Assembly (NCBI RefSeq): GCF_001580915.1
Contig: NZ_LHZQ01000214.1
Span: 1 to 64,000 of the forward strand
DNA: 64,000 nt
Reading direction: 5' to 3'
DNA from: Acetobacter tropicalis
GTDB lineage: Bacteria > Pseudomonadota > Alphaproteobacteria > Acetobacterales > Acetobacteraceae
Positions 1-64,000 of the stretch are shown in pieces. Position 1 is the stretch's first letter, and each line of letters starts with the position of its first letter. Made by a program: the position numbers and the translations under genes. The notes below the pieces were generated by a model, which worked only from the letters and a program-made list of their open reading frames with translations, did not search any database and had not been told where the DNA came from.

Positions 1-2
1 GC

Positions 3-248
3 CCCTCCGCACTGGCTCGGTGGGAAAAAGCGGCGGCTGCCTCAGATGATCCGCTGCTGTTCATGGAGCTGATTCCGAACACGGAAACACGGGATTACGT
101 GCACCGTGCCCTGTCCTATCTGTGGATTTATGCTGCAAAACTCAAACTACCCACGCCTTCCCTGACGGCGTTGACACTCAACAAATGGCCTGACTTTGCG
201 GATGAACAGGCGCTGGCACAAACACTAAACCTGCGCGTCCTGCACTGA
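3..248 (+). CDS. Lytic murein transglycosylase, C-terminal fragment
   Basis: The reading frame is open from the left edge and ends at 248, so only the last 81 residues are present. The segment with DPLLFMELIPNTETRDYVHR followed by a helix containing YLWIYAAKLKLP matches the C-terminal end of the Slt-type catalytic domain, where an IPxxETRxYV signature closes the lysozyme-like fold. These periplasmic enzymes cleave the glycan strand of peptidoglycan to 1,6-anhydromuramic products. The ATG at 63 is internal and not the true start. The family call rests on one short motif, and the catalytic glutamate lies outside the window. Confidence 0.75.
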   Translation, partial: PSALARWEKAAAASDDPLLFMELIPNTETRDYVHRALSYLWIYAAKLKLPTPSLTALTLNKWPDFADEQALAQTLNLRVLH

Positions 249-356
249 AGGCTGACGGATATCAGTTCGCCTCCTTGCCACAGCCTTTGCCCCGCTCTCC
301 CCATCATCTCGCTTACCGCGCAGGCTGACCAGCCAGCGCGGTTTTGCATCCAGACT

Positions 357-1439
357 TCAGGAGCGAAGGGCCTGCACTTCTCTTATAAGAGTGTGGATGT
401 AAGAAAGCTTTCTCACCACGCCATCCGTCAGCACAAACGGGTAGAAATCCGGCAGCCCCATTGAGCGATTCAGGCTGTTGACGGCATAGGTCAAAGGAAG
501 CCAGGACTGAATGATGTCTTCAAATGAGGCATCCGTGTAAGGATTGCCGCGCTTGTCGGGCCAGGATGCCTGCCCTCCGGCAACACCCGGACTGATGGTC
601 ACGCCATAAGCCCATGCGGTTTCAAGCGTGGAGACAATATGCAGGTAGTGCGCCCATGTCTCGGCAAAATCCTCCCAGGGGTGAGAGGTCGCATACAGGC
701 TGACATGCTGCTCCCGCCATCCCTCCGGCGGAGGACGATGGTAATGCCGCAGGAGGGCTTCCTGATAATCCTCCCGGTCATCTCCAAACACGGCGCGACA
801 CGAATCCAGCCGGCCACCATCGCGCACCAGCAGATTCCAGTAGTAATGTCCGCTTTCGTGCCGGAAGTGCCCTAGCAGCGTGCGGTAATACTCCCCCATT
901 TCCACACGCATACGCTCGCGCTGATCATCATCCGCTTCTTTCAGGGCAATGGTGATAACGCCGTTACTATGGCCGGTCATGACATTGTCCGCCCCATCAG
1001 GCGGGTCATCCAGAAAATCAAACGCCAGTCCGTTCTGCGGATCCTCCCGCCGGGTCTTCATGGGAAGCTTGAGGCGCAGCAACGTATAGAACAGCCGGTG
1101 TTTGGCGACCTCCAGCTTGCGCCAGCGCTCCAGATTTTCCGCCTTTTCCAGATTGGGAATAATACGGTTGAACTGACAGGCAACGCAGAAGCTGGCCTGA
1201 TGCGTCTGCGGGGCCGCCGTCAACCAGTTGCACACCCCATGCGCATGATTGGCGCAAAAAGCCAGTTCGGCCTTGCGCACCTGCCGCGCAAGCGGACGCC
1301 ACAATCCGTTATCCAGCCGGTCCAGCGCTGTAAGCGTGAACAGACCGGGCAGATAGCCCAGCGTATGGTGGCACCCCTCACAAACTGTATTTTCAAAAAA
1401 GACAATCTGTTGGCAGGACTGGCAGGTAAAAAGCCTCAT
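357..1439 (-). CDS. Putative zinc-binding metallopeptidase (DUF2248/COG4307 type)
   Basis: This 360-residue protein starts with a zinc ribbon (CQSC at 6-9, CEGC at 20-23) and has further Cys pairs near 62-70 and 85-88. A zincin-type motif HESGH lies at 194-198, followed by YYW, so a gluzincin-like hydrolase is likely. No signal peptide is seen; it is probably cytoplasmic. It lies 66 bases downstream of the transglutaminase gene on the same strand, and both are beside the ATP-grasp/alpha-E pair. Families of this kind recur next to such predicted peptide-ligase systems. The substrate is unknown; the peptidase activity is inferred from the motif only. Confidence 0.8.
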   Translation of the reverse strand: MRLFTCQSCQQIVFFENTVCEGCHHTLGYLPGLFTLTALDRLDNGLWRPLARQVRKAELAFCANHAHGVCNWLTAAPQTHQASFCVACQFNRIIPNLEKAENLERWRKLEVAKHRLFYTLLRLKLPMKTRREDPQNGLAFDFLDDPPDGADNVMTGHSNGVITIALKEADDDQRERMRVEMGEYYRTLLGHFRHESGHYYWNLLVRDGGRLDSCRAVFGDDREDYQEALLRHYHRPPPEGWREQHVSLYATSHPWEDFAETWAHYLHIVSTLETAWAYGVTISPGVAGGQASWPDKRGNPYTDASFEDIIQSWLPLTYAVNSLNRSMGLPDFYPFVLTDGVVRKLSYIHTLIREVQALRS

Positions 1440-1505
1440 AAGACAGTACTCTCTGCGCCTGCATGGAAAAGAGCAACATATTTCAACAGTGTTTACACTG
1501 AGGCT

Positions 1506-2522
1506 TCAGACCTCGACCTGCCCATACAGCCGCTGTGCCTGCATGGAGACATCAAAAACTGCCTGACAATGATCAAGCAGGCCGGATACCGGCGCAGCAT
1601 GTTCGGGTGAAGGCGTTGCCGCCAGAGGCACATGACCCTGCGCCGTCAACAGGCCAGACGTGGTATCAAACCCAATCCAGCCTGCACCGGGCAAAAATGC
1701 CTCGGCCCAGGCATGCAGATCGCAGGTAAGGATTTCCTCTCCTTCCCCGTTGCGGGTAGCCTGAATGAGATAGCCGGACACAAAGCGCGCCGCGAACCCC
1801 AGATTCCGCAACAGGGCAATCAGCAGCCATGCACTGTCCCGGCAGGAGCCACTGGCCTGCGCAAGAGTTTCTTCCGGTGTCCAGACACCGGGCTCAAGCC
1901 GAACTTGATAACCGACATGCGCCGCAACAGCCCGGTTAAGCCCAACCAGCATTTCCAGCGTCTCAACCGGCGCTTTCTGCACCCAGTCCTGTAGAAACGC
2001 CTGCTGGCGTGGCCCCGGCGCGGATGCCTGCCGGTAAGGCGCAAGGGCCGCATACTCCTGCGCCGCGCCATAAAAAGGTTGGTGCGGGACAGACCATTGA
2101 GATTGAGACTGAGACTGAGACTGAGACTGAGCCAGACTGCCATGTGGGTCTGCCGCAACCCATTGCCTCTGCCCTGCCATGGCAGGGGCTGACTGCACAC
2201 GCCAGGAAGGCGGAACCCAGCGCGTCACATCCGGGCGGAGCACGAAGTCGAACGGGTTCCGTGGACTGATATCCGCTTCCATCTGCACGCTGATATCAAA
2301 ATGGGTCACACGTTCCGCAAACGTCACGCATGCAACATCATTTCCGTATGCATCTCGCTGCCATGTCTGCTGTTTACACGGTGGGCCGATGCGGAGCGTA
2401 TAGGACCGCACAGGCGTTTTTGCCGTGGCCACCGGGCGCAGACGAATGGTTTGTGGGCCGAGACATACCGGGCGATCATACTGATACCGGGTGTGATGAC
2501 TCAGCATGACATGTGAACTCAT
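1506..2522 (-). CDS. Transglutaminase-like cysteine peptidase family protein
   Basis: The N-terminus carries the bacterial transglutaminase-like N domain (TRYQYDRPV, then QTIRLRP). The papain-like transglutaminase core has the triad order Cys in GSCRDSAWLL (about residue 227), His in DLHAWAEAF (about 270) and Asp in GFDTTSG (about 286). I place the start at 2522 (MSSHVML) rather than an upstream ATG at 2549, because the family begins close to the YxY segment. Residues about 132-142 are a Gln-Ser run encoded by a hexanucleotide repeat, sitting between the N domain and the core. The gene is divergent from the ATP-grasp gene. It probably hydrolyses or ligates isopeptide bonds; the substrate is unknown. 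Confidence 0.85.
   Translation of the reverse strand: MSSHVMLSHHTRYQYDRPVCLGPQTIRLRPVATAKTPVRSYTLRIGPPCKQQTWQRDAYGNDVACVTFAERVTHFDISVQMEADISPRNPFDFVLRPDVTRWVPPSWRVQSAPAMAGQRQWVAADPHGSLAQSQSQSQSQSQWSVPHQPFYGAAQEYAALAPYRQASAPGPRQQAFLQDWVQKAPVETLEMLVGLNRAVAAHVGYQVRLEPGVWTPEETLAQASGSCRDSAWLLIALLRNLGFAARFVSGYLIQATRNGEGEEILTCDLHAWAEAFLPGAGWIGFDTTSGLLTAQGHVPLAATPSPEHAAPVSGLLDHCQAVFDVSMQAQRLYGQVEV
2098..2132. repeat. In-frame GACTGA hexanucleotide microsatellite
   Basis: About four and a half copies of GACTGA follow a variant GATTGA copy inside the transglutaminase gene. On the minus strand they encode alternating Ser and Gln. Slippage by one unit would add or remove one Ser-Gln pair without a frameshift. 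Confidence 0.9.
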
Positions 2523-2819
2523 GATGTCTGGTCTGAAAGTCCTCTGCACACGCTGATCTCTGCTTTCTTCCGCTCCGGCCTCCTTGCTCTGGGACGGGGA
2601 ACCGGAAAAGCATGAAGCCCATTACGGTAACAGGATTATTCAGGACAGCAACAGCCTGCAATCATCTGATTCGAAAAAACAACAAATATGGGTTTTGCGA
2701 CTTGGCAAAGCCGTGAATTCTTGCTCCGTTAGTAATTAATCGTAATGAACTGGCGTGCAGCCTGCGTGGTCTCTCTTCCACACAAGCCACCTGCCAGAAA
2801 CAGGATCGGGAGGCAGGGG

Positions 2820-4292
2820 ATGACTGACTCGCTAACACATGCACCCGCTCAGAAAGCTGGCATTTTTGCGGATTATTCCGTTCCGGATTTTTTCTGCGAA
2901 CTCCTCAACCGCAAGGACGCGCCACCGCCTGACCTCACCCGTATCTACAACCGGCTGGCCAAATTTGATCTGGCGGAACTGCGGCACCGGGCCGCAGCAG
3001 TTGAAGCGCAGCTTTACCGCCTTGGCATTACCTTTACCGTCTATTCAGACAAGGAAGCCATAGACCGCATTCTGCCCTTTGATGTGATCCCCCGCGTGCT
3101 GACGGCACAGGAATGGGACCATGTGGAACGCGGCGTGCAACAGCGTGTCAAAGCCATCAATCTGTTCCTGCATGATATCTATCATGACCAGGCCATTCTG
3201 CGGGATGGGATCATCCCGGCGGATCTTGTGCTTAAAAACCCCAATTACTGTTCCGCCATGGTGGAGATAGACGTGCCGGGCGGCGTATATGTGCATATCA
3301 ACGGCACAGATTTGATCCGCGATCAGGAAGGGCGCTTTCTGGTGCTGGAAGATAACGCCCGCACCCCGTCTGGCGTGTCCTACGTGATTGAAAACCGGCA
3401 TATGATGCTGCGCCTCATGCCGGATCTTGCCTCCGGCCTTCCGCTGCGGTCTGTGGAGGAATATGGCCTGCGCCTGCACCAGAGCCTGTGTGACGTGGCC
3501 CCGGAGGGGGTAAGTGATCCGCAGGTGGTTCTGCTTTCTCCGGGCATTTATAATTCAGCCTATTTTGAACACGTCTTTCTGGCCCGTGAAATGGGCGTTC
3601 CCTTGGTGGAGGGGAAAGATCTGGTGGTGGAAAACCACCGTGTTTACATGCGTACGGTTGTTGGACTTCGGCCCGTTCATTCCATTTACCGCCGCCTGAA
3701 TGATGAATTTCTCGACCCTCTGGCTTTCAACCCGGAAAGCCTGCTGGGTGTGCCGGGCCTGGTGGAGGCTTACAGGCGCGGTAATGTCACCATTGCCAAT
3801 GCGCTGGGGACCGGCGTTGCCGATGACAAGGCCGTTTATGCCTACATGCCCCGTATCATCCGTTATTATCTGAACGAAGACCCTATTCTGGACAGTGTGC
3901 AAACGCACATCTGTGCTGAACCGGAAGGACTGGCCTATACGCTCGCCAACATGAACAAGCTGGTGATCAAACCCGTGGGAGAATCCGGCGGGTATGGCCT
4001 GCTGATCGGCCCGCAGGCCAGCGCGGCAGAACTTGAGGATTTTCGCAACCGGTTGCTGGAAAACCCCACAAATTACATCAGCCAGCCGGTGATCAATCTC
4101 TCTGTCTCCCCCACCTTGTGCGAGGACGGCGTGGAAGCCCGCCATGTTGATCTGCGCCCCTTTGCGCTGACAGGACGCTCCACCTGGGTTCTGCCCGGAG
4201 GGCTTTCCCGCGTAGCGTTGCGCAAGGGATCACTTGTGGTCAATTCCTCTCAGGGGGGTGGCTCCAAAGATACATGGGTGCTGGCATCATGA
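2820..4292 (+). CDS. Circularly permuted ATP-grasp protein (DUF404/DUF407)
   Basis: The start at 2820 has an upstream GGGAGGCAGGGG ribosome site and gives 490 residues, the usual length of the circularly permuted type 2 ATP-grasp family. Recognisable blocks include FLHDIYHDQ, ENPTNYISQPV, LVIKPVGESGGYG (nucleotide-binding loop) and RHVDLRPFAL near the C-terminus. The family is predicted to form amide bonds from ATP and amino acids or peptides. The stop codon overlaps the start of the alpha-E gene (ATGA), so the two are translationally coupled. The transglutaminase and zinc peptidase genes run divergently next door, which together make a conserved predicted peptide-synthesis or protein-tagging island. 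Confidence 0.88.
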   Translation: MTDSLTHAPAQKAGIFADYSVPDFFCELLNRKDAPPPDLTRIYNRLAKFDLAELRHRAAAVEAQLYRLGITFTVYSDKEAIDRILPFDVIPRVLTAQEWDHVERGVQQRVKAINLFLHDIYHDQAILRDGIIPADLVLKNPNYCSAMVEIDVPGGVYVHINGTDLIRDQEGRFLVLEDNARTPSGVSYVIENRHMMLRLMPDLASGLPLRSVEEYGLRLHQSLCDVAPEGVSDPQVVLLSPGIYNSAYFEHVFLAREMGVPLVEGKDLVVENHRVYMRTVVGLRPVHSIYRRLNDEFLDPLAFNPESLLGVPGLVEAYRRGNVTIANALGTGVADDKAVYAYMPRIIRYYLNEDPILDSVQTHICAEPEGLAYTLANMNKLVIKPVGESGGYGLLIGPQASAAELEDFRNRLLENPTNYISQPVINLSVSPTLCEDGVEARHVDLRPFALTGRSTWVLPGGLSRVALRKGSLVVNSSQGGGSKDTWVLAS

Positions 4293-5323
4293 CACAAATT
4301 GCCTTTGGTCTTTCCTCCGTTCTGCCGGGCCTGAATCATCTTCTTTCACGCTATGCGGAAAGCATGATGTGGCTGGCACGCTACATGGAGCGTATTGAAA
4401 ACCTGGCACGCCTTCTGGAAGTTACAGAAGCCTTTGTGCGTGGACCGGATGGCCATACCGGCTGGGATTCCATTATCCAGTTGAATTCGGACGAAGACCG
4501 TTTTTTCAGCCTGCATGACAGCGCCACGGAAGAGGACGTTCTTGTCTTTTACGTGACGGAGCGCGCCAACCCCAATTCCATCAAGGCCATGGCACATTCC
4601 GTCCGGGAAAACGCTCGTGCCGTGCGCCCGCTGATTTCCACCGAGATGTGGATGCAGCTCAATATTTTTACACGCTGGGTTCTGGATCTTGAATTCTCAG
4701 ATATCCGTCTGAATAGCCTCTCCAGTATCTGCAACCGGCTGAAGCAGGAATGTCAGACCCATTTTGGCGTTACAGAAGGCACACTCTACCGGGATCAAGC
4801 GTGGCTGTTCTATTTGCTGGGCAAGCATCTGGAGCGGAGTGACCAGATCACGCGCCTGATTGATATCCGTTACCATACGCTGCTTCCGCAAGACGAGAAA
4901 ATTGGATCGGACATTGATATTACCCAATGGGCGTCCGTTCTTCGGTCGGCTGCCGCCTATCATGCGTTCCGGCGCTTGCAGCCTGTTACCACCACTCCGG
5001 CGAACGTCGTGGGTTTCCTGCTGAAAAATGAAGGTTTTCCACGGTCTCTGGCCACCAATCTCAGCCAGCTTGATTCAACGCTGGCGGCTCTGGCGGGCCA
5101 TAGAAGCCTGCGCAAGCGATGCAGCTCTCTACAGGAACGGGTGGCCGATTTGCGGGTGACACTTCTGGATCAGACAGCGGATGACATTATTATTCGCGGT
5201 CTCCACGAATACATGACCTGGGTACAAAGCCAGCTTTCTCTCTTACAGGCTGAGGTGGCGGACGCTTTCTGGCCAGCTATGCCCGAAAAACCCTACGCAC
5301 TGGAAATGCAGTCCCAGTCATAA
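4289..5323 (+). CDS. Alpha-E domain-containing protein (DUF403)
   Basis: This 344-residue all-alpha protein starts LLSRYAESMMWLARYMERIE, the family hallmark (RYAExxxWxxRYxER). The ATG at 4289 overlaps the TGA of the ATP-grasp gene, so I prefer it to the ATG at 4274. Alpha-E proteins almost always accompany circularly permuted ATP-grasp proteins and transglutaminases; their role is unproven and may be as a scaffold or acceptor for the ligase. A perfect 8-bp inverted repeat (5334-5341 with 5361-5368) follows the stop and may end the transcript. Confidence 0.88.
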   Translation: MTQIAFGLSSVLPGLNHLLSRYAESMMWLARYMERIENLARLLEVTEAFVRGPDGHTGWDSIIQLNSDEDRFFSLHDSATEEDVLVFYVTERANPNSIKAMAHSVRENARAVRPLISTEMWMQLNIFTRWVLDLEFSDIRLNSLSSICNRLKQECQTHFGVTEGTLYRDQAWLFYLLGKHLERSDQITRLIDIRYHTLLPQDEKIGSDIDITQWASVLRSAAAYHAFRRLQPVTTTPANVVGFLLKNEGFPRSLATNLSQLDSTLAALAGHRSLRKRCSSLQERVADLRVTLLDQTADDIIIRGLHEYMTWVQSQLSLLQAEVADAFWPAMPEKPYALEMQSQS

Positions 5324-5333
5324 GACACAGAAA

Positions 5334-5368
5334 GCGTGACATCTCTCCTTCTCGGAATGGTGTCACGC
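5334..5368 (+). terminator. Hairpin after the alpha-E gene
   Basis: GCGTGACA at 5334-5341 pairs perfectly with TGTCACGC at 5361-5368 over a 19-base loop. It lies 10 bases after the stop. No strong T-run follows, so it is a possible rather than a certain terminator. Confidence 0.4.
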
Positions 5369-5452
5369 ATGCTGGTCGACTCCTGCAAGATCGGGGCAGT
5401 ACGTTACAGGCCGATCACTGGATAGGTTCTGTATGGTTAGAAAAATGTTTTG

Positions 5453-6751
5453 CTAGTTTTCAGCAAGCACCTGACGGCTGGCCCGCACACGGGAGACACG
5501 ACGCCCTTCCATATCCACCACTTCAAACAGCCAGCCAGAGTAAGCCACCTTGTCCCCCACCGCAGGCACACGCCGCAAAAGGGCAAGCAGCAGCCCACCA
5601 AGCGTATGATAGCTACCTTCATCCGGCAGAGTACGCAGTCCCAGACGATCTTTCACTTCATCCGCTGAATCCGTGCCATCCAGCAGCAGCACATCGTCCT
5701 GCGTGGCTTCATGGTGGGTATGCGTTGCCTGTTGGGTTTCATGCACGCCTTCCCCAACAATGGCGTCAAACAGGTCCGAGGCCGTGACTATTCCCTCAAA
5801 AGACCCGTATTCATCAAATACGAAAGCAATGCCCAAAGGTATGCTGCGCATGCGTTCAAGCATGTCAAAGGCAGAGATACTGTCTGGCACCACAACCATC
5901 TGGCGCAACCCGGCTTCTATCGAAACAGGCATGCCATCAAGCGTGCGGTCCAGCATATCCTTGGCCAACACCACACCCACGGGATTATCCACGCCGCCTT
6001 CACACACCACCAGCCGCGCATAAGTTGTCTGTTTCAGCGCCTTGATCAGCGCCTCACGCCCCGCATGGCGATCAATCCAGTACAGTTCATTCCGGGGGGT
6101 CATGATCGCGCGCACAGGGCGGTCCGCCAGACGCAGAAGCCGTTCGATCATGGTGCGCTCTTCATGTTCCAGCACACCAGTTCTGGCCCCTTCAGCAATG
6201 TAAGCCTTGAGTTCTTCTTCCGTCAGCGTCTGGCTGACAGCATCGGCGGCTCCCATCAGCTTGAGCACCAGATTGGAAGACTGCCGCAACAGCCCCACAA
6301 CGGGGCGGGTGGCGTAGGCCAGCATTTCCAGCGGCAGGGCCAGACGCGCCGCCATGATCTCGGGCTCCCGCAAGGCGAGCTGCTTTGGCACAAGTTCACC
6401 CAACACCAGCATGAGGGCTGTGATGATCAACACCACCAGCACCATGGAAACCTGACCGGCTATGGGGCGGATGACGTCAATTTTTTCCAGCAGCGGAGTC
6501 AGATGGGCTTCCACCTGCACACCGCCAAACGTGCCTTCCAGAATGGACACCAGAGTCATGCCAATCTGCACGGTCGGCAGGAAAATCTGCGGATCTTCAG
6601 CAAGCCTCATGGCACGGTCAGCACCCCGTAGCCCCTGTTCCCGCAAAATGGCGAGGCGCGGTGTCCTGACAGAAATAAGCGCCAGTTCCCCCATGGCGAA
6701 CACCGCGTTCAGAAAAATCAGGAGGAAAATGACAAGTATGGAAACAGTCAT
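5453..6751 (-). CDS. CNNM/HlyC-CorC family membrane protein with CBS domains
   Basis: I choose the start at 6751 (MTVSILVIFLLIFLNAVFAM) because it begins directly with the first membrane helix; the open frame extends 30 codons further without a better signal. The 432-residue product has a DUF21 membrane domain (residues about 1-190, with EGTFGG and LVLGELVPKQLAL), a pair of CBS domains (VRAIMTPRNEL; FVFDEYGSFEGIVT) and a C-terminal CorC_HlyC domain (YHTLGGLLL). Members are implicated in magnesium/cobalt efflux or tolerance, and the old haemolysin name is historical. No operon partner is evident. Confidence 0.85.
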   Translation of the reverse strand: MTVSILVIFLLIFLNAVFAMGELALISVRTPRLAILREQGLRGADRAMRLAEDPQIFLPTVQIGMTLVSILEGTFGGVQVEAHLTPLLEKIDVIRPIAGQVSMVLVVLIITALMLVLGELVPKQLALREPEIMAARLALPLEMLAYATRPVVGLLRQSSNLVLKLMGAADAVSQTLTEEELKAYIAEGARTGVLEHEERTMIERLLRLADRPVRAIMTPRNELYWIDRHAGREALIKALKQTTYARLVVCEGGVDNPVGVVLAKDMLDRTLDGMPVSIEAGLRQMVVVPDSISAFDMLERMRSIPLGIAFVFDEYGSFEGIVTASDLFDAIVGEGVHETQQATHTHHEATQDDVLLLDGTDSADEVKDRLGLRTLPDEGSYHTLGGLLLALLRRVPAVGDKVAYSGWLFEVVDMEGRRVSRVRASRQVLAEN

Positions 6752-6969
6752 GAAAAACGGAAGTCCTGCGTGACGGAATGTCTGGGACGCACGATAGGGG
6801 AACCTGCGCCGAGAAACCAGTTCGGGGCCAAAGAAACCCATCGGGCTTCATTTAGCTGCACAGCGTTTATACGCACATCAATACACTCAGGCTTTCTTAT
6901 GCGGCGGCTGTATATCTGGCAGACCAATAAAACAACCTGATCTGGTCCTTTTTCACCCTGCGGACAAAA

Positions 6970-7003
6970 AGAAAGGGCGGTCCGTTACCGAACCGCCCTT
7001 TCT
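6970..7003 (-). terminator. Rho-independent terminator of hpnH
   Basis: A perfect 12-bp stem (6970-6981 with 6992-7003) with a 10-base loop lies 25 bases after the hpnH stop. On the minus strand it continues into a T-rich tail (TTTTTGT). Confidence 0.85.
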
Positions 7004-7028
7004 CCTCATGGAGTCGGAAAACCCGAAA

Positions 7029-8249
7029 TCAGTCAGCCGCAGTTGCTTCAACCGGTGCCGCGTCCGTTTTAGCCGGGGCAGGCGCATCCGTTTTGGCTTC
7101 TGTGCGGATAACCTTCACACGCGGGGCTTTTGCGGGCTTGCGGGCCGCAATTTCCGCCATCTGTTCTTCAACCTGTTTGGAGAACACATACTGCGCCGGG
7201 CGCTGGTTGGCCAACGAGATTTCCGGAGCCATCGGCTTTTCTGTTTCCGGTCCGAACAGGGCAACCTTGGCAATGTGCCAGGGCCGACGAACGGCATCCA
7301 TCACAGCGGTCGATTCGTAACCGGAGTGCACCATGCAGTCGGCGCATTTTTCGTAGTTACCGGTGCCGTAATCGTCCCACTTGGTGTCTTCCATCAGTTC
7401 CTTGAAAGACTTGGCATAGCCTTCACCCAGCAGGTAGCACGGGCGCTGCCAGCCAAACACGTTACGCAGGGGCTTGCCCCACGGCGTGCAGTGGTACTGC
7501 TCATTCCCGGCCAGGAAGTTCAGGAACAGCGGAGACTGCGTAAACCGCCACTTCTTGCCTTTACCCAGACGGAAGATGTCACGGAACAGCTGCTTGGTCT
7601 TCTGACGGTTCAGGAAGTGTTCCTGATCCGGCGCACGTTCATACGCATAGCCCGGAGCGGTCATGATTCCGTCCACGCCCATGGCCATCACTTCATCAAA
7701 GAAGGAGGCCACACGCTTGGGGTCTGCGCCATCAAACAGGGTGCAGTTGATGGACAGACGGAACCCGCGAGCCTTGGCCTTCTTGATGGCGGCAACCGCG
7801 CGTTCATACACCCCGTCCTGACAGACGGAGGAATCGTGCATGGACTTGTCACCATCCAGATGCACGTCCCACGAGAAGAAGGGTGAGGGTTCGTACTCAT
7901 CCATCTTCTTTTCAAGCAGAAGGGCGTTCGTGCACAGATAGACGTATTTTTTCCGGGCGATCAGACCCCGGATAATTTCCGGCATTTCCTTGTGCAGCAG
8001 CGGCTCGCCCCCTGCCACGGCAATAACCGGTGCGCCTGCTTCCGCATCCGCATCCAGACATTCCTGCAGCGTCATGCGCTGGTTCAGGATAGCCGCCGGG
8101 TAATCAATCTTGCCACACCCGGCACATGCCAGATTGCAGCGGAAAAGCGGCTCAAGCATCAGCACCAGCGGGTAGCGCTTACGCTTCTTGAGATGCTGTG
8201 TGACGACATATTTGCCGACCCTGACGGCCTGCATTATCGGTACGGCCAT
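7029..8249 (-). CDS. hpnH: Adenosyl-hopene transferase HpnH (radical SAM)
   Basis: This 406-residue radical SAM enzyme has the CX3CX2C cluster at Cys38, Cys42 and Cys45 (FRCNLACAGCGKIDYP). The following GGEPLLHKEMPEII block and the Cys-rich NYEKCADCMVHSGYE segment are typical of HpnH. It joins the 5'-deoxyadenosyl radical to diploptene to make adenosylhopane, the first step in building the C35 hopanoid side chain. The C-terminal tail after about 370 is Ala/Lys/Thr-rich and variable. It is divergent from dxs and the rest of the hopanoid genes. The call is confident from motif, length and context. Confidence 0.95.
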   Translation of the reverse strand: MAVPIMQAVRVGKYVVTQHLKKRKRYPLVLMLEPLFRCNLACAGCGKIDYPAAILNQRMTLQECLDADAEAGAPVIAVAGGEPLLHKEMPEIIRGLIARKKYVYLCTNALLLEKKMDEYEPSPFFSWDVHLDGDKSMHDSSVCQDGVYERAVAAIKKAKARGFRLSINCTLFDGADPKRVASFFDEVMAMGVDGIMTAPGYAYERAPDQEHFLNRQKTKQLFRDIFRLGKGKKWRFTQSPLFLNFLAGNEQYHCTPWGKPLRNVFGWQRPCYLLGEGYAKSFKELMEDTKWDDYGTGNYEKCADCMVHSGYESTAVMDAVRRPWHIAKVALFGPETEKPMAPEISLANQRPAQYVFSKQVEEQMAEIAARKPAKAPRVKVIRTEAKTDAPAPAKTDAAPVEATAAD

Positions 8250-8651
8250 AAACCCCCGCTTCCGGCGCTTCTCTTACGCCCGCATCATAAACTGGATGAG
8301 ACTAGTAACGTGTCAAAAAACGTGGCCCTGCCAAGCACCGGTCTAGCCCGCTTGCCTTACGGCAGCCGTTCAGGACGGCGGGCACAGCCACGTAGGTTCT
8401 GTTGGCCTGCATATAGGTCGGCCCATTTGTCAAGCTCAAGCCTTTTTCAAATCATGTGACAAAAAAGACACATTCACAAGTTAGTTTTTTAGGAAGCCTT
8501 GCGTTCAGGCGAGAAACATTAAACCAAAATGGCGGATCGCAGTGTCCGCTAGACATTTTGCGCGACGTAAGACACGCAAAGGGCAGCAAGTTCCGACCAC
8601 GACTCAGGACGGCATTCTGCTTGCCGCAAGCAAGAAGATGGAAACGATCGC
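8250..8651. other. Intergenic region between hpnH and dxs
   Basis: These 402 bases separate two divergent genes and must hold both promoters and leaders. I see no tRNA, convincing small ORF or clear sigma-70 pair. The dxs start lacks a strong Shine-Dalgarno sequence. Confidence 0.6.
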
Positions 8652-10727
8652 ATGGACAGTTCTCCTGACAAGAAACCGGCGCTTTCTGCCGTGACATCGC
8701 ATTCTTCCGCCCCCCTCGCCACTGGCGGTGCGACCATTCCGACGCTGGGCCGTTTTCCTGCGCTGGACCGTGTAACGTATCCGTCTGACATGCGGAACTT
8801 CTCGGTTGAGCAGCTCAAGCAGGTTGCCGATGAACTGCGGGCCGAGACGATTGATGCCGTCTCCACCACCGGCGGGCATCTGGGGGCGTCTCTGGGGGTT
8901 GTGGAACTGACCGTGGCCCTGCATGCCGTGTTCGACACGCCTGAGGACAAGGTAATCTGGGATGTGGGCCATCAGGCCTACCCGCACAAGATCCTCACCG
9001 GCCGGCGTGACCGCATCCGCACCCTGCGCCAGCCCGGTGGCCTGTCTGGCTTTACCCGCCGGTCTGAAAGCACCTACGATCCGTTTGGCGCAGCCCACTC
9101 CTCCACGTCCATCTCCGCCGGGCTGGGCATGGCCGTGGCCCATCATCTGCGCGCCGAGGAAGACCCGTCCTACCGCGAACGCAGCGTGATCGCCGTGATC
9201 GGCGATGGCTCCATTTCCGCCGGCATGGCCTACGAGGCCATGAACAACGCCGCCGTGGCCGGCCCCGGTGCGGAACGGCTGATCGTCATCCTCAACGATA
9301 ACGAGATGTCCATCGCCCCGCCTGTGGGCGCGATGTCCAACTACCTCTCCCGCCTGATGTCCTCGCGCAAGTTCATGGGCCTGCGCGAACTGGCCGGAAA
9401 AGTGGTGAAGAAGCTGCCCGCCCCGGTGGAACGCACGGCCCGCAAGGCCGATGAATATGCCCGCGGCATGATCACCGGCGGCACCCTGTTCGAGGAACTG
9501 GGCTTCTATTACGTCGGCCCCGTGGATGGGCATGATCTGCCGCAACTGGTGGCCATCCTGCGCAACCTGCGCGATACGGATAACGGCCCTATCCTGCTGC
9601 ATGTCATCACCGAAAAAGGCCACGGCTACCGCCCGGCTGAAAAAGCGGGAGACAAGTATCACGCCGTGGCCAAGTTCAACGTGGTCACCGGCGAGCAGAA
9701 AAAAGGCCCCTCCGGCCCGCCCTCCTACACCTCCGTCTTTGCCCGTGAACTGGTGCGCCGCGCCGCCACGGATGACCGGATCACCGCTGTCACCGCCGCC
9801 ATGCCTTCAGGCACGGGGCTGGATGCATTCGCCAAATCCTACCCTGACCGCTTTTTTGACGTGGGCATTGCCGAACAGCATGCCGTGACCTTTGCTGCGG
9901 GCATGGCCACGGAAGGGCTGCGGCCATTCTGCGCCATCTACTCCACCTTCCTGCAGCGCGCCTATGATCAGGTGATGCATGACGTGGTGCTGCAGAAGCT
10001 GCCCGTGCGCTTCGCCATTGACCGTGCCGGTCTGGTGGGGGCGGATGGCGCGACCCATGCTGGCGCGTTTGACCTCGCCTATCTGGGCTGCCTGCCGGGC
10101 ATGACGCTGATGGCCCCCTCGGATGAGGTGGAACTGCTGCACATGACGGCCACCGCCACCGAATTTGATGAAGGCCCCATTGGTCTGCGCTACCCGCGTG
10201 GCGGCGGTCTGGGCCTTGATCTGCCCGCCGAAGGGCAGGTTCTGGAGATCGGCAAGGGCCGGATCATCCGGGAGATGGGCCGTCAGGCCGGCGGCGAGAA
10301 AGGCGGCATTGCCATTCTCTCGCTTGGCCCGCGTCTGGCTGAAGCCCTGAAGGCTGCGGACATGCTGGCCGCCCATGGCCTGCCGCCCACGGTGGCCGAT
10401 GCCCGCTTTGCCAAGCCGATTGATGTGGAACTGGTGGAAAATCTGGCCCGCAACCATGCCGTGCTGATCACGCTGGAAGAAGGTTCGATTGGCGGATTCG
10501 GCACACAGGTCGGCCATCATCTGGCCCGCACCGGGTTGCTTGATAACGTCCGCTTCCGTCCCCTCACCCTGCCCGATATCTTCATCGATCATAATTCGCA
10601 GGACGCTCAATACGAGCAGGCTGGACTTACAGCGCCACACATCACAAAAACCGCTCTCAGCGCATTGGGCATCGGAGACATGCTTCCAATGAACTTGCCA
10701 AACAGCTCAACGGGAACAAAATCATGA
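8652..10727 (+). CDS. dxs: 1-Deoxy-D-xylulose-5-phosphate synthase
   Basis: DXS condenses pyruvate and glyceraldehyde-3-phosphate to DXP, the entry step of the MEP isoprenoid pathway. The 691-residue product shows the N-terminal [18 protein letters not shown] block, the [17 protein letters not shown] region, the thiamine diphosphate motif starting [17 protein letters not shown], and a transketolase-like C-terminal half ([19 protein letters not shown]). It is about 50 residues longer than typical, mainly from an N-terminal Ser/Ala/Thr-rich leader. Its stop overlaps the start of hpnM (ATGA), which places precursor supply in the same transcript as hopanoid modification. Confidence 0.97.
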
Positions 10728-11383
10728 GCATGAAACGTATTTCTCTTCGTGCAGGGCTTGTGCTCGGTCTGGGCATGGCACTGCTCCCCGCTGCTGGAAC
10801 GAGCATTCTTGCTCCGGCAGCCGTTGCTCAGTCTGCTCCCGCCAGTGCTGTCAGCGCACCAGTGCAGACCCTGTATGCCGCACTGGACAAGGCTCAGAAT
10901 TCAAGCGCCAGCTTTGCTGAACGCTCCCAGATTGTCGGGGCTGCAGTTGATCAGGCCTATGATCTGGACGCCGTGCTGAAGGCCTCCATCGGCCTGCGCT
11001 ATCAATCCCTGGCGGCGGAAGACAAGCAGAAGCTGCTCAGCGCGTTTCGTGATTTCACGATCGCCCGTTATGTTTCCAGCTTCAAGCCGGGTTCTGGTGC
11101 ACGCTTCACCGTAAAACCGGCCATTGAAAATTCACCTGTGGGTGATAATAAAGTCGTGAACACGTATATCGGGTCAGACGACAGCATGCCGGGCACCCCC
11201 GTAAGCTACATCATGCATAACGGCACCTCCGGCTGGCGCATTACTGATGTGCTGCTGGGCGAATCCCGCATCAGCCAGGCCGCGGCCCAGCGTTCCGATT
11301 TCAGCTCCACGCTCACATCTGGTGGCGTACCGGGCCTGATCAACGTTCTGGAACGCAAAGTTAAAACCTTTTCTAAAGATTGA
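10724..11383 (+). CDS. hpnM: Hopanoid-associated MlaC-like periplasmic protein HpnM
   Basis: This 219-residue protein has a signal peptide ([20 protein letters not shown], cleavage probably after AVAQ) and then an MlaC/Ttg2-type lipid-binding domain with [22 protein letters not shown] and [13 protein letters not shown]. HpnM proteins are linked to hopanoid clusters and are thought to shuttle lipids, perhaps hopanoids, across the periplasm. The start at 10724 overlaps the dxs stop; a second in-frame ATG follows at 10730. Transport is inferred from family. Confidence 0.85.
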
Positions 11384-11456
11384 GCAGGAAGAGGGACGTG
11401 AAACCAAGCGGATGTATCGACAGCCCATATCTGGGCCGCGTGACGGCTGAGCTGTA

Positions 11457-12632
11457 ATGTCCGCTTTCCCTTTTCTGGCTGCCGCAAGCGCTGTGCTGGC
11501 GGTTAGCGGGTGCGTCCAGTCCATGGCGGGCGCACTATTGCTCCGGCGTTTCCGCACGCAGGAGCGTAAGCCGGTCACGCTCACGCCGCTCCCTCCAGTA
11601 ACGGTTCTCAAGCCCCTTTATGGGTCCGAGCCGTTACTGGAAGAAGCGCTGGAGAGTTTCTGCACGCAGGATTACCCTGGCGGGGCCGTACAAATTCTCT
11701 TTGGTGTGCGGGACGATGATGACCCCGCGATCACCATTGTCAGGCGTCTCCAGCAACGCCACCCGCATCTGGATATGCAGATTGTGATTAATCCCGCCGT
11801 ACATGGGATGAACCGCAAGATCAGCAACCTGATGAACATTCTGCCTCAGGCGAAATATGACATTCTGGTCATTTCCGACTCGGATATTCATGTCACCCCC
11901 GATTATCTGCGGCATATTGTCAGCGCGCTGAGCAAACCCGGCACGGGGCTGGTCACCACCCTGTATGCCGGGCTGCCAGCCAAATCGACCGTGGTGCAGA
12001 TGCTGGCCGCCTGCCAGATCAACCACAACTTCCTTCCGGGCGTCATCCTGTCCCGCTATCTGGGGCGACAGGACTGTCTGGGCGCCACCATGGCGCTGAA
12101 GCGTGAGATGCTGGACGCTGTGGGAGGGTTTGAAGCCCTGCTGCCCCACGTAGCGGATGATGCCCTTCTGGGTCGGCTGGTGCGGCAGCGGGGTTATGAC
12201 ATCACCATTGCCGATTGCCTGACCTGGACCACCATTGCGGAACGCAATACATCTGAACTGCTTTCACACGAGCTCAGATGGGGCCGCACAGTCTGCACCC
12301 TTGCCCCCGCCGGGTATGCGGCCTCTTCCATCCAGCTTCCGCTTTTCTGGGCGACTCTGGTGTTTCTGTTCCAGCCTCATGCGCTGTGGGCGTGCCTGCT
12401 GTTCTTCAGCGTATGGGCCATACGGGCCGTGACCGCCCTGCTCATAGACCGGACGGTCGGCACCCGCCCCTTGTGGCCCCTGCTGCTTTTGCCCATGAGA
12501 GACTGGCTTTCTGCGGCCATTATGGTGGGCAGCGCCAGCGGCACACGTGTGGACTGGCGTGGGCAGACCATGCATGTCGCGCCACACCCCATTCCCCCGC
12601 CGTCTCCGGGGCATTTGTCAGCAGAGCGCTGA
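11457..12632 (+). CDS. hpnI: Hopanoid glycosyltransferase HpnI
   Basis: HpnI transfers N-acetylglucosamine to bacteriohopanetetrol. The 391-residue family 2 glycosyltransferase has an N-terminal membrane helix (about 1-25), a ceramide-glucosyltransferase-like catalytic domain with PPVTVLKPLYGSEPLLEEAL, a DxD-type motif (VISDSDIHV) and the ELRWGRTVC segment matching the (Q/R)xxRW motif. Two or three C-terminal hydrophobic segments (about 280-350) anchor it in the membrane. It is followed after 93 bases by hpnJ and then hpnK, the order expected for side-chain sugar processing. Confidence 0.92.
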   Translation: MSAFPFLAAASAVLAVSGCVQSMAGALLLRRFRTQERKPVTLTPLPPVTVLKPLYGSEPLLEEALESFCTQDYPGGAVQILFGVRDDDDPAITIVRRLQQRHPHLDMQIVINPAVHGMNRKISNLMNILPQAKYDILVISDSDIHVTPDYLRHIVSALSKPGTGLVTTLYAGLPAKSTVVQMLAACQINHNFLPGVILSRYLGRQDCLGATMALKREMLDAVGGFEALLPHVADDALLGRLVRQRGYDITIADCLTWTTIAERNTSELLSHELRWGRTVCTLAPAGYAASSIQLPLFWATLVFLFQPHALWACLLFFSVWAIRAVTALLIDRTVGTRPLWPLLLLPMRDWLSAAIMVGSASGTRVDWRGQTMHVAPHPIPPPSPGHLSAER

Positions 12633-12725
12633 TACTGCTTGTCTCGCCCCTCCCTCGGCGGTAAGTCCCTACCCATATTTCCTGAGTTTCTCAGAACACC
12701 TTTCAGCCTTGTCAGGATAAGACCC

Positions 12726-14150
12726 ATGATGAGAACCCTTTTTCTCCAGCCTCCGACCTTTGATGGTTTTGATGGCGGTGCTGGTTCCCGCTATCAGGCG
12801 CGACGTGAGATCAAATCCTTCTGGTATCCAACCTGGCTTGCGCAGCCGGCCGCCATGGTTGAAGGCAGCCGTCTGATTGACGCACCGCCTGCTGGCATGG
12901 GTATGGACCCCATTCTGGAAGACGCGAAGAACCGCGATCTGGTGGTTCTGCACACCTCCACCCCTTCCTTCGCGAAGGATGTGCAGGTGGCCCAGATGCT
13001 CAAGGACACCAACCCCAACCTGAAAATCGGGATGGTGGGCGCAAAAGTTGCCGTTCAGCCGGAAGAAAGCCTGCTGAAAGGTGCTCCGATCGACTTCGTG
13101 GCCCGTAACGAATTTGATTACACCATCAAGGAAATTGCTGAAGGCCGCGATTTCAAGGACGTGGACGGCATTACATGGCGCAACAAGGATGGCGTGATTG
13201 TCGCCAACCGTGACCGCGCCATGATTGAAGACATGGACAGCCTGCCCTTCGTGACCGAAGTGTACAAGCGTGATCTGCGGATTGAAGACTACTTCATCGG
13301 CTATCTCATGCACCCGTACATTTCCATCTACACAGGCCGTGGCTGTAAATCCCGCTGCACCTTCTGCCTGTGGCCGCAGACGGTGGGTGGCCATCGCTAC
13401 CGCACGCGCAGCCCGCAGCATGTGGCAGCTGAAATCCGGCTGGCACGCCAGTATTTTCCGCAGGTGAAGGAATTCTTCTTTGATGATGATACCTTCACCG
13501 ATGACCTGCCCCGTGCGGAAGCCATTGCGCGTGAGCTCGGCAAGATGGGCATCACCTGGTCCTGCAACGCCAAAGCCAATGTGCCGCGTGAAACCCTGAA
13601 AGTTCTGCGTGACAACGGCCTGCGCCTGCTGCTGGTAGGATATGAAAGCGGCAACCAGCAGATCCTGCACAACATCAAGAAGGGCATGCGCGTTGAAGTG
13701 GCGCGTGAGTTCACCAAGAACTGCCATGAACTTGGAATCAAGATTCACGGCACCTTCATTCTGGGTCTGCCGGGCGAAACCAAGGAAACCATTCAGGAAA
13801 CCATCAATTTCGCCAAGGAAATCAACCCGCACACCCTTCAGGTGTCTCTGGCCGCTCCGTATCCGGGCACGGCCCTGCACAAGCAGGCAACCGAGAACGG
13901 CTGGCTGGATGAAAGCAATGCGGAACTGATTGACGAAAACGGCGTGCAGATGGCGCCGCTGCATTATCCGCATCTGTCCCACACGGAAATTTTCACCAGC
14001 GTGGAAGAATTCTACAAGAAATTCTATTTCCGCGCCCCGAAGATTGCGTCCATTGTCAGTGAAATGGTTCGTTCTCCGCAGATGATGAAGCGCCGCCTGC
14101 GTGAAGGTGTGGAATTCTTCCACTTCCTGCGCGACCGTAACGCGGCCTGA
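12726..14150 (+). CDS. hpnJ: Hopanoid radical SAM protein HpnJ
   Basis: This B12-binding-type radical SAM protein contains the cluster motif CKSRCTFC within GRGCKSRCTFCLWPQ. The N-terminal Rossmann-like part includes DLVVLHTSTPSF and GMVGAKVAVQPE. HpnJ converts the hopanoid-linked amino sugar to a cyclitol ether head group. Of adjacent ATGs at 12726 and 12729 I use the first; AGGATAAG lies a few bases upstream. The 474-residue length is normal. The gene lies between hpnI and hpnK. Confidence 0.93.
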   Translation: MMRTLFLQPPTFDGFDGGAGSRYQARREIKSFWYPTWLAQPAAMVEGSRLIDAPPAGMGMDPILEDAKNRDLVVLHTSTPSFAKDVQVAQMLKDTNPNLKIGMVGAKVAVQPEESLLKGAPIDFVARNEFDYTIKEIAEGRDFKDVDGITWRNKDGVIVANRDRAMIEDMDSLPFVTEVYKRDLRIEDYFIGYLMHPYISIYTGRGCKSRCTFCLWPQTVGGHRYRTRSPQHVAAEIRLARQYFPQVKEFFFDDDTFTDDLPRAEAIARELGKMGITWSCNAKANVPRETLKVLRDNGLRLLLVGYESGNQQILHNIKKGMRVEVAREFTKNCHELGIKIHGTFILGLPGETKETIQETINFAKEINPHTLQVSLAAPYPGTALHKQATENGWLDESNAELIDENGVQMAPLHYPHLSHTEIFTSVEEFYKKFYFRAPKIASIVSEMVRSPQMMKRRLREGVEFFHFLRDRNAA

Positions 14151-14174
14151 TAACGCTCCACTTCCTGTTGGGTT

Positions 14175-14214
14175 GGAGAGTATGATCTGGCTCCTGTGTC
14201 TGGCCATACTCTCC
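14175..14214 (+). promoter_or_regulatory. Inverted repeat between hpnJ and hpnK
   Basis: GGAGAGTATG at 14175-14184 and CATACTCTCC at 14205-14214 form a perfect 10-bp stem with a 20-base loop. No T-run follows and hpnK starts 29 bases later. It could be an intercistronic mRNA-stability or partial-termination element. Confidence 0.5.
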
Positions 14215-14243
14215 CCTCCGCGACGGGAAGACAGGGTTTACCC

Positions 14244-15095
14244 ATGAAACGCGCCATTATTTCCGCTGATGATTTCGGCCTGTCGGTTGAAGTGAATGAG
14301 GCCATTGAGATCGCTCACCGCGAAGGTGTGCTTTCTACCGCCAGCCTGATGGTGGCGGGCCCCGCTGCGGAAGATGCCGTTGAACGGGCAAAACGCCTGC
14401 CAAACCTTGGGGTCGGGCTGCATCTGGTGGTGATTGAAGGGGCTTCTGTTCTGCCCCACACCCGTCTGCCACTGGTCACCCAGCCCGATGGCTGGTTCTC
14501 TTCCTCCCAACTGGGCCTGGGGATTGATTACTTTTTCCGCCCCGAAGGCCGTAAGGAACTGGCAGCCGAGATCACGGCCCAGTTTGAGGCTTTTCGGCGT
14601 ACGGGGCTGGTTCTGGACCATGCAAACGCCCACAAACACATGCATCTCCATCCCACGGTTGGCCGTCTGCTGATTGATATTGGCAAGCAGTATGGCCTAC
14701 GGGCTGTGCGCACACCGCTGGAACCCCCGGAACCGCTTTACGCGGCTGGCACCTACACGGATACGCTGGGAGACTCCGCCCTCCGCCGGTGGACCAACCT
14801 GCTCCGCCACCAGATTCTTTCCGCAGGGCTGGTGACCAATGACTGGTGCTTCGGCTTGGCATGGAGCGGACATATGACCGCCGACAGGGTGGCCGCCCTT
14901 GCAGCGCATCTGCCCGAAGGTGTGTCTGAAATCTATTTTCACCCCGCCACCCATAAAAACGCCCTGCTGCAAAAGCTGATGCCCACCTATGAGCATAAGG
15001 CAGAATTTGAAGCGCTGTGTTCTTCGGGCTTTCGGGCAGGGTTAGAGCATTCGCATGCTGTGTTGTCTGGATGGCGGGATCTGATCCCTTCATAA
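14244..15095 (+). CDS. hpnK: Hopanoid deacetylase HpnK (YdjC family)
   Basis: HpnK removes the acetyl group from the N-acetylglucosaminyl hopanoid made by HpnI. The 283-residue protein opens with AIISADDFGLS, the YdjC-family Asp-Asp metal site, and has further metal-ligand histidines in HANAHKHMHLHP. I choose 14244 because the family starts only a few residues before ADDFG; the open frame begins 16 codons earlier. It ends the hopanoid gene run on this strand. Confidence 0.92.
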   Translation: MKRAIISADDFGLSVEVNEAIEIAHREGVLSTASLMVAGPAAEDAVERAKRLPNLGVGLHLVVIEGASVLPHTRLPLVTQPDGWFSSSQLGLGIDYFFRPEGRKELAAEITAQFEAFRRTGLVLDHANAHKHMHLHPTVGRLLIDIGKQYGLRAVRTPLEPPEPLYAAGTYTDTLGDSALRRWTNLLRHQILSAGLVTNDWCFGLAWSGHMTADRVAALAAHLPEGVSEIYFHPATHKNALLQKLMPTYEHKAEFEALCSSGFRAGLEHSHAVLSGWRDLIPS

Positions 15096-15521
15096 ACCGA
15101 CAGGTTTCTTTGCAAGCTATGATATAATTATCACATTTTTGGTAATTTTCTTTCGTTTTCGCTCATATTTCTTGTTATAACTTACTCAATTGTTGACGCT
15201 GTTTTTCCTTTCTGTTTCAACTTCTGCCTGACCACTCAAAAAACAAAAACGAAATGGTCCACGCATTATGAAAAACAGCGCCTCTTCCGCAGCAACGTTC
15301 CGCCAGCACTCTCATCACGCCGGCTGTTTGACTGATACTCTTCTGTTTTCTCCCGTTTCTCAGAACGCCCTTGGCCTTGCAACGGCATGGCGAAAAGCCG
15401 TTCACGTCCGCGCAGGACGTTACAGCCCTGTAGGCTTTACCCTGCACGGTTAACGGCTAGAGGCCCCGTGAGCCTCAGCCTCAGGCATCGCCATTTTTTC
15501 CTACAAAACGAGAATTCAGGT
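15096..15521. other. Intergenic region upstream of the OprB porin
   Basis: The first 120 bases are A+T-rich and contain TTGTTGACGC at about 15190, a possible -35 element. A short inverted repeat (ACGTCC/GGACGT) occurs near 15405-15421. A 61-codon frame (15268-15453) has no recognisable features. I read this as a long leader or promoter region. Confidence 0.45.
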
Positions 15522-17270
15522 ATGAGACTGTCAGAAGCCCGTTGCGATAAAACGCAACGCCCGCTGTCGTACACCAGATCCCGTATAGATACAGGCTATC
15601 TGGCCCTGGCGCTTATAGTGTCCTGGGGAGCAAGCCCGCACAAAGCGGCGGCTGCCCCCCAGACACTGGAAAAACCCGTAGCCCCCGTAACGGACGCCAT
15701 TGTCAGCCCGAGCGCCAAGGTCCGCCCGAATATTACGGCAGCCACGCGCCCGCTGAATACGGGCATGATGGATGCTGGCAGCCTTGGGCCTGATCCGGCT
15801 GCCATCAAGCGCCCGCCCAACACACCTATTCCGCCAAGCGGCGTACCGGTTCTGCCAACCCCCGGTTACGCAACCATGAGTGTGCAGTCTTACGCACCGG
15901 CGGGGGATCAACAGGGAGCGGCCCACACGCTGGAGCTGGATGCCCTGACATCATGGGAAGGACCATCAGGACTGCTGCCACCACGGCTGGACGCCCTCCG
16001 CCGCATGGACATGAACGACCCCTATTACGTACCCACGGCGGGCTCTGGCCATCTGGTGCCACAACTGACCGGCCCCAGAAACTGGCTGCATGACCGCGGC
16101 TTCACGTTCTCCTTCACTTACAAGGGAGAAGCCATGGGCGTGATGACGGGGGGGCTGGAGAAAGGGGTCAGCTATGTGCATGAACTCACCCTGCAGGGCG
16201 TATTTGACCTTGAACGGATGGCACATCTGAAAGGATGGTCCGTGCATGCACTGGTCATGGAACGGGCAGGCAAGGCACTGCAAAACGGGCGGCTGGGCGA
16301 ATATTACGTTGCTATGCAGGAAGTCTATTCTCTTTCTGGCAACGTGGCGGCGCATCTGGTGGATCTGTATGCCGAAAAACGCTTCATGCAGAACCGCATG
16401 GACGTCATTTTCGGCCGCATGTCCCTCACCCATGTGTTCGCGACCTCTCCGCTGCTGTGCTCCTTCATGGTCACATGCTCCGCGCCTGTTGCATTGAAGC
16501 AGAATCCGGGTTTCAGCGTTTACCCCAAAGCCACATGGGGCGCGCGGGTGCGCCTGCGGCCAACGCGCGATACAGCGCTGCAGGTGGGCGCGTATTCCGT
16601 CAGCGCCCTGACCGACAACCCGAGCGGCTGGGCGTGGGGGGCAGAAAATACCACCGGCCTCTCTCTGCCGATCGAATTCACGTGGCAGCCCTTTCTGACC
16701 CGCAACCGTCTGCCAGGCCACTATGTGATCGGCTATGCGCATGACACCACACGCTATGCGGACAAGATTTCCTCCGCACTACCTGAGAAGGTTGCCGAAA
16801 CCATTCCCGGAAAACGGTCTGCCCCGTCAGACATGTTCTGGGTGGAAGCAGATCAGATGATCTATCGGCGTGGCGGGCGTAACATGATGGCTGGCGGCTA
16901 TCTGATGGCAGGTTACGTGCATGTCACCCCACGCGTGGTCAATCTGTCTGATCAGGCCTATGCCGGGTTCTCTCTGGTGGGGGTCATCCCCTCCCGTCTG
17001 ACAGACCGTCTGGGGGTTCTGTATTCCTGGTATCATGTCAGCCGCCGCAGGAGGGAAAGCCAGATTCTGGCGCAGGATGCAGGCCTCTCTCTGGGCTCCA
17101 CCCTGCATGGCGTGCAGAACGATTCCCATATCATTGAGGCCTATTACGCCATAGATGCCTTTCCCGGCGTGCTGATCCAGCCCACGTTCCAGTACATGAT
17201 CCATCCGGGCGAGACACACCACATTCCGGATGCCTCCATCATGGGGCTGAAACTGATCGCCAATCTCTGA
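15522..17270 (+). CDS. Carbohydrate-selective porin, OprB family
   Basis: The 582-residue protein begins with an N-terminal hydrophobic segment (YLALALIVSWGASPHKAAAA) consistent with a signal peptide, then a Pro/Ala-rich linker of about 130 residues, then an OprB-like beta-barrel from about 185 (WLHDRGFTFSFTYKGEAMGV). Internal blocks include WGARVRLRPTRDTALQVGAY and a C-terminal strand ending in LKLIANL. OprB porins let sugars cross the outer membrane, in keeping with periplasmic sugar oxidation in acetic acid bacteria. The open frame extends upstream to 15387 without a better start. A near-perfect inverted repeat at 17287-17311 follows. Confidence 0.85.
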   Translation: MRLSEARCDKTQRPLSYTRSRIDTGYLALALIVSWGASPHKAAAAPQTLEKPVAPVTDAIVSPSAKVRPNITAATRPLNTGMMDAGSLGPDPAAIKRPPNTPIPPSGVPVLPTPGYATMSVQSYAPAGDQQGAAHTLELDALTSWEGPSGLLPPRLDALRRMDMNDPYYVPTAGSGHLVPQLTGPRNWLHDRGFTFSFTYKGEAMGVMTGGLEKGVSYVHELTLQGVFDLERMAHLKGWSVHALVMERAGKALQNGRLGEYYVAMQEVYSLSGNVAAHLVDLYAEKRFMQNRMDVIFGRMSLTHVFATSPLLCSFMVTCSAPVALKQNPGFSVYPKATWGARVRLRPTRDTALQVGAYSVSALTDNPSGWAWGAENTTGLSLPIEFTWQPFLTRNRLPGHYVIGYAHDTTRYADKISSALPEKVAETIPGKRSAPSDMFWVEADQMIYRRGGRNMMAGGYLMAGYVHVTPRVVNLSDQAYAGFSLVGVIPSRLTDRLGVLYSWYHVSRRRRESQILAQDAGLSLGSTLHGVQNDSHIIEAYYAIDAFPGVLIQPTFQYMIHPGETHHIPDASIMGLKLIANL

Positions 17271-17406
17271 CCATTATTCCCCTGTATGGAATGCATCTGA
17301 AGGCGTTCCATGCAGGCGTCGCGCGCGCTTTGACGCGCACGGCACCTAGGCATGGCAGCGCCTCTCTGCTAGGCAGCAGAGGATACTTTAACATTCTGAC
17401 GCTGGC

Positions 17407-17625
17407 ATGACTGACACGCCTTCTTCTCCCTCTTCCGGCCCTTCTGTAACGCCCAAGGCAGCAGACGCAAAAGCTGACCGTGCAGCACGGCAGGCCGCTG
17501 CGTTGCGCGCCAACCTGCGCCGCCGCAAACAGCAGGCCCGCAGCAGGCAGGAACAGGAAGCGGATACTCAGCCCGCCATATCCCCAACAGACCCCGCCAA
17601 TGGAGAAACCCCGACATGCCCGTGA
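17407..17625 (+). CDS. Small basic hypothetical protein upstream of dcd
   Basis: This 72-residue protein is Ala/Arg/Gln-rich with a predicted charged helix (about 22-50, [20 protein letters not shown]) between Pro/Ser-rich ends. It overlaps the dcd start by 10 bases, which suggests translational coupling. No family is recognised. Similar short Ala/Arg-rich proteins often precede essential genes in alphaproteobacteria, but no function can be assigned. Confidence 0.55.
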
Positions 17626-18170
17626 TGCCCGATACTTGGATCCGCCAGATGGCACAGGATCACGGCATGATCGAACCGTTTGTAGAAAGCCAGAAACGGG
17701 AAGGCGTGATCTCCTACGGTCTGTCCTCCTACGGGTATGATGCGCGCGTAGCGGATGATTTCCGTATTTTCACGGATGTGAACAACGCCATTGTGGACCC
17801 CAAGAACTTCAGCCCTGAAGGATTTGTGTCCCGCAAGGCAGATGAATGCATCATTCCGCCCAACAGCTTTGTGCTGGCCCACACCATTGAATATTTCCGC
17901 ATCCCGCGGGATGTGCTGGTGGTGTGCCTTGGCAAATCCACCTATGCCCGCTGCGGTATTATTGTGAACGTCACACCGCTGGAACCCGAATGGGAAGGCC
18001 AGGTAACAATCGAGATCAGCAACACCACCCCGTTGCCTGCGCGCATTTATGCCAATGAAGGCATCTGCCAGTTTCTGTTCTTCAAGGGTGAAACCCCGTG
18101 TGAGACCAGCTACGCAGACCGCGCAGGCAAATATATGGGCCAGCGTGGCGTTGCCACGCCCCGCATGTAA
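17616..18170 (+). CDS. dcd: dCTP deaminase
   Basis: dCTP deaminase converts dCTP to dUTP, feeding dTMP synthesis through dUTPase. The 184-residue length is standard, and the dUTPase-fold motifs are intact: [13 protein letters not shown] near the N-terminus, KSTYARCGI, and the catalytic-glutamate segment [17 protein letters not shown]. Alternative starts at 17616 and 17625 differ by three residues. murA follows after 9 bases, suggesting cotranscription. Confidence 0.97.
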
Positions 18171-18179
18171 GCAGAACCC

Positions 18180-19442
18180 ATGGACAGATTCATCATCCGG
18201 GGTGGCCGCCCCCTTCACGGCGAAATCACGATTGGCGGGGCCAAGAATGCTGGCCTGAAACTGCTTGTGGCAGGCCTGCTGACTTCTGAACGTCTGGTAC
18301 TGACCAATGTGCCGCACATTGCGGACATTGCCACCATGTGCGCCCTGCTGACCCAGCACGGCCTGACGGTTGAGGCTGTAAACGGTGACAAGACCACCCT
18401 TTCCGTAGGGGGCGAAATCACCAGCACGGAAGCGCCTTACGATATTGTTTCCAAGATGCGGGCCTCCATCCTTGTGCTGGGCCCACTTCTCGCCCGCTGT
18501 CGGGAAGCCCGTGTTTCCCTCCCCGGCGGCTGCGCCATTGGCACCCGCCCTGTGGATATGCACCTCAAGGGGCTGGAAACACTCGGCGCTGTCATCACGC
18601 TTGAAAACGGCTACATCCATGCCCGCGCTCCAGAGGGCCTGAAGGGCGACCGCATCGTGCTGCCGTTCGCCTCGGTCGGGGCAACCGAAAACCTGATGAT
18701 GGCCGCCACCCTGGCCAAAGGGCGCACGGAAATTGTCAACGCGGCGCGTGAGCCGGAAATGGCTGATCTGGCAAGCTGCCTGAACGCCATGGGTGCCAAG
18801 ATTACCGGTGCGGGCACAGGCCACATTATTATTGATGGTGTGGAAGCCCTGCACGGAACCACGCACCGCATTATGTCTGACCGCATTGAATGTGGCACAT
18901 ACGCCTGCGCTGCGGCCATTACCGGGGGTGACCTTCGTCTGATTGGTGGTCAGGTTGAACATCTGGGCGCTGTGGTGCGCGCATTTGAAGAAGCGGGCGT
19001 GGAAGTAACGCAGGAAGGAAATGCCATGCGCGTGCGCCGCACCGGTGCGCTGCGTGGCATTGATATCATGACAGAACCCTACCCCGGCTTCCCGACAGAC
19101 ATGCAGGCCCAGTTCATGGCGCTTCTTTCTGTAGCGGAGGGGGCATCCATGATTACGGAAACCATTTTTGAAAACCGCTTCATGCATGTGCCGGAACTCA
19201 ACCGAATGGGCGCACGCATCAATGTCCATGGCTCTTCCGCCATTATCCGGGGCGTGCATAGCCTTTCTGGCGCACCCGTCATGGCAACAGACCTCCGGGC
19301 ATCTTTCTCGCTGATTCTGGCGGGGCTGGCAGCTCATGGAGAAACCATTCTAAGCCGTGTCTATCATCTGGACCGTGGATATGAAGCGGTGGAACGCAAA
19401 CTGGCTGCCTGTGGCGCCCAGATCGAACGTGTCAGCAACTGA
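18180..19442 (+). CDS. murA: UDP-N-acetylglucosamine 1-carboxyvinyltransferase
   Basis: MurA transfers enolpyruvate from PEP to UDP-GlcNAc, the committed cytoplasmic step of peptidoglycan synthesis. The 420-residue product shows [16 protein letters not shown] at the N-terminus (Lys22-Asn23 type active-site pair), the loop [18 protein letters not shown] with the fosfomycin-binding Cys, and [18 protein letters not shown] near the C-terminus. The presence of the Cys predicts ordinary fosfomycin sensitivity of the enzyme. A G+C-rich hairpin follows the stop. Confidence 0.98.
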
Positions 19443-19451
19443 CATTTTCAA

Positions 19452-19475
19452 GGCCGGGCTTTTTATAGCCCGGCC
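19452..19475 (+). terminator. Terminator hairpin after murA
   Basis: GGCCGGGC at 19452-19459 pairs with GCCCGGCC at 19468-19475 over an 8-base T-rich loop, 9 bases after the stop. The tail lacks a long T-run. Confidence 0.6.
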
Positions 19476-19799
19476 CCTGTTCAGCATGCCTGCATAAGAA
19501 ACAGACACGTAAAAACCACTCAGCCTTCAGCTTTTTTGCAAAACTGGCTGCATTTTCCTGATACAGGTTGGCCCCTATAGGCGCTTTGCGTGCCTGATGA
19601 CGTGTCGTGTGCCAACACTCATCAAACCTTGGCAAAAAATTGAGAAATACAGCAAACAAGCAAAGCGGCTGTCTGTTTTTCCGACCACTCAAGCATCGTT
19701 ACAGAGTACTGGCAGAGATCTGCCCTTCTCTCTTTTTTGCTCAAGCCTGACATTTTCCTTCTGCCCCGGAAAATTTTCACGGGGCAGGAGGATTACGCC
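19476..19799. other. Intergenic region between murA and the MYG1 gene
   Basis: No gene is supported here. An 8-bp inverted repeat, CTGCCCCG (19761-19768) with CGGGGCAG (19780-19787), lies just beyond the stop of the convergent MYG1-family gene and may act as its terminator, though it lacks a T-run. Confidence 0.45.
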
Positions 19800-20822
19800 T
19801 TATTGCGGCTGGTTTGCCGCATCAATTTCCAAAGCAAGCTGCGCCATTTTCAGCGCCCCTTCCCGGCTTTTGGCACCGCAGATGAAACGGGCCGGATGCG
19901 CAAAAACGGCGTCTTCCACGCCAGAGACCTGCGCCAGCGTCTCTTTTTCCAGTCCACCCCATGCTTCCGGCAGGGAAACCCGTTGGCCGAAATCCCCACG
20001 CACGGGCGGGATTGCCTTTACATTCCACTGATCCGGACCAGCCGGAGACACAACATACACAACCGGAAGATCATGCTCGAAGATCACCTTTTCGGTCGGC
20101 ATGCCGGTTTCCATGAGCAGAATCCGTTTGTCTTCGGCTTTTTCATAGGCTTGCAGAACGCGGTCTGTTGCCTTCAGGCTTGCGCGCACACGGTCAACCG
20201 TGTTGACCAGATGACCCGCCGCCGCTGTCGCCGCATTGGCAAAACCCAGAGCTTCCCGTGCCAGCGCTTCCTGCCGACCATACAGTTCCGTTGTGTCCCA
20301 TGCAGGGCCACAGGCGGAGACAATATCCGCCAGAGAAAGTTTGCCCATTTTGGCAACGCCATTGTCATCCTGATCAATGGGCAGAATCAGGGATTTGTCG
20401 ATTGTCCGCCACATTGCCTCCAGTGTGTCATCATCCACCGGGCTGGTCAGAATATTACGTAGAGCAGCGCGGCCATAATCTTTCCACAACAAACCTGCCG
20501 CGCTGTATGGCACCCCATCTTCACGCAGGGGCTTTTCCTTCATGTGGTGATCATACCGCCCCTGGGCAGGATCATGACGACCGCCTACGTCAAAAACAAT
20601 ATCAGCCTGAGCAATCTGGTCTGGGGCACGGGTGCGGACCAGTTCCAGCCCGTCAGACGCTGCACGATCAATCACGCGCGCGCGCAGATCTCCTTTGGGG
20701 GCAAGAGCGTAATGAAGAATGACATACCCCATTGTCTCATCAAGATGGAAATTTCCTGAATGGGTCAACGCTCTGATGGATCGACGCTCTTGTTCAAGAC
20801 CAATGGGAGTATGTTCTGACAT
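19800..20822 (-). CDS. MYG1-family (UPF0160) metal-dependent hydrolase
   Basis: The 340-residue protein has THSGNFHLDETMGYVIL near residue 20, corresponding to the MYG1 THxGxFHxDE metal site, then DIVFDVGGRHDPAQGRYDHH (about 75-95), and a C-terminal RFICGAKSREGALKMAQLAL block. MYG1 proteins are DHH-like phosphoesterases; the eukaryotic member is an exonuclease of organellar and nuclear RNA. The bacterial substrate is not known. It is monocistronic here. Confidence 0.85.
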   Translation of the reverse strand: MSEHTPIGLEQERRSIRALTHSGNFHLDETMGYVILHYALAPKGDLRARVIDRAASDGLELVRTRAPDQIAQADIVFDVGGRHDPAQGRYDHHMKEKPLREDGVPYSAAGLLWKDYGRAALRNILTSPVDDDTLEAMWRTIDKSLILPIDQDDNGVAKMGKLSLADIVSACGPAWDTTELYGRQEALAREALGFANAATAAAGHLVNTVDRVRASLKATDRVLQAYEKAEDKRILLMETGMPTEKVIFEHDLPVVYVVSPAGPDQWNVKAIPPVRGDFGQRVSLPEAWGGLEKETLAQVSGVEDAVFAHPARFICGAKSREGALKMAQLALEIDAANQPQ

Positions 20823-21238
20823 CTAAAAACCTGCTGACAAACGGAAAGAAGAGTTTGGAGTTCCGCCCTTTCATGCCTGACAGCGCGGATACAGACAATG
20901 CGTTCTCACCATTCCTGCGTCCTCCGCACATTTTCCAGCCATCACAAAGCGGATTGTGAGGCTCGTTTTCGATCACGCCCCCCTGTAAGACGCAACCTTA
21001 CGCGACAAGATATTCACAGGCTGTTTGAGCAATCTGTGTGGGCGGTCTACGGGCGTTTTTTGTAGCTGAACCGTTTGGATTTACGCCCTGATCGTGCCGC
21101 ATCCGGGCTGATAATCTCTCTTTTCACTTTCTAGAATGCCGCTGCCTTCGATAGCTGAATTTTCAAGCCGACTTTAAAATCAGACTTACAGTGAACATCT
21201 GGACGAAACAGGATTCTTCCGACGCAGGCTTTCCCCAT
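20823..21238. other. Intergenic region upstream of the MYG1 gene
   Basis: The stretch of 416 bases contains no supported gene or RNA. It holds the MYG1-family promoter (minus strand) and ends at the lut operon terminator. Confidence 0.5.
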
Positions 21239-21276
21239 AAAAAAGCCGGAGCGGGATGTATCCCCTCCGGCTTTTT
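21239..21276 (-). terminator. Rho-independent terminator of the lut operon
   Basis: GCCGGA (21245-21250) pairs with TCCGGC (21266-21271), with an inner GGGA/TCCC stem, and on the minus strand the stem is followed by six T residues. It lies 20 bases after the lutC stop. Confidence 0.9.
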
Positions 21277-21295
21277 CGTGGCTCTCAAGCCGTGT

Positions 21296-21883
21296 TTATT
21301 CCCACCAGATCGACAGGGAGCGAACGCCCTGTGCCCCGCGGATCAGAACCCCCTGAATATCCGCTGTCGCGGAAGGGCCGCTCATCAGCACGCCATAGTT
21401 GGCGGTGTGAAATTCCGGACGCTCCAGATAGGCCGTGTGCATATTGGCGGTCAGATTTTCCTCAGACAGGATCACCACAATATGCTGGGTCAGATGCGCG
21501 GCTGAATTAAGGTTATTCAGTTGCGCTTCGCTTAGATAGATGGACCCCATTTCCGCAATACCGAAGGGGCTGCGCACAACCAGCACATCAGTGGCCGCTG
21601 CCTGCTGCGGAGATTCAATCTCTTCAATGCGAATGGTGCCTTCAAAATCAGGCACAGCGGAGCAGATCACCTTGGCGTCTGGAAAACGGCGGGCAATGGC
21701 CGTGGCCAGTGTGTCACCTTCCTGAGGCATCAAAATCTGACCACCCAGAATCTGAAGGGAATTTTCAAACCGGTCACGCCCCTTATCCATATCCCCCAAC
21801 ATAGCCACGGGTGGCAGTGGATGGGCAGCGGGGTCTGGACGGTTGGCGCGCAGGGTGGCCAGAATGGTATCGCGCGAGCTCAT
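21296..21883 (-). CDS. lutC: Lactate utilization protein C (LUD domain)
   Basis: This 195-residue LUD-domain protein (LRANRPDPAAHPLPP start; VVRSPFGIAEMGSIYLSE; HIVVILSEENLTANMHTAY) is the LutC component of the iron-sulfur L-lactate oxidase complex. It overlaps the lutB stop by four bases (ATGA) and is the last gene of the operon. LutC is required for activity but its own chemistry is not settled. Confidence 0.9.
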   Translation of the reverse strand: MSSRDTILATLRANRPDPAAHPLPPVAMLGDMDKGRDRFENSLQILGGQILMPQEGDTLATAIARRFPDAKVICSAVPDFEGTIRIEEIESPQQAAATDVLVVRSPFGIAEMGSIYLSEAQLNNLNSAAHLTQHIVVILSEENLTANMHTAYLERPEFHTANYGVLMSGPSATADIQGVLIRGAQGVRSLSIWWE

Positions 21884-23274
21884 TGTGCCTTGTCCTTCTT
21901 CAGACGGTTCTGCTTGTACCAGCTATGGAAAGTCTGCTTCACCGGGTGCGGCAGTTCCCTGTGTTTGCCCCACGGGTTGAGCCAGTTATACAGCACAAAG
22001 CGCGGCATGGTGCTGAGCGCGACCTCGGTCCCGTTAATGGCTGTGCGGTACAATTTGGGCTGACCCATCAATTTGCCAGCCATATGCATGATCTCCCGCT
22101 TCACAAACGGCAGTTCATGATGTTCGGCCAACACGCGCCGCCATTTGTAAAGCTGCTCATGAATATTGATCTTCACGGGACAGACGTTGGTGCAGCTTCC
22201 GTTCATGGTGGAGGCAAACGGCAGGGTGCTGTATTTCCGTTCATTGAAGGTGGGATCGATGATTGCGCCAATCGGGCCAGAATACACGGCACCGTAGGAC
22301 AGACCACCGGAACGGCGATAGACCGGACAAGTGTTCATGCAGGCACCGCAGCGGATACATTTAAGAGACGTCCAGAACTCTTCCATGCCCAGCCGGGTGG
22401 AGCGTCCGTTATCCACCAGAATAATATGCATTTCCCCACCCTTTTGCGGGCCACGGAAATGGGTGGTGTACTGCGTGATGGGCGAACCAAGCGCGCTGCG
22501 TGACAGCAGCCGCACAAACACGCCAAGGTCAGCCATACGCGGCACAAGGCGTTCAATCCCCAGCGTAGCAATATGTAGGTTTGGCACTGTAGAGCTTAGA
22601 TCTGCGTTGCCTTCGTTTGTGCAGACAACAAAGGTTCCGGTTTCCGCCACAAGGAAGTTGCCGCCCGTCATGCCTGCATCCGCCGTCAGAATAACGGGGC
22701 GCGCCGCCATACGCTGTGCTTCCGCCAGGGACTGCGGATCGTTATCGTTCGGGTCCGTATGGTAGTTTTTGGCAAAAATCTTTGCCACATCCGGCACAAG
22801 TTTGTGCACAGCGGGCACAACAATATGGCTGGGAAGCTGATCATCAAGCTGCTGGATGCGCTCGCCCAGATCCGTTTCCGTCACGGTTACACCGCGCGGC
22901 TCCAGATAAGCGCGCATGTCACATTCTTCCGTGACCATGGACTTGCTCTTGATGAGCGACTTTGCACCGTGCTTTTCCAGAATCTCGCCAACAATGCGGT
23001 TATGTTCCGCACCATCAGCCGCCCAGTGCACATGAATGCCGTTCTTTTTGGCATTGGCTTCAAACTGCTCCAGATATTCGGGCAGATTGGCCAGCGTGTG
23101 TTCCTTGATTTCAGAAGCACGTGTGCGCAGATCTTGCCATTCCGGCAGCAGGTGCATCTGCTGGTCGCGCTTCTGACGCATGTCCCACAGCCTTTCATCA
23201 TGAAAGGTCAGATGCGGGGCGTCTTCCAGAAACTCTTCCGCCGCCTTGGCGTGATTGACTGGTTTGACCTTCAT
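21880..23274 (-). CDS. lutB: L-lactate oxidation iron-sulfur protein LutB/LldF
   Basis: This 464-residue protein combines an N-terminal LUD domain (about 60-300, with ADAGMTGGNFLVAETGTFVV) with a bis-4Fe-4S ferredoxin part (CIRCGACMNTCPVYR and CTNVCPVKINIHEQ, about 305-370) and a C-terminal DUF3390-like tail. It carries electrons in oxidation of L-lactate to pyruvate at the membrane. It overlaps both neighbours through ATGA junctions, so lutA, lutB and lutC are tightly coupled. Confidence 0.93.
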   Translation of the reverse strand: MKVKPVNHAKAAEEFLEDAPHLTFHDERLWDMRQKRDQQMHLLPEWQDLRTRASEIKEHTLANLPEYLEQFEANAKKNGIHVHWAADGAEHNRIVGEILEKHGAKSLIKSKSMVTEECDMRAYLEPRGVTVTETDLGERIQQLDDQLPSHIVVPAVHKLVPDVAKIFAKNYHTDPNDNDPQSLAEAQRMAARPVILTADAGMTGGNFLVAETGTFVVCTNEGNADLSSTVPNLHIATLGIERLVPRMADLGVFVRLLSRSALGSPITQYTTHFRGPQKGGEMHIILVDNGRSTRLGMEEFWTSLKCIRCGACMNTCPVYRRSGGLSYGAVYSGPIGAIIDPTFNERKYSTLPFASTMNGSCTNVCPVKINIHEQLYKWRRVLAEHHELPFVKREIMHMAGKLMGQPKLYRTAINGTEVALSTMPRFVLYNWLNPWGKHRELPHPVKQTFHSWYKQNRLKKDKAQ

Positions 23275-24014
23275 GCCCGTGCTCCGTTCAGGATTTCAGC
23301 AATATGAATGAAGCGAATGGGCACGCCATTCCGCTCAGCACAGCCCTGCTGATGCATCATGCAGGACGTATCGGCCGAGACAATATATTCCGCCCCGGCA
23401 TTGTGATGGTCACGCACCTTGTCCAACCCCATACGGGCGGAAATGGCTTCTTCCGTTACGGAGAACGTGCCACCAAACCCGCAGCACTCATCAGGCCGCT
23501 TGGGGGTTGCAAAGGTAATACCCTTTACTTTTGACAACAGATCCATGGGTTTGGAGAAGAACGGCTCTCCCAGTTCGGACATGCTGGCCGTGCGCAGGGC
23601 GCGCAGGGTGCCGCAACTGTTGTGCAGGCCCACCTTGTGCGGAAACTCTGCCCAGGGGAAAGCATCAACTTTCAGAATATCGTGCAGAAATTCCACCAGT
23701 TCGTAGGTATTCTTGCGCACATGCTTGACGTCTTCCGTCTGCGGAATGGCGTCAAAATTGTCGCGCACATGATGGGTGCAGCTACCGGAAGGCATGACGA
23801 TGGCATCATATTTGGCAAAATTGCGCACAAACAAAGCCTCAGCCGCGGCGGCATCAGAGTTGCAGCCGGAATTCGCCATGGGCTGACCGCAGCAGGTCTG
23901 ATCCATTGGATACTCAACATCCTGCCCAAGTTTTTCAAGCAGTTCCAACGTCGCTATCCCGGCGTTAGGATAAAACGCATCAATATAACAGGGAATAAAC
24001 AGACCGATCTTCAT
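23271..24014 (-). CDS. lutA: L-lactate oxidation (Fe-S)-binding protein LutA/LldE
   Basis: This protein has two CCG (cysteine-rich) domains: CYIDAFYPNAG with DQTCCGQPMANSG in the first half, and HNSCGTLRAL with DECCGFGGTFSV in the second. Such repeats bind Fe-S clusters in LutA/GlcF/HdrB proteins. I use the ATG at 24014; an adjacent ATG at 24017 is equally possible. It lies 22-25 bases downstream of the thiamine-diphosphate enzyme gene, so they probably share a transcript. Confidence 0.92.
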   Translation of the reverse strand: MKIGLFIPCYIDAFYPNAGIATLELLEKLGQDVEYPMDQTCCGQPMANSGCNSDAAAAEALFVRNFAKYDAIVMPSGSCTHHVRDNFDAIPQTEDVKHVRKNTYELVEFLHDILKVDAFPWAEFPHKVGLHNSCGTLRALRTASMSELGEPFFSKPMDLLSKVKGITFATPKRPDECCGFGGTFSVTEEAISARMGLDKVRDHHNAGAEYIVSADTSCMMHQQGCAERNGVPIRFIHIAEILNGARA

Positions 24015-24038
24015 CAAACCCTCCGGTATAAAACAGGC

Positions 24039-25736
24039 TTACCCTGCCGCAATCATGATTTCGACAAGCGATGGACCACCGGAAGCCAGAGATGCTTCAA
24101 TGGCAGGTGCGATATCCGCAGCCCGTGTAACCTGACACGAAGGTACACCCATAGACCGCGCCATAGCCTGATAATCTATGGTCGGATCAACAATATCCAT
24201 GGCTGGATATGTTCCATCACGTGCAGAAATGTAATCTTTCTGCTGCCGCATGAAATTTTTGAGAACATTATATTCGCGGTTGTTCATGACCACGAATGTG
24301 ACAGGCAGCTTTTCATGCGCTGCCGTCCACAAGGCCTGAGGCGAATAAAGCGCCGCACCATCCCCCACCAGAGAGACAACGCGGTCACGCCCCAAACCAA
24401 GAGAAGCGCCCACCGCAGCAGGCATGCCCCAGCCCAGCGCCCCACCCCGCAGGAAAGAGTATTGGCCAGACCATGAACTTTCCAGAAACAGCCGCACATC
24501 GGAAGACGTTGCAATAGCTTCATCCACAATCGCAACATCGGGGCCGATGGCCCGCACAGCTTCCCACGCTGCCACCCGTGGCAGAATGACCGCTTCGTTC
24601 TGGCGGCTCCGGGCTTCCTGAATAGCCTCGGCCCGCAACGTCCGGCGCTGTTGCGCCACCGTGGCAGCATTGGCTGCATAGGCATCCTGCCGCCCGGCTG
24701 TTGCAGCCTGCAACAGCGGAAGCAACGCCGAGAGAGAAGCCTTGATATCCCCCACCACGGAAAGCGGCGTATAGAATGTACGCCCCAGATCCTTCACATC
24801 GGAAGACATCTGATACACGGCGCATCCCGGCGGCACAGCCGGGCCTTCCGTATAGAGAATGGTAATCAGGGATTTCCCACCCAATGCAAAAATGGCGTCA
24901 TAATCACTCAGCCGTTCGGCAATCGCTGTGGCCTGGGTGGGCAGGTTGCCGCACCACAACGGATGTGCCGTGGGAAAAGGCACGCGAGAGGGCCACGATG
25001 AGCCATAAACCGGTGCACCCAGGCATTCCGCTGCTGCTGCCACTTCAGCCGCAGCATCCGATGCATAGACTTCATCGCCCGCAATAATGGCCAATCGGCC
25101 TGGGGAAATGGCGGCTAATGTTTCCGCCAGTTGGTCCAGCCCGCCAGCCACAGCATTCCGATTGATGACTGAGGGAGTGCCAATATCCACGCTGCTCATT
25201 TCTTCCATGACATCCATGGGAAGAGAGAGGAAAACCGGACCAGTTGGGGCGGCCATGGAATCATGGAACGCGCGGCGCATCAGCACAGGAAGTTGGTCGG
25301 CATGCGCCACTTCCTGCGCCCATTTGACTGCCGGGCGTGCAATCTGAACCAGATCACCAAACAAAAGAGGGTCTGAGATGGTGTGGCGGGAATCCTGCTG
25401 CCCGGCCGTAACCACCAATGGCGTTTGAGACACGCTGGCATTCAGCAGATTGCCCATGCCGTGCCCCAGACCGCCCGCAGTGTGCAGATTAAGGAAGCCC
25501 GGCTTGCGCGCTGCCTGTGCGTAACCATCGGCCATGGCCACCACGCTGGCTTCCTGCAAGCCAAGGATATACCGCACATCCTGCACTTCCAGCAGGGCGT
25601 CCATTAACGGCAGTTCCGTGGTACCCGGGTTACCGAAAATATACTCTACGCCTTCGCTACGCAGAATTTCCAGCAAGACCGCGGCTCCCCGGCGTGTGCC
25701 GCCGTTGCCTGCTGCATCCACAGATGAGACCTGCAT
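24039..25736 (-). CDS. Thiamine-diphosphate enzyme, benzoylformate decarboxylase-like
   Basis: The start at 25736 follows AAGGAAAGAGGA; an ATG at 25763 has no ribosome site. The 565-residue protein has NPGTTELPLMDAL, the cofactor-activating Glu in GLQEASVVAMADGYAQA, an active-site His in NLHTAGG and the diphosphate motif GDGAALYSPQALWTAAHE ending in NNREYNVL. These resemble benzoylformate decarboxylase (MdlC) most. The family's second catalytic His appears absent at the expected place (GGKSLITILY), so the substrate may be different, for example another 2-oxo acid. It directly precedes lutABC. Confidence 0.75.
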   Translation of the reverse strand: MQVSSVDAAGNGGTRRGAAVLLEILRSEGVEYIFGNPGTTELPLMDALLEVQDVRYILGLQEASVVAMADGYAQAARKPGFLNLHTAGGLGHGMGNLLNASVSQTPLVVTAGQQDSRHTISDPLLFGDLVQIARPAVKWAQEVAHADQLPVLMRRAFHDSMAAPTGPVFLSLPMDVMEEMSSVDIGTPSVINRNAVAGGLDQLAETLAAISPGRLAIIAGDEVYASDAAAEVAAAAECLGAPVYGSSWPSRVPFPTAHPLWCGNLPTQATAIAERLSDYDAIFALGGKSLITILYTEGPAVPPGCAVYQMSSDVKDLGRTFYTPLSVVGDIKASLSALLPLLQAATAGRQDAYAANAATVAQQRRTLRAEAIQEARSRQNEAVILPRVAAWEAVRAIGPDVAIVDEAIATSSDVRLFLESSWSGQYSFLRGGALGWGMPAAVGASLGLGRDRVVSLVGDGAALYSPQALWTAAHEKLPVTFVVMNNREYNVLKNFMRQQKDYISARDGTYPAMDIVDPTIDYQAMARSMGVPSCQVTRAADIAPAIEASLASGGPSLVEIMIAAG

Positions 25737-25973
25737 TCCTCTTTCCTTCACCAAAACATCCACGGGCGGCCCGCATGCGGTGAACGCCCTTTTATCTGTA
25801 GACGTTCCGGTGCTCTGGCGCGTCCGTCAAGCCGGATAGCCAAGGACACGCCAGCAACACAGGGGTTTGCTGGCCTGCAAGGAGAAGCAGGAAAATGCTG
25901 TGTGAAGTCGGGGGGCGACATCTGCACGGATCAAGGTCTTTCATACTACGCAGCCGGGCGCAGGAAAGACATC

Positions 25974-26047
25974 AGGGAGAGGTATTCTCTCCCTCAATGC
26001 ATTTAAAAACACCGCAGCGCTGTGTGTTATAACAGGAAGCGCTGCGG
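25974..26047 (-). terminator. Terminator region downstream of alsS
   Basis: CCGCAGCGCT (26012-26021) pairs perfectly with AGCGCTGCGG (26038-26047), and on the minus strand is followed by TGTTTTT. A second hairpin, AGGGAGA with TCTCCCT (25974-25980 with 25988-25994), comes right after. Together they separate alsS from the next operon. The remaining bases to 25737 probably hold the promoter of that operon. Confidence 0.8.
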
Positions 26048-26087
26048 AGAAACAGTAAAACAATATGCGTTTGGGCCAGAACAGGCT

Positions 26088-27776
26088 TTACGCTGCCGCA
26101 GAGGTTTCCCCCAACTGGGCCAGCGGCTGCATGAGCAGATGGTTGTGGGAGTAATCAACCGGCACGGCAATCACCACCGGACCCTGAACATCCATGGCGT
26201 CACGCAGGGCTTTGCCGACACCGTCCGCAGAATTGACGGTAATGCCTTTGGCACCGCATGCTTCTGCAAATTTTGCAAAATCAATCGGCCCGAAATCCAC
26301 GCCAGAGCCACGACCGTATTTTTTCTTTTCCTGCATTTCAACCATGTTATAGGCCTGATCAATCCAGACCATATGGATGAGATTGCACTTCAGCCGCACA
26401 GCGGTTTCCAGCTCCATGCTGGACATCATGAACCCGCCATCACCGGAAATGGAGATCACTTTTTCCGCAGGATTAACCAGAGAAGCCGCAATCCCCCACG
26501 GCAGGCCGACCCCCATGGTCTGCTGGCCGTTGCTGATCAACACCTGCCGCGCCCGGAAGGACAGCAGATAACGGGCCAGCCAGATATGGAACGTGCCCAT
26601 ATCCAGACAGAGCGTCATGTCCGATGTGACGAACTGTTCAAGTTCACGTACAATCTGGAGCGGATGCACAGCATTGTTGCTGGTGCTGCGGGCGTTCAGC
26701 AGCGCAGAACTGCGAGCAGCCTTGTAGCCTTCCAGAATGGTTTCCAGTTCCGGCGCACGATCCAGCTTCCCGGTTTCCTTGGCCAGAGCTTTCACTGTCG
26801 GGGCAATATCCCCCACCAGTTCAACAACAGGCACAAAGGCGTTGTCCAGCTCTGCCGCGACAATATCAATATTGATAATCTTGCGGGCATCATTCACGTT
26901 CCACAGCCACGGATCATATTCCACCGGGTTGTAGCCAATTGTCACCACAACATCGGCTTCATGCAGAAGCTGATCACCATGCTGGTTGCGGAACAGACCA
27001 ACACGCCCGCCGAACCGGTCCACCAGTTCATGAGAAACCGCACCCGCCGCCTGATAGGTGCCCACAACGGGAACACCGGTTTCCTTCACAAACGTTCTTA
27101 TGGCCTCTGCAACATCCGGACGGCTGGCCAGCATGCCCAGCAACACGACCGGGCGGGCTGCATTTTTCAGAAGTTTAGCTGCCTCAGCCACAACATCTGC
27201 CGAGGCCGGACCCGTTTTGGGCACGGCCCGATCTGCCAGAACAGGTGCATCAGCAGGCATGGACAGAACATCCATAGGTGTGCTGACAAAAGATGCGCCC
27301 GGCCGACCACTTTCCGCAAAACGGAAGGCATTGGCAATGACTTCTGAAATAGCCGTCGGTGTCGTAATTTCCGCACTGTATTTGGTAATGGGCTTGAACA
27401 GGCTGACCGTATCCATGGTCTGGTGAGTCAGCTTCAGGCGATCCGCCAGTTTGACGGCACCGCCAATAGCCAGAACCGGGTCCCCTTCTGAATTGGCAGT
27501 TGCAAGGCCGGTTACAAAATTTGAGGCGCCTGGGCCGGATGTTGCAATTGCTACACCAGCCTTGCCCGTCAAACGCCCCAGACCACCCGCAATAAAAGCA
27601 GCGTTCTGTTCATGCCGGGTGACCACCGTAGTAATGGGGGAATCGACCAGCGCATCAAACAGGCGGTCAACCTTGGCCCCTGGAATACCAAAGACATGCG
27701 TAATGCCGTGGGCCACCAGATTTTGGACAATAAGCTCCGCGCCGCATTGTGCAGCGTGATCAGATTTTTTCGTCAT
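26088..27776 (-). CDS. alsS: Acetolactate synthase, catabolic type
   Basis: AlsS condenses two pyruvates to 2-acetolactate with CO2 release. The 562-residue protein has FGIPGAKVDRLFDAL, the activating Glu in VTRHEQNAAFIAGGLGR, TSGPGASNFVTGL, and the thiamine diphosphate motif ISGDGGFMMSSMELETAVR. The catabolic AlsS type lacks FAD and is not paired with a small regulatory subunit; none is present here. It lies 71 bases downstream of alsD on the same strand, giving the acetoin pathway. Confidence 0.93.
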   Translation of the reverse strand: MTKKSDHAAQCGAELIVQNLVAHGITHVFGIPGAKVDRLFDALVDSPITTVVTRHEQNAAFIAGGLGRLTGKAGVAIATSGPGASNFVTGLATANSEGDPVLAIGGAVKLADRLKLTHQTMDTVSLFKPITKYSAEITTPTAISEVIANAFRFAESGRPGASFVSTPMDVLSMPADAPVLADRAVPKTGPASADVVAEAAKLLKNAARPVVLLGMLASRPDVAEAIRTFVKETGVPVVGTYQAAGAVSHELVDRFGGRVGLFRNQHGDQLLHEADVVVTIGYNPVEYDPWLWNVNDARKIINIDIVAAELDNAFVPVVELVGDIAPTVKALAKETGKLDRAPELETILEGYKAARSSALLNARSTSNNAVHPLQIVRELEQFVTSDMTLCLDMGTFHIWLARYLLSFRARQVLISNGQQTMGVGLPWGIAASLVNPAEKVISISGDGGFMMSSMELETAVRLKCNLIHMVWIDQAYNMVEMQEKKKYGRGSGVDFGPIDFAKFAEACGAKGITVNSADGVGKALRDAMDVQGPVVIAVPVDYSHNHLLMQPLAQLGETSAAA

Positions 27777-27847
27777 GACTGTAAGATCCTGAAAGAATAA
27801 CCACCAGAACTTGCTGTTTTGCAGATTCCGGTGGTTAGAAAAGGAAG

Positions 27848-28630
27848 TTAGCCGCCTTCAGCAATCCGAATGGCTTCGCTCAGGTGCTCAGGATTCAGAT
27901 TGGCCTGAGCAAACTGCTCGGTGCGAGGCAGCTTGATTTCAAGGTCGGAGATCGTGGCAACTTCCAGTTGCCCACGCACCAGCCGATATTCGGTAACATG
28001 CCCGCCACGTTTCTGATCTTCCGTCAGAAAATGCAGGTGGTAACCAGCAACGTTCACACCCTGCATGTAAACAGGCGTGCGGAAACCGATCATGGTGCCG
28101 GTTACAGATTCCATGGTGAGGGTCGGCTGTTTCTTCACCACTTCAAGCATATGCGGGTATGGCTTGCACTGGCAGAAGACCGTCCGGGTATCCACCCGCT
28201 CAAACTCACCGGTAAAACGCACGGCGGCAAACAGGTTGGGGTTCCCAACCAGACTGTCCACCAGGCCTTCAAAACTTTCCTTGGTCTGCGGACGATCAAT
28301 GTTGAACGTTTTTTCCGGTTCGAAATAGGTGACGCAGGCAAAGGGTGTTTTCAAAGAACCAGGCACTTCCGCTGCCAGACCCTCAGCCCGGAACTGGCGC
28401 ACCACCCCTTCCGTGACAATCATTTCGCCATCAAGCGCGTTGAACGTCCCCAGCCCGAAATTGCCGTATTGAAGCAGTTCATCCAGAGTGGTTTCGCCAT
28501 CATAAACAGCATCCAGCAACGCTGCCATGGTGGAGGTCTGATACAGGCGGTTTGCCACGGGCTTTTTGCTGACACCATTTCCCAAGGCGGAAGACCGGAC
28601 ATCCATGTCGGTCACCGGGCTGTTTTTCAT
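27848..28630 (-). CDS. alsD: Acetolactate decarboxylase
   Basis: AlsD (BudA) decarboxylates 2-acetolactate to acetoin. The protein of about 260 residues contains the metal-binding histidine cluster in GYHLHFLTEDQKRGGHV and the N-terminal YQTSTMAALLDAVYDGE. I use the ATG at 28630 (MKNSPVTD); another at 28639 is three codons upstream. It is first in the als transcript and divergent from the LysR gene. Confidence 0.94.
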   Translation of the reverse strand: MKNSPVTDMDVRSSALGNGVSKKPVANRLYQTSTMAALLDAVYDGETTLDELLQYGNFGLGTFNALDGEMIVTEGVVRQFRAEGLAAEVPGSLKTPFACVTYFEPEKTFNIDRPQTKESFEGLVDSLVGNPNLFAAVRFTGEFERVDTRTVFCQCKPYPHMLEVVKKQPTLTMESVTGTMIGFRTPVYMQGVNVAGYHLHFLTEDQKRGGHVTEYRLVRGQLEVATISDLEIKLPRTEQFAQANLNPEHLSEAIRIAEGG

Positions 28631-28699
28631 GCTTCGCACCGTCTCACACTCTTGCTGATTAAGATTTGTGAGAAAAAGTTATAACAAGCCAACCAAGTG

Positions 28700-28716
28700 T
28701 TCCAATATATATTGAA
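28700..28716. promoter_or_regulatory. Putative LysR (AlsR) operator
   Basis: TTCCAATATATATTGAA is an imperfect dyad in the alsD/LysR intergenic region, with the T-N11-A spacing LysR regulators favour. The site is inferred from position and symmetry only. Confidence 0.5.
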
Positions 28717-28746
28717 CCCATTATCCATACATATTATATATGCGAC

Positions 28747-29682
28747 ATGAACATCCGACACTTGCGTTACTTTGTAACAGTAGCTGATCTTGGCAGTATT
28801 ACCCGTGCTGCTGAAGAACTGGGTATGGAACAACCCCCATTAAGTCAGCAAATCCGCCAGTTTGAACAGAAATTGGGCGTAAAACTGTTTGAACGGCAGA
28901 CACGCGGTGTAAAACTGACGGAAATTGGCGCAACCCTGATTCCGCGCGCACGCGCCATTCTGGAATTGCAGCACCAGTTTCAGGTCACAGCCGAAGGACT
29001 CGCCCGCGGGGAAGTCGGGCACATCCGGCTCGGGCTAGCGGGAGCAGTACCGCTTCTTCCGGTTATCCCTCTTGCCATCAGATCTTTTCGGGATATTGCC
29101 CCGGATGTCACCCTCTCTCTGGAAGAAAGCAATACACCGGCCCTGTGTGCCGCACTGCACGAGTCCAGTACGGATATTGCCATTGTTCGCCCTCCCGTGC
29201 CTGATCCCGCGCGCCTTTCCGTTTCGCATCTGCTGGATGAACCGACTGTTATCGCCCTGCCCCGTGGTCATCGGCTGACAGAAGAGCCTGTTATCAGTCT
29301 GGACATGGTGGCGGATGATCCTTTGATCATCTTTCCCCGTGAACTAGGCCCCGGTTTTCATGATGCCATTCTTTCGGCCTATCAGTTGGCCGGGGTCACA
29401 CCCATCCTGGGGCAGCAGGCACCGCAGATTGCCGGCACGGTTCCGCTGGTTGCCGCTGGGATGGGCGTTTCAGTTGTGCCGCGTTCCCTGTGCCAGATTC
29501 ATGCGGGCGGGGTCACGTTCCATACCATCAGCGAACCCGCACCACGGGCCACCCTTGCCGTCGCCATTCGGTCTGGCCAGAACATGCCTATTGTCAGCCG
29601 CTTTGTGAAAATTCTGCGCACAACTTGCCGAGAATGGGAAAAAATGAGCCCGGAAGCACAGTTTCCCGCTTCCGGTTTCTAA
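28747..29682 (+). CDS. alsR: LysR family regulator, AlsR-like
   Basis: The 311-residue protein starts with a LysR helix-turn-helix (MNIRHLRYFVTVADLGSITR, then QPPLSQQIRQFEQKLGVKLF) and has a LysR substrate-binding domain from about 90. It is divergent from alsD-alsS, like AlsR, which activates alsSD in Bacillus on acetate or acid signals. No clear ribosome site precedes the ATG, so the message may be leaderless or weakly translated. The gene symbol is by context. Confidence 0.8.
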   Translation: MNIRHLRYFVTVADLGSITRAAEELGMEQPPLSQQIRQFEQKLGVKLFERQTRGVKLTEIGATLIPRARAILELQHQFQVTAEGLARGEVGHIRLGLAGAVPLLPVIPLAIRSFRDIAPDVTLSLEESNTPALCAALHESSTDIAIVRPPVPDPARLSVSHLLDEPTVIALPRGHRLTEEPVISLDMVADDPLIIFPRELGPGFHDAILSAYQLAGVTPILGQQAPQIAGTVPLVAAGMGVSVVPRSLCQIHAGGVTFHTISEPAPRATLAVAIRSGQNMPIVSRFVKILRTTCREWEKMSPEAQFPASGF

Positions 29683-29983
29683 AACACGGAACATCACCCA
29701 TTCCGCCTCTTACCGAAATGGGGGCTTAAATGACCTGCTCCAGCAAATCAGGACGTGCTGCCTCAAAACAATTTTCAACCTGCCAGAGTGATCTGACAGG
29801 TTCTCATCGCTTTTCCGAGTAAGCATTGAAAAGTCAGCCGTTACGGGATGGCGAAGGATTTTTGAGACGAAAGGCGGATTAGTCTGGCGGCACGATGCAG
29901 TGCCATCCAGCTGACACCCCAGATCATTCAACCCCAAAAGACTCGCCAGACCTAACTTGGCAGACTTTTCAACAAGCAGCCTC
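29683..29983. other. Intergenic region between alsR and the sulfurtransferase
   Basis: Convergent gene ends border 301 bases with no supported gene. An AACCTG/CAGGTT inverted repeat lies near 29778-29803; its sequence has no T-run and no recognisable mobile-element remnant. Confidence 0.45.
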
Positions 29984-30859
29984 TTATTGACGGTGATACG
30001 GCACGGAAGCGCGCGGCAGACCGTCCTCTATCGGCATGCTTTCATCGCGGGACCATTCATTCCAGGACCCCATGTAAATGCGCAGTTTCTGGAAACCCGC
30101 AGACGCCAGCGCCACATAAGTATTGGCTGCGCGTGCTCCTTTGAAACAATAGATGATAATATCATCTTCAGGGAATAGATTACGCGATGCCGCCAGTGCA
30201 CGAATATCCTCGGCAGACCTGAAAGCCGACTGCTCTGCGTCAACACGCATGAAATCGTACCATTCTATCCAGACCGCACCGGGAATACGGCCTTTGCGCG
30301 GGGCAAAATCCACGCCGTAAGGGGAGGAACTTTCGCCCAGCCATTCCACTTTGTCACGGTTATCCAGCAGTTTGATGCCAGGGTTTTCCAGAGCGGCAAA
30401 TACGTCTTTCCGTGTTGCCATCAATGCCGTGTTGACCTTCAGGGGGAATTGGGAGGGCGTAATAACCGTACGCTCCGCCGTCAGAGATCCTCCCTGCGCA
30501 CGCCATGCCTGCAACCCGCCATCCAGAATACCAACCTGCGGGTAACCCAAATAACTGAGAATCCAGTATCCACGGCATGATGCGCCGTAGCGGGTATGAA
30601 GCGCATCTTCATACACTATGGCCTTTTTGCTGCCATCCAGCCCGTAATCCGCAAACAGAGTGGAAAATGTCTGCTGAAGCTTGCTGAGCCCTTCCTCTGA
30701 CGTTTCTGCCAGATAGGTGAAAATATCCGGCATATTGACTGCACCCGGAATATGCTCCTTGGCAAAATCTTCTTCTGCCCGCACGTCAATCAGCAACGCA
30801 TCATTCTGGCTGATCAGAGCGCGAACATGCTCAGGAGAATAAAGAACCTCTGCTGGCAT
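29984..30859 (-). CDS. Sulfurtransferase with two rhodanese domains
   Basis: The 291-residue protein has two rhodanese modules. The first has LLIDVRAEEDFAKEHIPGAV, and the second has the catalytic loop Cys in IIYCFKGARAA (about residue 235), with KVEWLGE and KGRIPGAVWIEW before it. Thiosulfate or 3-mercaptopyruvate sulfurtransferases of this design pass sulfane sulfur to cyanide or thiols. The loop CFKGAR differs from the CGSGVTA of mercaptopyruvate enzymes and is nearer thiosulfate type (six-residue loop, basic). The substrate is not certain. Confidence 0.85.
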   Translation of the reverse strand: MPAEVLYSPEHVRALISQNDALLIDVRAEEDFAKEHIPGAVNMPDIFTYLAETSEEGLSKLQQTFSTLFADYGLDGSKKAIVYEDALHTRYGASCRGYWILSYLGYPQVGILDGGLQAWRAQGGSLTAERTVITPSQFPLKVNTALMATRKDVFAALENPGIKLLDNRDKVEWLGESSSPYGVDFAPRKGRIPGAVWIEWYDFMRVDAEQSAFRSAEDIRALAASRNLFPEDDIIIYCFKGARAANTYVALASAGFQKLRIYMGSWNEWSRDESMPIEDGLPRASVPYHRQ

Positions 30860-30993
30860 CGCGCTTTTCCATCTTCATGTGAAAGGAGGCTTTATCCCTA
30901 TAAGATGTCTTCTTCGCCCGGCAGGGGGGCGATCACAAAGCCGCTATGCCCGCACTTGGCTGTACAGTTTCATCATAAAAACAGAAGGCAGGA

Positions 30994-31449
30994 TCAGGGG
31001 CGTCCGGAACGATGATAGGGATGCCCTGCGGCAATGGCCTGCGCACGGTAGATCTGCTCCACCAGCATGATCCGTACCAGCATGTGCGGCCATGTCAGTG
31101 TGCCAAAAGACAGTTTTGCATCAGAGCGTTCAATAACAGCGGCATCCAGCCCCTCAGCACCGCCAATGACGAAGCATAACGGGCGGCCAAGAGCAGACCA
31201 CTCCGCCATTGCTTCTGAAAAACCCGGACTACTGAAGGAGCGTCCGGCTTCATCAAGAACGATGAGAAATGCCTGAGGAGGACACGCCGCAAGAATGGCC
31301 TGTGCTTCCCGGCGTTTGATTTCATCAGGGCTGCCGCGCCCGTCAGCCAGTTCCACAATATCCAGCCGGGGGCGCAGGCGCTTGAGGTAACGCTCCACAA
31401 GCGCCAGTTCGGCCTTGTCCTTCATGCGCCCAACCGCAACAAGCCTCAT
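30994..31449 (-). CDS. rlmH: 23S rRNA pseudouridine-1915 N3-methyltransferase
   Basis: RlmH methylates pseudouridine 1915 in helix 69 of 23S rRNA on assembled ribosomes. The 151-residue SPOUT protein has MRLVAVGRMKDKAE at the start, FLIVLDEAGRSFSSPGF in the middle, FVIGGAEGLD (SAM knot) and the ending HPYHRSGRP (family YHR motif). rsfS lies upstream on the same strand, as is common in alphaproteobacteria. Confidence 0.96.
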   Translation of the reverse strand: MRLVAVGRMKDKAELALVERYLKRLRPRLDIVELADGRGSPDEIKRREAQAILAACPPQAFLIVLDEAGRSFSSPGFSEAMAEWSALGRPLCFVIGGAEGLDAAVIERSDAKLSFGTLTWPHMLVRIMLVEQIYRAQAIAAGHPYHRSGRP

Positions 31450-31534
31450 GGAGTGCTCCCCAAGGTTGGTTGGGCGTCAGGCGCATGAAGCAACAGGGTC
31501 GGAAACATCTGGTCACACGTCACAGAAAACAGAC

Positions 31535-32086
31535 TCAGGCTGTGGGGACAGCCTCTGCGTTGCCGTCATCCAGCTCCGCGCCCCACATTTTTTCCAGACC
31601 GTAGAGTTCGCGTGCTTCTGGCTTGAACAGATGCACAATGATGTCGCCCGTATCCAGCAACACCCAGTCTGATCCGTTAGCCCCTTCGATCAGCACACGC
31701 TTGATGCCGATTTCCTTGAGCTTGCGTTCGATATGCTGCGCCATGGCGGCAATCTGACGATCAGCCAGACCGGTAGCAATCACCATCTTGTCCGCAAATG
31801 AGGCCCGACCGGCAAGATCGATGACCACAATGTTTTCGGCCTTATCATCATCCAGACTGGTGGTGATGAGGGTGAGAGATTGCGCCAGAACGTCGGGAGA
31901 GACAGGCTCACGCTTGACCTTGCCCTTAGGGCCGGAGGCCGCGGCTTTCTTGCGGACAGAGCCCGTGCTTGTAGCAGCACCAGCCACAACCGGGCTGGCG
32001 GACGGCGCCTTGGCGGCAGCGGCTTTGGCGGTTGCCGTGGAAGACCGTGTGCGTTTCGGTTTCTCGGCGGGGGGATTGGTGGTTAT
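31535..32086 (-). CDS. rsfS: Ribosome silencing factor RsfS (unusual start)
   Basis: RsfS binds ribosomal protein L14 and blocks subunit joining in starvation. The core (about the last 120 residues: LTLITTSLDDDKAENIVVID, FADKMVIATGLADRQIAAMA, DWVLLDTGDIIVHLF) is typical, after an Ala/Lys/Thr-rich extension of about 60. The only in-frame ATG upstream is at 32209, deep inside nadD without a ribosome site. An AGGAGA lies just before adjacent ATC and ATA codons (32089-32084) that overlap the nadD stop, so a non-canonical start is likely; I place it at 32086 (ATA, overlapping TAA). ATC at 32089 is the alternative. Confidence 0.85.
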   Translation of the reverse strand: MTTNPPAEKPKRTRSSTATAKAAAAKAPSASPVVAGAATSTGSVRKKAAASGPKGKVKREPVSPDVLAQSLTLITTSLDDDKAENIVVIDLAGRASFADKMVIATGLADRQIAAMAQHIERKLKEIGIKRVLIEGANGSDWVLLDTGDIIVHLFKPEARELYGLEKMWGAELDDGNAEAVPTA

Positions 32087-32751
32087 GATCGTTCTCCTGA
32101 GTGTGACCTGCCAGACGGGACGAGAGAGCCGACAGAGCTCCCAAATCCACCATTCTGACGAATTGATGTTGCAGATATACCGTTTTGTCGCCCCGGAAGA
32201 AAAGTCCATACTGGGGGGGGGAGATCAGCAAGCAATGCTGCGCGGCGGGCCGGTATGCGCCAGTGCGCCATATAATGCCCCGCTGCCCCATGCAAGGCGC
32301 GATTATTCTGCCCCGGTCTGGGCATAACGGCCAGGGGCACACACCGCACCAGTTGCCGCCAGCCTTTCCAGCGCGGCAGGGAGGCCAGACCATCTGCTCC
32401 GGTCAGCCACACAAACCGTGCATGGGGGAAACGCATCTGTAATTTGCGGATGGTATCAACCGTATAGCGCGTGCCGAGTCGGGCTTCTATGTCCGTTGCC
32501 ACCAGCTTATGGCCATCCACCAGCCGCGCGACCGACTGAAGCCGCTGAACAAACGGCGCCATACCGGACGTTGCCTTCAAAGGATTGCCGGGCGAGACCA
32601 TAAACCACACCTGATCCAGCCGCAGCGCCCGCAACGCCCGACGGGCAATGGCCAGATGCCCTTCATGCGCCGGATTGAAGGAGCCCCCCAGCAACCCGAT
32701 ACGCGCGCGCCGCAGATCTCCCGCAGTTGGAATAGCGTCCTGGCCGCCCAC
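32083..32751 (-). CDS. nadD: Nicotinate-nucleotide adenylyltransferase
   Basis: NadD adenylates nicotinate mononucleotide in NAD synthesis. The 222-residue protein has the nucleotidyltransferase motif GLLGGSFNPAHEGHLAIARR (about 20-40) and the C-terminal ISATSIRQN motif. A run of eight G residues at 32214-32221 lies within the C-terminal part and could be a slippage site. It sits 5 bases downstream of proA and overlaps the start of rsfS. Confidence 0.95.
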   Translation of the reverse strand: MGGQDAIPTAGDLRRARIGLLGGSFNPAHEGHLAIARRALRALRLDQVWFMVSPGNPLKATSGMAPFVQRLQSVARLVDGHKLVATDIEARLGTRYTVDTIRKLQMRFPHARFVWLTGADGLASLPRWKGWRQLVRCVPLAVMPRPGQNNRALHGAAGHYMAHWRIPARRAALLADLPPPVWTFLPGRQNGISATSIRQNGGFGSSVGSLVPSGRSHSGERS

Positions 32752-32756
32752 CCAGA

Positions 32757-34073
32757 TCAGGTCCGAACCTGTCCTGTGCCGAGCACTTCGTACCGGAAGG
32801 TGGTCAGTTGCTCCACACCCACCGGACCACGTGCATGGAAGCGACCTGTGGCAATGCCGATTTCAGCGCCAAACCCAAATTCCCCGCCATCACAGAACTG
32901 GGTGGAGGCATTCCACATCACAACCGCGCTGTCCGTACCATTCATGAAGCGGTTCGCTACTGCTTCATCAGACGTGACAATGGCTTCTGTGTGAGAGGAG
33001 CCATAGCGGGCAATATGGTCCAGCGCTTCATCCACGCCGTCCACCACGGCAATATTCAACATGGCGTCCAGCCATTCGGTCCCGAAATCCTTCTCGGTCG
33101 CGGCAGGCAGATCCGGCACAATCTCACGCGCAGCAGCGTCGGCCTTGAAGCCACAGCCAAACTCAGCCAGATCAGCCACAATCAGCGGCAGCAGGCCGGG
33201 GGCAATGGCCGCATCAATCAGCAGGGTTTCCGTCGCCCCACAGATACCAACCCGCCGCATTTTTGCATTCAAGATAATCCGCCGCGCCATGCTGGGGTCT
33301 GCTGCAGAATGAATGTAGGTGTGGCAGAGGCCTTCTGCGTGGGCCAGCACGGGCACGCGGGCATCTTTCTGCACACGTTCCACCAGAGACCGACCACCAC
33401 GTGGAATCAGCAGATCAACCAGCCCGGCAGCACCCAGCATCTCAGCCACATGGGCACGGTCCGCATCGGGGGCAATCTGCACGGCATCTTCGGGAAGATC
33501 GGCTGCCCGCAGGCCAGCTTGCATGGCGGCATGAATAGCCCGCGCACTGTGCAGACTTTCCGAACCACCGCGCAACAACACCGCATTACCGGATTTGATG
33601 CACAGACCAGCCGCATCTGCCCCTACGTTGGGGCGGCTTTCATAGATCACGCCAATCACACCAACAGGTGTGGCCACGCGACGAATACGCAGGCCATTGG
33701 GGCGCGTCCATTCTTCCAGAACACGACCAACCGGATCAGGCAGATCAGCCATATCCTCCAACCCGCGCGCCATGGCTTCCACGCGCTCCGGCGTCAGGGT
33801 CAGCCGATCCCGAAAGGCATCATTGGCCGTTGATGCTTCCAGATCGCGGGCATTGGCTTCCAGAATGGTGGCTGATGCCTCACGCAGGGCCGCGGCGGCG
33901 GCCCACAACGCCCGGTCCCGCGCGGAAGACGGGGTGGTGGCCAGAGTGCGTGCTGCCAGCCGGGCCCGCTTGGCCAGAACCGTCATTGGTCCCGGCGCAG
34001 ACGCGGCCACGGTCTGCGTTATCACACTCTGTTCTCCGTCTTCATGCGCCTTCATGGCGTCCTTCATCCCCAT
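32757..34073 (-). CDS. proA: Glutamate-5-semialdehyde dehydrogenase
   Basis: ProA reduces gamma-glutamyl phosphate to glutamate semialdehyde in proline synthesis. The 438-residue protein shows the aldehyde-dehydrogenase fold with VIGVIYESRPNVGADAAGL, LIPRGGRSLVERV, the catalytic Cys in HAEGLCHTYIH and MWNASTQFCDGGEFGFG. It is first in a proA-nadD-rsfS-rlmH series. The N-terminal 25 residues are not conserved in the family, so a start at 34061 is possible too. Confidence 0.96.
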   Translation of the reverse strand: MGMKDAMKAHEDGEQSVITQTVAASAPGPMTVLAKRARLAARTLATTPSSARDRALWAAAAALREASATILEANARDLEASTANDAFRDRLTLTPERVEAMARGLEDMADLPDPVGRVLEEWTRPNGLRIRRVATPVGVIGVIYESRPNVGADAAGLCIKSGNAVLLRGGSESLHSARAIHAAMQAGLRAADLPEDAVQIAPDADRAHVAEMLGAAGLVDLLIPRGGRSLVERVQKDARVPVLAHAEGLCHTYIHSAADPSMARRIILNAKMRRVGICGATETLLIDAAIAPGLLPLIVADLAEFGCGFKADAAAREIVPDLPAATEKDFGTEWLDAMLNIAVVDGVDEALDHIARYGSSHTEAIVTSDEAVANRFMNGTDSAVVMWNASTQFCDGGEFGFGAEIGIATGRFHARGPVGVEQLTTFRYEVLGTGQVRT

Positions 34074-34108
34074 TCCAGTGTTAGTCTCAGCCGCTTAACG
34101 TTACCGGA

Positions 34109-35203
34109 TCACACGTTGAAGCGGAACAGCAGAACATCACCGTCCTGCACAACGTAATCACGCCCTTCAATACGCAGGCGGCCAGCTTCTTTTGCCCCGG
34201 CCTCCCCACCATACTGAACGTAATCATTGTACGCGACTGTTTCACAGGCAATGAAGCCGCGTTCAAAATCATTGTGAATGACGGCGGCTGCCTGCGGTGC
34301 TTTTGTGCCTGCGGTAATGGTCCAGGCCCGTGTTTCCTTGGGGCCAACCGTAAAGTAGGTGCGCAGCCCCAGAAGACCGTACCCGGCAGCAATCACGCGG
34401 TCCAGCCCGCTATCCTTCAGGCCGAGGCCTTCCAGAAATTCACGGCGTTCATCATCTGCAAGCTGGCTGACTTCGGCTTCAATAGCAGCAGACACCACCA
34501 CAACCGCAGCGCCTTCCGCTTCGGCTTTAGCCTTGACCGCCTGTGAGAACGCGTTGCCCGTAGACGCCGAGTCTTCATCCACATTGCACACGTACAGCAC
34601 GGGCTTGGAGGTCATGAGCTGCAGGCGACGAACGGCTTCTTCCTGCCCTTCGGGAATGGCTGTGCGGGCGGGGCGACCTTCCTTCAACGCTTCGATCAAC
34701 GGTTCCGCCACGGCAATCTGGGCTGTGGCTTCAGCATCACGGTTCTTGGCGCGTTTCTGAAGAGCAGGCAGCCGCTTTTCAAGCGATTCCAGATCCGCCA
34801 GCATCAGTTCCGTTTCGATGATTTCCGCATCACGCACGGGGTCCACCCCGCCTTCAACGTGCGTGATGTCATCATCTTCAAAGCACCGCAGCACGTGGAT
34901 GATGGCATCTACTTCGCGAATGTTGGCCAGGAACTGGTTACCCAGTCCTTCCCCGCGGGAGGCCCCACGCACCAGACCGGCAATATCCACAAATTCAAGG
35001 CTGGTGGGCACGGTCTTCTGCGATTTGCCAATTTCCGCCAGCTTGTCCAGCCGGGGGTCAGGCACGGCCACACGGCCCACGTTGGGCTCAATGGTGCAGA
35101 AGGGGTAATTGGCTGCCTGAGCCGATGCCGTTGCAGTCAACGCATTGAACAGGGTGGACTTACCCACATTGGGCAGACCGACAATACCGCAGTTAAACCC
35201 CAT
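34109..35203 (-). CDS. ychF: Redox-regulated ATPase YchF
   Basis: YchF (OLA1) is an Obg-family ATPase that binds ribosomes and is linked to oxidative stress responses. The 364-residue protein has the P-loop [30 protein letters not shown], a G3-type [20 protein letters not shown] and a C-terminal TGS domain ([13 protein letters not shown]). The start codon overlaps the pth stop (TGATG), giving translational coupling with pth and rplY upstream. Confidence 0.97.
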
Positions 35204-35784
35204 CAGCCCTTACTCCCTTCTGGCAACGCAACTTGCGTCATGAATTTTTCCGGCTGGCCATCCGCCAGCAGCGGCGCGGCGGCCGCCATTTTATCCAGCA
35301 GCGGCTCAAGCCAGTCCTGCCGGTCAGACTCCGTGAAATTACCCAGCACCCATCCATGCACACGCTCCTTGGCACCCGGATGCCCGATGCCAATGCGCAC
35401 CCGCCAGTAATCCGGCGTGCCAAGCATTTTGTCCATGGAGCGCAAACCATTGTGCCCTGCGGCCCCGCCACCCCGTTTCACCCTCACCTTGCCTGCAGCA
35501 AGGTCCAGTTCATCATGGAAGGCGGTAATCTGATCGGGCGCAATTTTATAGAAAGCGGCGGCTTCCTGCACGCTGGTGCCGGAAAGGTTCATGTACGTCA
35601 TGGGGCGCAGCAACAGCACACGCTGGTTACCAACGCGGCCTTCCGCCACCTCACCTTTGAACCGATTGCGCCAGGGGGAAAAGCCGTAGCGCTCTGCAAT
35701 GGCGTCAACCGCCATAAACCCGACATTATGCCTGTGTCGGCGCATGGAAGGCTCAGGATTGCCGAGCCCGGCCCAGAGCAACAT
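35203..35784 (-). CDS. pth: Peptidyl-tRNA hydrolase
   Basis: Pth releases peptides from peptidyl-tRNA that drops off ribosomes. I place the start at 35784 (MLLWAGLGNP), preceded by AGGA at a good distance; this gives 193 residues, normal for the family, while the open frame runs 12 codons further. Key residues are visible: GLGNPE, His in RHRHNVGF, MNLSG, HDELDL and GHNGLRSM. It lies between rplY and ychF as in many bacteria. Confidence 0.97.
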   Translation of the reverse strand: MLLWAGLGNPEPSMRRHRHNVGFMAVDAIAERYGFSPWRNRFKGEVAEGRVGNQRVLLLRPMTYMNLSGTSVQEAAAFYKIAPDQITAFHDELDLAAGKVRVKRGGGAAGHNGLRSMDKMLGTPDYWRVRIGIGHPGAKERVHGWVLGNFTESDRQDWLEPLLDKMAAAAPLLADGQPEKFMTQVALPEGSKG

Positions 35785-35872
35785 CACTGGTCCTGTATCT
35801 TGCAAGTAAAACGGGGGCACATGCGCTGTGCACGTACCCCCGCACCATCACTCCATAACAGAATGACTGCTA

Positions 35873-36490
35873 TCAGGAAGCGGCTTCTTCCGTGCTTTCT
35901 TCAGCGTCATCCGCTGCATCAACACTCGGTGCCGCAACAGTGGCGATCACAAAGTTGGGCACGTGTACCAGCGGGGTCACGTTTTCCGTGCCCTTCAGGT
36001 CTTCCCAACGCACGTTGTCGTTGATGTCGAGCGTGGACAGATCAACACTGAAGAATTCAGGGATGTGTTCTGCATCGGCTTCAACTTCAACCGTGTGACG
36101 CACAATGTTCAGCACACCGCCGCGCTTGATGCCTGGAGATTTTTCTTCGCCAGAGAAGTGAACGGACACTTCAACCGTCACGCGCTGACCAGCAGCCAGA
36201 CGCATGAAGTCAACATGTTCCGGCGTATCTTTTACCGGGTGCAGCTGAATGTCACGAATCAGGGCGCGTTCGGTCGCACCGCCTTCAATCTTGATTTCGT
36301 AAACGCGGGAACGCCAGCCAGAAGCCTGAATACCCTTGATCACGATGCGGGGGTCGAGGGCAATAAGAGCAGGCTCTTTCTTGCCACCATAAATCACGCC
36401 AGGCACCAGACCGGCACGCCTCGTCGCACGCGCTGCCCCCTTACCAGCCTTCGCGCGCGCAGAAGCTTCGATGGATGTAATCTTTGACAC
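35873..36490 (-). CDS. rplY: 50S ribosomal protein L25/CTC
   Basis: L25 binds 5S rRNA in the large subunit; the CTC form carries an extra C-terminal beta domain. A GTG at 36490 with AGGAGAG seven bases upstream is the likely start ([20 protein letters not shown]), giving 205 residues. The N-terminal L25 domain ([13 protein letters not shown]) is followed by the CTC domain with [20 protein letters not shown] and an acidic tail ([15 protein letters not shown]). A longer open frame to 36541 has no ribosome site. Confidence 0.95.
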
Positions 36491-36693
36491 GGTGTACTCT
36501 CCTAGAAACCAGAACGTGCAGGCCTCCAGGGGTGCCTGCACGGTGCGGTGCCCTTAGCGGAAATCTGCCCTGAAAGCAATGCTTCCCTTGCCCAGGCCGG
36601 ATTGACGCCGCCCCCTGCCCCATGCAAGCCAGAACACAGGCTGCCACCATGCAGCCCTGTGTCATACGCCCCGCCAGCGCAGGAATGCCGCCC

Positions 36694-37737
36694 ATGCCTG
36701 AGACTCCTCCCCAGCAGTTCGCCAGTGACAATTATTCCGGCATCTGCCCGCAAGCACTTGACGCCATTGTTCGAGCCTCTGCCGCAGGCTCGGCCCCGGC
36801 TTATGGTGACGATCCATGGACTCGGCTGGCTGAAGATGCCATCCGCACCCTGTTTGACACGGATGCCGCTGTTTTCTTTGTCTTCAACGGCACAGCGGCC
36901 AACGCGCTGGCTTTGGCGACCCTGTGCCCGCCTTATTGCAGCATCATCGCGACCGACATTGCCCATGCCGATACATCCGAACGGGGCGCGCCGGAATTTT
37001 TTACGGGCGGCAGCAAACTCATGACGCCCCCGTGCCCGGATGGCAAACTGACATCCGCCGCCATCAAGCTGTGCTGCCGCAAGGCGCAAAGCCCGCAGGC
37101 TTCCGGCCCGGCGGTGGTCACCATCACCCAGCCCACGGAAAACGGACTTCTGTACACACCAGAAGAAATCCGTGCGCTGGCAGACACCTGTCACGAGCAT
37201 GGGCTGAGCCTCCATATGGATGGCGCGCGTCTGGCCAACGCCGTTGCCGCGCTGGGATGTTCCCCCGCTGCCATAACGTGGCAGGCCGGGGTGGACGCCC
37301 TGAGCTTTGGCGGCACCAAGAACGGCATGGCGGTGGGAGACGCGGTGGTATTTTTCAATCGCAAGCTGTCTCGCGGCTTTGCGGAGCGTGCCAAGCAGGG
37401 CGGACAGATTGCCTCCAAAATGCGCTTTATCACGGCTCCATGGCTCAGCATGATCAAGAGCGGTGCGTGGCTGGAAAACGCCAGACATGGCAACGCCTGC
37501 GCCCGCCTGTTTGCCACAGAACTGGCAGGCGTGACCGGCCTTGACCTTGCGTGGCCCGTACAAAGCAACGGTGTGTTTCTGCTGCTGCCTGAGCAAAGCA
37601 TGAACACGCTGCGCGTAAAGGGCTGGCGATTCTATACCATGTTTGGCGGAGTAGCCCGCTTCCTGTTCGGGTGGGATGCAAAACCCGAGACCGTAAAGGC
37701 ACTGGCGGCTGATATCCGGGCCAGTCTGCAAGCTTGA
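36694..37737 (+). CDS. ltaE: Low-specificity L-threonine aldolase
   Basis: The enzyme cleaves L-threonine or allo-threonine to glycine and acetaldehyde using PLP. The start at 36694 (MPETPPQQFASDNYSG) is the family-typical position, with AGGA nearby. Visible features are FNGTAANALALATLC, HMDGARLANAV and the PLP lysine in LSFGGTKNGMAVGDAVVFF. It is divergent from rplY and 117 bases upstream of aspS. Fold-type I beta-eliminating lyases are similar, so the exact substrate range is inferred. Confidence 0.88.
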   Translation: MPETPPQQFASDNYSGICPQALDAIVRASAAGSAPAYGDDPWTRLAEDAIRTLFDTDAAVFFVFNGTAANALALATLCPPYCSIIATDIAHADTSERGAPEFFTGGSKLMTPPCPDGKLTSAAIKLCCRKAQSPQASGPAVVTITQPTENGLLYTPEEIRALADTCHEHGLSLHMDGARLANAVAALGCSPAAITWQAGVDALSFGGTKNGMAVGDAVVFFNRKLSRGFAERAKQGGQIASKMRFITAPWLSMIKSGAWLENARHGNACARLFATELAGVTGLDLAWPVQSNGVFLLLPEQSMNTLRVKGWRFYTMFGGVARFLFGWDAKPETVKALAADIRASLQA

Positions 37738-37854
37738 TCCACCTCTTCCCTTGACATCTGGGCGGCTCCCCGGCTTCCTCCCGCCCATATAGATAACAGA
37801 CAAAGCGCCGGGCCTGTGTGATAGGCAGGCCGGGCCACAGTTCAGGACCAGACA

Positions 37855-39651
37855 ATGCACCCTTACCGTACCCATAGCTGCTCGGCCCTTCGCGCCAAGG
37901 ATGCCGGCACAACAGCCCGCCTGTCTGGCTGGGTCCACAGCAAACGGGACCACGGCGGGCTGCTGTTTATTGACCTGCGTGATGAAACAGGCATCACTCA
38001 GATTGTTATTCCGGCAGGCGCACCCGCACTGGCGCTGGCTGAAAACACCCGTGTTGAAAGCGTGATCACGGTCACCGGCGATGTAGTGGAGCGCGAGGAA
38101 GGCACCCGCAATCCGGATCTGGCCACCGGGGATATTGAAGTCCGCGCCCGTGAATTTGTGGTGCAGTCCGCCGCTGCCGTGCTGCCTTTTCAGGTAGCAG
38201 GTCATGAAAACTATCCTGAAGATCTGCGCCTGCGGTACCGCTACATTGATCTGCGCCGTGAGAGCGTGCACAGCAACATGCTGCTGCGTGCCCGCGTTAT
38301 CCAGAGCATGCGCCGCCGCATGACGGATCTGGGCTTTGTGGAACTCCAGACCCCGATCCTGACCGCATCCTCACCCGAAGGCGCGCGTGACTTTCTGGTG
38401 CCTGCCCGCATGCACCCCGGCAAGTTCTACGCCCTGCCGCAGGCGCCGCAGCAGTTCAAGCAGCTTGCCATGGTGGCCGGGTTTGACCGCTACTTCCAGA
38501 TTGCCCCCTGCTTCCGTGATGAAGCCTCCCGTGCTGATCGCTCTCCGGGTGAATTCTACCAGCTTGATTTTGAAATGGCCTTCGCCACACAGGATGAAGT
38601 GTTCGCCACACTGGAAGATGTGATGTCCGGCCTGTTTACGGAATTTGGCAAAGGCCGCACGGTCAGCCAGGCACCGTTTGAACGCATCCCCTACGCCCGC
38701 GCCATGAAAGTCTATGGGTCTGACAAGCCAGACCTGCGCAACCCGCTGCTGATTTCCGATGTAACGGAAGACTTTGCCAATTCCGGCTTTGGTCTGTTTG
38801 CCCGTATTGCAGCCGATGGTGGCGAAGTGCGCGCCATTCCGGCCCCCGGCGCTGGTGACAAACCCCGCGCATTCTTTGACAAACTGAACAACTGGGCGCG
38901 CGAAGCCGGTGCTGGCGGCCTGGGTTATATTGTGTTTGCGGAAGAAGGCGGCAAAGGCCCGATTGCCAAGAATCTTGAAGCTGACCGTGTGGACGCCATC
39001 CGCACCAAGCTGGGCCTGAAGGCTGGAGATGCCGTGTTCTTTGCCGCAGGCAAAGGAGATGAGGTTGCCAAGTTCTCTGGCCAGGTGCGCACCCGCATTG
39101 CGGAAGAGCTGGACCTGATTGAAAAGAACGCCTTCCGCTTCTGCTGGATCACCGATTTCCCGATGTATGAACTGAACGAGGAAACCGGCCGGATTGATTT
39201 CTCGCACAACCCGTTCTCTATGCCGCAGGGCGGCCTTGAAGCCCTGAACACCAAAGACCCGCTGGATATCACCGCCTACCAGTACGACATTGTGTGTAAT
39301 GGTATTGAGCTTTCCTCTGGCGCAATCCGGAACCATCTGCCGGAAGTGATGATCCGCGCCTTTGAAATTGCCGGTTACCCGGAAAGTGAAGTGGAAGCCC
39401 GGTTTGGTGGTATGCTGAATGCGTTCCGTTATGGCGCACCGCCGCATGGTGGATCTGCGCCGGGTGTGGACCGTATTGTCATGCTGCTGGCAGATGAACC
39501 CAACATTCGTGAGGTTATTCTCTTCCCGCTGAACCAGCAGGGCGAAGACCTGATGATGGGCGCGCCCGCCACGGTGCCGCCCGAACGGCTGAAAGAACTC
39601 TCCCTGGCGCTGGACCTGCCAAAACCGAAACCCACCATCAAAAAAGTCTGA
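37855..39651 (+). CDS. aspS: Aspartyl-tRNA synthetase, probably non-discriminating
   Basis: AspS charges tRNA-Asp. The 598-residue bacterial-type enzyme has the OB-fold anticodon domain ([21 protein letters not shown]), class II motif 2 ([19 protein letters not shown]) and motif 3 ([15 protein letters not shown]), with the bacterial GAD insert. The anticodon domain has His in RDHGG and Gly in EEGTRNPDL, residues described for non-discriminating enzymes that also charge tRNA-Asn; gatB in this window supports that. A 9-bp perfect hairpin follows. Confidence 0.96.
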
Positions 39652-39665
39652 GACTGGAGATTCCC

Positions 39666-39704
39666 CATCCGGCGTGGTTGCGTCTGCCCGCCGGATGCTC
39701 TTTT
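39666..39704 (+). terminator. Terminator after aspS
   Basis: CATCCGGCG (39666-39674) pairs with CGCCGGATG (39689-39697) over a 14-base loop and is followed by CTCTTTTG, 15 bases after the stop. Confidence 0.8.
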
Positions 39705-39713
39705 GTATGAGGC

Positions 39714-40634
39714 ATGACCAGATTCTGCGTTTCTCTGCCTGAGCCCGCCTCCCTTTTTCCTGCCAGATATTTTTTTCTGCGCTTGAGGGGCTTTTCTCTG
39801 AAAAACGGTCTGGCAATCGGCCTTCTGGCAGCCGCTCTAACAGCCTCTGAAACAGCCAGCGCGGCCCAGATGCCCCAGCCTGCCCCGCAGGCCACATCCC
39901 CCTCGATACCTCTGACTGCCCAACGCGCCACCTATGATCTGACACTTGCAGAATCGTCAGGAGGCAACACTCTCTCTGCCACTGGGTCCATGACTTACAA
40001 CGTGCATGACGCCTGCACCGCGTGGTCCACCCAGCAGCATCTGGACATTCAAAGTGCAACACGCAGCGGCGGGGCTGTAGCTATGGAATCAGATTACACA
40101 ACGCTGGAAAGCAAGGATGGACGGCATCTGATTTTTCGGACGGTGCAGAAATCCAACAATGCCATTTTACAAACCATAAGCGGAGAGGCCACTCTGGAGC
40201 CTAAAAATGCAGGCGGTGTCGTGCATTATGAAAAACCCATCCGTAAGACACTCAAGCTGCCACCGGGCACTCTATTCCCCATGGCGCACACTGCCGCCAT
40301 TATCTCTGCCGCAGAGCACGGCACCTCAAGCTTTTCTCCCCTCCTGTTTGACGGTACGGGAGAGGACGGTGCCCAATACACCTACATTACGGCATTTCAC
40401 TGGGGAAAACCTGAAAGCACACCATCCTTTCCGGCCTTACAAAACATGGAGGCTGGCCGGGTCCATGTTGCCTTCTTTGGTCATGCGCAGGATGCCATTC
40501 TCCCCGATTATGAAATTGGCATGCGTTATTTTGCCAATGGCGTTTCAGACAAACTTGATATGGACTTTGGCGATTTCAGAATGGCGGGCACCCTTCGTAG
40601 CCTGACCATTCCCTCCAAGCCTCATCATTGCTGA
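39714..40634 (+). CDS. EipB-family envelope integrity protein (DUF1849)
   Basis: The 306-residue protein has a hydrophobic signal segment (about 27-50, NGLAIGLLAAALTASETASA) and then the beta-rich DUF1849 domain (RATYDLTLAESSGGN, GSMTYNVHDACTAWSTQQHL, ending PHHC). The two Cys residues, one in VHDAC and one at the C-terminus, match the conserved disulfide of EipB from Brucella, a periplasmic beta-spiral protein needed for envelope integrity. Starts further downstream are possible. Confidence 0.82.
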   Translation: MTRFCVSLPEPASLFPARYFFLRLRGFSLKNGLAIGLLAAALTASETASAAQMPQPAPQATSPSIPLTAQRATYDLTLAESSGGNTLSATGSMTYNVHDACTAWSTQQHLDIQSATRSGGAVAMESDYTTLESKDGRHLIFRTVQKSNNAILQTISGEATLEPKNAGGVVHYEKPIRKTLKLPPGTLFPMAHTAAIISAAEHGTSSFSPLLFDGTGEDGAQYTYITAFHWGKPESTPSFPALQNMEAGRVHVAFFGHAQDAILPDYEIGMRYFANGVSDKLDMDFGDFRMAGTLRSLTIPSKPHHC

Positions 40635-40803
40635 CCCCTACCCCAACAGCAATTTCCGCCCTCAAAGACGACGTGAAACATCCATACGGTCAGCGTAAGA
40701 TTGGTTATAGCGCCTGAAAACGATGATACGAACCCAGAATCGCCTTACTGAACCTTGCGGCGCACCATTTTAATCGAAACACGAACAGAACGTTCAATAG
40801 CAA

Positions 40804-40829
40804 AACGGGCCACCTTGCGGCAGCCCGTT
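40804..40829 (-). terminator. Terminator downstream of the periplasmic protein gene
   Basis: AACGGGC (40804-40810) pairs with GCCCGTT (40823-40829) and on the minus strand continues TTGC. It lies 28 bases after the stop of the gene at 40857. Confidence 0.6.
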
Positions 40830-40856
40830 CAGTGTGGTCTTAAAGAACGTTACCAC

Positions 40857-41396
40857 TTAACGCTTGGGCTGCTCCGTGCGCAAAACGCCAATCAGAGCCT
40901 GTAAGTCTGCTTGATTGGCCTTCAAGAGCGCAACATTCTCAGGCTCCGGCGTGGGCATCTTGCTGGAGGCCTGGCCGGGCGGCACGTTCATCAAGCTGCC
41001 TGTCAGACCCACGCATGTCAGGCTCATAACAAAATCACGCGGCGTAAAGCCATTGGCTTTCAGAATGGGCGGTAAGCCTTGCACTTTGCTGACCATGGCA
41101 ATCTGATCATCCAGCGACATACCAAGATGGCCAGGCGGCTGAAGATTGGCGGCGTGAATGGCTTTCAGTGTATTTGTCAGACGCGGCAGAACACCCGGAG
41201 CCAGTTTGTAATGCAGCGCGGTATCCATATCATGCCGCATGGTGGCCATCTGCTCAGCGGTCAAGGCAGGCTGCTGCTGACCATTTTCTGCCGGGGCGGT
41301 CTGCGCTACGGCAACCTGCCCCGCTGCAACAAAAGCAACGGCGGCCAGAGCCATCATTTTACCAGAAGCCAGAACAGTTTTTGTTTTAGTAAGCAT
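40857..41396 (-). CDS. Hypothetical periplasmic protein
   Basis: The 179-residue product has a signal peptide (KMMALAAVAFVAAGQVAVAQ) and a mature part without recognised domain. It is mainly helical with LTAEQMATMRHDMDTALHYK, a Pro/Gly segment (QPPGHLGMSLDDQI) and a single Cys. The start at 41396 (MLTKTKTVL) leaves 17 bases to the aminopeptidase stop; the open frame upstream would overlap that gene. Function unknown. Confidence 0.75.
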   Translation of the reverse strand: MLTKTKTVLASGKMMALAAVAFVAAGQVAVAQTAPAENGQQQPALTAEQMATMRHDMDTALHYKLAPGVLPRLTNTLKAIHAANLQPPGHLGMSLDDQIAMVSKVQGLPPILKANGFTPRDFVMSLTCVGLTGSLMNVPPGQASSKMPTPEPENVALLKANQADLQALIGVLRTEQPKR

Positions 41397-41413
41397 GTTT
41401 TTCAAATCCGTAT

Positions 41414-42709
41414 TTATGCAGAAATAACCCATTCACCCTTACGCATCAGGGGCACACGCCCGCCTTGAGCATCAAGTCCATCCACATCAATGTCACCTGA
41501 ACCAATCATCCAGTCGATATGGATCATGCTGCTGTTGGCCCCACGTGCAGCAAGAGCCGCTTCATCCTGCCCTGCGGTATCCTGCATGCATTTGGTGTAA
41601 GCCTGCCCAAGAGCAATGTGGCTGGCAGCATTTTCATCAAACAGTGTGTTCTGGAACAGGATACCGCTGCTTGAAATGGGGGAGGAATGCGGCACCAACG
41701 CAACTTCACCAAGCCTGCGTGCGCCTTCATCCGTATCCAGCACACGGGCCAGAACGTCTTCACCTTTGGCGGCGTGCATTTCCACAATCTTGCCGCCTTC
41801 AAACCGCACCCTGATCTGATCAATCAGAGACCCCTGATGAGAAAGCGGTTTGGTGCTGGCCACGTACCCGTCCACCTTCAACCGATGAGGAGTAGTGAAC
41901 ACTTCTTCCGTTGGAATATTGGGGTTGCAGATCACGCCGTTTCCAGCTTTTTCAGCCCCCCCGGCCCACTCATGCCCCTCTGCCAGACCGACGGTAAGAT
42001 CCGTTCCCGGCCCGGTAAAATGCAGGGCATCATAACGGGCATTGTTCAGGAAAGCCGCACGCCGATGCAGGGTGGCGTTATGCTCAGCCCAATCCGCTAC
42101 CGGGTCAGCCCCCGTCAGGCGGGACGCCTCAAAAATGGCCTGCCACAATCGCGCAACAGCCTGCTCTTCTGGCAGATCGGGAAAAACAAGAGTGGCCCAT
42201 GCGGGGGTGGCAGTCGCCACAATGTTCCAGTTCACATCGAAATTGGTGATAATTTCCATGGCGGGTTTGTTTGCGCGGGAGGCCGCACGGCTGGCGCGGG
42301 AAATCCGCTCTGGGTCCTGCCCCGCCAGCAAGGCAGGATCTGAACCGGTAATTGCCATACGTGCGGCCCCTGCGCGGAACCCTTCCGTCATGCCTTTGGC
42401 CAGCCAGTCCGCCGCCGTATCAAAGGTTTCATCCTGCGCGTAACGGTAGCGGGCCAGTGTGGTCTCCGCATCGGAATAAAAGGTGGTCACCAGCGAGGCT
42501 CCCGCTTTGTAGGCGTGCTCTGTTACCCGGCGGACCAAAGGAACAGCGTCAAGGGGGGCGGTGATAATCACCTGCTGACCTGGCGCGACATTCAGGCCTG
42601 TGCGCACAGCGACTTCCCCCAGACGGTCCAGCATAGTGTCCAGTTGTGCACTGCCAGAGGCGTAGACCTCAGCGCTTCCTGTTTTCTGCTTATGTGCAGC
42701 GTCTGACAT
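41414..42709 (-). CDS. Aminopeptidase, M29 family (AmpS/PepS)
   Basis: The 431-residue protein is a thermophilic-type M29 metalloaminopeptidase. It has GLNVAPGQQVIITAPLDAVP, FLNNARYDALHFTGPGTDLT, and metal-ligand blocks NIPTEEVFTTPHRLKVDGYV, DENAASHIALGQAY and SSMIHIDWMIGS. These enzymes trim N-terminal residues from peptides with two divalent metals and are cytoplasmic. The gene upstream of the signal-peptide protein may be co-transcribed with it. Confidence 0.93.
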   Translation of the reverse strand: MSDAAHKQKTGSAEVYASGSAQLDTMLDRLGEVAVRTGLNVAPGQQVIITAPLDAVPLVRRVTEHAYKAGASLVTTFYSDAETTLARYRYAQDETFDTAADWLAKGMTEGFRAGAARMAITGSDPALLAGQDPERISRASRAASRANKPAMEIITNFDVNWNIVATATPAWATLVFPDLPEEQAVARLWQAIFEASRLTGADPVADWAEHNATLHRRAAFLNNARYDALHFTGPGTDLTVGLAEGHEWAGGAEKAGNGVICNPNIPTEEVFTTPHRLKVDGYVASTKPLSHQGSLIDQIRVRFEGGKIVEMHAAKGEDVLARVLDTDEGARRLGEVALVPHSSPISSSGILFQNTLFDENAASHIALGQAYTKCMQDTAGQDEAALAARGANSSMIHIDWMIGSGDIDVDGLDAQGGRVPLMRKGEWVISA

Positions 42710-43035
42710 GCCGATCCTTCCTGCTGCGGGAGGAACTCCTCCCTTTACCTATTATGGCACCCACACCGCAGGGGTGAAGGGAGCCACCTTTCTTCCCTGA
42801 TCGGATACTGAAGCAGGTCATCCGTCAACTCCCGGAGAGCACACGTCTGCCTTCCGAGCCGTGATCCGCACCCAAAACGGATAGTTATTGCCCCCCTTTC
42901 GCAAAGACGGAACCTGAGCAAAAACTCAACCCGGCAGGAGAACACGCTTGCAGGAGCTCAAGAAAAAAGGATGAGACAGGCAAGACAGAGGAGAAAGGCG
43001 CGTAAAAACCTTTCACGAGCTTTAGGAAGCCCTCT
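42710..43035. other. Intergenic region upstream of the aminopeptidase
   Basis: These 326 bases hold the aminopeptidase promoter on the minus strand. GAAGCC (43026-43031) and GGCTTC (43039-43044) flank the stop of the DUF1643 gene and could form a weak terminator. No gene is supported. Confidence 0.45.
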
Positions 43036-43590
43036 TCAGGCTTCGGGCAACAGCACCGGCTTAAGGGCAGCGGGCAAATAAAGAGGATGACACGGACGCC
43101 CATTGGCTCCCACCCGCATGGCATAAACCGGAATACCGTGCTGCTGAAGCATGCGCACTACCTCCGGCCCCCGCTCCCATAACGCCTTGAGATGAGGCGA
43201 GCCATACGCAGCAATCACCATATCCGCCTCTCGCGCCATGGCCAGCAGAGCAGCATCATTCTCCGGCCCGACCGGATCAGGCGTTTCGAGCAGGCGTTTC
43301 TGATCCGTGCAACGATAGGCAAAGGTATTGCCCACCAGAATACTGCCATACCCCCATGCCCGCGCATAACGCTGACACTTGGCCACAGTACGATCATCCC
43401 CATACTCTGTTGCAACGGACGGATTCATCATGAGCCACATGACGGAGGGACGACTGGCATCCCACACCCGTTTGAGCTGATAACGGTAACAGCGCTCCGG
43501 GCCACCATACGTAGCGGTGCTGACAACATCATCAGACAAGGTGAGTGGGCGGGATTCCCCCACATGATGGGCGTCAAAAAGGTCCGTCAT
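43036..43590 (-). CDS. DUF1643 domain-containing protein
   Basis: The 184-residue protein shows the DUF1643 features: RYQLKRVWDASRPSVMWLMM followed by NPSVATEYGDDRTVAKCQR, and WGYGSILVGNTFAYRCTD. The family is common in bacteria and phages and has no established function. It lies downstream of the 43-residue protein and its structured 3' region on the same strand but beyond a terminator. Confidence 0.85.
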   Translation of the reverse strand: MTDLFDAHHVGESRPLTLSDDVVSTATYGGPERCYRYQLKRVWDASRPSVMWLMMNPSVATEYGDDRTVAKCQRYARAWGYGSILVGNTFAYRCTDQKRLLETPDPVGPENDAALLAMAREADMVIAAYGSPHLKALWERGPEVVRMLQQHGIPVYAMRVGANGRPCHPLYLPAALKPVLLPEA

Positions 43591-43698
43591 AGCTTTTCCG
43601 GTTGGTCATCACACAGCGTCACAGCGCGCTGGCCCCCGTTTTACCCGGAATGCAGACTGATAAAAGCCACTTAAAGGCTGGGTGTAGGCAAGCAGGCA

Positions 43699-43722
43699 TA
43701 AAAAAACCGCCTCACGGGCGGC
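43699..43722 (-). terminator. Rho-independent terminator of the small membrane protein transcript
   Basis: CCGCC (43707-43711) and GGCGG (43717-43721) form the stem; on the minus strand seven T residues follow. It closes the transcript containing the small ORF and the two hairpins upstream. Confidence 0.8.
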
Positions 43723-43732
43723 AAAACCGATG

Positions 43733-43807
43733 CCGGACTGGCGTCATTCTCACAGGAATGACGGTCCGGGCACTCCCTGCACTGCCATAGGGCAGCCGGG
43801 ACAGTGC
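43733..43807 (-). ncRNA. Structured 3' region or small RNA
   Basis: Two strong hairpins precede the terminator. CCGGAC and CGTCATTC (43733-43738, 43742-43749) pair with GAATGACG and GTCCGG (43756-43769), giving 14 pairs around one 3-base bulge. GCACT/AGTGC (43770-43774 with 43803-43807) encloses CTGCC/GGCAG (43782-43786 with 43791-43795). Three hairpins in about 110 bases ending in a terminator look like a functional RNA, either a 3' UTR or an sRNA released from it. Confidence 0.5.
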
Positions 43808-43835
43808 ATCTGGTCAGATAGGAAACCCCACCTGC

Positions 43836-43967
43836 TCAGGCAACGCGGTCTGACACAGCGGTGGCAACCATCAGCGTGGCAACAACCGGCAGGAAAGCAA
43901 GCATAGGAGCAACCGCGGCAAAGTTCACAACGGCGGCAACCATTTCATTTACAATTTGCATAGACAT
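43836..43967 (-). CDS. Small hydrophobic protein, 43 residues
   Basis: An ATG at 43967 is preceded by AAGGAAACAGAATA, a fair ribosome site. The product starts MSMQIVNEMVAAVVNF and has a continuous hydrophobic stretch to about residue 38 (AVAPMLAFLPVVATLMVATA), ending SDRVA. It should be a single-pass or short helical-hairpin inner-membrane peptide. No family is recognised. The downstream structured RNA and terminator on the same strand support a real transcript. It may be a small stress or toxin-like membrane peptide, but that is speculation. Confidence 0.6.
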   Translation of the reverse strand: MSMQIVNEMVAAVVNFAAVAPMLAFLPVVATLMVATAVSDRVA

Positions 43968-44469
43968 TATTCTGTTTCCTTAGATTTACTCGGTGAAGGG
44001 CTACAACCACACTTCCACCGGGCTCGACAACAGAAAAGTAGACGCTGCCTGCCATCGAAAAAACGCATGATGAATACTTAATTTTTTTGCTGTTTTTAAA
44101 GTAATCAGATGGCATTTATTGCGTATCAATATCCTATACACCATGAAAACCCGTAGTTTAAAAAAGATGCAAGGAGTAGAAAGAGACTACCCTCGGTCAT
44201 CTTTTTTGATTATTTTTTGAGCATTTGCTTATTTGGGGATCATCACATTTTTATGATGAAAAAATCAGGTTTTTTGCTCTTTTTGAACCTTCAGCCCACC
44301 CATTCTGCCAGGTTCAGGCAGACCACTCACACTGCTTTTTCCGAGAAACCTCCCGATTCGAGTCTGACAAGCCCCTGCGGATGGCCCCAGACCCACGGCT
44401 CCCCCACCGCTTGCTTCCCACCGCATTTCATCCCAAGAACCATGCTCTTCTATGTCATGTAAGTGCGTA
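43968..44469. other. A+T-rich divergent intergenic region
   Basis: This 502-base region separates the small protein (minus) from a LysR gene (plus) and is visibly A+T-rich from about 44080 to 44290. On the minus strand TTGATA at about 44125-44130 is a weak -35 candidate. Two overlapping 81-codon frames are unlike proteins. No other gene is supported. Confidence 0.45.
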
Positions 44470-45411
44470 ATGGATCAGCGATACCGCATTCCCCCTTTGG
44501 CAGCCCTGAATGCCTTTGCCGCCTTTGCCCGCACAGGAGGGATACGCCGTGCGGCGGCAGAACTGCGGGTGGATCACGCGGCTGTCAGCCGCCATCTGCG
44601 CGATCTGGAACAGATACTGGGCATTACCTTACGCGATCGCGCGACAGGAAAACTGACTCTGGCAGGGCACACCTATTACAACCAGATCGCCCCCCTCCTG
44701 GAGGGGTTGGCCCGTGCCACAGCCGATATCCGTCAACAGACACCTCATCTGACCGTAACGTGCGTGCATGGGTTCGCCTATCACTGGCTGGTGCCCCGGC
44801 TTGCGGCCTTCCGGCGAAACCACCCGCATATTGACCTGTTGCTGCGCCCGGTTGATGCCAACACGGCGTTTCACGGCACCGGTATAGAAACAGATAGCCA
44901 TGCGGATATTTTCTATGCACGCGATGATGCCCCGCCCGCAGCACTCCGCACCTTGAGAAGTGTCGCTATTGCCCGCCCTCCGGTTTTTCCCGTGGCGTCT
45001 CCGGCATGCATAGCCGCTATGGGCGGTCAGCCCGCCAGACTGACAGACCTGCTTCAGGCCCCCCTCTTGCAGGAAGAAGATGATGCGGAATGGCGGCTAT
45101 GGTTCAACGTGCAGAACGTGGACATCTCTCATGTTCCCAGTGCTGGCCGGTTATGGCAGGCACATATCACGCTTGCTGCCGCCCGGGCTGGGGAAGGTAT
45201 AGCCTTGGGAAATGCTTTTCTGCTGGGGGACGATCTGGAAACAGGCCGTTTGGTGCGCATCCTCCCTACTAGGGAACCGCTCCGGGAAACGCCTTTGGGA
45301 TCTTATGTCCTGCGCGCCACGGAACGCGCATGGGAGAAACAATCCCTTTCTATTTTCCGCGCATGGTTACTGGAACAGGTGGCAATACAGACAGTCAATA
45401 CACCTGCCTGA
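44470..45411 (+). CDS. LysR family (GcvA-like) transcriptional regulator
   Basis: The 313-residue protein has an N-terminal winged helix (PPLAALNAFAAFARTGGIRR then DHAAVSRHLRDLEQILGITL) and a LysR effector domain from about 90. The opening PPLxALxAFxxxAR is the GcvA-type LysR signature. I use the ATG at 44470; an ATG at 44452 is possible. No ribosome site is strong. The aminotransferase downstream may be a target, by proximity only. Confidence 0.85.
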   Translation: MDQRYRIPPLAALNAFAAFARTGGIRRAAAELRVDHAAVSRHLRDLEQILGITLRDRATGKLTLAGHTYYNQIAPLLEGLARATADIRQQTPHLTVTCVHGFAYHWLVPRLAAFRRNHPHIDLLLRPVDANTAFHGTGIETDSHADIFYARDDAPPAALRTLRSVAIARPPVFPVASPACIAAMGGQPARLTDLLQAPLLQEEDDAEWRLWFNVQNVDISHVPSAGRLWQAHITLAAARAGEGIALGNAFLLGDDLETGRLVRILPTREPLRETPLGSYVLRATERAWEKQSLSIFRAWLLEQVAIQTVNTPA

Positions 45412-45607
45412 CGCGGCTTATTCAAACACGCCCCCCTTTAACGCCATCACGCACTCCGGCACGGCACGTACTGGTGTTTTTTTATCACCAGAAAGGCAAG
45501 AAAAAATCGCCTCCTCTTGCATCTATGAATCCATTACGAACCAAGCATGACCACATTGGCCCCGCATGCTGGCCTTTGTTTTTTGCACCATAAGGAGCCT
45601 TTACGGC

Positions 45608-46888
45608 ATGAGCATCACCAACAAGGATCTTCTCGCCCGCCGCGCCAATGCCGTGCCACGCGGTGTTGCCACATCCACACCTGTTTTTGCAGATCGCGCT
45701 GAGAATGCGGAACTGTGGGACGTAGAAGGCCACCGCTACATTGATTTTGCTGGCGGGATTGCCGTGCTGAATGTGGGCCATCGTCACCCCAAGGTGCTGG
45801 CGGCTGTCAAAGACCAGCTTGACCGTTTCACTCACACGGCGTTTCAGGTTTCAGCCTACGAATCCTACATCGAACTGGCCGAAAAACTGAACGCCCTTGC
45901 GCCTTTTTCTGGCCCGGCCAAGACCATTTTCTTCTCCACCGGCGGGGAAGCGACGGAAAATGCCGTTAAAATTGCCCGCGCCGCCACCGGCCGCAACGGG
46001 GTGATTGCTTTCTGTGGCGGGTTCCATGGCCGCACGCTGCTGGCCTCTGCCATGACAGGCAAGGTTCTTCCCTACAAAGCACCGTTTGGCACCTTGCCGG
46101 GACAGGTTTATCACCTCCCCTTCCCTGATGGAGACGTAACAGTAGAAGACAGCCTGAAAATGCTGCACTTCCTGTTTGCGTCAGACATTGGGCCGGAGCA
46201 GGTTGCCGCCATTATTATTGAACCCGTGCAGGGTGAAGGTGGCTTCCGCATCGCGCCGCCTGCCCTGCTGAAGCATCTCCGCAGCCTCTGCGATGAACAC
46301 GGCATCAAGCTGATTGCGGATGAAGTGCAGACCGGTTTTGCTCGCACCGGCAAAATGTTTGGCATTGAGCACTCCGGCGTTGAGCCTGATCTGGTATCTG
46401 TCGCCAAGTCTCTGGGCGGTGGCTTTCCCATTTCCGGTGTGATCGGACGGGCAGACCTGATGGATTCCGTGCCGCCGGGGGGCCTGGGCGGCACCTATGC
46501 CGGGGCACCGCTGGCCTGTGCCGCAGCGCTGGCCGTGCTGGATGTGATTGAAGAAGAAAAGCTGATTGACCGTGCAAACACCATGGGCGAACGCCTGAAG
46601 GCACGAATCAATGGCTGGCACAAACGCAAGGATATTCTCCCCGTCAGCACCGCACGCGGACTGGGCGCCATGATTGCGTTTGATATTCTTGAAAACCACG
46701 CTGGAGAAGAACAGTGCGCAGGCTTTGCCAGCAAAGTCTGTGCCAAAGCCTGCGAAAAAGGGTTGATCCTGCTCTCCTGTGGTGTAAAGGGCGCAACCAT
46801 TCGTATTCTCACGCCGCTCACCGCTTCCGATGCGCTGGTGGACGAAGGGCTGGATGTGATTGAACAGGTTCTGGTTGAACTGGCCTGA
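45608..46888 (+). CDS. gabT: 4-Aminobutyrate aminotransferase
   Basis: GabT moves the amino group of GABA to 2-oxoglutarate, giving succinate semialdehyde and glutamate. The 426-residue class III PLP enzyme starts at 45608 after AAGGAGCC. It shows FFSTGGEATENAVKIARAAT, FCGGFHGRTLLASAMTGK, ADEVQTGFARTGKMFGIEH and the PLP lysine in VAKSLGGGFPISGVIGR. No succinate-semialdehyde dehydrogenase is adjacent, so a related omega-amino acid is possible. Confidence 0.88.
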   Translation: MSITNKDLLARRANAVPRGVATSTPVFADRAENAELWDVEGHRYIDFAGGIAVLNVGHRHPKVLAAVKDQLDRFTHTAFQVSAYESYIELAEKLNALAPFSGPAKTIFFSTGGEATENAVKIARAATGRNGVIAFCGGFHGRTLLASAMTGKVLPYKAPFGTLPGQVYHLPFPDGDVTVEDSLKMLHFLFASDIGPEQVAAIIIEPVQGEGGFRIAPPALLKHLRSLCDEHGIKLIADEVQTGFARTGKMFGIEHSGVEPDLVSVAKSLGGGFPISGVIGRADLMDSVPPGGLGGTYAGAPLACAAALAVLDVIEEEKLIDRANTMGERLKARINGWHKRKDILPVSTARGLGAMIAFDILENHAGEEQCAGFASKVCAKACEKGLILLSCGVKGATIRILTPLTASDALVDEGLDVIEQVLVELA

Positions 46889-46910
46889 CCGACACATTCT
46901 CCTTTGAGAC

Positions 46911-46946
46911 AAAAAAAGAGAGCCTCCCGTGGGGCTCTCTTTTTTG
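46911..46946 (+). terminator. Rho-independent terminator after gabT
   Basis: AGAGAGCC (46917-46924) pairs with GGCTCTCT (46932-46939) and is flanked by A7 on the left and T7 on the right, so it can work in both directions. Confidence 0.92.
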
Positions 46947-47111
46947 CTTTTGAACTCTCTGCGTCAGACAGATCCGCTCAGGCAGGACGGTCCGCAAGCC
47001 AGCAATCAAACCAGCGATAACGAGGGCAGCTTAATTATAAGAGGGTAGAAAACCTTCCTGCTCAGTCTTTCTGCCTTGCCTGATGAAGAGGCTGCATAGC
47101 CCCTTCTGCTT

Positions 47112-48329
47112 TTACGCTTGCTCTGCTGACTTGCCGGAAAACAGCCGGAACAGAGGGCCTGTAAGAGAGGTGGAAATAACTGCCAGCACCATCAGAGCAG
47201 CAAAGGCGAACTCCGAGATCATACCTTGCGCGTGAAGAATGGTCGCAGCCACAATTTCCATTAGCCCTTTACATTGCAACAACGCCCCTACACTCAGCCT
47301 CTGGCGCGATGTCAGCCCCGCCGCCGGAGGGAAAAGATAGACCGCGCCCATCTTGGTCACAATGGAAACTGCGACCAGCGCCAAAGACGCAACCAGAGAG
47401 GGCCATGTCAGGGCATCGCCATCAATTTTCAGGCCACTATGGCCAAAGAACATGGGAGCAAGCCAGATCAGGGCAAAGGTTCCCACTTCTTCCACCGGCA
47501 GGCGACGTACCCAGCTTGGCGGCATGATAGCTCCGGCAAAGTAAGCCCCGATCAGTTCATGCAAACCAAGCTGCATGCTGGCCCATGATCCGGCAGCCAA
47601 GTAGATGGGCACAGCCGCCCAGATCACAATAAGGGGCGGATGCCGGAAGTGGCGCGCAGCCCACCCTCCTGCTGATGCCAAGGCAACCAGCATGAGTACC
47701 GCCAGAAATTCCAGCCACGACCAGCTATGCAACGCGGACGGCCCTTTGGCTACAAACTGGAGAATAGCCAGCCCGATCCACAATGCGGCGTCATCAACCA
47801 CAGCCAGTTTCAGGGCCAGTTGGCCTACGGCACGATGCGTGGGTTCAAGCTCACGCACAATACCAATCAGCACCGGCAACGCGCTGACGGCAATACACAA
47901 CCCGAGGGAAATAGCGCCCAGCAGCGGCGAAACTTGCGGAGCTGCCCAACCGTGAAGAGGCAGAAAAAACTGATAGATCACCACAGATCCAATCAGAAAC
48001 GGTCCACCGAGCGCCACAGCGGCGCCACCCAGCAGCCGGCCAAGCGAAGGAGCGGGAATAGCATCCTCTCCCTCTCCATGATTGGGGTTCAGCCACATTT
48101 CCAACCCGGCGGTAAATGCGAGCACAAGCACGGCAACCCAGCCGATATCATCCCCATAGACAGAGGGAATGCCCCAGCTTTCTACCGGCACATGCCAGAC
48201 CGCCATCAGAATACCCAAAAGTATTGGCAGAACAACTATTGGTAATACTCTGCGTGTTACACGCCATAAAACCCACGGAAAGAGAACAAAAACACCAAAA
48301 TCCGCAAAAAGAGATATTATTTTTTCCAT
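47112..48329 (-). CDS. Cation:proton antiporter, CPA2 family
   Basis: The 405-residue protein has about 11-12 membrane segments (ISLFADFGVFVLFPWVLW; VVLPILLGILMAVW; WVAVLVLAFTAGLEMW; AISLGLCIAVSALPVLIGIV). KLAVVDDAALWIGLAILQF carries the Asp-Asp pair typical of Na+/H+ or K+/H+ exchangers. No TrkA-N domain follows, unlike KefB/C. It probably exchanges Na+ or K+ for protons, useful in acid-producing cells. Confidence 0.85.
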   Translation of the reverse strand: MEKIISLFADFGVFVLFPWVLWRVTRRVLPIVVLPILLGILMAVWHVPVESWGIPSVYGDDIGWVAVLVLAFTAGLEMWLNPNHGEGEDAIPAPSLGRLLGGAAVALGGPFLIGSVVIYQFFLPLHGWAAPQVSPLLGAISLGLCIAVSALPVLIGIVRELEPTHRAVGQLALKLAVVDDAALWIGLAILQFVAKGPSALHSWSWLEFLAVLMLVALASAGGWAARHFRHPPLIVIWAAVPIYLAAGSWASMQLGLHELIGAYFAGAIMPPSWVRRLPVEEVGTFALIWLAPMFFGHSGLKIDGDALTWPSLVASLALVAVSIVTKMGAVYLFPPAAGLTSRQRLSVGALLQCKGLMEIVAATILHAQGMISEFAFAALMVLAVISTSLTGPLFRLFSGKSAEQA

Positions 48330-48907
48330 TCTTGCCCTCCCTTTCGGATTAAAAAATATACATTTTCTTGCTTTTTATCATTATAAATTGATATTTCCAA
48401 CCAATACCATCCTATCCCTAAATTTCGTTGATTTTTACCTAGTGTGCATGTTGTATCATTGAGCTTCGCCGCGCCACTCCGTTTTGCGGTTTTTTTGCGT
48501 GTTATCTTTATAATTCACTGTATTAAAAGAGGAATTTCCGCATCCCTCGTGCTTTACCCACACAGCAAAGGGAGCGGAAAGAAGGGAAGATAATTTTTCT
48601 TTTAATCCTCAAAGCCACCCAAGACCGGAATGGATATATCACCGCCATCCACTCTTGCGCGATAAAGCGTCTCTCCACCCTTGCCCTCGGAGGATTTCCC
48701 TACCCCCTTCAGAACACGCCTTCGTCATTGTGCCCATCTGACACACACGAGGCTTGAGAAAGAAACCGGGTCATACAACTCCAGCGAAAAGCCTCCTGCA
48801 ATAATGAACAGGAGCACATAAAGCGCCATAGGCTAATGTGCGGCTGGATCAGAGAGTGCGCCTTCCCCCAAAAACCGCACTGCATGAAAAGGAAAGACGC
48901 GCGGGAG
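48330..48907. other. A+T-rich intergenic region between antiporter and nuclease genes
   Basis: The 578 bases hold the antiporter promoter and the 3' end of the nuclease transcript. A short CCG/CGG hairpin with seven T residues lies near 48479-48497. I see no convincing gene. Confidence 0.4.
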
Positions 48908-50194
48908 CTACCCCCTCACACGGGCTGACGCAAAATTCTCCAAACGCCGGACAAAGCTCTGTAATTCATCATGGTGCAGCAGAAATATCTTGTTTGTTTT
49001 CGCCAGTTGCTGCGCGGGAATGGTGTAAGGCGCATTTGAAACAACGGCTGCAAAACGGCCTGCATAATGATGCTTGGCTGCCGCCACCTGTTGCACAGCA
49101 TCATTCCCCACGGCTTTGGAATAAAGTTTGCACTGCAAGACCAGGCGCAGGCCTTTTTTTGATGCGACAATATCCGCCCCCTGATCCCCACATTCTGAGG
49201 TAACAATTGCCTCCCACCCTGATTTTCTAAGAAGCTTTGCACAGTACCGTTCATAATCAAACGGATCCATGTCAGGGGAATAAATATCAGGATTACTGCT
49301 TTTAACCGGAACAGCGCGGGGTTCTGTAAAAGCAACCTGATCTAGATATGTCAGCAATAGAGGCGTGGCTTTTTCAAAATATTTTTCATACCCAGCCTTT
49401 GCGAAGCAGGCATACACCTCCCGCTTCATGAAGTCGGATTTTTCCTTGTTCCATTTATCATAAATAGTGGTGCCATAGGCATTCTGAAAGACTAATTGCT
49501 TCCGCCGGATTTGAAGACGATCAGCCAAACTATCAATCAGCCGCTTGCCAGTTTGCAGCGCCTTTCGGAACGCTCTCCGCCGACGATATGCTCCGCCAAT
49601 TTTAAGCAGAACATACAACCCGGCACCCCACTCAACAAATTTTACAAGCCCATTCTGCCATCCCATCCGTTCAGACAGGATGTGTATTTTTTCCCGAAAA
49701 GTATGAATGGTATTTTTAAAAATATCTGTTTCTGGCAAAGCACTCGCCAAGCCGGGAACAAACGCGTCATTCTGTTCCTTGTGAACCGGACGGGACGCAG
49801 ATGACTTCTGATTACTGCCATGGTGGTCTACCCGGAAAGACTCAACAGTTTGAACAAAATCCTGCTCGGCAGATGATGTATCACCACGAGACGTGACGGC
49901 GCGCCGGACAAAATACAAAGGGGGCAAGCCGGGTGTTGGGGGTGTTTTGCGCAGAAGCAGCACGTCCCCATTTTCAGCTATTTCATCCCACTGTCCGGCA
50001 TCATTTATAACGTGGCAATCATAGAGTTTCTCAAATTTTGTGAGATCATGACCATGCTGCATCGCCTCATTGGCATCACGCGTGGCAGCAGGAGCCGCAC
50101 AGGCAACTGTAGGGGCCGTTAACCGATAAACCGTTTCCGCTTGCGCCGGGCTTACCACAAGCGCGGCAACGCTGACGATATACCGGATCTTCAC
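48908..50194 (-). CDS. Membrane-anchored Mrr-type restriction endonuclease domain protein
   Basis: The GTG at 50194 starts a signal peptide (KIRYIVSVAALVVSPAQAE), then a probable periplasmic domain (21-182), a transmembrane segment (about 183-203) ending in RRRRAFRK, which predicts a cytoplasmic C-terminus, and a Mrr_cat nuclease domain (about 310-420). The PD-(D/E)XK-like residues are Asp341 in GDQGADIVAS and Gln354-Cys-Lys356 in LVLQCK, with FDYERYCAKLLRKSGW before them. Upstream ATG starts do not fit a signal peptide. It lies by the element's left end; a sensor-linked nuclease is inferred. Confidence 0.72.
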   Translation of the reverse strand: MKIRYIVSVAALVVSPAQAETVYRLTAPTVACAAPAATRDANEAMQHGHDLTKFEKLYDCHVINDAGQWDEIAENGDVLLLRKTPPTPGLPPLYFVRRAVTSRGDTSSAEQDFVQTVESFRVDHHGSNQKSSASRPVHKEQNDAFVPGLASALPETDIFKNTIHTFREKIHILSERMGWQNGLVKFVEWGAGLYVLLKIGGAYRRRRAFRKALQTGKRLIDSLADRLQIRRKQLVFQNAYGTTIYDKWNKEKSDFMKREVYACFAKAGYEKYFEKATPLLLTYLDQVAFTEPRAVPVKSSNPDIYSPDMDPFDYERYCAKLLRKSGWEAIVTSECGDQGADIVASKKGLRLVLQCKLYSKAVGNDAVQQVAAAKHHYAGRFAAVVSNAPYTIPAQQLAKTNKIFLLHHDELQSFVRRLENFASARVRG

Positions 50195-51122
50195 CTTGTT
50201 GCATCCCTTCAGTCTTGGAACCCGCAGTGCGGCACAACGGAGACGCAAAAAGGCGTTATCTCACAGGCTGCAACAGGATCGGGTAAATTCAATGTTCATT
50301 TTGGCTCAGATTACAGAAAAACTAAAGCCGCAAACCGCATAACATCTTGTAAAAACGGCTTTTCTTGGAAAAAGAGCCGCTCACTGGAGCACTTTCTTAA
50401 CTTTCCACTCTCCTCAGAAGCCGTTTTCCTGATGGAAGAGAAAGAGAATCGGAGAAACAGCGCTCCTCCTCACATTCACACCATGGCGTGGCGTGGCGTG
50501 GCGTGGCGTGGCGTGGCGTGGCGTGGCGTGGCGTGGCGTGGCGTGAAATATGCTGCCTTCACTATCGTCTTTTCCAAGCTTGGAGGCACTCAGTCACTAC
50601 CTGTTAGAAATCGGACAATAAAAAGCGAGACTGCTTCTCTTTCAATCTGCACATGTGACAAACACTTGGCAAAACGCCTGCTCCCCCATAGCAGCCTCAA
50701 CACCTGCACCTTTTCCCCGCTGAGGGCGCGCCACAAGAACCAGTCTGACCCCATAGCCCGTCCTCAAATCAGGGGGGGAGTGGGCACACCCAACCGGCTT
50801 GAAACAGGCCGCTTATTGCCACGACCTATTCGTGCAAAAGTGGGACTGACCAAACGGCATGTCAAAAAAAAAGTCTGGTCGCAGGGGGAAGCAAAGCCGC
50901 TACGGAACAATCTTCTTCCTCAGGTAAGGGCAATAATACCCTTGAGGGTGGCGCATCAGCCACCAGGAGAAAGTGAGAAGGAGCGGTACGCCGTCCACAC
51001 ATCATGAGGATAGCCAGCCGAAGAGGCGAAACACACTCTAACGCGCTGAAAAAAAGGGGCACGCCACCCGCCCAGAGAGCCGCAAATACAGCCTTACGTT
51101 TCTTATGCTTGAAAAGGAGGAT
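50195..51122. other. Noncoding stretch with tandem repeat before attL
   Basis: The 928 bases contain a pentanucleotide array (50485-50545) and low-complexity runs. A 288-codon frame (50141-51007) overlaps the nuclease start in antisense and looks non-coding. The promoter of the nuclease gene should lie at the left end. Confidence 0.5.
50485..50545. repeat. 12-copy GGCGT pentanucleotide tandem repeat
   Basis: Twelve exact GGCGT units plus one extra G are present, with no interruption. The array sits in noncoding sequence about 290 bases upstream of the nuclease gene start. Such arrays vary in copy number by slippage. Confidence 0.95.
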
Positions 51123-51185
51123 TGGCGGAGGGGAAGGGATTCGAACCCTCGATACAGTTTAACCCGTATAACGGTTTAGCAAACC
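51123..51185 (-). repeat. attL: displaced 3' half of tRNA-Ser
   Basis: This is a 63-base copy of the tRNA-Ser 3' half, from the CCA end to the anticodon arm. The 21 bases at 51165-51185 (beginning CGTATAACGG) are identical to 63042-63062, and the rest differs at several positions in the variable and T arms. It has no 5' half and so cannot be a functional tRNA. It marks the left boundary of the integrated element. Confidence 0.9.
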
Positions 51186-51232
51186 AATCGTTTATGTTGT
51201 TTTTCATATGGTTAGTTTTATAATCACGCCAA

Positions 51233-51250
51233 CGATGCAATCTCGATGCA
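51233..51250. repeat. Left pair of CGATGCA arm-type repeats
   Basis: CGATGCA occurs at 51233 and 51244, 11 bases apart. The same spacing and nearly the same intervening bases occur at 62892-62909. Such paired sites inside both ends suit the arm-binding domain of a lambda-type integrase. Confidence 0.65.
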
Positions 51251-51263
51251 CTTTGGATACGCT

Positions 51264-52436
51264 ATGAGCATTTACAAGCGAAACGATACCGGGATGTGGT
51301 TCGTTCAGGTCAGAAGGAAGGGGTTCCCTCCCCTTAATCGTTCATTTGCCAAGAAGTCAGATGCGACAATGTGGGAGCGGAATGTGCTGGCTGAGATAGA
51401 CGCCTGTAAAGCAAACCCGCACCGGGTTTTCGATTACACAAAATTTACAACCGTCGAGACTCCCAACTTCGAGGTGTTCGAAGTTGGCATGAACGCGGAA
51501 ATCGTCGAATTCGATGAACGCGGGAACGAAATCAGACGAGAAACAGAAGTCAGAAAAGACAGACCTTATCCTCTGTGGTCATGCGTTGACCGATACATTG
51601 AAGAGGAATTGCACAAATTCAAATCGCATAAATCAATGTTTGACCGACTCAATATGTGGAAAAACTCAGAGTTCGGGCAAGAGTCACTTTATGACATTTT
51701 GCCGGAAATGCTGTTCCGCTGGATGAAAAACAGAAAGAAAAAAGACGGCACCCCTGCTTCGGCATCTACTGTCCGAAACGATCTGTTTCAACTGTCATCA
51801 CTCTATGAAACAGCACGAAAACCTACCACGAAAGGCGGATGGAATATCACTGACCTGAAAAATCCAGTGAAGGATATTCTGTTGCCACCACCGCCAAATG
51901 CCAGACAACGGCGGTTAAACCGGACAGAAGAACATGACCTGTTCTCAGCGTTATCAGATAGCCCGCGCTCACACGAAATCATCCCTTTCGTTATCATTGC
52001 GCTTGCCACCGGCATGAGGAAATCAGAGATTCTGGAAACAACAGTCCGGGAAATTGTGGACGGACAACAAGGATACTCAATCCAGAAACAAGATACGAAA
52101 AACGGACATCCTCGCCTTATTCATCTGTCAGAAAATGCAACAGCTTCTGTTCTTCAGTTAATGCAAGGCAAACGACATGAAGACAGGCTTTTCTCTATGT
52201 CTGAATCGGACGTGTCTAACGAATGGACAAGAGCAAGAGAACGAGCAGGATGCAAAGATTTGCGGTTGCACGACATTCGACATGAAGCCATTTCCAGACT
52301 GGCAGATGTCGGGCTTTCCATTGGTGCCTTGGCGTCTATGTCAGGACATCGCACCGCTCAGACGTTGCTAAAATATGTCAACGCATCCGAAACCGATATA
52401 CGAGAAAAATTGTCTAAAATTTCAAAAAATCAGTAA
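51264..52436 (+). CDS. int: Tyrosine-type site-specific integrase
   Basis: The integrase catalyses recombination between the tRNA att site and the element. The start at 51264 (MSIYKRNDTGMWFVQVRRKG) is preferred to 51246, which would overlap the arm repeats. The 390-residue protein has an arm-binding N-terminus, a core-binding domain (about 120-200) and a catalytic domain with Arg in ATGMRKSEIL, HDIRH, and a C-terminal GHRTAQTLLKYVN containing the His and nucleophilic Tyr. It reads into the element from the left att site and ends at a strong terminator. Confidence 0.93.
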   Translation: MSIYKRNDTGMWFVQVRRKGFPPLNRSFAKKSDATMWERNVLAEIDACKANPHRVFDYTKFTTVETPNFEVFEVGMNAEIVEFDERGNEIRRETEVRKDRPYPLWSCVDRYIEEELHKFKSHKSMFDRLNMWKNSEFGQESLYDILPEMLFRWMKNRKKKDGTPASASTVRNDLFQLSSLYETARKPTTKGGWNITDLKNPVKDILLPPPPNARQRRLNRTEEHDLFSALSDSPRSHEIIPFVIIALATGMRKSEILETTVREIVDGQQGYSIQKQDTKNGHPRLIHLSENATASVLQLMQGKRHEDRLFSMSESDVSNEWTRARERAGCKDLRLHDIRHEAISRLADVGLSIGALASMSGHRTAQTLLKYVNASETDIREKLSKISKNQ

Positions 52437-52440
52437 ACGC

Positions 52441-52472
52441 AAAAAAGCCGGTAAAAATTACCGGCCTTTTTT
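52441..52472 (+). terminator. Rho-independent terminator after the integrase
   Basis: GCCGGTAA (52447-52454) pairs with TTACCGGC (52458-52465), flanked by A6 and a run of T, five bases after the stop. It can act in both directions. Confidence 0.92.
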
Positions 52473-52516
52473 ATTATTCCCATGATATAATGTTAACGAC
52501 CAAGAAAACAACATCA

Positions 52517-52584
52517 AGGAGACTCTGATGTTTTTATAATATCACAAGTCTCCTAAGTCAAGAAGTTCTTTGGCAAAGGAGACT
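52517..52584 (+). promoter_or_regulatory. Leader with alternative hairpins over the rep ribosome site
   Basis: AGGAGACT occurs at 52517-52524 and 52577-52584, and its exact complement AGTCTCCT lies midway at 52547-52554 with 22 bases on each side. The middle copy can pair with only one of the outer copies at a time. The left copy is the ribosome site of a three-codon ORF (ATG TTT TTA TAA, 52528-52539) and the right copy is the ribosome site of the replication gene. This layout is that of a translational attenuator. Confidence 0.65.
52528..52539 (+). CDS. Three-codon leader ORF (Met-Phe-Leu)
   Basis: An ATG follows AAGGAG by 7 bases and reads Met-Phe-Leu-stop. A ribosome here would cover the left arm of the hairpin and free the middle arm to mask the rep start. 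It is inferred from layout; expression is untested. Confidence 0.45.
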   Translation: MFL

Positions 52585-53925
52585 ATGAATTATGATATTT
52601 TAGAGAGTCACATATATAAAATCGACGTTTCAACTTACGACATTTTAGCCACTCTCATACCCTTCTATCGCTACAAGCTTTATCAGAAAATAGCAGAAAA
52701 CAGCCGATTAAACGATGATTGTAACCCTGAGATATGGGCTGATGCTGTCGTCAGAATGTTGCCAAGGCTACGCCGGGAGATTGTGGAATCGTTCGAACTC
52801 GTATCATATTCATACTTAAAATTATTAGAGATTCAACGAATCACAGGAGGCAGATTAACCAGAAAAGCAAACCGAGCACGCACAAATCTCAGGAAAGCCC
52901 TGGGCCTTTTAATTGATGAAGATAAGGTTCAACAGCGTTTTGATAACGACCGCCGGGATCATTATCGCAGATTAAAATTCAACGGTGTCAATGTTCTGGA
53001 TTCCCTCGAACGGAAACAAAAGCAGGCTTACGCACGCGATTGGGCTATATCTCAATGTCTGGACCAATCCGCCCGGCTCCTATGGTTGACGCCCTCGCAA
53101 GGTGATAGCGGTTATTTTATATCACTCACATTACCGCCACGGTTTCATAAAAGCACATTCGAGACTGCAAACAATGAAATCAACCGCAGATTAAACAGCA
53201 TAAAAAAGGATGCTGACCGGCAGGGCATCACATTGCTCGGCATCTATAAGGTTCACGGGCATAAAGATGAAACACAGCACCTTCATATAATTTACTATGT
53301 GAACAATCGAGATAGAGAACGTCTGAATCAGATATTTTTCAAATATTTTCAGAATGAAGAAGAAAGATACGAACAAAATTCGTCGATCAACCAAAGCATA
53401 TGGAACTTCGATGGATGTTTAAGATATCTCTTCAAAGACCACGGGGAACCAAATGTAAGAATTGGATTTATCGGATTAAGACGGGATATTAAAAAGGTCT
53501 GGCACTCGTTATATACAGGGGATTACGGCAATAAATCGCTGTCATATCTGTCAGATGATCGCATATGGATGTTCCGCAAACTTATTCGAAAAACTTCGAC
53601 TGACGATTATGTGAGTCATATTCCCGGTTACACCCTGTTTTGTATTCGTGGTTTTCGTGATTCACGAATTAACCAGCTTGCCGATAAGCAGACAGATATC
53701 AGCCGGACAGATTTTGCAGATGCATACGTGTATCTAATTGGAATGTGGGAATATCTGAACCCTGAAAAATCAGTATTCAAAGTCGAAAAACCACGGAAAA
53801 ACAGGAAGAAAAGAAGTTATGTTTGGGAATATGGTTATATTTATTTATATAGTAACCAAGATAGTAAGAATGCGGTCTTCTTCTGTTGGGAATGCATCAA
53901 AAGCAGAGGCCAACCCCCTCCATGA
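52585..53925 (+). CDS. HUH replication initiator (phage GPA-like)
   Basis: The 446-residue protein resembles bacteriophage replication gene A (GPA) endonucleases. Motif 1 is FISLTLPPRFHK (179-190), the metal site HUH is HLH at 232-234 in DETQHLHIIYY, and the nucleophile motif YxxK is YLFK at 281-284. Such proteins nick the double-strand origin and start rolling-circle replication. The start at 52585 (MNYDIL) has AAGGAG just upstream; a TTG at 52570 is less likely. It lies within an A+T-rich element and is preceded by an attenuator-like leader. A CCCCCTC/GAGGGGG hairpin overlaps its stop. Confidence 0.75.
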   Translation: MNYDILESHIYKIDVSTYDILATLIPFYRYKLYQKIAENSRLNDDCNPEIWADAVVRMLPRLRREIVESFELVSYSYLKLLEIQRITGGRLTRKANRARTNLRKALGLLIDEDKVQQRFDNDRRDHYRRLKFNGVNVLDSLERKQKQAYARDWAISQCLDQSARLLWLTPSQGDSGYFISLTLPPRFHKSTFETANNEINRRLNSIKKDADRQGITLLGIYKVHGHKDETQHLHIIYYVNNRDRERLNQIFFKYFQNEEERYEQNSSINQSIWNFDGCLRYLFKDHGEPNVRIGFIGLRRDIKKVWHSLYTGDYGNKSLSYLSDDRIWMFRKLIRKTSTDDYVSHIPGYTLFCIRGFRDSRINQLADKQTDISRTDFADAYVYLIGMWEYLNPEKSVFKVEKPRKNRKKRSYVWEYGYIYLYSNQDSKNAVFFCWECIKSRGQPPP

Positions 53926-53934
53926 CAGAGGGGG
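53914..53934 (+). terminator. Hairpin overlapping the rep stop codon
   Basis: CCCCCTC (53914-53920) pairs with GAGGGGG (53928-53934) over a 7-base loop that contains the stop codon. There is no T-run. A second hairpin with a GCCGG/CCGGC core lies at 54092-54111. Confidence 0.4.
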
Positions 53935-54153
53935 AAACAGCTTAATCAGTCACATGCAGACACATCATAGCGATAATTTCAGCAGATTGGCACAAAAATA
54001 ATCAAACATATGCGACAGGTGCGGAATCTTATGAAAATCAATGATAATGATTAAGCTGAAAAAATACAATCAAATCAGAATCATAAGGAAACCTGCCGGA
54101 AATCCGGCGGGATATCAGATATAATAATTCCAGTTGTTACAGGAGTTATTACA

Positions 54154-54606
54154 ATGACAAAAAATCCTATTAATAAAAATGATGATTTTGAAGAACCAAA
54201 ATTTGAAGTGACTGACGATGATTCCGATAGTCATTATAAGTCGATTTATAACGACGATGATGATGATGATGACGATAATAAGAGCGACATAAAAGATGAT
54301 GATAGAATTTCTGTATTCTCTCCAAACGTAAGAGATGAAATTAACAAATATCTCAACAAGCAGAAATCTTACTACACAAACTATTTCAGGGATAAAAACA
54401 TTACATATGAAGATTTAAAAAAAGAAATGTTAATGCGTTATTTCTACGACAACTACGTCGAAAAGAAAACGTTACAGGATAGATTTGAACAAATAGGAAG
54501 AACCATAGAATCATCAAAAGGTCTTATCAAGTTTATCGCAATAGCATCTCTTGTATCCGCCAACGCCATAGCATCCTTGAAAATATTAAGAATGAAAAAT
54601 CATTAA
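54154..54606 (+). CDS. Hypothetical acidic protein with C-terminal membrane helix
   Basis: The 150-residue product starts after ACAGGAGTTATTACA. The N-terminal third is very acidic, with an eight-residue Asp run (about 34-41). The middle is a charged helix (EINKYLNKQKSYYTNYF), and the C-terminus has a hydrophobic segment (about 122-143, GLIKFIAIASLVSANAIASL), suggesting a tail-anchored membrane protein. It is convergent with the relaxase, overlapping by four bases. No known family; possibly an accessory of conjugation or replication. Confidence 0.65.
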   Translation: MTKNPINKNDDFEEPKFEVTDDDSDSHYKSIYNDDDDDDDDNKSDIKDDDRISVFSPNVRDEINKYLNKQKSYYTNYFRDKNITYEDLKKEMLMRYFYDNYVEKKTLQDRFEQIGRTIESSKGLIKFIAIASLVSANAIASLKILRMKNH

Positions 54607-56327
54607 ATATCACGCGACAATCTGACAGCCGGACCGGTATTTTTATACATTGTGGCTGTCTGTTTCTGTTGAAATTCTTTCATATCTTTCATTTTTTGCA
54701 GTGCATAGACAGGATTTGTCAAAGCTGTCTGCAATAGCTCTGTATTCTGAGTTTCCTTTATATAATCAAACAACTCAGAAAAATCTTTTTTCGCTTTGAT
54801 ATAGCTCTGGACAGACAGGTCTTCAGCCCATTCTTTTCGCGTTCTTTCACGCCCCGAAACATACAAATCAGCCATATGATTCAGAGAATAATTAAAATGA
54901 TCGTCATTGTTCAGAATATCGAGATTCTTAAAATCGTAACGTAGATTTTTAAGTGCATCATTGAATTCAGATAATGCTTTTCTCGTCGATGAACCATTAA
55001 ACCATAAAGCTTTTTCCTCGTGATATTTGTTCCTGAGCGGTCTCAGGCGGTTTTCATGTTTCTCACGAACGATGATAGGGTTTCTGTCTTTCTCATCCGG
55101 AAATGGCTCTGGTTTAATATGACGCCAGCAGGCCATGAATTTCTGTTCAAGCTCCGCCAGTTTTTTGTGAAATTCTTCCTGAGATGCAAGAGCCTGCTGT
55201 ATCGTCTGACGCGCTTGAATTCTATCGGAATTCTGGCTGTTAACCGCCATTTTCTCATCCGCAGACATCGCGTCCGTTGTCTGGCTGGCATCTTTCGCCA
55301 GATCAGCATGAACATGACCGCCGATAACAGGGGCAGGAGCCGGTTTCCGGGGTTCTGATGGCCGTGTCTGGTCATGGCGGGTATTTGCCGAACTATCAGC
55401 GGAAACGGACTGTGCAGACTTCTCCGGGGATTTTTTCGCTTCAGACGTTACATGCTGAAGCCCATGAACTGGCTCCCGTTTCGTATTCTGGCCATTCATA
55501 TGGAATTCATACTGCTGACTGAATTCCTGCTTTTTCATATTGAAAAGACGATTAGCAGACCCAAGAATATGTTTATCGTGAGTCACAATAATATATGTGT
55601 TGGCCTTGTCCCCCTTTTTGATATGAAGACCCATGTCGTCAAGCTGTTCAATCATCTGGCCGAATGATTCAGACGATATACGCAGGTCTTTTAATGTCTG
55701 TCGAACCTCATTCAGATTGATGCCCCTAACTTTCGAACGTCTGAACTGCTTTTCAGAATATGATGAATCAGGTGCCTCTTTTGGGTCCAATGATGGTGTG
55801 TTTTTTCGAATAGTATCAGCATACGATTTCTGACCAGATTTTTCTAAATCTTTAATGACCGATGCGTTATGCTTTCCGACAACAGGAGCATGGCCGAAAT
55901 CAATCTCAGCAATTCGAGCAATTTTCTCTTCACGTATTTTAGAAAATGATGAATCTAATATTTTTCCATTGGACATCACTTCCGGGAAATATGCGTGATA
56001 ATGCTGATGTGATGCCTTTCTATCTGCTCGTTGCTTTGTGTGTTTTACAATGGTCGCTGTAGCAGGGTCGGTTCTGAATTCATTTGCATACATCCGCACG
56101 ACTTCAAGTGCCTGCTGGTCGGTCATATCCTCATATGATGATATTTTTACATGTCGAACCGCATACTGAGAACCGACTGCTTTAGCTCTACCGAGTTCAG
56201 ACCGGACATCAAATTCAGAACCTTGAAGAACCTCTATATTCTCATTGTCAGAACCATGAAAAACATGCCTACAGGTCGATGACATGCCTTGGCTTGATGT
56301 TTTCAATCGTGCTGACTTCACTATCAT
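54603..56327 (-). CDS. mobA: Relaxase for mobilization (MOB type)
   Basis: The 574-residue protein has a relaxase domain in the first 270 residues with the HxH metal motif HQHYH at 107-111 (SHQHYHAYFPEV). This fits MOBP/MOBQ-like nickases of mobilizable plasmids. The rest is helical and charged, without helicase or primase motifs that I recognise. It follows the MobC-like gene by 8 bases. It should nick oriT and pilot the strand through a helper conjugation system, none of which lies in the window. Confidence 0.78.
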   Translation of the reverse strand: MIVKSARLKTSSQGMSSTCRHVFHGSDNENIEVLQGSEFDVRSELGRAKAVGSQYAVRHVKISSYEDMTDQQALEVVRMYANEFRTDPATATIVKHTKQRADRKASHQHYHAYFPEVMSNGKILDSSFSKIREEKIARIAEIDFGHAPVVGKHNASVIKDLEKSGQKSYADTIRKNTPSLDPKEAPDSSYSEKQFRRSKVRGINLNEVRQTLKDLRISSESFGQMIEQLDDMGLHIKKGDKANTYIIVTHDKHILGSANRLFNMKKQEFSQQYEFHMNGQNTKREPVHGLQHVTSEAKKSPEKSAQSVSADSSANTRHDQTRPSEPRKPAPAPVIGGHVHADLAKDASQTTDAMSADEKMAVNSQNSDRIQARQTIQQALASQEEFHKKLAELEQKFMACWRHIKPEPFPDEKDRNPIIVREKHENRLRPLRNKYHEEKALWFNGSSTRKALSEFNDALKNLRYDFKNLDILNNDDHFNYSLNHMADLYVSGRERTRKEWAEDLSVQSYIKAKKDFSELFDYIKETQNTELLQTALTNPVYALQKMKDMKEFQQKQTATMYKNTGPAVRLSRDI

Positions 56328-56335
56328 AGAAAAAA

Positions 56336-56680
56336 CTACCGGCGGATAGTCGCAATCATGCTATCAATGTCAGACAGAATTTTCAGACATTGTTTCATGT
56401 TGTCATTCGCATCATTGTAGCCCTGACCACCATTCAGACGATGGGCAATCTGATTCAGATTGTTGCCTACCCGACTGACTTCTTCTCTTGTTGATTTCAA
56501 TTCCGTGAGTAACGAAATCTTATCCCGGCTCAACATCGGCTCAGAATTCATCAGACTGCGAAAGTAGTTTGCAAGCGTCTTATATCCGGCCTGACGGGCT
56601 GATGAGTTCCATGATTGTAATTCATCTCGTGAGGCACGGACTGATAATCTTGTTTGTGTTCTGTTCAAATTCGGCTTCAT
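56336..56680 (-). CDS. mobC: MobC-like relaxosome accessory protein
   Basis: I choose the ATG at 56680 (MKPNLNRTQTRLSVRAS), after TTGAGGATAATTATT. The 114-residue protein has a ribbon-helix-helix-like N-terminus and VGNNLNQIAHRLN, the hallmark of bacterial MobC proteins. MobC helps the relaxase open oriT. It is directly upstream of the relaxase, and a large dyad upstream is the candidate oriT. Confidence 0.85.
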   Translation of the reverse strand: MKPNLNRTQTRLSVRASRDELQSWNSSARQAGYKTLANYFRSLMNSEPMLSRDKISLLTELKSTREEVSRVGNNLNQIAHRLNGGQGYNDANDNMKQCLKILSDIDSMIATIRR

Positions 56681-56725
56681 AATAATTATCCTCAAATTGT
56701 AGAATTCTAAAAGCGGGTCCACGGG

Positions 56726-56790
56726 TGCAACCCTGGCCAGATGGCATTGGATAACCCTGAAAGGGGTAGCCGGATGCCACCTCTGGCATT
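56726..56790. other. Candidate oriT dyad upstream of mobC
   Basis: CCAGATGGCAT (56737-56747) pairs with ATGCCA and TCTGG (56774-56786, with a 2-base bulge), enclosing a smaller CCC/GGG stem, and GGGT-GCA-ACCC lies just before. Such clustered dyads next to mobC suit an origin of transfer. The nick site cannot be assigned from sequence. Confidence 0.5.
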
Positions 56791-56854
56791 ATTATAATAC
56801 TGTTTTCACATACCAATGAATTAAACAGACATACATGATGTAATATAGGGAATT

Positions 56855-56937
56855 TATACCGGTGCCATACCGGTATAACAACGGTATAAATATTGACACG
56901 GAAGGCTCTTTGTGGTATATAATAGAACATATACCGG
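56855..56937 (+). promoter_or_regulatory. TATACCGG operator array around a sigma-70 promoter
   Basis: Half-sites TATACCGG or its complement occur at 56855-56862, in the palindrome ATACCGGTAT at 56867-56876, at 56882-56888 (CGGTATA) and at 56931-56937. They surround a promoter with TTGACA at 56893-56898 and TATAAT at 56918-56923 (19-base spacing; TATATA at 17). A dimeric repressor probably binds here. Confidence 0.65.
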
Positions 56938-56947
56938 AGCAATAAAA

Positions 56948-57202
56948 ATGAGTGCTTACATTCTCAACAGAATTGCAGAAATAGAAAAAGAACGGGCTGA
57001 CCGCATTCAGTCATATCGTGATGCCTGCTCTGCTACGTCGCACAGACAGCTTTTTAATAAGTTAAACGAAGATATCGACCGTCAGGCACAGGGATTGACG
57101 GGAACAAGACGTGCTGAATATGAAGCCATGAAATCTCGGAAACTGGCTGAGGCTGACGCAAGAGACCGAGAGAATGAAGCCTTCTGGGATGCGCTCGTAT
57201 AA
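56948..57202 (+). CDS. Hypothetical coiled-coil protein
   Basis: The 84-residue protein starts at 56948 with GGAG 8 bases upstream, just below a strong promoter. It is almost entirely charged helix (ILNRIAEIEKERADRIQSYR; TGTRRAEYEAMKSRKLAEAD). No DNA-binding fold is recognised. It is divergent from mobC and may be a relaxosome or regulator component. Function unknown. Confidence 0.65.
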   Translation: MSAYILNRIAEIEKERADRIQSYRDACSATSHRQLFNKLNEDIDRQAQGLTGTRRAEYEAMKSRKLAEADARDRENEAFWDALV

Positions 57203-57219
57203 TAGTGCATCCGTATAGT

Positions 57220-58023
57220 TTACATCGTCATATCTTTTGATGATTTCTGTTTCTGAATGATGTTGCCGTCAGGCGCAACATCAATTTTATCGAGCATGTC
57301 TTTTAATTGATTCCTGTCGATAGTCGATACTTTCTTTTTAAAGCTATCAGATTTATCAGATGACATGATCGCTTTGAATTTGCGAACGCAGTCACGAGCA
57401 TCAAGGGCTTCCGGGCGGTTTTCCCATTCACTGAGTTCATTTTTCCGCCTCTCGTTACACATGACAATAGCAGTTTCTAAATTGTCCCTGAGCGAACCGT
57501 CTGAATTAATGACTTGCATGAGTTCATTTTGCTCATAATCAATTTCAAGCTCTCTTATCTGGTCGTCAGTAAGCATTGGACGATAAGGAGAAACAGAACC
57601 AACAAGACCAAAAGCATGAAGAATATTGTCCGCAATGAACCGACAGCATTCTAAAATTTGCGCTGATACTTTTTTCATTGCTTCGACAAGTTCAGGCGGA
57701 ACCGGAACCTCCCCAGGAACAGCCATTTCCTGCCATTTCTTCATACGCTCCATGCGTTGCTCATTAATGCTCTGCTCAAGCTCAGCACGTTGCTTCTTAA
57801 AAGCGTTCAGCTTCTCAGTAGCGGGATTAACAGTGTTGAAAATATCGTGCCTGATTTTTTCCATGTCTAAATCTTTGGCTTTAATCGTCGGATGAGGCTT
57901 GTTAATCTCTCGTGTCATCTCAGATAAGAAAGAATCAGCAACGAGATTAAATGACTTTTCAGTTCTATCTTCATCAGTCATGCTTTCTCTTCGTCTCATT
58001 CTATTTAATACATTGGGTGTCAT
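57220..58023 (-). CDS. Hypothetical helical protein
   Basis: The 267-residue protein has no recognised domain. It has a long coiled-coil segment (about 50-105, with EKLNAFKKQRAELEQSINEQ), a central hydrophobic patch (about 125-142, ILECCRFIADNILHAFGLVG) and a charged C-terminus. The start follows AAGGATATATTTGAA. It is convergent with the 84-residue gene and isolated by a long noncoding region on its upstream side. Confidence 0.6.
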   Translation of the reverse strand: MTPNVLNRMRRRESMTDEDRTEKSFNLVADSFLSEMTREINKPHPTIKAKDLDMEKIRHDIFNTVNPATEKLNAFKKQRAELEQSINEQRMERMKKWQEMAVPGEVPVPPELVEAMKKVSAQILECCRFIADNILHAFGLVGSVSPYRPMLTDDQIRELEIDYEQNELMQVINSDGSLRDNLETAIVMCNERRKNELSEWENRPEALDARDCVRKFKAIMSSDKSDSFKKKVSTIDRNQLKDMLDKIDVAPDGNIIQKQKSSKDMTM

Positions 58024-58668
58024 TTCAAATATATCCTTATAATTACTTATATTATAGCAAATATATCAGAATAAAATGACATATATTTTCGTGATACACA
58101 TAATTCTATATTTTCGTGTGACACAAAATAAATAACAGATATTAATATATAACATATCAGATATGCAATATACGCATATCTGTTTTTCGTTTGCATTATG
58201 CAAATAAAAGCAAATTTTTAAGTTAAATTGCGCGTAATGTTTTCCAAAATTGCGCCGAAAATCGAGGGAACAAAATACCGGCAGGTAGCTAAAAATATTG
58301 GTCATTTTTGGCTGATTTCTGCGGTTTTTTGTGCTTTTACACCCAGGTTGTCCGGGAAAAATCAGGTTTAATTTTCGTAATGTTGCGCGGAAATATCTGA
58401 AAAATGCGCCGAAAACTATGCTCTCAGATGCGATTACAGAGGCAAAAATATTTTGGCAATACTATAAGTCAGGGGGTGCCTTTTGGGTGCTGAAATCGCG
58501 TTTAAATGAGTGTATATACAAAAACGGGAAAACGTATATACAAAAAACAGCTCCGAGAGGGTGTGGGTGTTTTGCTTCAAGAGGTAATATCCGAAGCAAA
58601 GGAAAACAAAAAAAAGCCAGCCATATTATAGGGCCGACTTATATACTTAATCTATTGATAAATATAGA
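58024..58668. other. A+T-rich noncoding region with repeats
   Basis: The 645 bases contain no supported gene. Direct repeats are TATATTTTCGTG (58082 and 58107), CGTAATGTT (58233 and 58376), TGCGCCGAAAA (58251 and 58404) and GTATATAC (58512 and 58534, 22 bases apart). Inverted repeats are CAGATATGC/GCATATCTG (58158-58166 with 58174-58182, followed by T5) and TTTGCA/TGCAAA (58190-58204). It may contain the replication origin or promoter controls. Confidence 0.5.
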
Positions 58669-58989
58669 TTAAATTCGCTTCGGGCGGTAATGTTTTAAGC
58701 ACTCTTGTATTTGTTCGGCTGTTGGATTGATATTGTGACGTTCATCATGTCGATTGTTGAACAGATAATCATTGCCTCGTGACTCTTTAAATCTGTTTCC
58801 GAGTCCTTTGCCGAAAATGCGACGGCATAATTCATTCTTTTGATTTATCGACAATAACTCGAACTCGTCTTTGAATACTGATTTCAAAGCATTTAGCTTT
58901 GCTTCTGCTCTTCTGCGTCTCGTCTGTGCTGATTTAATTCCGCCCAGACGACCGGACTTTATTTTTTGTTCTGTAAAATCATCTGCCAT
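58669..58989 (-). CDS. Hypothetical basic protein
   Basis: The 106-residue protein has an Arg/Lys-rich N-terminus (KSGRLGGIKSAQTRRRRAEA) and a helical remainder with His/Asn-rich C-terminus. It has no recognised family; the basic helix could bind nucleic acid. The 14 bases ACAGGAGTTATTAC before its start are identical to those before the gene at 54154, suggesting shared translation control or a duplicated leader. Confidence 0.6.
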   Translation of the reverse strand: MADDFTEQKIKSGRLGGIKSAQTRRRRAEAKLNALKSVFKDEFELLSINQKNELCRRIFGKGLGNRFKESRGNDYLFNNRHDERHNINPTAEQIQECLKHYRPKRI

Positions 58990-59100
58990 AGTAATAACTC
59001 CTGTTCTGCTTCGACATGCGATGTCTGAAGCAGAGTTATATTAGCATATTCTTATGAATATATTTTGTTATTGATATAATTATATAGGAGAATTATCAAT

Positions 59101-59316
59101 ATGATTAAAATAATAGATTTCAATCCAGAAACCAGAGAGTTCATTGAACTCACTCCAGACAATGAAGAATATCATTCATTTTGGTATGAAACATCTGATT
59201 ATCTCATATGGCGTTTGAAACTTCTGGAAAACCAGAAGGCTCACACAAATGAAGAACAGAACGAAATCAAAGAAATAGAGAGAATACTAAAAGATACATA
59301 CCCCATGACGTTCTGA
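59101..59316 (+). CDS. Hypothetical small acidic protein
   Basis: The 71-residue protein starts after ATAGGAGAATTATCAAT. It has FNPETREFIELTPDNEEYHS and a charged helix (about 45-66). It carries no signal peptide or known domain. It lies upstream of the resolvase in the same direction, with a 188-base gap containing a 20-base palindrome. Confidence 0.55.
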   Translation: MIKIIDFNPETREFIELTPDNEEYHSFWYETSDYLIWRLKLLENQKAHTNEEQNEIKEIERILKDTYPMTF

Positions 59317-59375
59317 TATTGGTTATTCTTCGGCACGTAATGTCTGAAGCATAATAACCGCAGACCGATTCCGTT

Positions 59376-59395
59376 CCGAATAGAGTTCTATTCGG
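59376..59395. repeat. 20-base palindrome between small ORF and resolvase
   Basis: CCGAATAGA and TCTATTCGG are separated by GT and form a perfect 9-bp dyad. Its place upstream of a serine recombinase suggests a recombinase binding site (res subsite) or terminator. Confidence 0.6.
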
Positions 59396-59473
59396 GGCAG
59401 TTCCGCCATTTTTACATACACAAGAGAAGCCAACGTCCCCGGCGTTCCAAAAACCGTGACCGAAATTGATACA

Positions 59474-59509
59474 ATCATTTTGACCATATTTCAGGAGGGT
59501 CAAAATGAT
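59474..59509. promoter_or_regulatory. 12-bp inverted repeat spanning the resolvase start
   Basis: ATCATTTTGACC (59474-59485) is exactly complementary to GGTCAAAATGAT (59498-59509). The 12-base loop holds AGGAG, and the ATG at 59505 lies in the right arm. In DNA it could be an operator for the recombinase; in RNA it would mask the start codon. Confidence 0.65.
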
Positions 59510-60113
59510 TTACGGATATTGCCGGGTATCAACCCATAAAAAAGATGAAAATGGAGAATACGTCCAAACAACCGACCTGCAAAGAGATGCTTTGCTGTCC
59601 GCTGGTGTGGATGCCCGCAACATCTATGAAGACAGAATAAGCGGGACAACAGCAAGCAGACCGGGATTAGATGAACTTCTGAGCCATGTGCAGGATGGTG
59701 ATACTGTTCTGGTCTGGAAACTCGACAGACTGGGAAGGTCAACAAGGAACCTTCTGGAACTCGCGGAAAATCTGAAAAGCAAGGGCGTTAATATCAGAAG
59801 CCTGCAAGACGGTATCGACACGTCTGGCAAGTTTGGTAGCTTCCTACTCACTATCCTGGGTGCGTGTGCGGAATTGGAACGCGAAAATATCCGCGAAAGA
59901 GTGACCGCAGGAATTGCAACAGCGGTGGCAAATGGTGGACGCATTGGAAGGCGGAAGGCTTTGAACCCTTACGCAAGGCAGGAAGTCGTCTCAGCTTTTC
60001 TTACCGGGAAAACAATCAGTCAACTGGCAAAAATCCACCGCGTAGGTAGAGCCACTATCCACAGAGTTTTGACAGAAGCAGGTGTGTCAGCTTCATCCCG
60101 GCCAGTCATGTGA
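59505..60113 (+). CDS. Serine recombinase (resolvase/invertase family)
   Basis: The 202-residue enzyme has the catalytic Ser in GYCRVSTHKK (about residue 9), the conserved DRLGRSTRNLLEL helix (74-86), and a C-terminal helix-turn-helix (about 168-190, TISQLAKIHRVGRATIHRVL). It probably resolves multimers or inverts a short segment. An inverted repeat spans its start, and a 9-bp hairpin (60108-60129) overlaps its stop. Confidence 0.9.
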   Translation: MIYGYCRVSTHKKDENGEYVQTTDLQRDALLSAGVDARNIYEDRISGTTASRPGLDELLSHVQDGDTVLVWKLDRLGRSTRNLLELAENLKSKGVNIRSLQDGIDTSGKFGSFLLTILGACAELERENIRERVTAGIATAVANGGRIGRRKALNPYARQEVVSAFLTGKTISQLAKIHRVGRATIHRVLTEAGVSASSRPVM

Positions 60114-60129
60114 CGCTACTGCGTCACAT
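60108..60129. terminator. Hairpin at the resolvase stop
   Basis: ATGTGACGC (60108-60116) pairs with GCGTCACAT (60121-60129) over a 4-base loop. It lies between convergent genes and may end both transcripts. No T-run is present. Confidence 0.5.
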
Positions 60130-60145
60130 ATATAAAGCTACTATG

Positions 60146-61156
60146 TTATAACGACTTTGGCACGAATCTTGATTGGCCATCTATGGTCTCTATTGTTCCG
60201 ACAAGGATATCTCCTATAAACTCATTTTTTCTATAATTTTCGGCGATAGCTTCAATGGAAACCGTATTTTGATCAGGAATAAGAGACATTAACTCCCTTC
60301 CTGGAATAGAAAGATTGAATCCATCAGCTTGCGGAGTAAATTTAAAAGCGCTTTGTTTATCTTTCAGCTTGATCAGAATTGCACCGCTCGCATAAGCGTG
60401 AACCGCATAACCAGCCTCAAGAAAGCCAAAACTCCTCGGCCCCATTTCGGTCGTTATCCGCACAGAGGACAACAGATTGGCATGGGATAGGAGTTGATCG
60501 TGCGATAAAGAATCCGTACAAACCCAGTTACTTGAAATCAGGTAGGGCTTTATAAAAAGCATTGATTCAATGATATTTTTATCCAGAACATCTGCGATTG
60601 AGAGTGCAATGCGAGAAACACTCCCTGGCTTCCTGATTTCGCCCGCCAGTATCCTTGCCATCATGTCTTGAAGTTCTTCAGACGATGCCTTCTCAGCAAC
60701 ACCTTCAAATGATCGCATGAAATCTTCAGATGGCGTGGAAGCTTCTTCAGGAACACCCCCGTCAGAAAGATGCTCCAGTGTTTTTCTGGCTATATTTTCT
60801 CGTGTCGCCTGTTTCTTCTCAACAATAGTTTCCGCGTAAGATTCCGCTCTAATTTTTAGAGATGGACTTTCTGAGACCGCTTTGCCCGCTTCGTCCGTAA
60901 ATTTTTGGACAACCTGACGCTCTGACGCCCCCTGCGCCTCAATCATAAGTTTTTTGTTATGTAACCAAGCTTCTGGCAAATCAAAGGAACCAGATATAAG
61001 ACGGGATATGCCTTCTCTGACTGGCTTATAGGCCCATAAACCGGACATAACTGCAATTAATGGATGTCCCTGATCCAGAAACCAGAGTGCGCTTGCTCCG
61101 ATACCTCCAGACACAACAGCACCGTTACCCGCCAGCTTTTCTTTTTTCTCGGACAT
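60146..61156 (-). CDS. DUF2806 domain-containing protein
   Basis: I use the ATG at 61156 (MSEKKEKLAGNG), 336 residues. An N-terminal hydrophobic region (about 10-38, GGIGASALWFLDQGHPLIAV) may touch the membrane. The central EKASSEELQDMMARILAGEI followed by KPGSVSRIALSIADVLDKN is the DUF2806 hallmark. Members often occur in mobile elements and defence-like loci but have no known activity. It is divergent from the restriction endonuclease gene, 129 bases away. Confidence 0.8.
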   Translation of the reverse strand: MSEKKEKLAGNGAVVSGGIGASALWFLDQGHPLIAVMSGLWAYKPVREGISRLISGSFDLPEAWLHNKKLMIEAQGASERQVVQKFTDEAGKAVSESPSLKIRAESYAETIVEKKQATRENIARKTLEHLSDGGVPEEASTPSEDFMRSFEGVAEKASSEELQDMMARILAGEIRKPGSVSRIALSIADVLDKNIIESMLFIKPYLISSNWVCTDSLSHDQLLSHANLLSSVRITTEMGPRSFGFLEAGYAVHAYASGAILIKLKDKQSAFKFTPQADGFNLSIPGRELMSLIPDQNTVSIEAIAENYRKNEFIGDILVGTIETIDGQSRFVPKSL

Positions 61157-61285
61157 GAATTTCCAATTCCTGTGGCTCGTCAATAGTAACAGGAATTTCT
61201 GTGGACCACTATGGTAGGTTGGAGCCTCGTGCCCTTCCGGTTACAGTCGCCAAATGTTGCGTACTGATGGAAACAGGCCGATTCG

Positions 61286-62107
61286 ATGACTGAAAATATA
61301 GATGACCTACCCAAGGTCATCACGATCAATTCCCTTGATAAAGAAGACCGCTCCCTGTTTCCTGATGGCTTCCTTGACCTTTATGAGGTCTATAGTTACC
61401 GTAACGCCGCTCAGATTCTGGCGACAACCTGTAGTGATGATTTCAATGAACTCACCAATACCTTGATGCAGTTTCGGATTTCTCCTGAAGACATCATTGT
61501 TGGCGGTGGCAACAAGTCAAAAATCGCCAAAGGTGTTGAAGACCTCTTTCACCCCTTGGGATGGCGTGAAACGCGCGTCACAGCAGACCTGCTGATCAAT
61601 CGTATTACATATACTGATCCCACCAAAAGGGGTGGGAAAGCTCCGAAGAAAGTCGAACAATATAAAATAGATTCATTCGTTGACGGCCATAAGATTGACT
61701 TCGTTAAGAATAGAATCGCATTCGATATGGAATGGAATTCCAAGGATCAGACATTTGACCGCGATCTTTATGCCCTTCGTAGTTTCTATGAATGCAATAT
61801 TATATCTGCTGGCATCCTGTTAACAAGAAGTGCCGAACTCGTCCCGGCTTTCAACGAACTGCGACAGCGATCTGTTAAAGAGATGAGTGCGGGCAAGTAC
61901 GGAGCCTCCACAACATGGATGGGGAAACTTCGCTACCGCATTGAAGCTGGTCGTGGTGGCGGTTGTCCGATCCTGGCTATTGGCTTCCGTCCATCTTTGA
62001 TCAAGGATTTCGAGCAATGGAAGGAAGCCAATCCTATTCGTCGAGAAGGCAAGGCTATCTCAGTCTCTGATATCGAAAATGAAGACGAAACTGAGAACGA
62101 CGATTAA
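61286..62107 (+). CDS. Type II restriction endonuclease, BglII/BstYI family
   Basis: The 273-residue protein contains the family's catalytic block: Asp in HKIDFVKNRIAFDMEWNSKD, then QTFDRDLYALRSFYECNIIS, and the C-terminal KYGASTTWMGKLRYRIEAGR followed by GGGCPILAIGF. The +9 acidic residue after the first Asp is Asp rather than the usual Glu. BglII cuts AGATCT and BstYI RGATCY, so a GATC-centred site is likely. It ends in a 4-base convergent overlap with the methyltransferase. Confidence 0.88.
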   Translation: MTENIDDLPKVITINSLDKEDRSLFPDGFLDLYEVYSYRNAAQILATTCSDDFNELTNTLMQFRISPEDIIVGGGNKSKIAKGVEDLFHPLGWRETRVTADLLINRITYTDPTKRGGKAPKKVEQYKIDSFVDGHKIDFVKNRIAFDMEWNSKDQTFDRDLYALRSFYECNIISAGILLTRSAELVPAFNELRQRSVKEMSAGKYGASTTWMGKLRYRIEAGRGGGCPILAIGFRPSLIKDFEQWKEANPIRREGKAISVSDIENEDETENDD

Positions 62108-62790
62108 TCACCGGTCCCGGTCAAGGCGTCCCTGACCAACGCCTTGACACCGCGTTCGCTGTGGCTGTTGTGCTTATAAGTTTCCCATGACGGTTCATAC
62201 TCGTCTGCCTGATTTCCCCAGACATTCCATCCTTTCCGAGGACCACGAGCGAACATCTCCAGATAGGGACCGGGGGAACATGACTCTATCAGTTCATACT
62301 GTTCATCCGGCTTCCGGCTGTGCTCACGTTTCCGGGTAGCAATATAATTGACCTGAGTACGTCCCGGCTGAAGGGTTCGAGCATTCTTGCCTCTGACGCC
62401 AAACAGCAGAATTTCCGTCACATTCCGGAAATAGAAACCAACTCCGCGACCGTCAGACCCGCCATCCTTGCGGATTTTATGCCAGATGATGTTGGATTTG
62501 TAGGTGAATCCCCACTCCTGCATTACCCGCAGACCATCCGGAAGCAACGCATTTGGTACCCATAGATACAGGTGAGCTGTGGGAGCAACAATGTCAGCCA
62601 CTGGCAGAGCGCAGATATCGTCCAGCGTCATCGTGGGATAACGACTCAATCTATGATGCTCAGGAGCAACCTTGCCTGTGCGGTTTGTGAACTGCCACGG
62701 AGGATCGGCCAGCACCGTCGCAGGCCGGTTTTTCCCTACGGATTTCAGGAAATCTTCGACAGCGTCCTGCGGGCTGGCAATTTTTGGCAT
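62104..62790 (-). CDS. MT-A70 family adenine DNA methyltransferase
   Basis: The 228-residue protein has the catalytic DPPW motif in TVLADPPWQFTNRTGKV and MT-A70 features (HLYLWVPNALLPDGLRVMQE followed by WGF; YIATRKREHSRKPDEQYELI). It should place N6-methyladenine in the site cut by the adjacent BglII-like enzyme. The pairing of BglII/BstYI-type enzymes with MT-A70 methyltransferases is established. No controller protein gene is seen. Confidence 0.88.
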   Translation of the reverse strand: MPKIASPQDAVEDFLKSVGKNRPATVLADPPWQFTNRTGKVAPEHHRLSRYPTMTLDDICALPVADIVAPTAHLYLWVPNALLPDGLRVMQEWGFTYKSNIIWHKIRKDGGSDGRGVGFYFRNVTEILLFGVRGKNARTLQPGRTQVNYIATRKREHSRKPDEQYELIESCSPGPYLEMFARGPRKGWNVWGNQADEYEPSWETYKHNSHSERGVKALVRDALTGTGD

Positions 62791-62891
62791 GAGGCGCTGT
62801 TCACATTCTGTTCGCGTTAAAACCCTTCATACGACAGGGAGCCGTATGTTTCCACTGTGATAGCGAGGATATGATCTTCCGGCAATTTTTC

Positions 62892-62954
62892 CGATGCACT
62901 CTCGATGCACTTTTTTCTGAAAATCTTAGACCGTTTTTTCCGGACCTCGATGCA
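62892..62954. repeat. Right arm-type CGATGCA repeats
   Basis: CGATGCA occurs at 62892, 62903 and 62948. The first two are 11 bases apart, as in the left pair, and the 19-base units differ at one position between the ends. Confidence 0.65.
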
Positions 62955-62999
62955 AACCAAGGCATTCAAGGGCTAAAATAGTCAGGAAAATCAATGAAT

Positions 63000-63091
63000 T
63001 GGCGGAGGGGATGGGATTCGAACCCACGATACGCTGTTAAGCGTATAACGGTTTAGCAAACCGTCGCCTTCAGCCACTCGGCCACCCCTCC
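63000..63091 (-). tRNA. tRNA-Ser(GCU), integration target
   Basis: The 92-base gene (CCA encoded, 63000-63002) begins GGAGGGGTGGCCGAG and has a GCU anticodon in GGTTTGCTAAACC, a long variable arm (TACGC TTAACA GCGTA) and a normal T arm. Acceptor GGAGGGG pairs with CCCCTCC. The 21-base core at 63042-63062 overlaps the anticodon arm and forms attR of the element. The 3' half is element-derived. Confidence 0.96.
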
Positions 63092-63206
63092 GCAAGAAGA
63101 GTGTAAAGATACACGACGTTTGCATTGGTGCTTTTAGGGGGTTCTTCGCTTTCCGTCAAACCCCCTGAACGCTTATTTGAGGGGATTTTTTACATCCCCT
63201 CTTAAC

Positions 63207-64000
63207 TTACCCGTTCAGTTTGGCTTTCAGAGCCTCGTTCACCAGAGCCGGGTTGGCTTTGCCTTTGGTTTCTTTCATGACCTGCCCCACAAAGAAGCCG
63301 AACAGCTTATCCTTGCCAGAGCGGAATTCTTCCACTTTGTCCGCATGTTTGGCCATGATGGCATCCACAGCGGCGTCAATCACGCCGGTATCCGTTACCT
63401 GCTTGAGGCCTTTTTTCTCAACAATGGCGTCCGGGCTTTCCCCCGTTTCCACCATGTCTTCAAACACATCCTTGGCAATCTTGCCGTTGATGGTGCCATC
63501 GGAAATCAGGTCCAGCATCTTGCCAAGCGCTTCCGCGCTGACAGGACTGTTTTCAATGGTGCGCCCGGTGCGATTCAGTGCGGCAAACAGATCTCCCGTC
63601 ACCCATGTCACCGCCAGCTTGCCATCACGCCCTTTGGCAACGGTTTCAAAGAAATCCGCCACAGACTGTTCCGCCACCAGCACCCCGGCATCATAAAACG
63701 GAATGCCGTAGTCTTTCTGGAAACGGGCACGCTTGGCGTCCGGCAGCTCCGGCAGGGCCGCTTTAAGGCCATCCACCCACGCCTGTTCAATCACCAGCGG
63801 CAGCAGGTCAGGGTCCGGGAAATAACGGTAATCATGCGCGTCTTCCTTGGAGCGCATGGTGCGGGTTTCCCCACGGCCGGGATCAAACAGGCGGGTTTCC
63901 TGATCGACCTCGCCGCCATTTTCCCAGATTTCCACCTGACGCGCAGCTTCCACTTCAATGGCCTGCATGACAAAGCGGATGGAGTTGACGTTCTTGATCT
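63207..64000 (-). CDS. gatB: Aspartyl/glutamyl-tRNA amidotransferase subunit B, C-terminal part
   Basis: The frame is open to the right edge, so the N-terminus is outside. The visible 263 codons include [40 protein letters not shown] (GatB catalytic domain) and the C-terminal YqeY-like helical domain ending [11 protein letters not shown]. GatB, with GatA and GatC, amidates Glu-tRNA-Gln and Asp-tRNA-Asn. It restores the chromosome after the mobile element. Confidence 0.97.

Follow-up and report, generated by a model that had tools for sequence, protein, structure and literature searches.

In the account of PMC5703833, the antisense RNAs known as RNAI of plasmids pT181 (87 nt) and pSK41 (approximately 83 nt) act by antisense-induced stems; the pT181 stem ends transcription and the pSK41 stem hides a ribosome site. 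Both pT181 RNAI and pIP501 RNAIII are described there as working alongside a pre-emptor that competes for one arm of the inhibitory stem (PMC5703833). The same source describes the shorter RNAII of pMV158 (48 nt, with its promoter inside the repB start) as lowering rep translation by a proposed direct hindrance, with CopG as second regulator (PMC5703833). A leader-based translational control of rep is also described for S004-repA of SGI1, a mobilizable element that is integrated and replicates in a plasmid-like manner, where a translated leader ORF overlapping repA is required; antisense is not mentioned in the main text of that paper (PMC7826253).

Here we analyze the leader of a rep gene of Acetobacter tropicalis, located in a stretch of 64,000 nucleotides (hereafter the window), and of its relatives. 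We consider it quite probable that this leader switches between RNA folds under the control of a cis-encoded antisense RNA, with rep translation as the regulated step. The closest described system is pSK41, of the staphylococcal RepA_N plasmids, in which an antisense RNA of approximately 83 nt pairs with the rep leader and makes it form a stem-loop that conceals the ribosome site (PMC5703833), as is predicted for the Acetobacter leader. Initiator, host and leader are nevertheless unrelated; the pSK41 target lies approximately 100 nt 5′ of the start (PMC5703833), whereas the whole predicted Acetobacter leader is approximately 87 nt, and the predicted Acetobacter antisense promoter, unlike that of pSK41, is located inside the switching hairpin. 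As the initiator is a Phage_GPA-like protein rather than the RepA_N initiator of a homologous replicon, we describe the working as pSK41-like and do not file the element in the pSK41 replicon family. The likeness to pT181 and pIP501 extends to the antisense RNA and pre-emptor, but these systems stop transcription at a terminator, and the inhibitory stem of the window lacks the T-run of an intrinsic terminator (in relatives with TTTTG after the stem, termination may occur). Like pMV158, the leader would have its rep translation lowered by a short antisense RNA; with SGI1 it shares its setting on an integrated, probably mobilizable element and would share a translational control exerted through the leader. 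The anatomy of the SGI1 leader is closer to that of a sister clade (type B, see below), whereas window-type (type-A) leaders have no such ORF. The kind of switch is thus already known, whereas this version looks unrelated to the staphylococcal ones and is conserved among acetic acid bacteria; a literature search of limited scope found no description of this leader, and as far as we have seen the leader family is undescribed.

The rep Gene and Its Genomic Context

The rep gene (52585–53925, plus strand, 446 codons and a stop) was identified by family profile as encoding a Phage_GPA-like (HUH) replication initiator. All 20 aligned members match the Phage_GPA profile at E ≤ 0.01, with the window protein at 29.7 bits (under the cut-off of 31.4), and 17 of the 20 match the REP_ORF2-G2P profile. 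H232 and H234 of the HxH motif are invariant, and Y281 and K284 are present in at least 90% of the members. Profile and motif together place the protein among the HUH initiators, its nicking and replication activity being predicted only. Searches of the PDB by fold and by sequence with Rep were uninformative: the structure model (pLDDT 74) gave no PDB match at E ≤ 0.001, and the weak matches include some HUH nucleases. The source genome has one copy of rep. The C-terminus of Rep carries a conserved RGQPPP, which is RSQPPP in one of the 13 proteins shown. Several relatives have similar DNA 3′ of rep (window 53900–54000), reading CTTAATCA ... CAGATTGGCACAAAAA, which is possibly an origin or nick site.

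The leader is flanked by a tyrosine integrase gene (51246–52436, longest frame) and rep. Two copies of a 65-base repeat (51121–51185 and 62998–63062), 88% alike and 11,877 bases apart, resemble attachment sites, and the right copy overlaps a tRNA-Ser gene (63000–63091). Between them lie genes matching MobC, a relaxase (just under the cut-off) and a resolvase. The flanking repeats at tRNA-Ser and these genes mark the 11.9-kb stretch as an integrated, probably mobilizable island.

Selection of Related Leaders

Among family genomes, profile and protein searches gave matches in 9 of 200 and in 22 of 397; among genus genomes they did so in 8 of 49 (twice), and for a second genus in 10 of 26. In the genome contig collection 19 loci matched. 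No relative was found in a first single-protein scan of the genome contigs or in a scan of viral contigs. Among plasmids, one truncated rep was detected, of A. ascendens, and a second query gave three weak or partial matches. The phage search returned 13 records, in each of which a replication A protein of a P2-like phage was matched weakly and over part of its length.

After removal of duplicates, 13 distinct type-A leaders were kept: those of the window (L001), A. ascendens (L002), A. persici (L011), A. fallax (L012), A. estunensis (L013), A. malorum (L054), G. thailandicus (L043) and Gluconobacter sp. Dm-62 (L052), and L016, L017, L044, L047 and L051. Acetobacter loci bear leaders identical to those of the A. 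persici and A. fallax contigs. Dropped as duplicates were L048 (of L011), L049 and L073 (L012), L050 (L043), L053 (L013), L070 (L052), L074 (L017), L079 (L016), and L072 and L015 (L054). Reps with a start outside the match, the pieces of a broken rep (L018/L042, leader retained as L047) and weak GPA matches (L007–L009, L032, L033, L035–L040, L045, L075) were dropped as well, and 18 type-B loci, some near-identical and a subset of all type-B loci, were handled separately. The full-length reps compared in an alignment of 8 are 33–56% identical to that of the window. As the 13 leaders are related, counts among them are not independent events.

The rep of L051, on a contig labelled as an Oscillospiraceae MAG, is 58–59% identical to that of the window, and the label is probably a binning error. 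One complete genome has two type-A rep loci (G201:C1:244235-245550; L042, L047), one rep being broken across two frames with its leader intact. Another has a type-B and a type-A rep in divergent orientation approximately 4.5 kb apart (G425:C1:2291988-2299175; L024, L044).

A strict DNA pattern of the leader occurs at 4 places in the 397 family genomes and 7 in the 49 genus genomes (3 in common), every time directly 5′ of a rep gene; a reversed control pattern matched 3 and 0 times, respectively. The strict pattern misses several known leaders, so that the result concerns exact copies, none of which was seen 5′ of any other gene.

Layout of the rep Leader

A rescan of the window confirmed the three exact 8-base arms on which the sequence-only reading was built: AGGAGACT is present at 52517–52524 (left arm) and 52577–52584 (right arm, which holds the rep ribosome site), and its complement AGTCTCCT at 52547–52554 (middle arm), with both gaps 22 bases. 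The coding elements are likewise as described, the left copy being followed by ATG-TTT-TTA-TAA (Met-Phe-Leu-stop, 52528–52539, plus strand) and the right copy by the rep ATG at 52585. When at most 136 bases were allowed between starts, the window contains two triples of an 8-mer, its complement and the same 8-mer, the second of which (at 56855) has unequal gaps of 7 and 52. Dinucleotide-shuffled windows (n = 60) contain 0.25 triples on average and 2 at most, none with equal gaps.

Upstream lies the extended −10 of the rep promoter, TGATATAAT (52483–52491, plus strand), which conforms to TGNTATAMT in 13/13 leaders and from its spacing predicts an mRNA start near 52498. An outer 5′ arm (52500–52506) pairs with 52566–52573 in the predicted open, nascent fold. 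The distance from the loop to the rep start varies from 49 to 61 bases among the 13 leaders. Equal spacing and identity of left and right arms are not general in the relatives; the pairing of the arms is.

Two Predicted Alternative Folds Are Conserved

We folded the nascent transcript up to the ribosome site and, read by eye, found left:middle pairing and an open ribosome site in 13/13 leaders, with energy z-scores of −1.9 to −7.8. An outer stem, whose end lies immediately 5′ of the ribosome site, frequently closes this hairpin. To mimic an antisense RNA, we then kept the transcript single-stranded from its predicted 5′ end to a point just short of the loop. Under this block of the 5′ half, the unpaired probability of the rep GGAG falls below 0.1 in every leader (mean 0.012), compared with a mean of 0.42 for shuffles, 14% of which fall below 0.1 (5/13 in the best shuffled set). 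The mean drop in accessibility upon blocking is 0.43, against a maximum of 0.19 for shuffled sets. These calculations and the comparison of relatives support the proposal that mutually exclusive pairings open or hide the rep ribosome site, and also its direction, in which occupation of the left arm leads to masking of rep, both in 13/13 leaders.

At equilibrium and unblocked, the accessibility of the ribosome site averages 0.44 and is uneven among leaders, being lowest in L001 and L013 (0.00), L002 (0.13) and L016 (0.16); for L001 and L013 approximately 40–46% of single shuffles give an equally large drop. The closed form of the window leader is favored by 3.7 kcal/mol, and its open state would therefore have to depend on the order of folding, i.e., be kinetic.

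Pairing between arms was also assessed by exchanging arms between leaders. Left:middle duplexes of own arms are more stable than those of swapped arms (−16.9 vs. −11.3 kcal/mol; p = 0.00005), and own arms outperform the median of the others in 12/13 leaders. For middle:right duplexes the values are −9.9 vs. −8.3 kcal/mol (p = 0.0012) and 11/13 leaders, and when collapsed to 6 right-arm classes the permutation p has a median of 0.008 (range 0.003–0.069), the kinship of the sequences being still included in all these permutations. Just 5 consecutive middle:right pairs are present in 5/13 leaders. Changes in the ribosome site are tracked by the middle arm, as in AGTCTCCT/AGGAGACT, ATACTCCT/AGGAGTAT and TAACTCC/GGAGTTA. 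RNAalifold found no consensus pairs on a plain MAFFT alignment. The arms are out of register in that alignment, and for this reason we relied on the swap and shuffle tests. We regard the alternative-fold switch itself as very likely correct.

A Predicted Antisense RNA

The sequence-only reading closed with the guess that an antisense RNA might set the switch, for which sequence comparison and calculation now provide support in the form of a predicted RNA; the promoter element and terminator on the minus strand, its likely trigger, were absent from that reading. In the window, the minus strand carries an extended −10, TGATATTAT (52544–52536), overlapping TATAAA (52538–52533), together spanning 52533–52544, and a −35-like TTGACT (52556–52561) is located 17 bases from TATAAA. 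The predicted RNA starts at about 52526–52529 and extends over 52441–52528 (minus strand; about 90 nt, or approximately 93 by script) to an intrinsic terminator at 52441–52465 (stem 52447–52465, minus-strand T-run 52446–52441). The extended −10 (TGNTATTAT or TGNTAATAT) lies in the loop between left and middle arms in 13/13 leaders, compared with 2.3% of shuffles and 1/13 for the plus strand of the same leaders. A TTGA-type −35 hexamer is present in 6/13 leaders and absent from 7/13. A minus-direction terminator 5′ of the rep promoter is likewise found in 13/13 leaders vs. 8.8% of shuffles, and the predicted RNAs are 83–100 nt long. Plus-direction terminators occur there in 3/13, so that in the other leaders the terminator does not look built for the upstream gene; that of the window, which carries a T-run on the plus strand as well, may additionally terminate integrase transcripts. 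The antisense promoter is missing from the list of a promoter scan of the window because TATAAA fails the rule of that scan. Rfam gave no match for the leader at the gathering score, the only signal near it being a sub-threshold STnc390 (52410–52478, 21.9 bits vs. 50).

The antisense RNA might instead act directly, covering the rep ribosome site in trans through a loop complementary to the 8 bases common to left and right arms. We consider this unlikely. The arms of the window and L052 indeed have a 9-base word in common (AAGGAGACT in the window), but the longest common word is 3–7 bases in the remaining 11 leaders and just 3–5 in seven (L002, L011, L012, L013, L016, L051 and L054), yet the switch fold is retained in all 13.

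Proposed Control of rep Translation

Established here are the arms, the two folds as computed, the conservation of these features, and promoter and terminator signals on the minus strand. From these we infer that cells transcribe an antisense RNA which pairs with the leader to repress rep, and that the element replicates once excised. The 5′ half of a nascent rep mRNA would fold into one long hairpin (outer arm and left:middle stem) that stops just short of the ribosome site, leaving rep open to translation. From a promoter in the loop and middle arm of this same hairpin, an antisense RNA of approximately 90 nt would read back across the left arm, its predicted target, and halt at the terminator 5′ of the rep promoter. 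Once on the left half of the leader, it would free the middle arm, which would then pair with the rep ribosome site and switch translation off. More copies would make more antisense RNA, and rep synthesis per copy would fall. In this way the copy number of the excised form would be controlled, and rep would stay low for as long as the element is integrated.

If correct, acetic acid bacteria would have a predicted copy-number switch of compact design on an integrated element. This would imply that the antisense-switch logic of staphylococci either evolved in Alphaproteobacteria or spread there, in both cases with an unrelated initiator, and that two controls of rep translation, an antisense switch and leader-ORF coupling, precede related rep genes. 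A wider reading, which we put forward tentatively, is that the leader follows the pSK41/pT181 logic in Gram-negative bacteria without being related to those systems, and is carried on integrated mobilizable elements. A single stretch of approximately 60 bases would combine three roles, those of antisense promoter, pre-emptor hairpin and anti-ribosome-site arm. Chromosomal rep would be held low by the antisense RNA, with a burst of rep becoming possible on entry into a cell without that RNA, and the sister clade would have swapped the switch for leader-ORF coupling.

HUH-type initiators commonly have their nick sites in hairpin loops. This counts for a very improbable alternative, in which the hairpin with its TATAATANCA loop functions as DNA, namely as the double-strand origin at which the HUH-like Rep nicks, and the RNA switch arises as a side effect. 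The match of Rep to the Phage_GPA family and the good conservation of the TATAATANCA loop fit such a DNA element, but it leaves unexplained why 13/13 leaders have a minus-strand terminator and why the middle arm pairs with the ribosome site. The sister clade, moreover, has other leaders without this hairpin, and the conserved DNA 3′ of rep in several relatives is another stretch.

Less probable still is a pT181-like attenuation, with the middle:right stem ending transcription before rep. The logic of the arms would be the same, and leaders with AGGAGTATTTTG have a few T after the stem; in the window, however, ATGAATTATG comes after the stem and contains no T-run, and the terminator scan lists none for the plus strand at this place. 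An antisense-controlled switch acting on translation remains the preferred reading.

The Three-Codon ORF and the Leaders of the Sister Clade

The sequence-only reading had a ribosome on the three-codon ORF as sensor, freeing the middle arm to mask rep; this is the least credible of the alternatives, for although the anatomy of the window fits and short frames of the MFL, MFI or MIT type are readable in some relatives, 4/13 leaders lack ATG, GTG or TTG at the ORF site, just 3/13 combine an ATG with a suitably spaced word resembling a ribosome site, and GGAG is absent from 5/13 left arms. Its suggestion of amino-acid-sensitive attenuation fares no better, the ORF having three codons and being unconserved rather than a conserved leader peptide with codons for a sensed residue. 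In view of the missing start codons and GGAG, we reject leader-ORF or amino-acid attenuation as the general mechanism. The sensor is most likely the antisense RNA, not a ribosome on the short ORF, which is probably incidental; its stop codon TAA overlaps a conserved TATAATA stretch that is the −10 region read on the minus strand.

The stop of the window ORF ends 45 bases 5′ of the rep ATG, unlike the ORFs overlapping or abutting the rep start in the leader-peptide coupling of SGI1 and R1. Such coupling may belong to the sister clade and not to the type-A clade. In 17/18 type-B loci (from Asaia, Gluconobacter, A. lambici and others) a leader ORF of approximately 27–46 codons has its stop 11–19 bases past the rep start, and in the remaining locus the stop lies one base before it. 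These 18 type-B loci are L005, L010, L024, L027, L028, L034, L041 and L055–L065, and TGNTATAMT is present upstream in 17/18.
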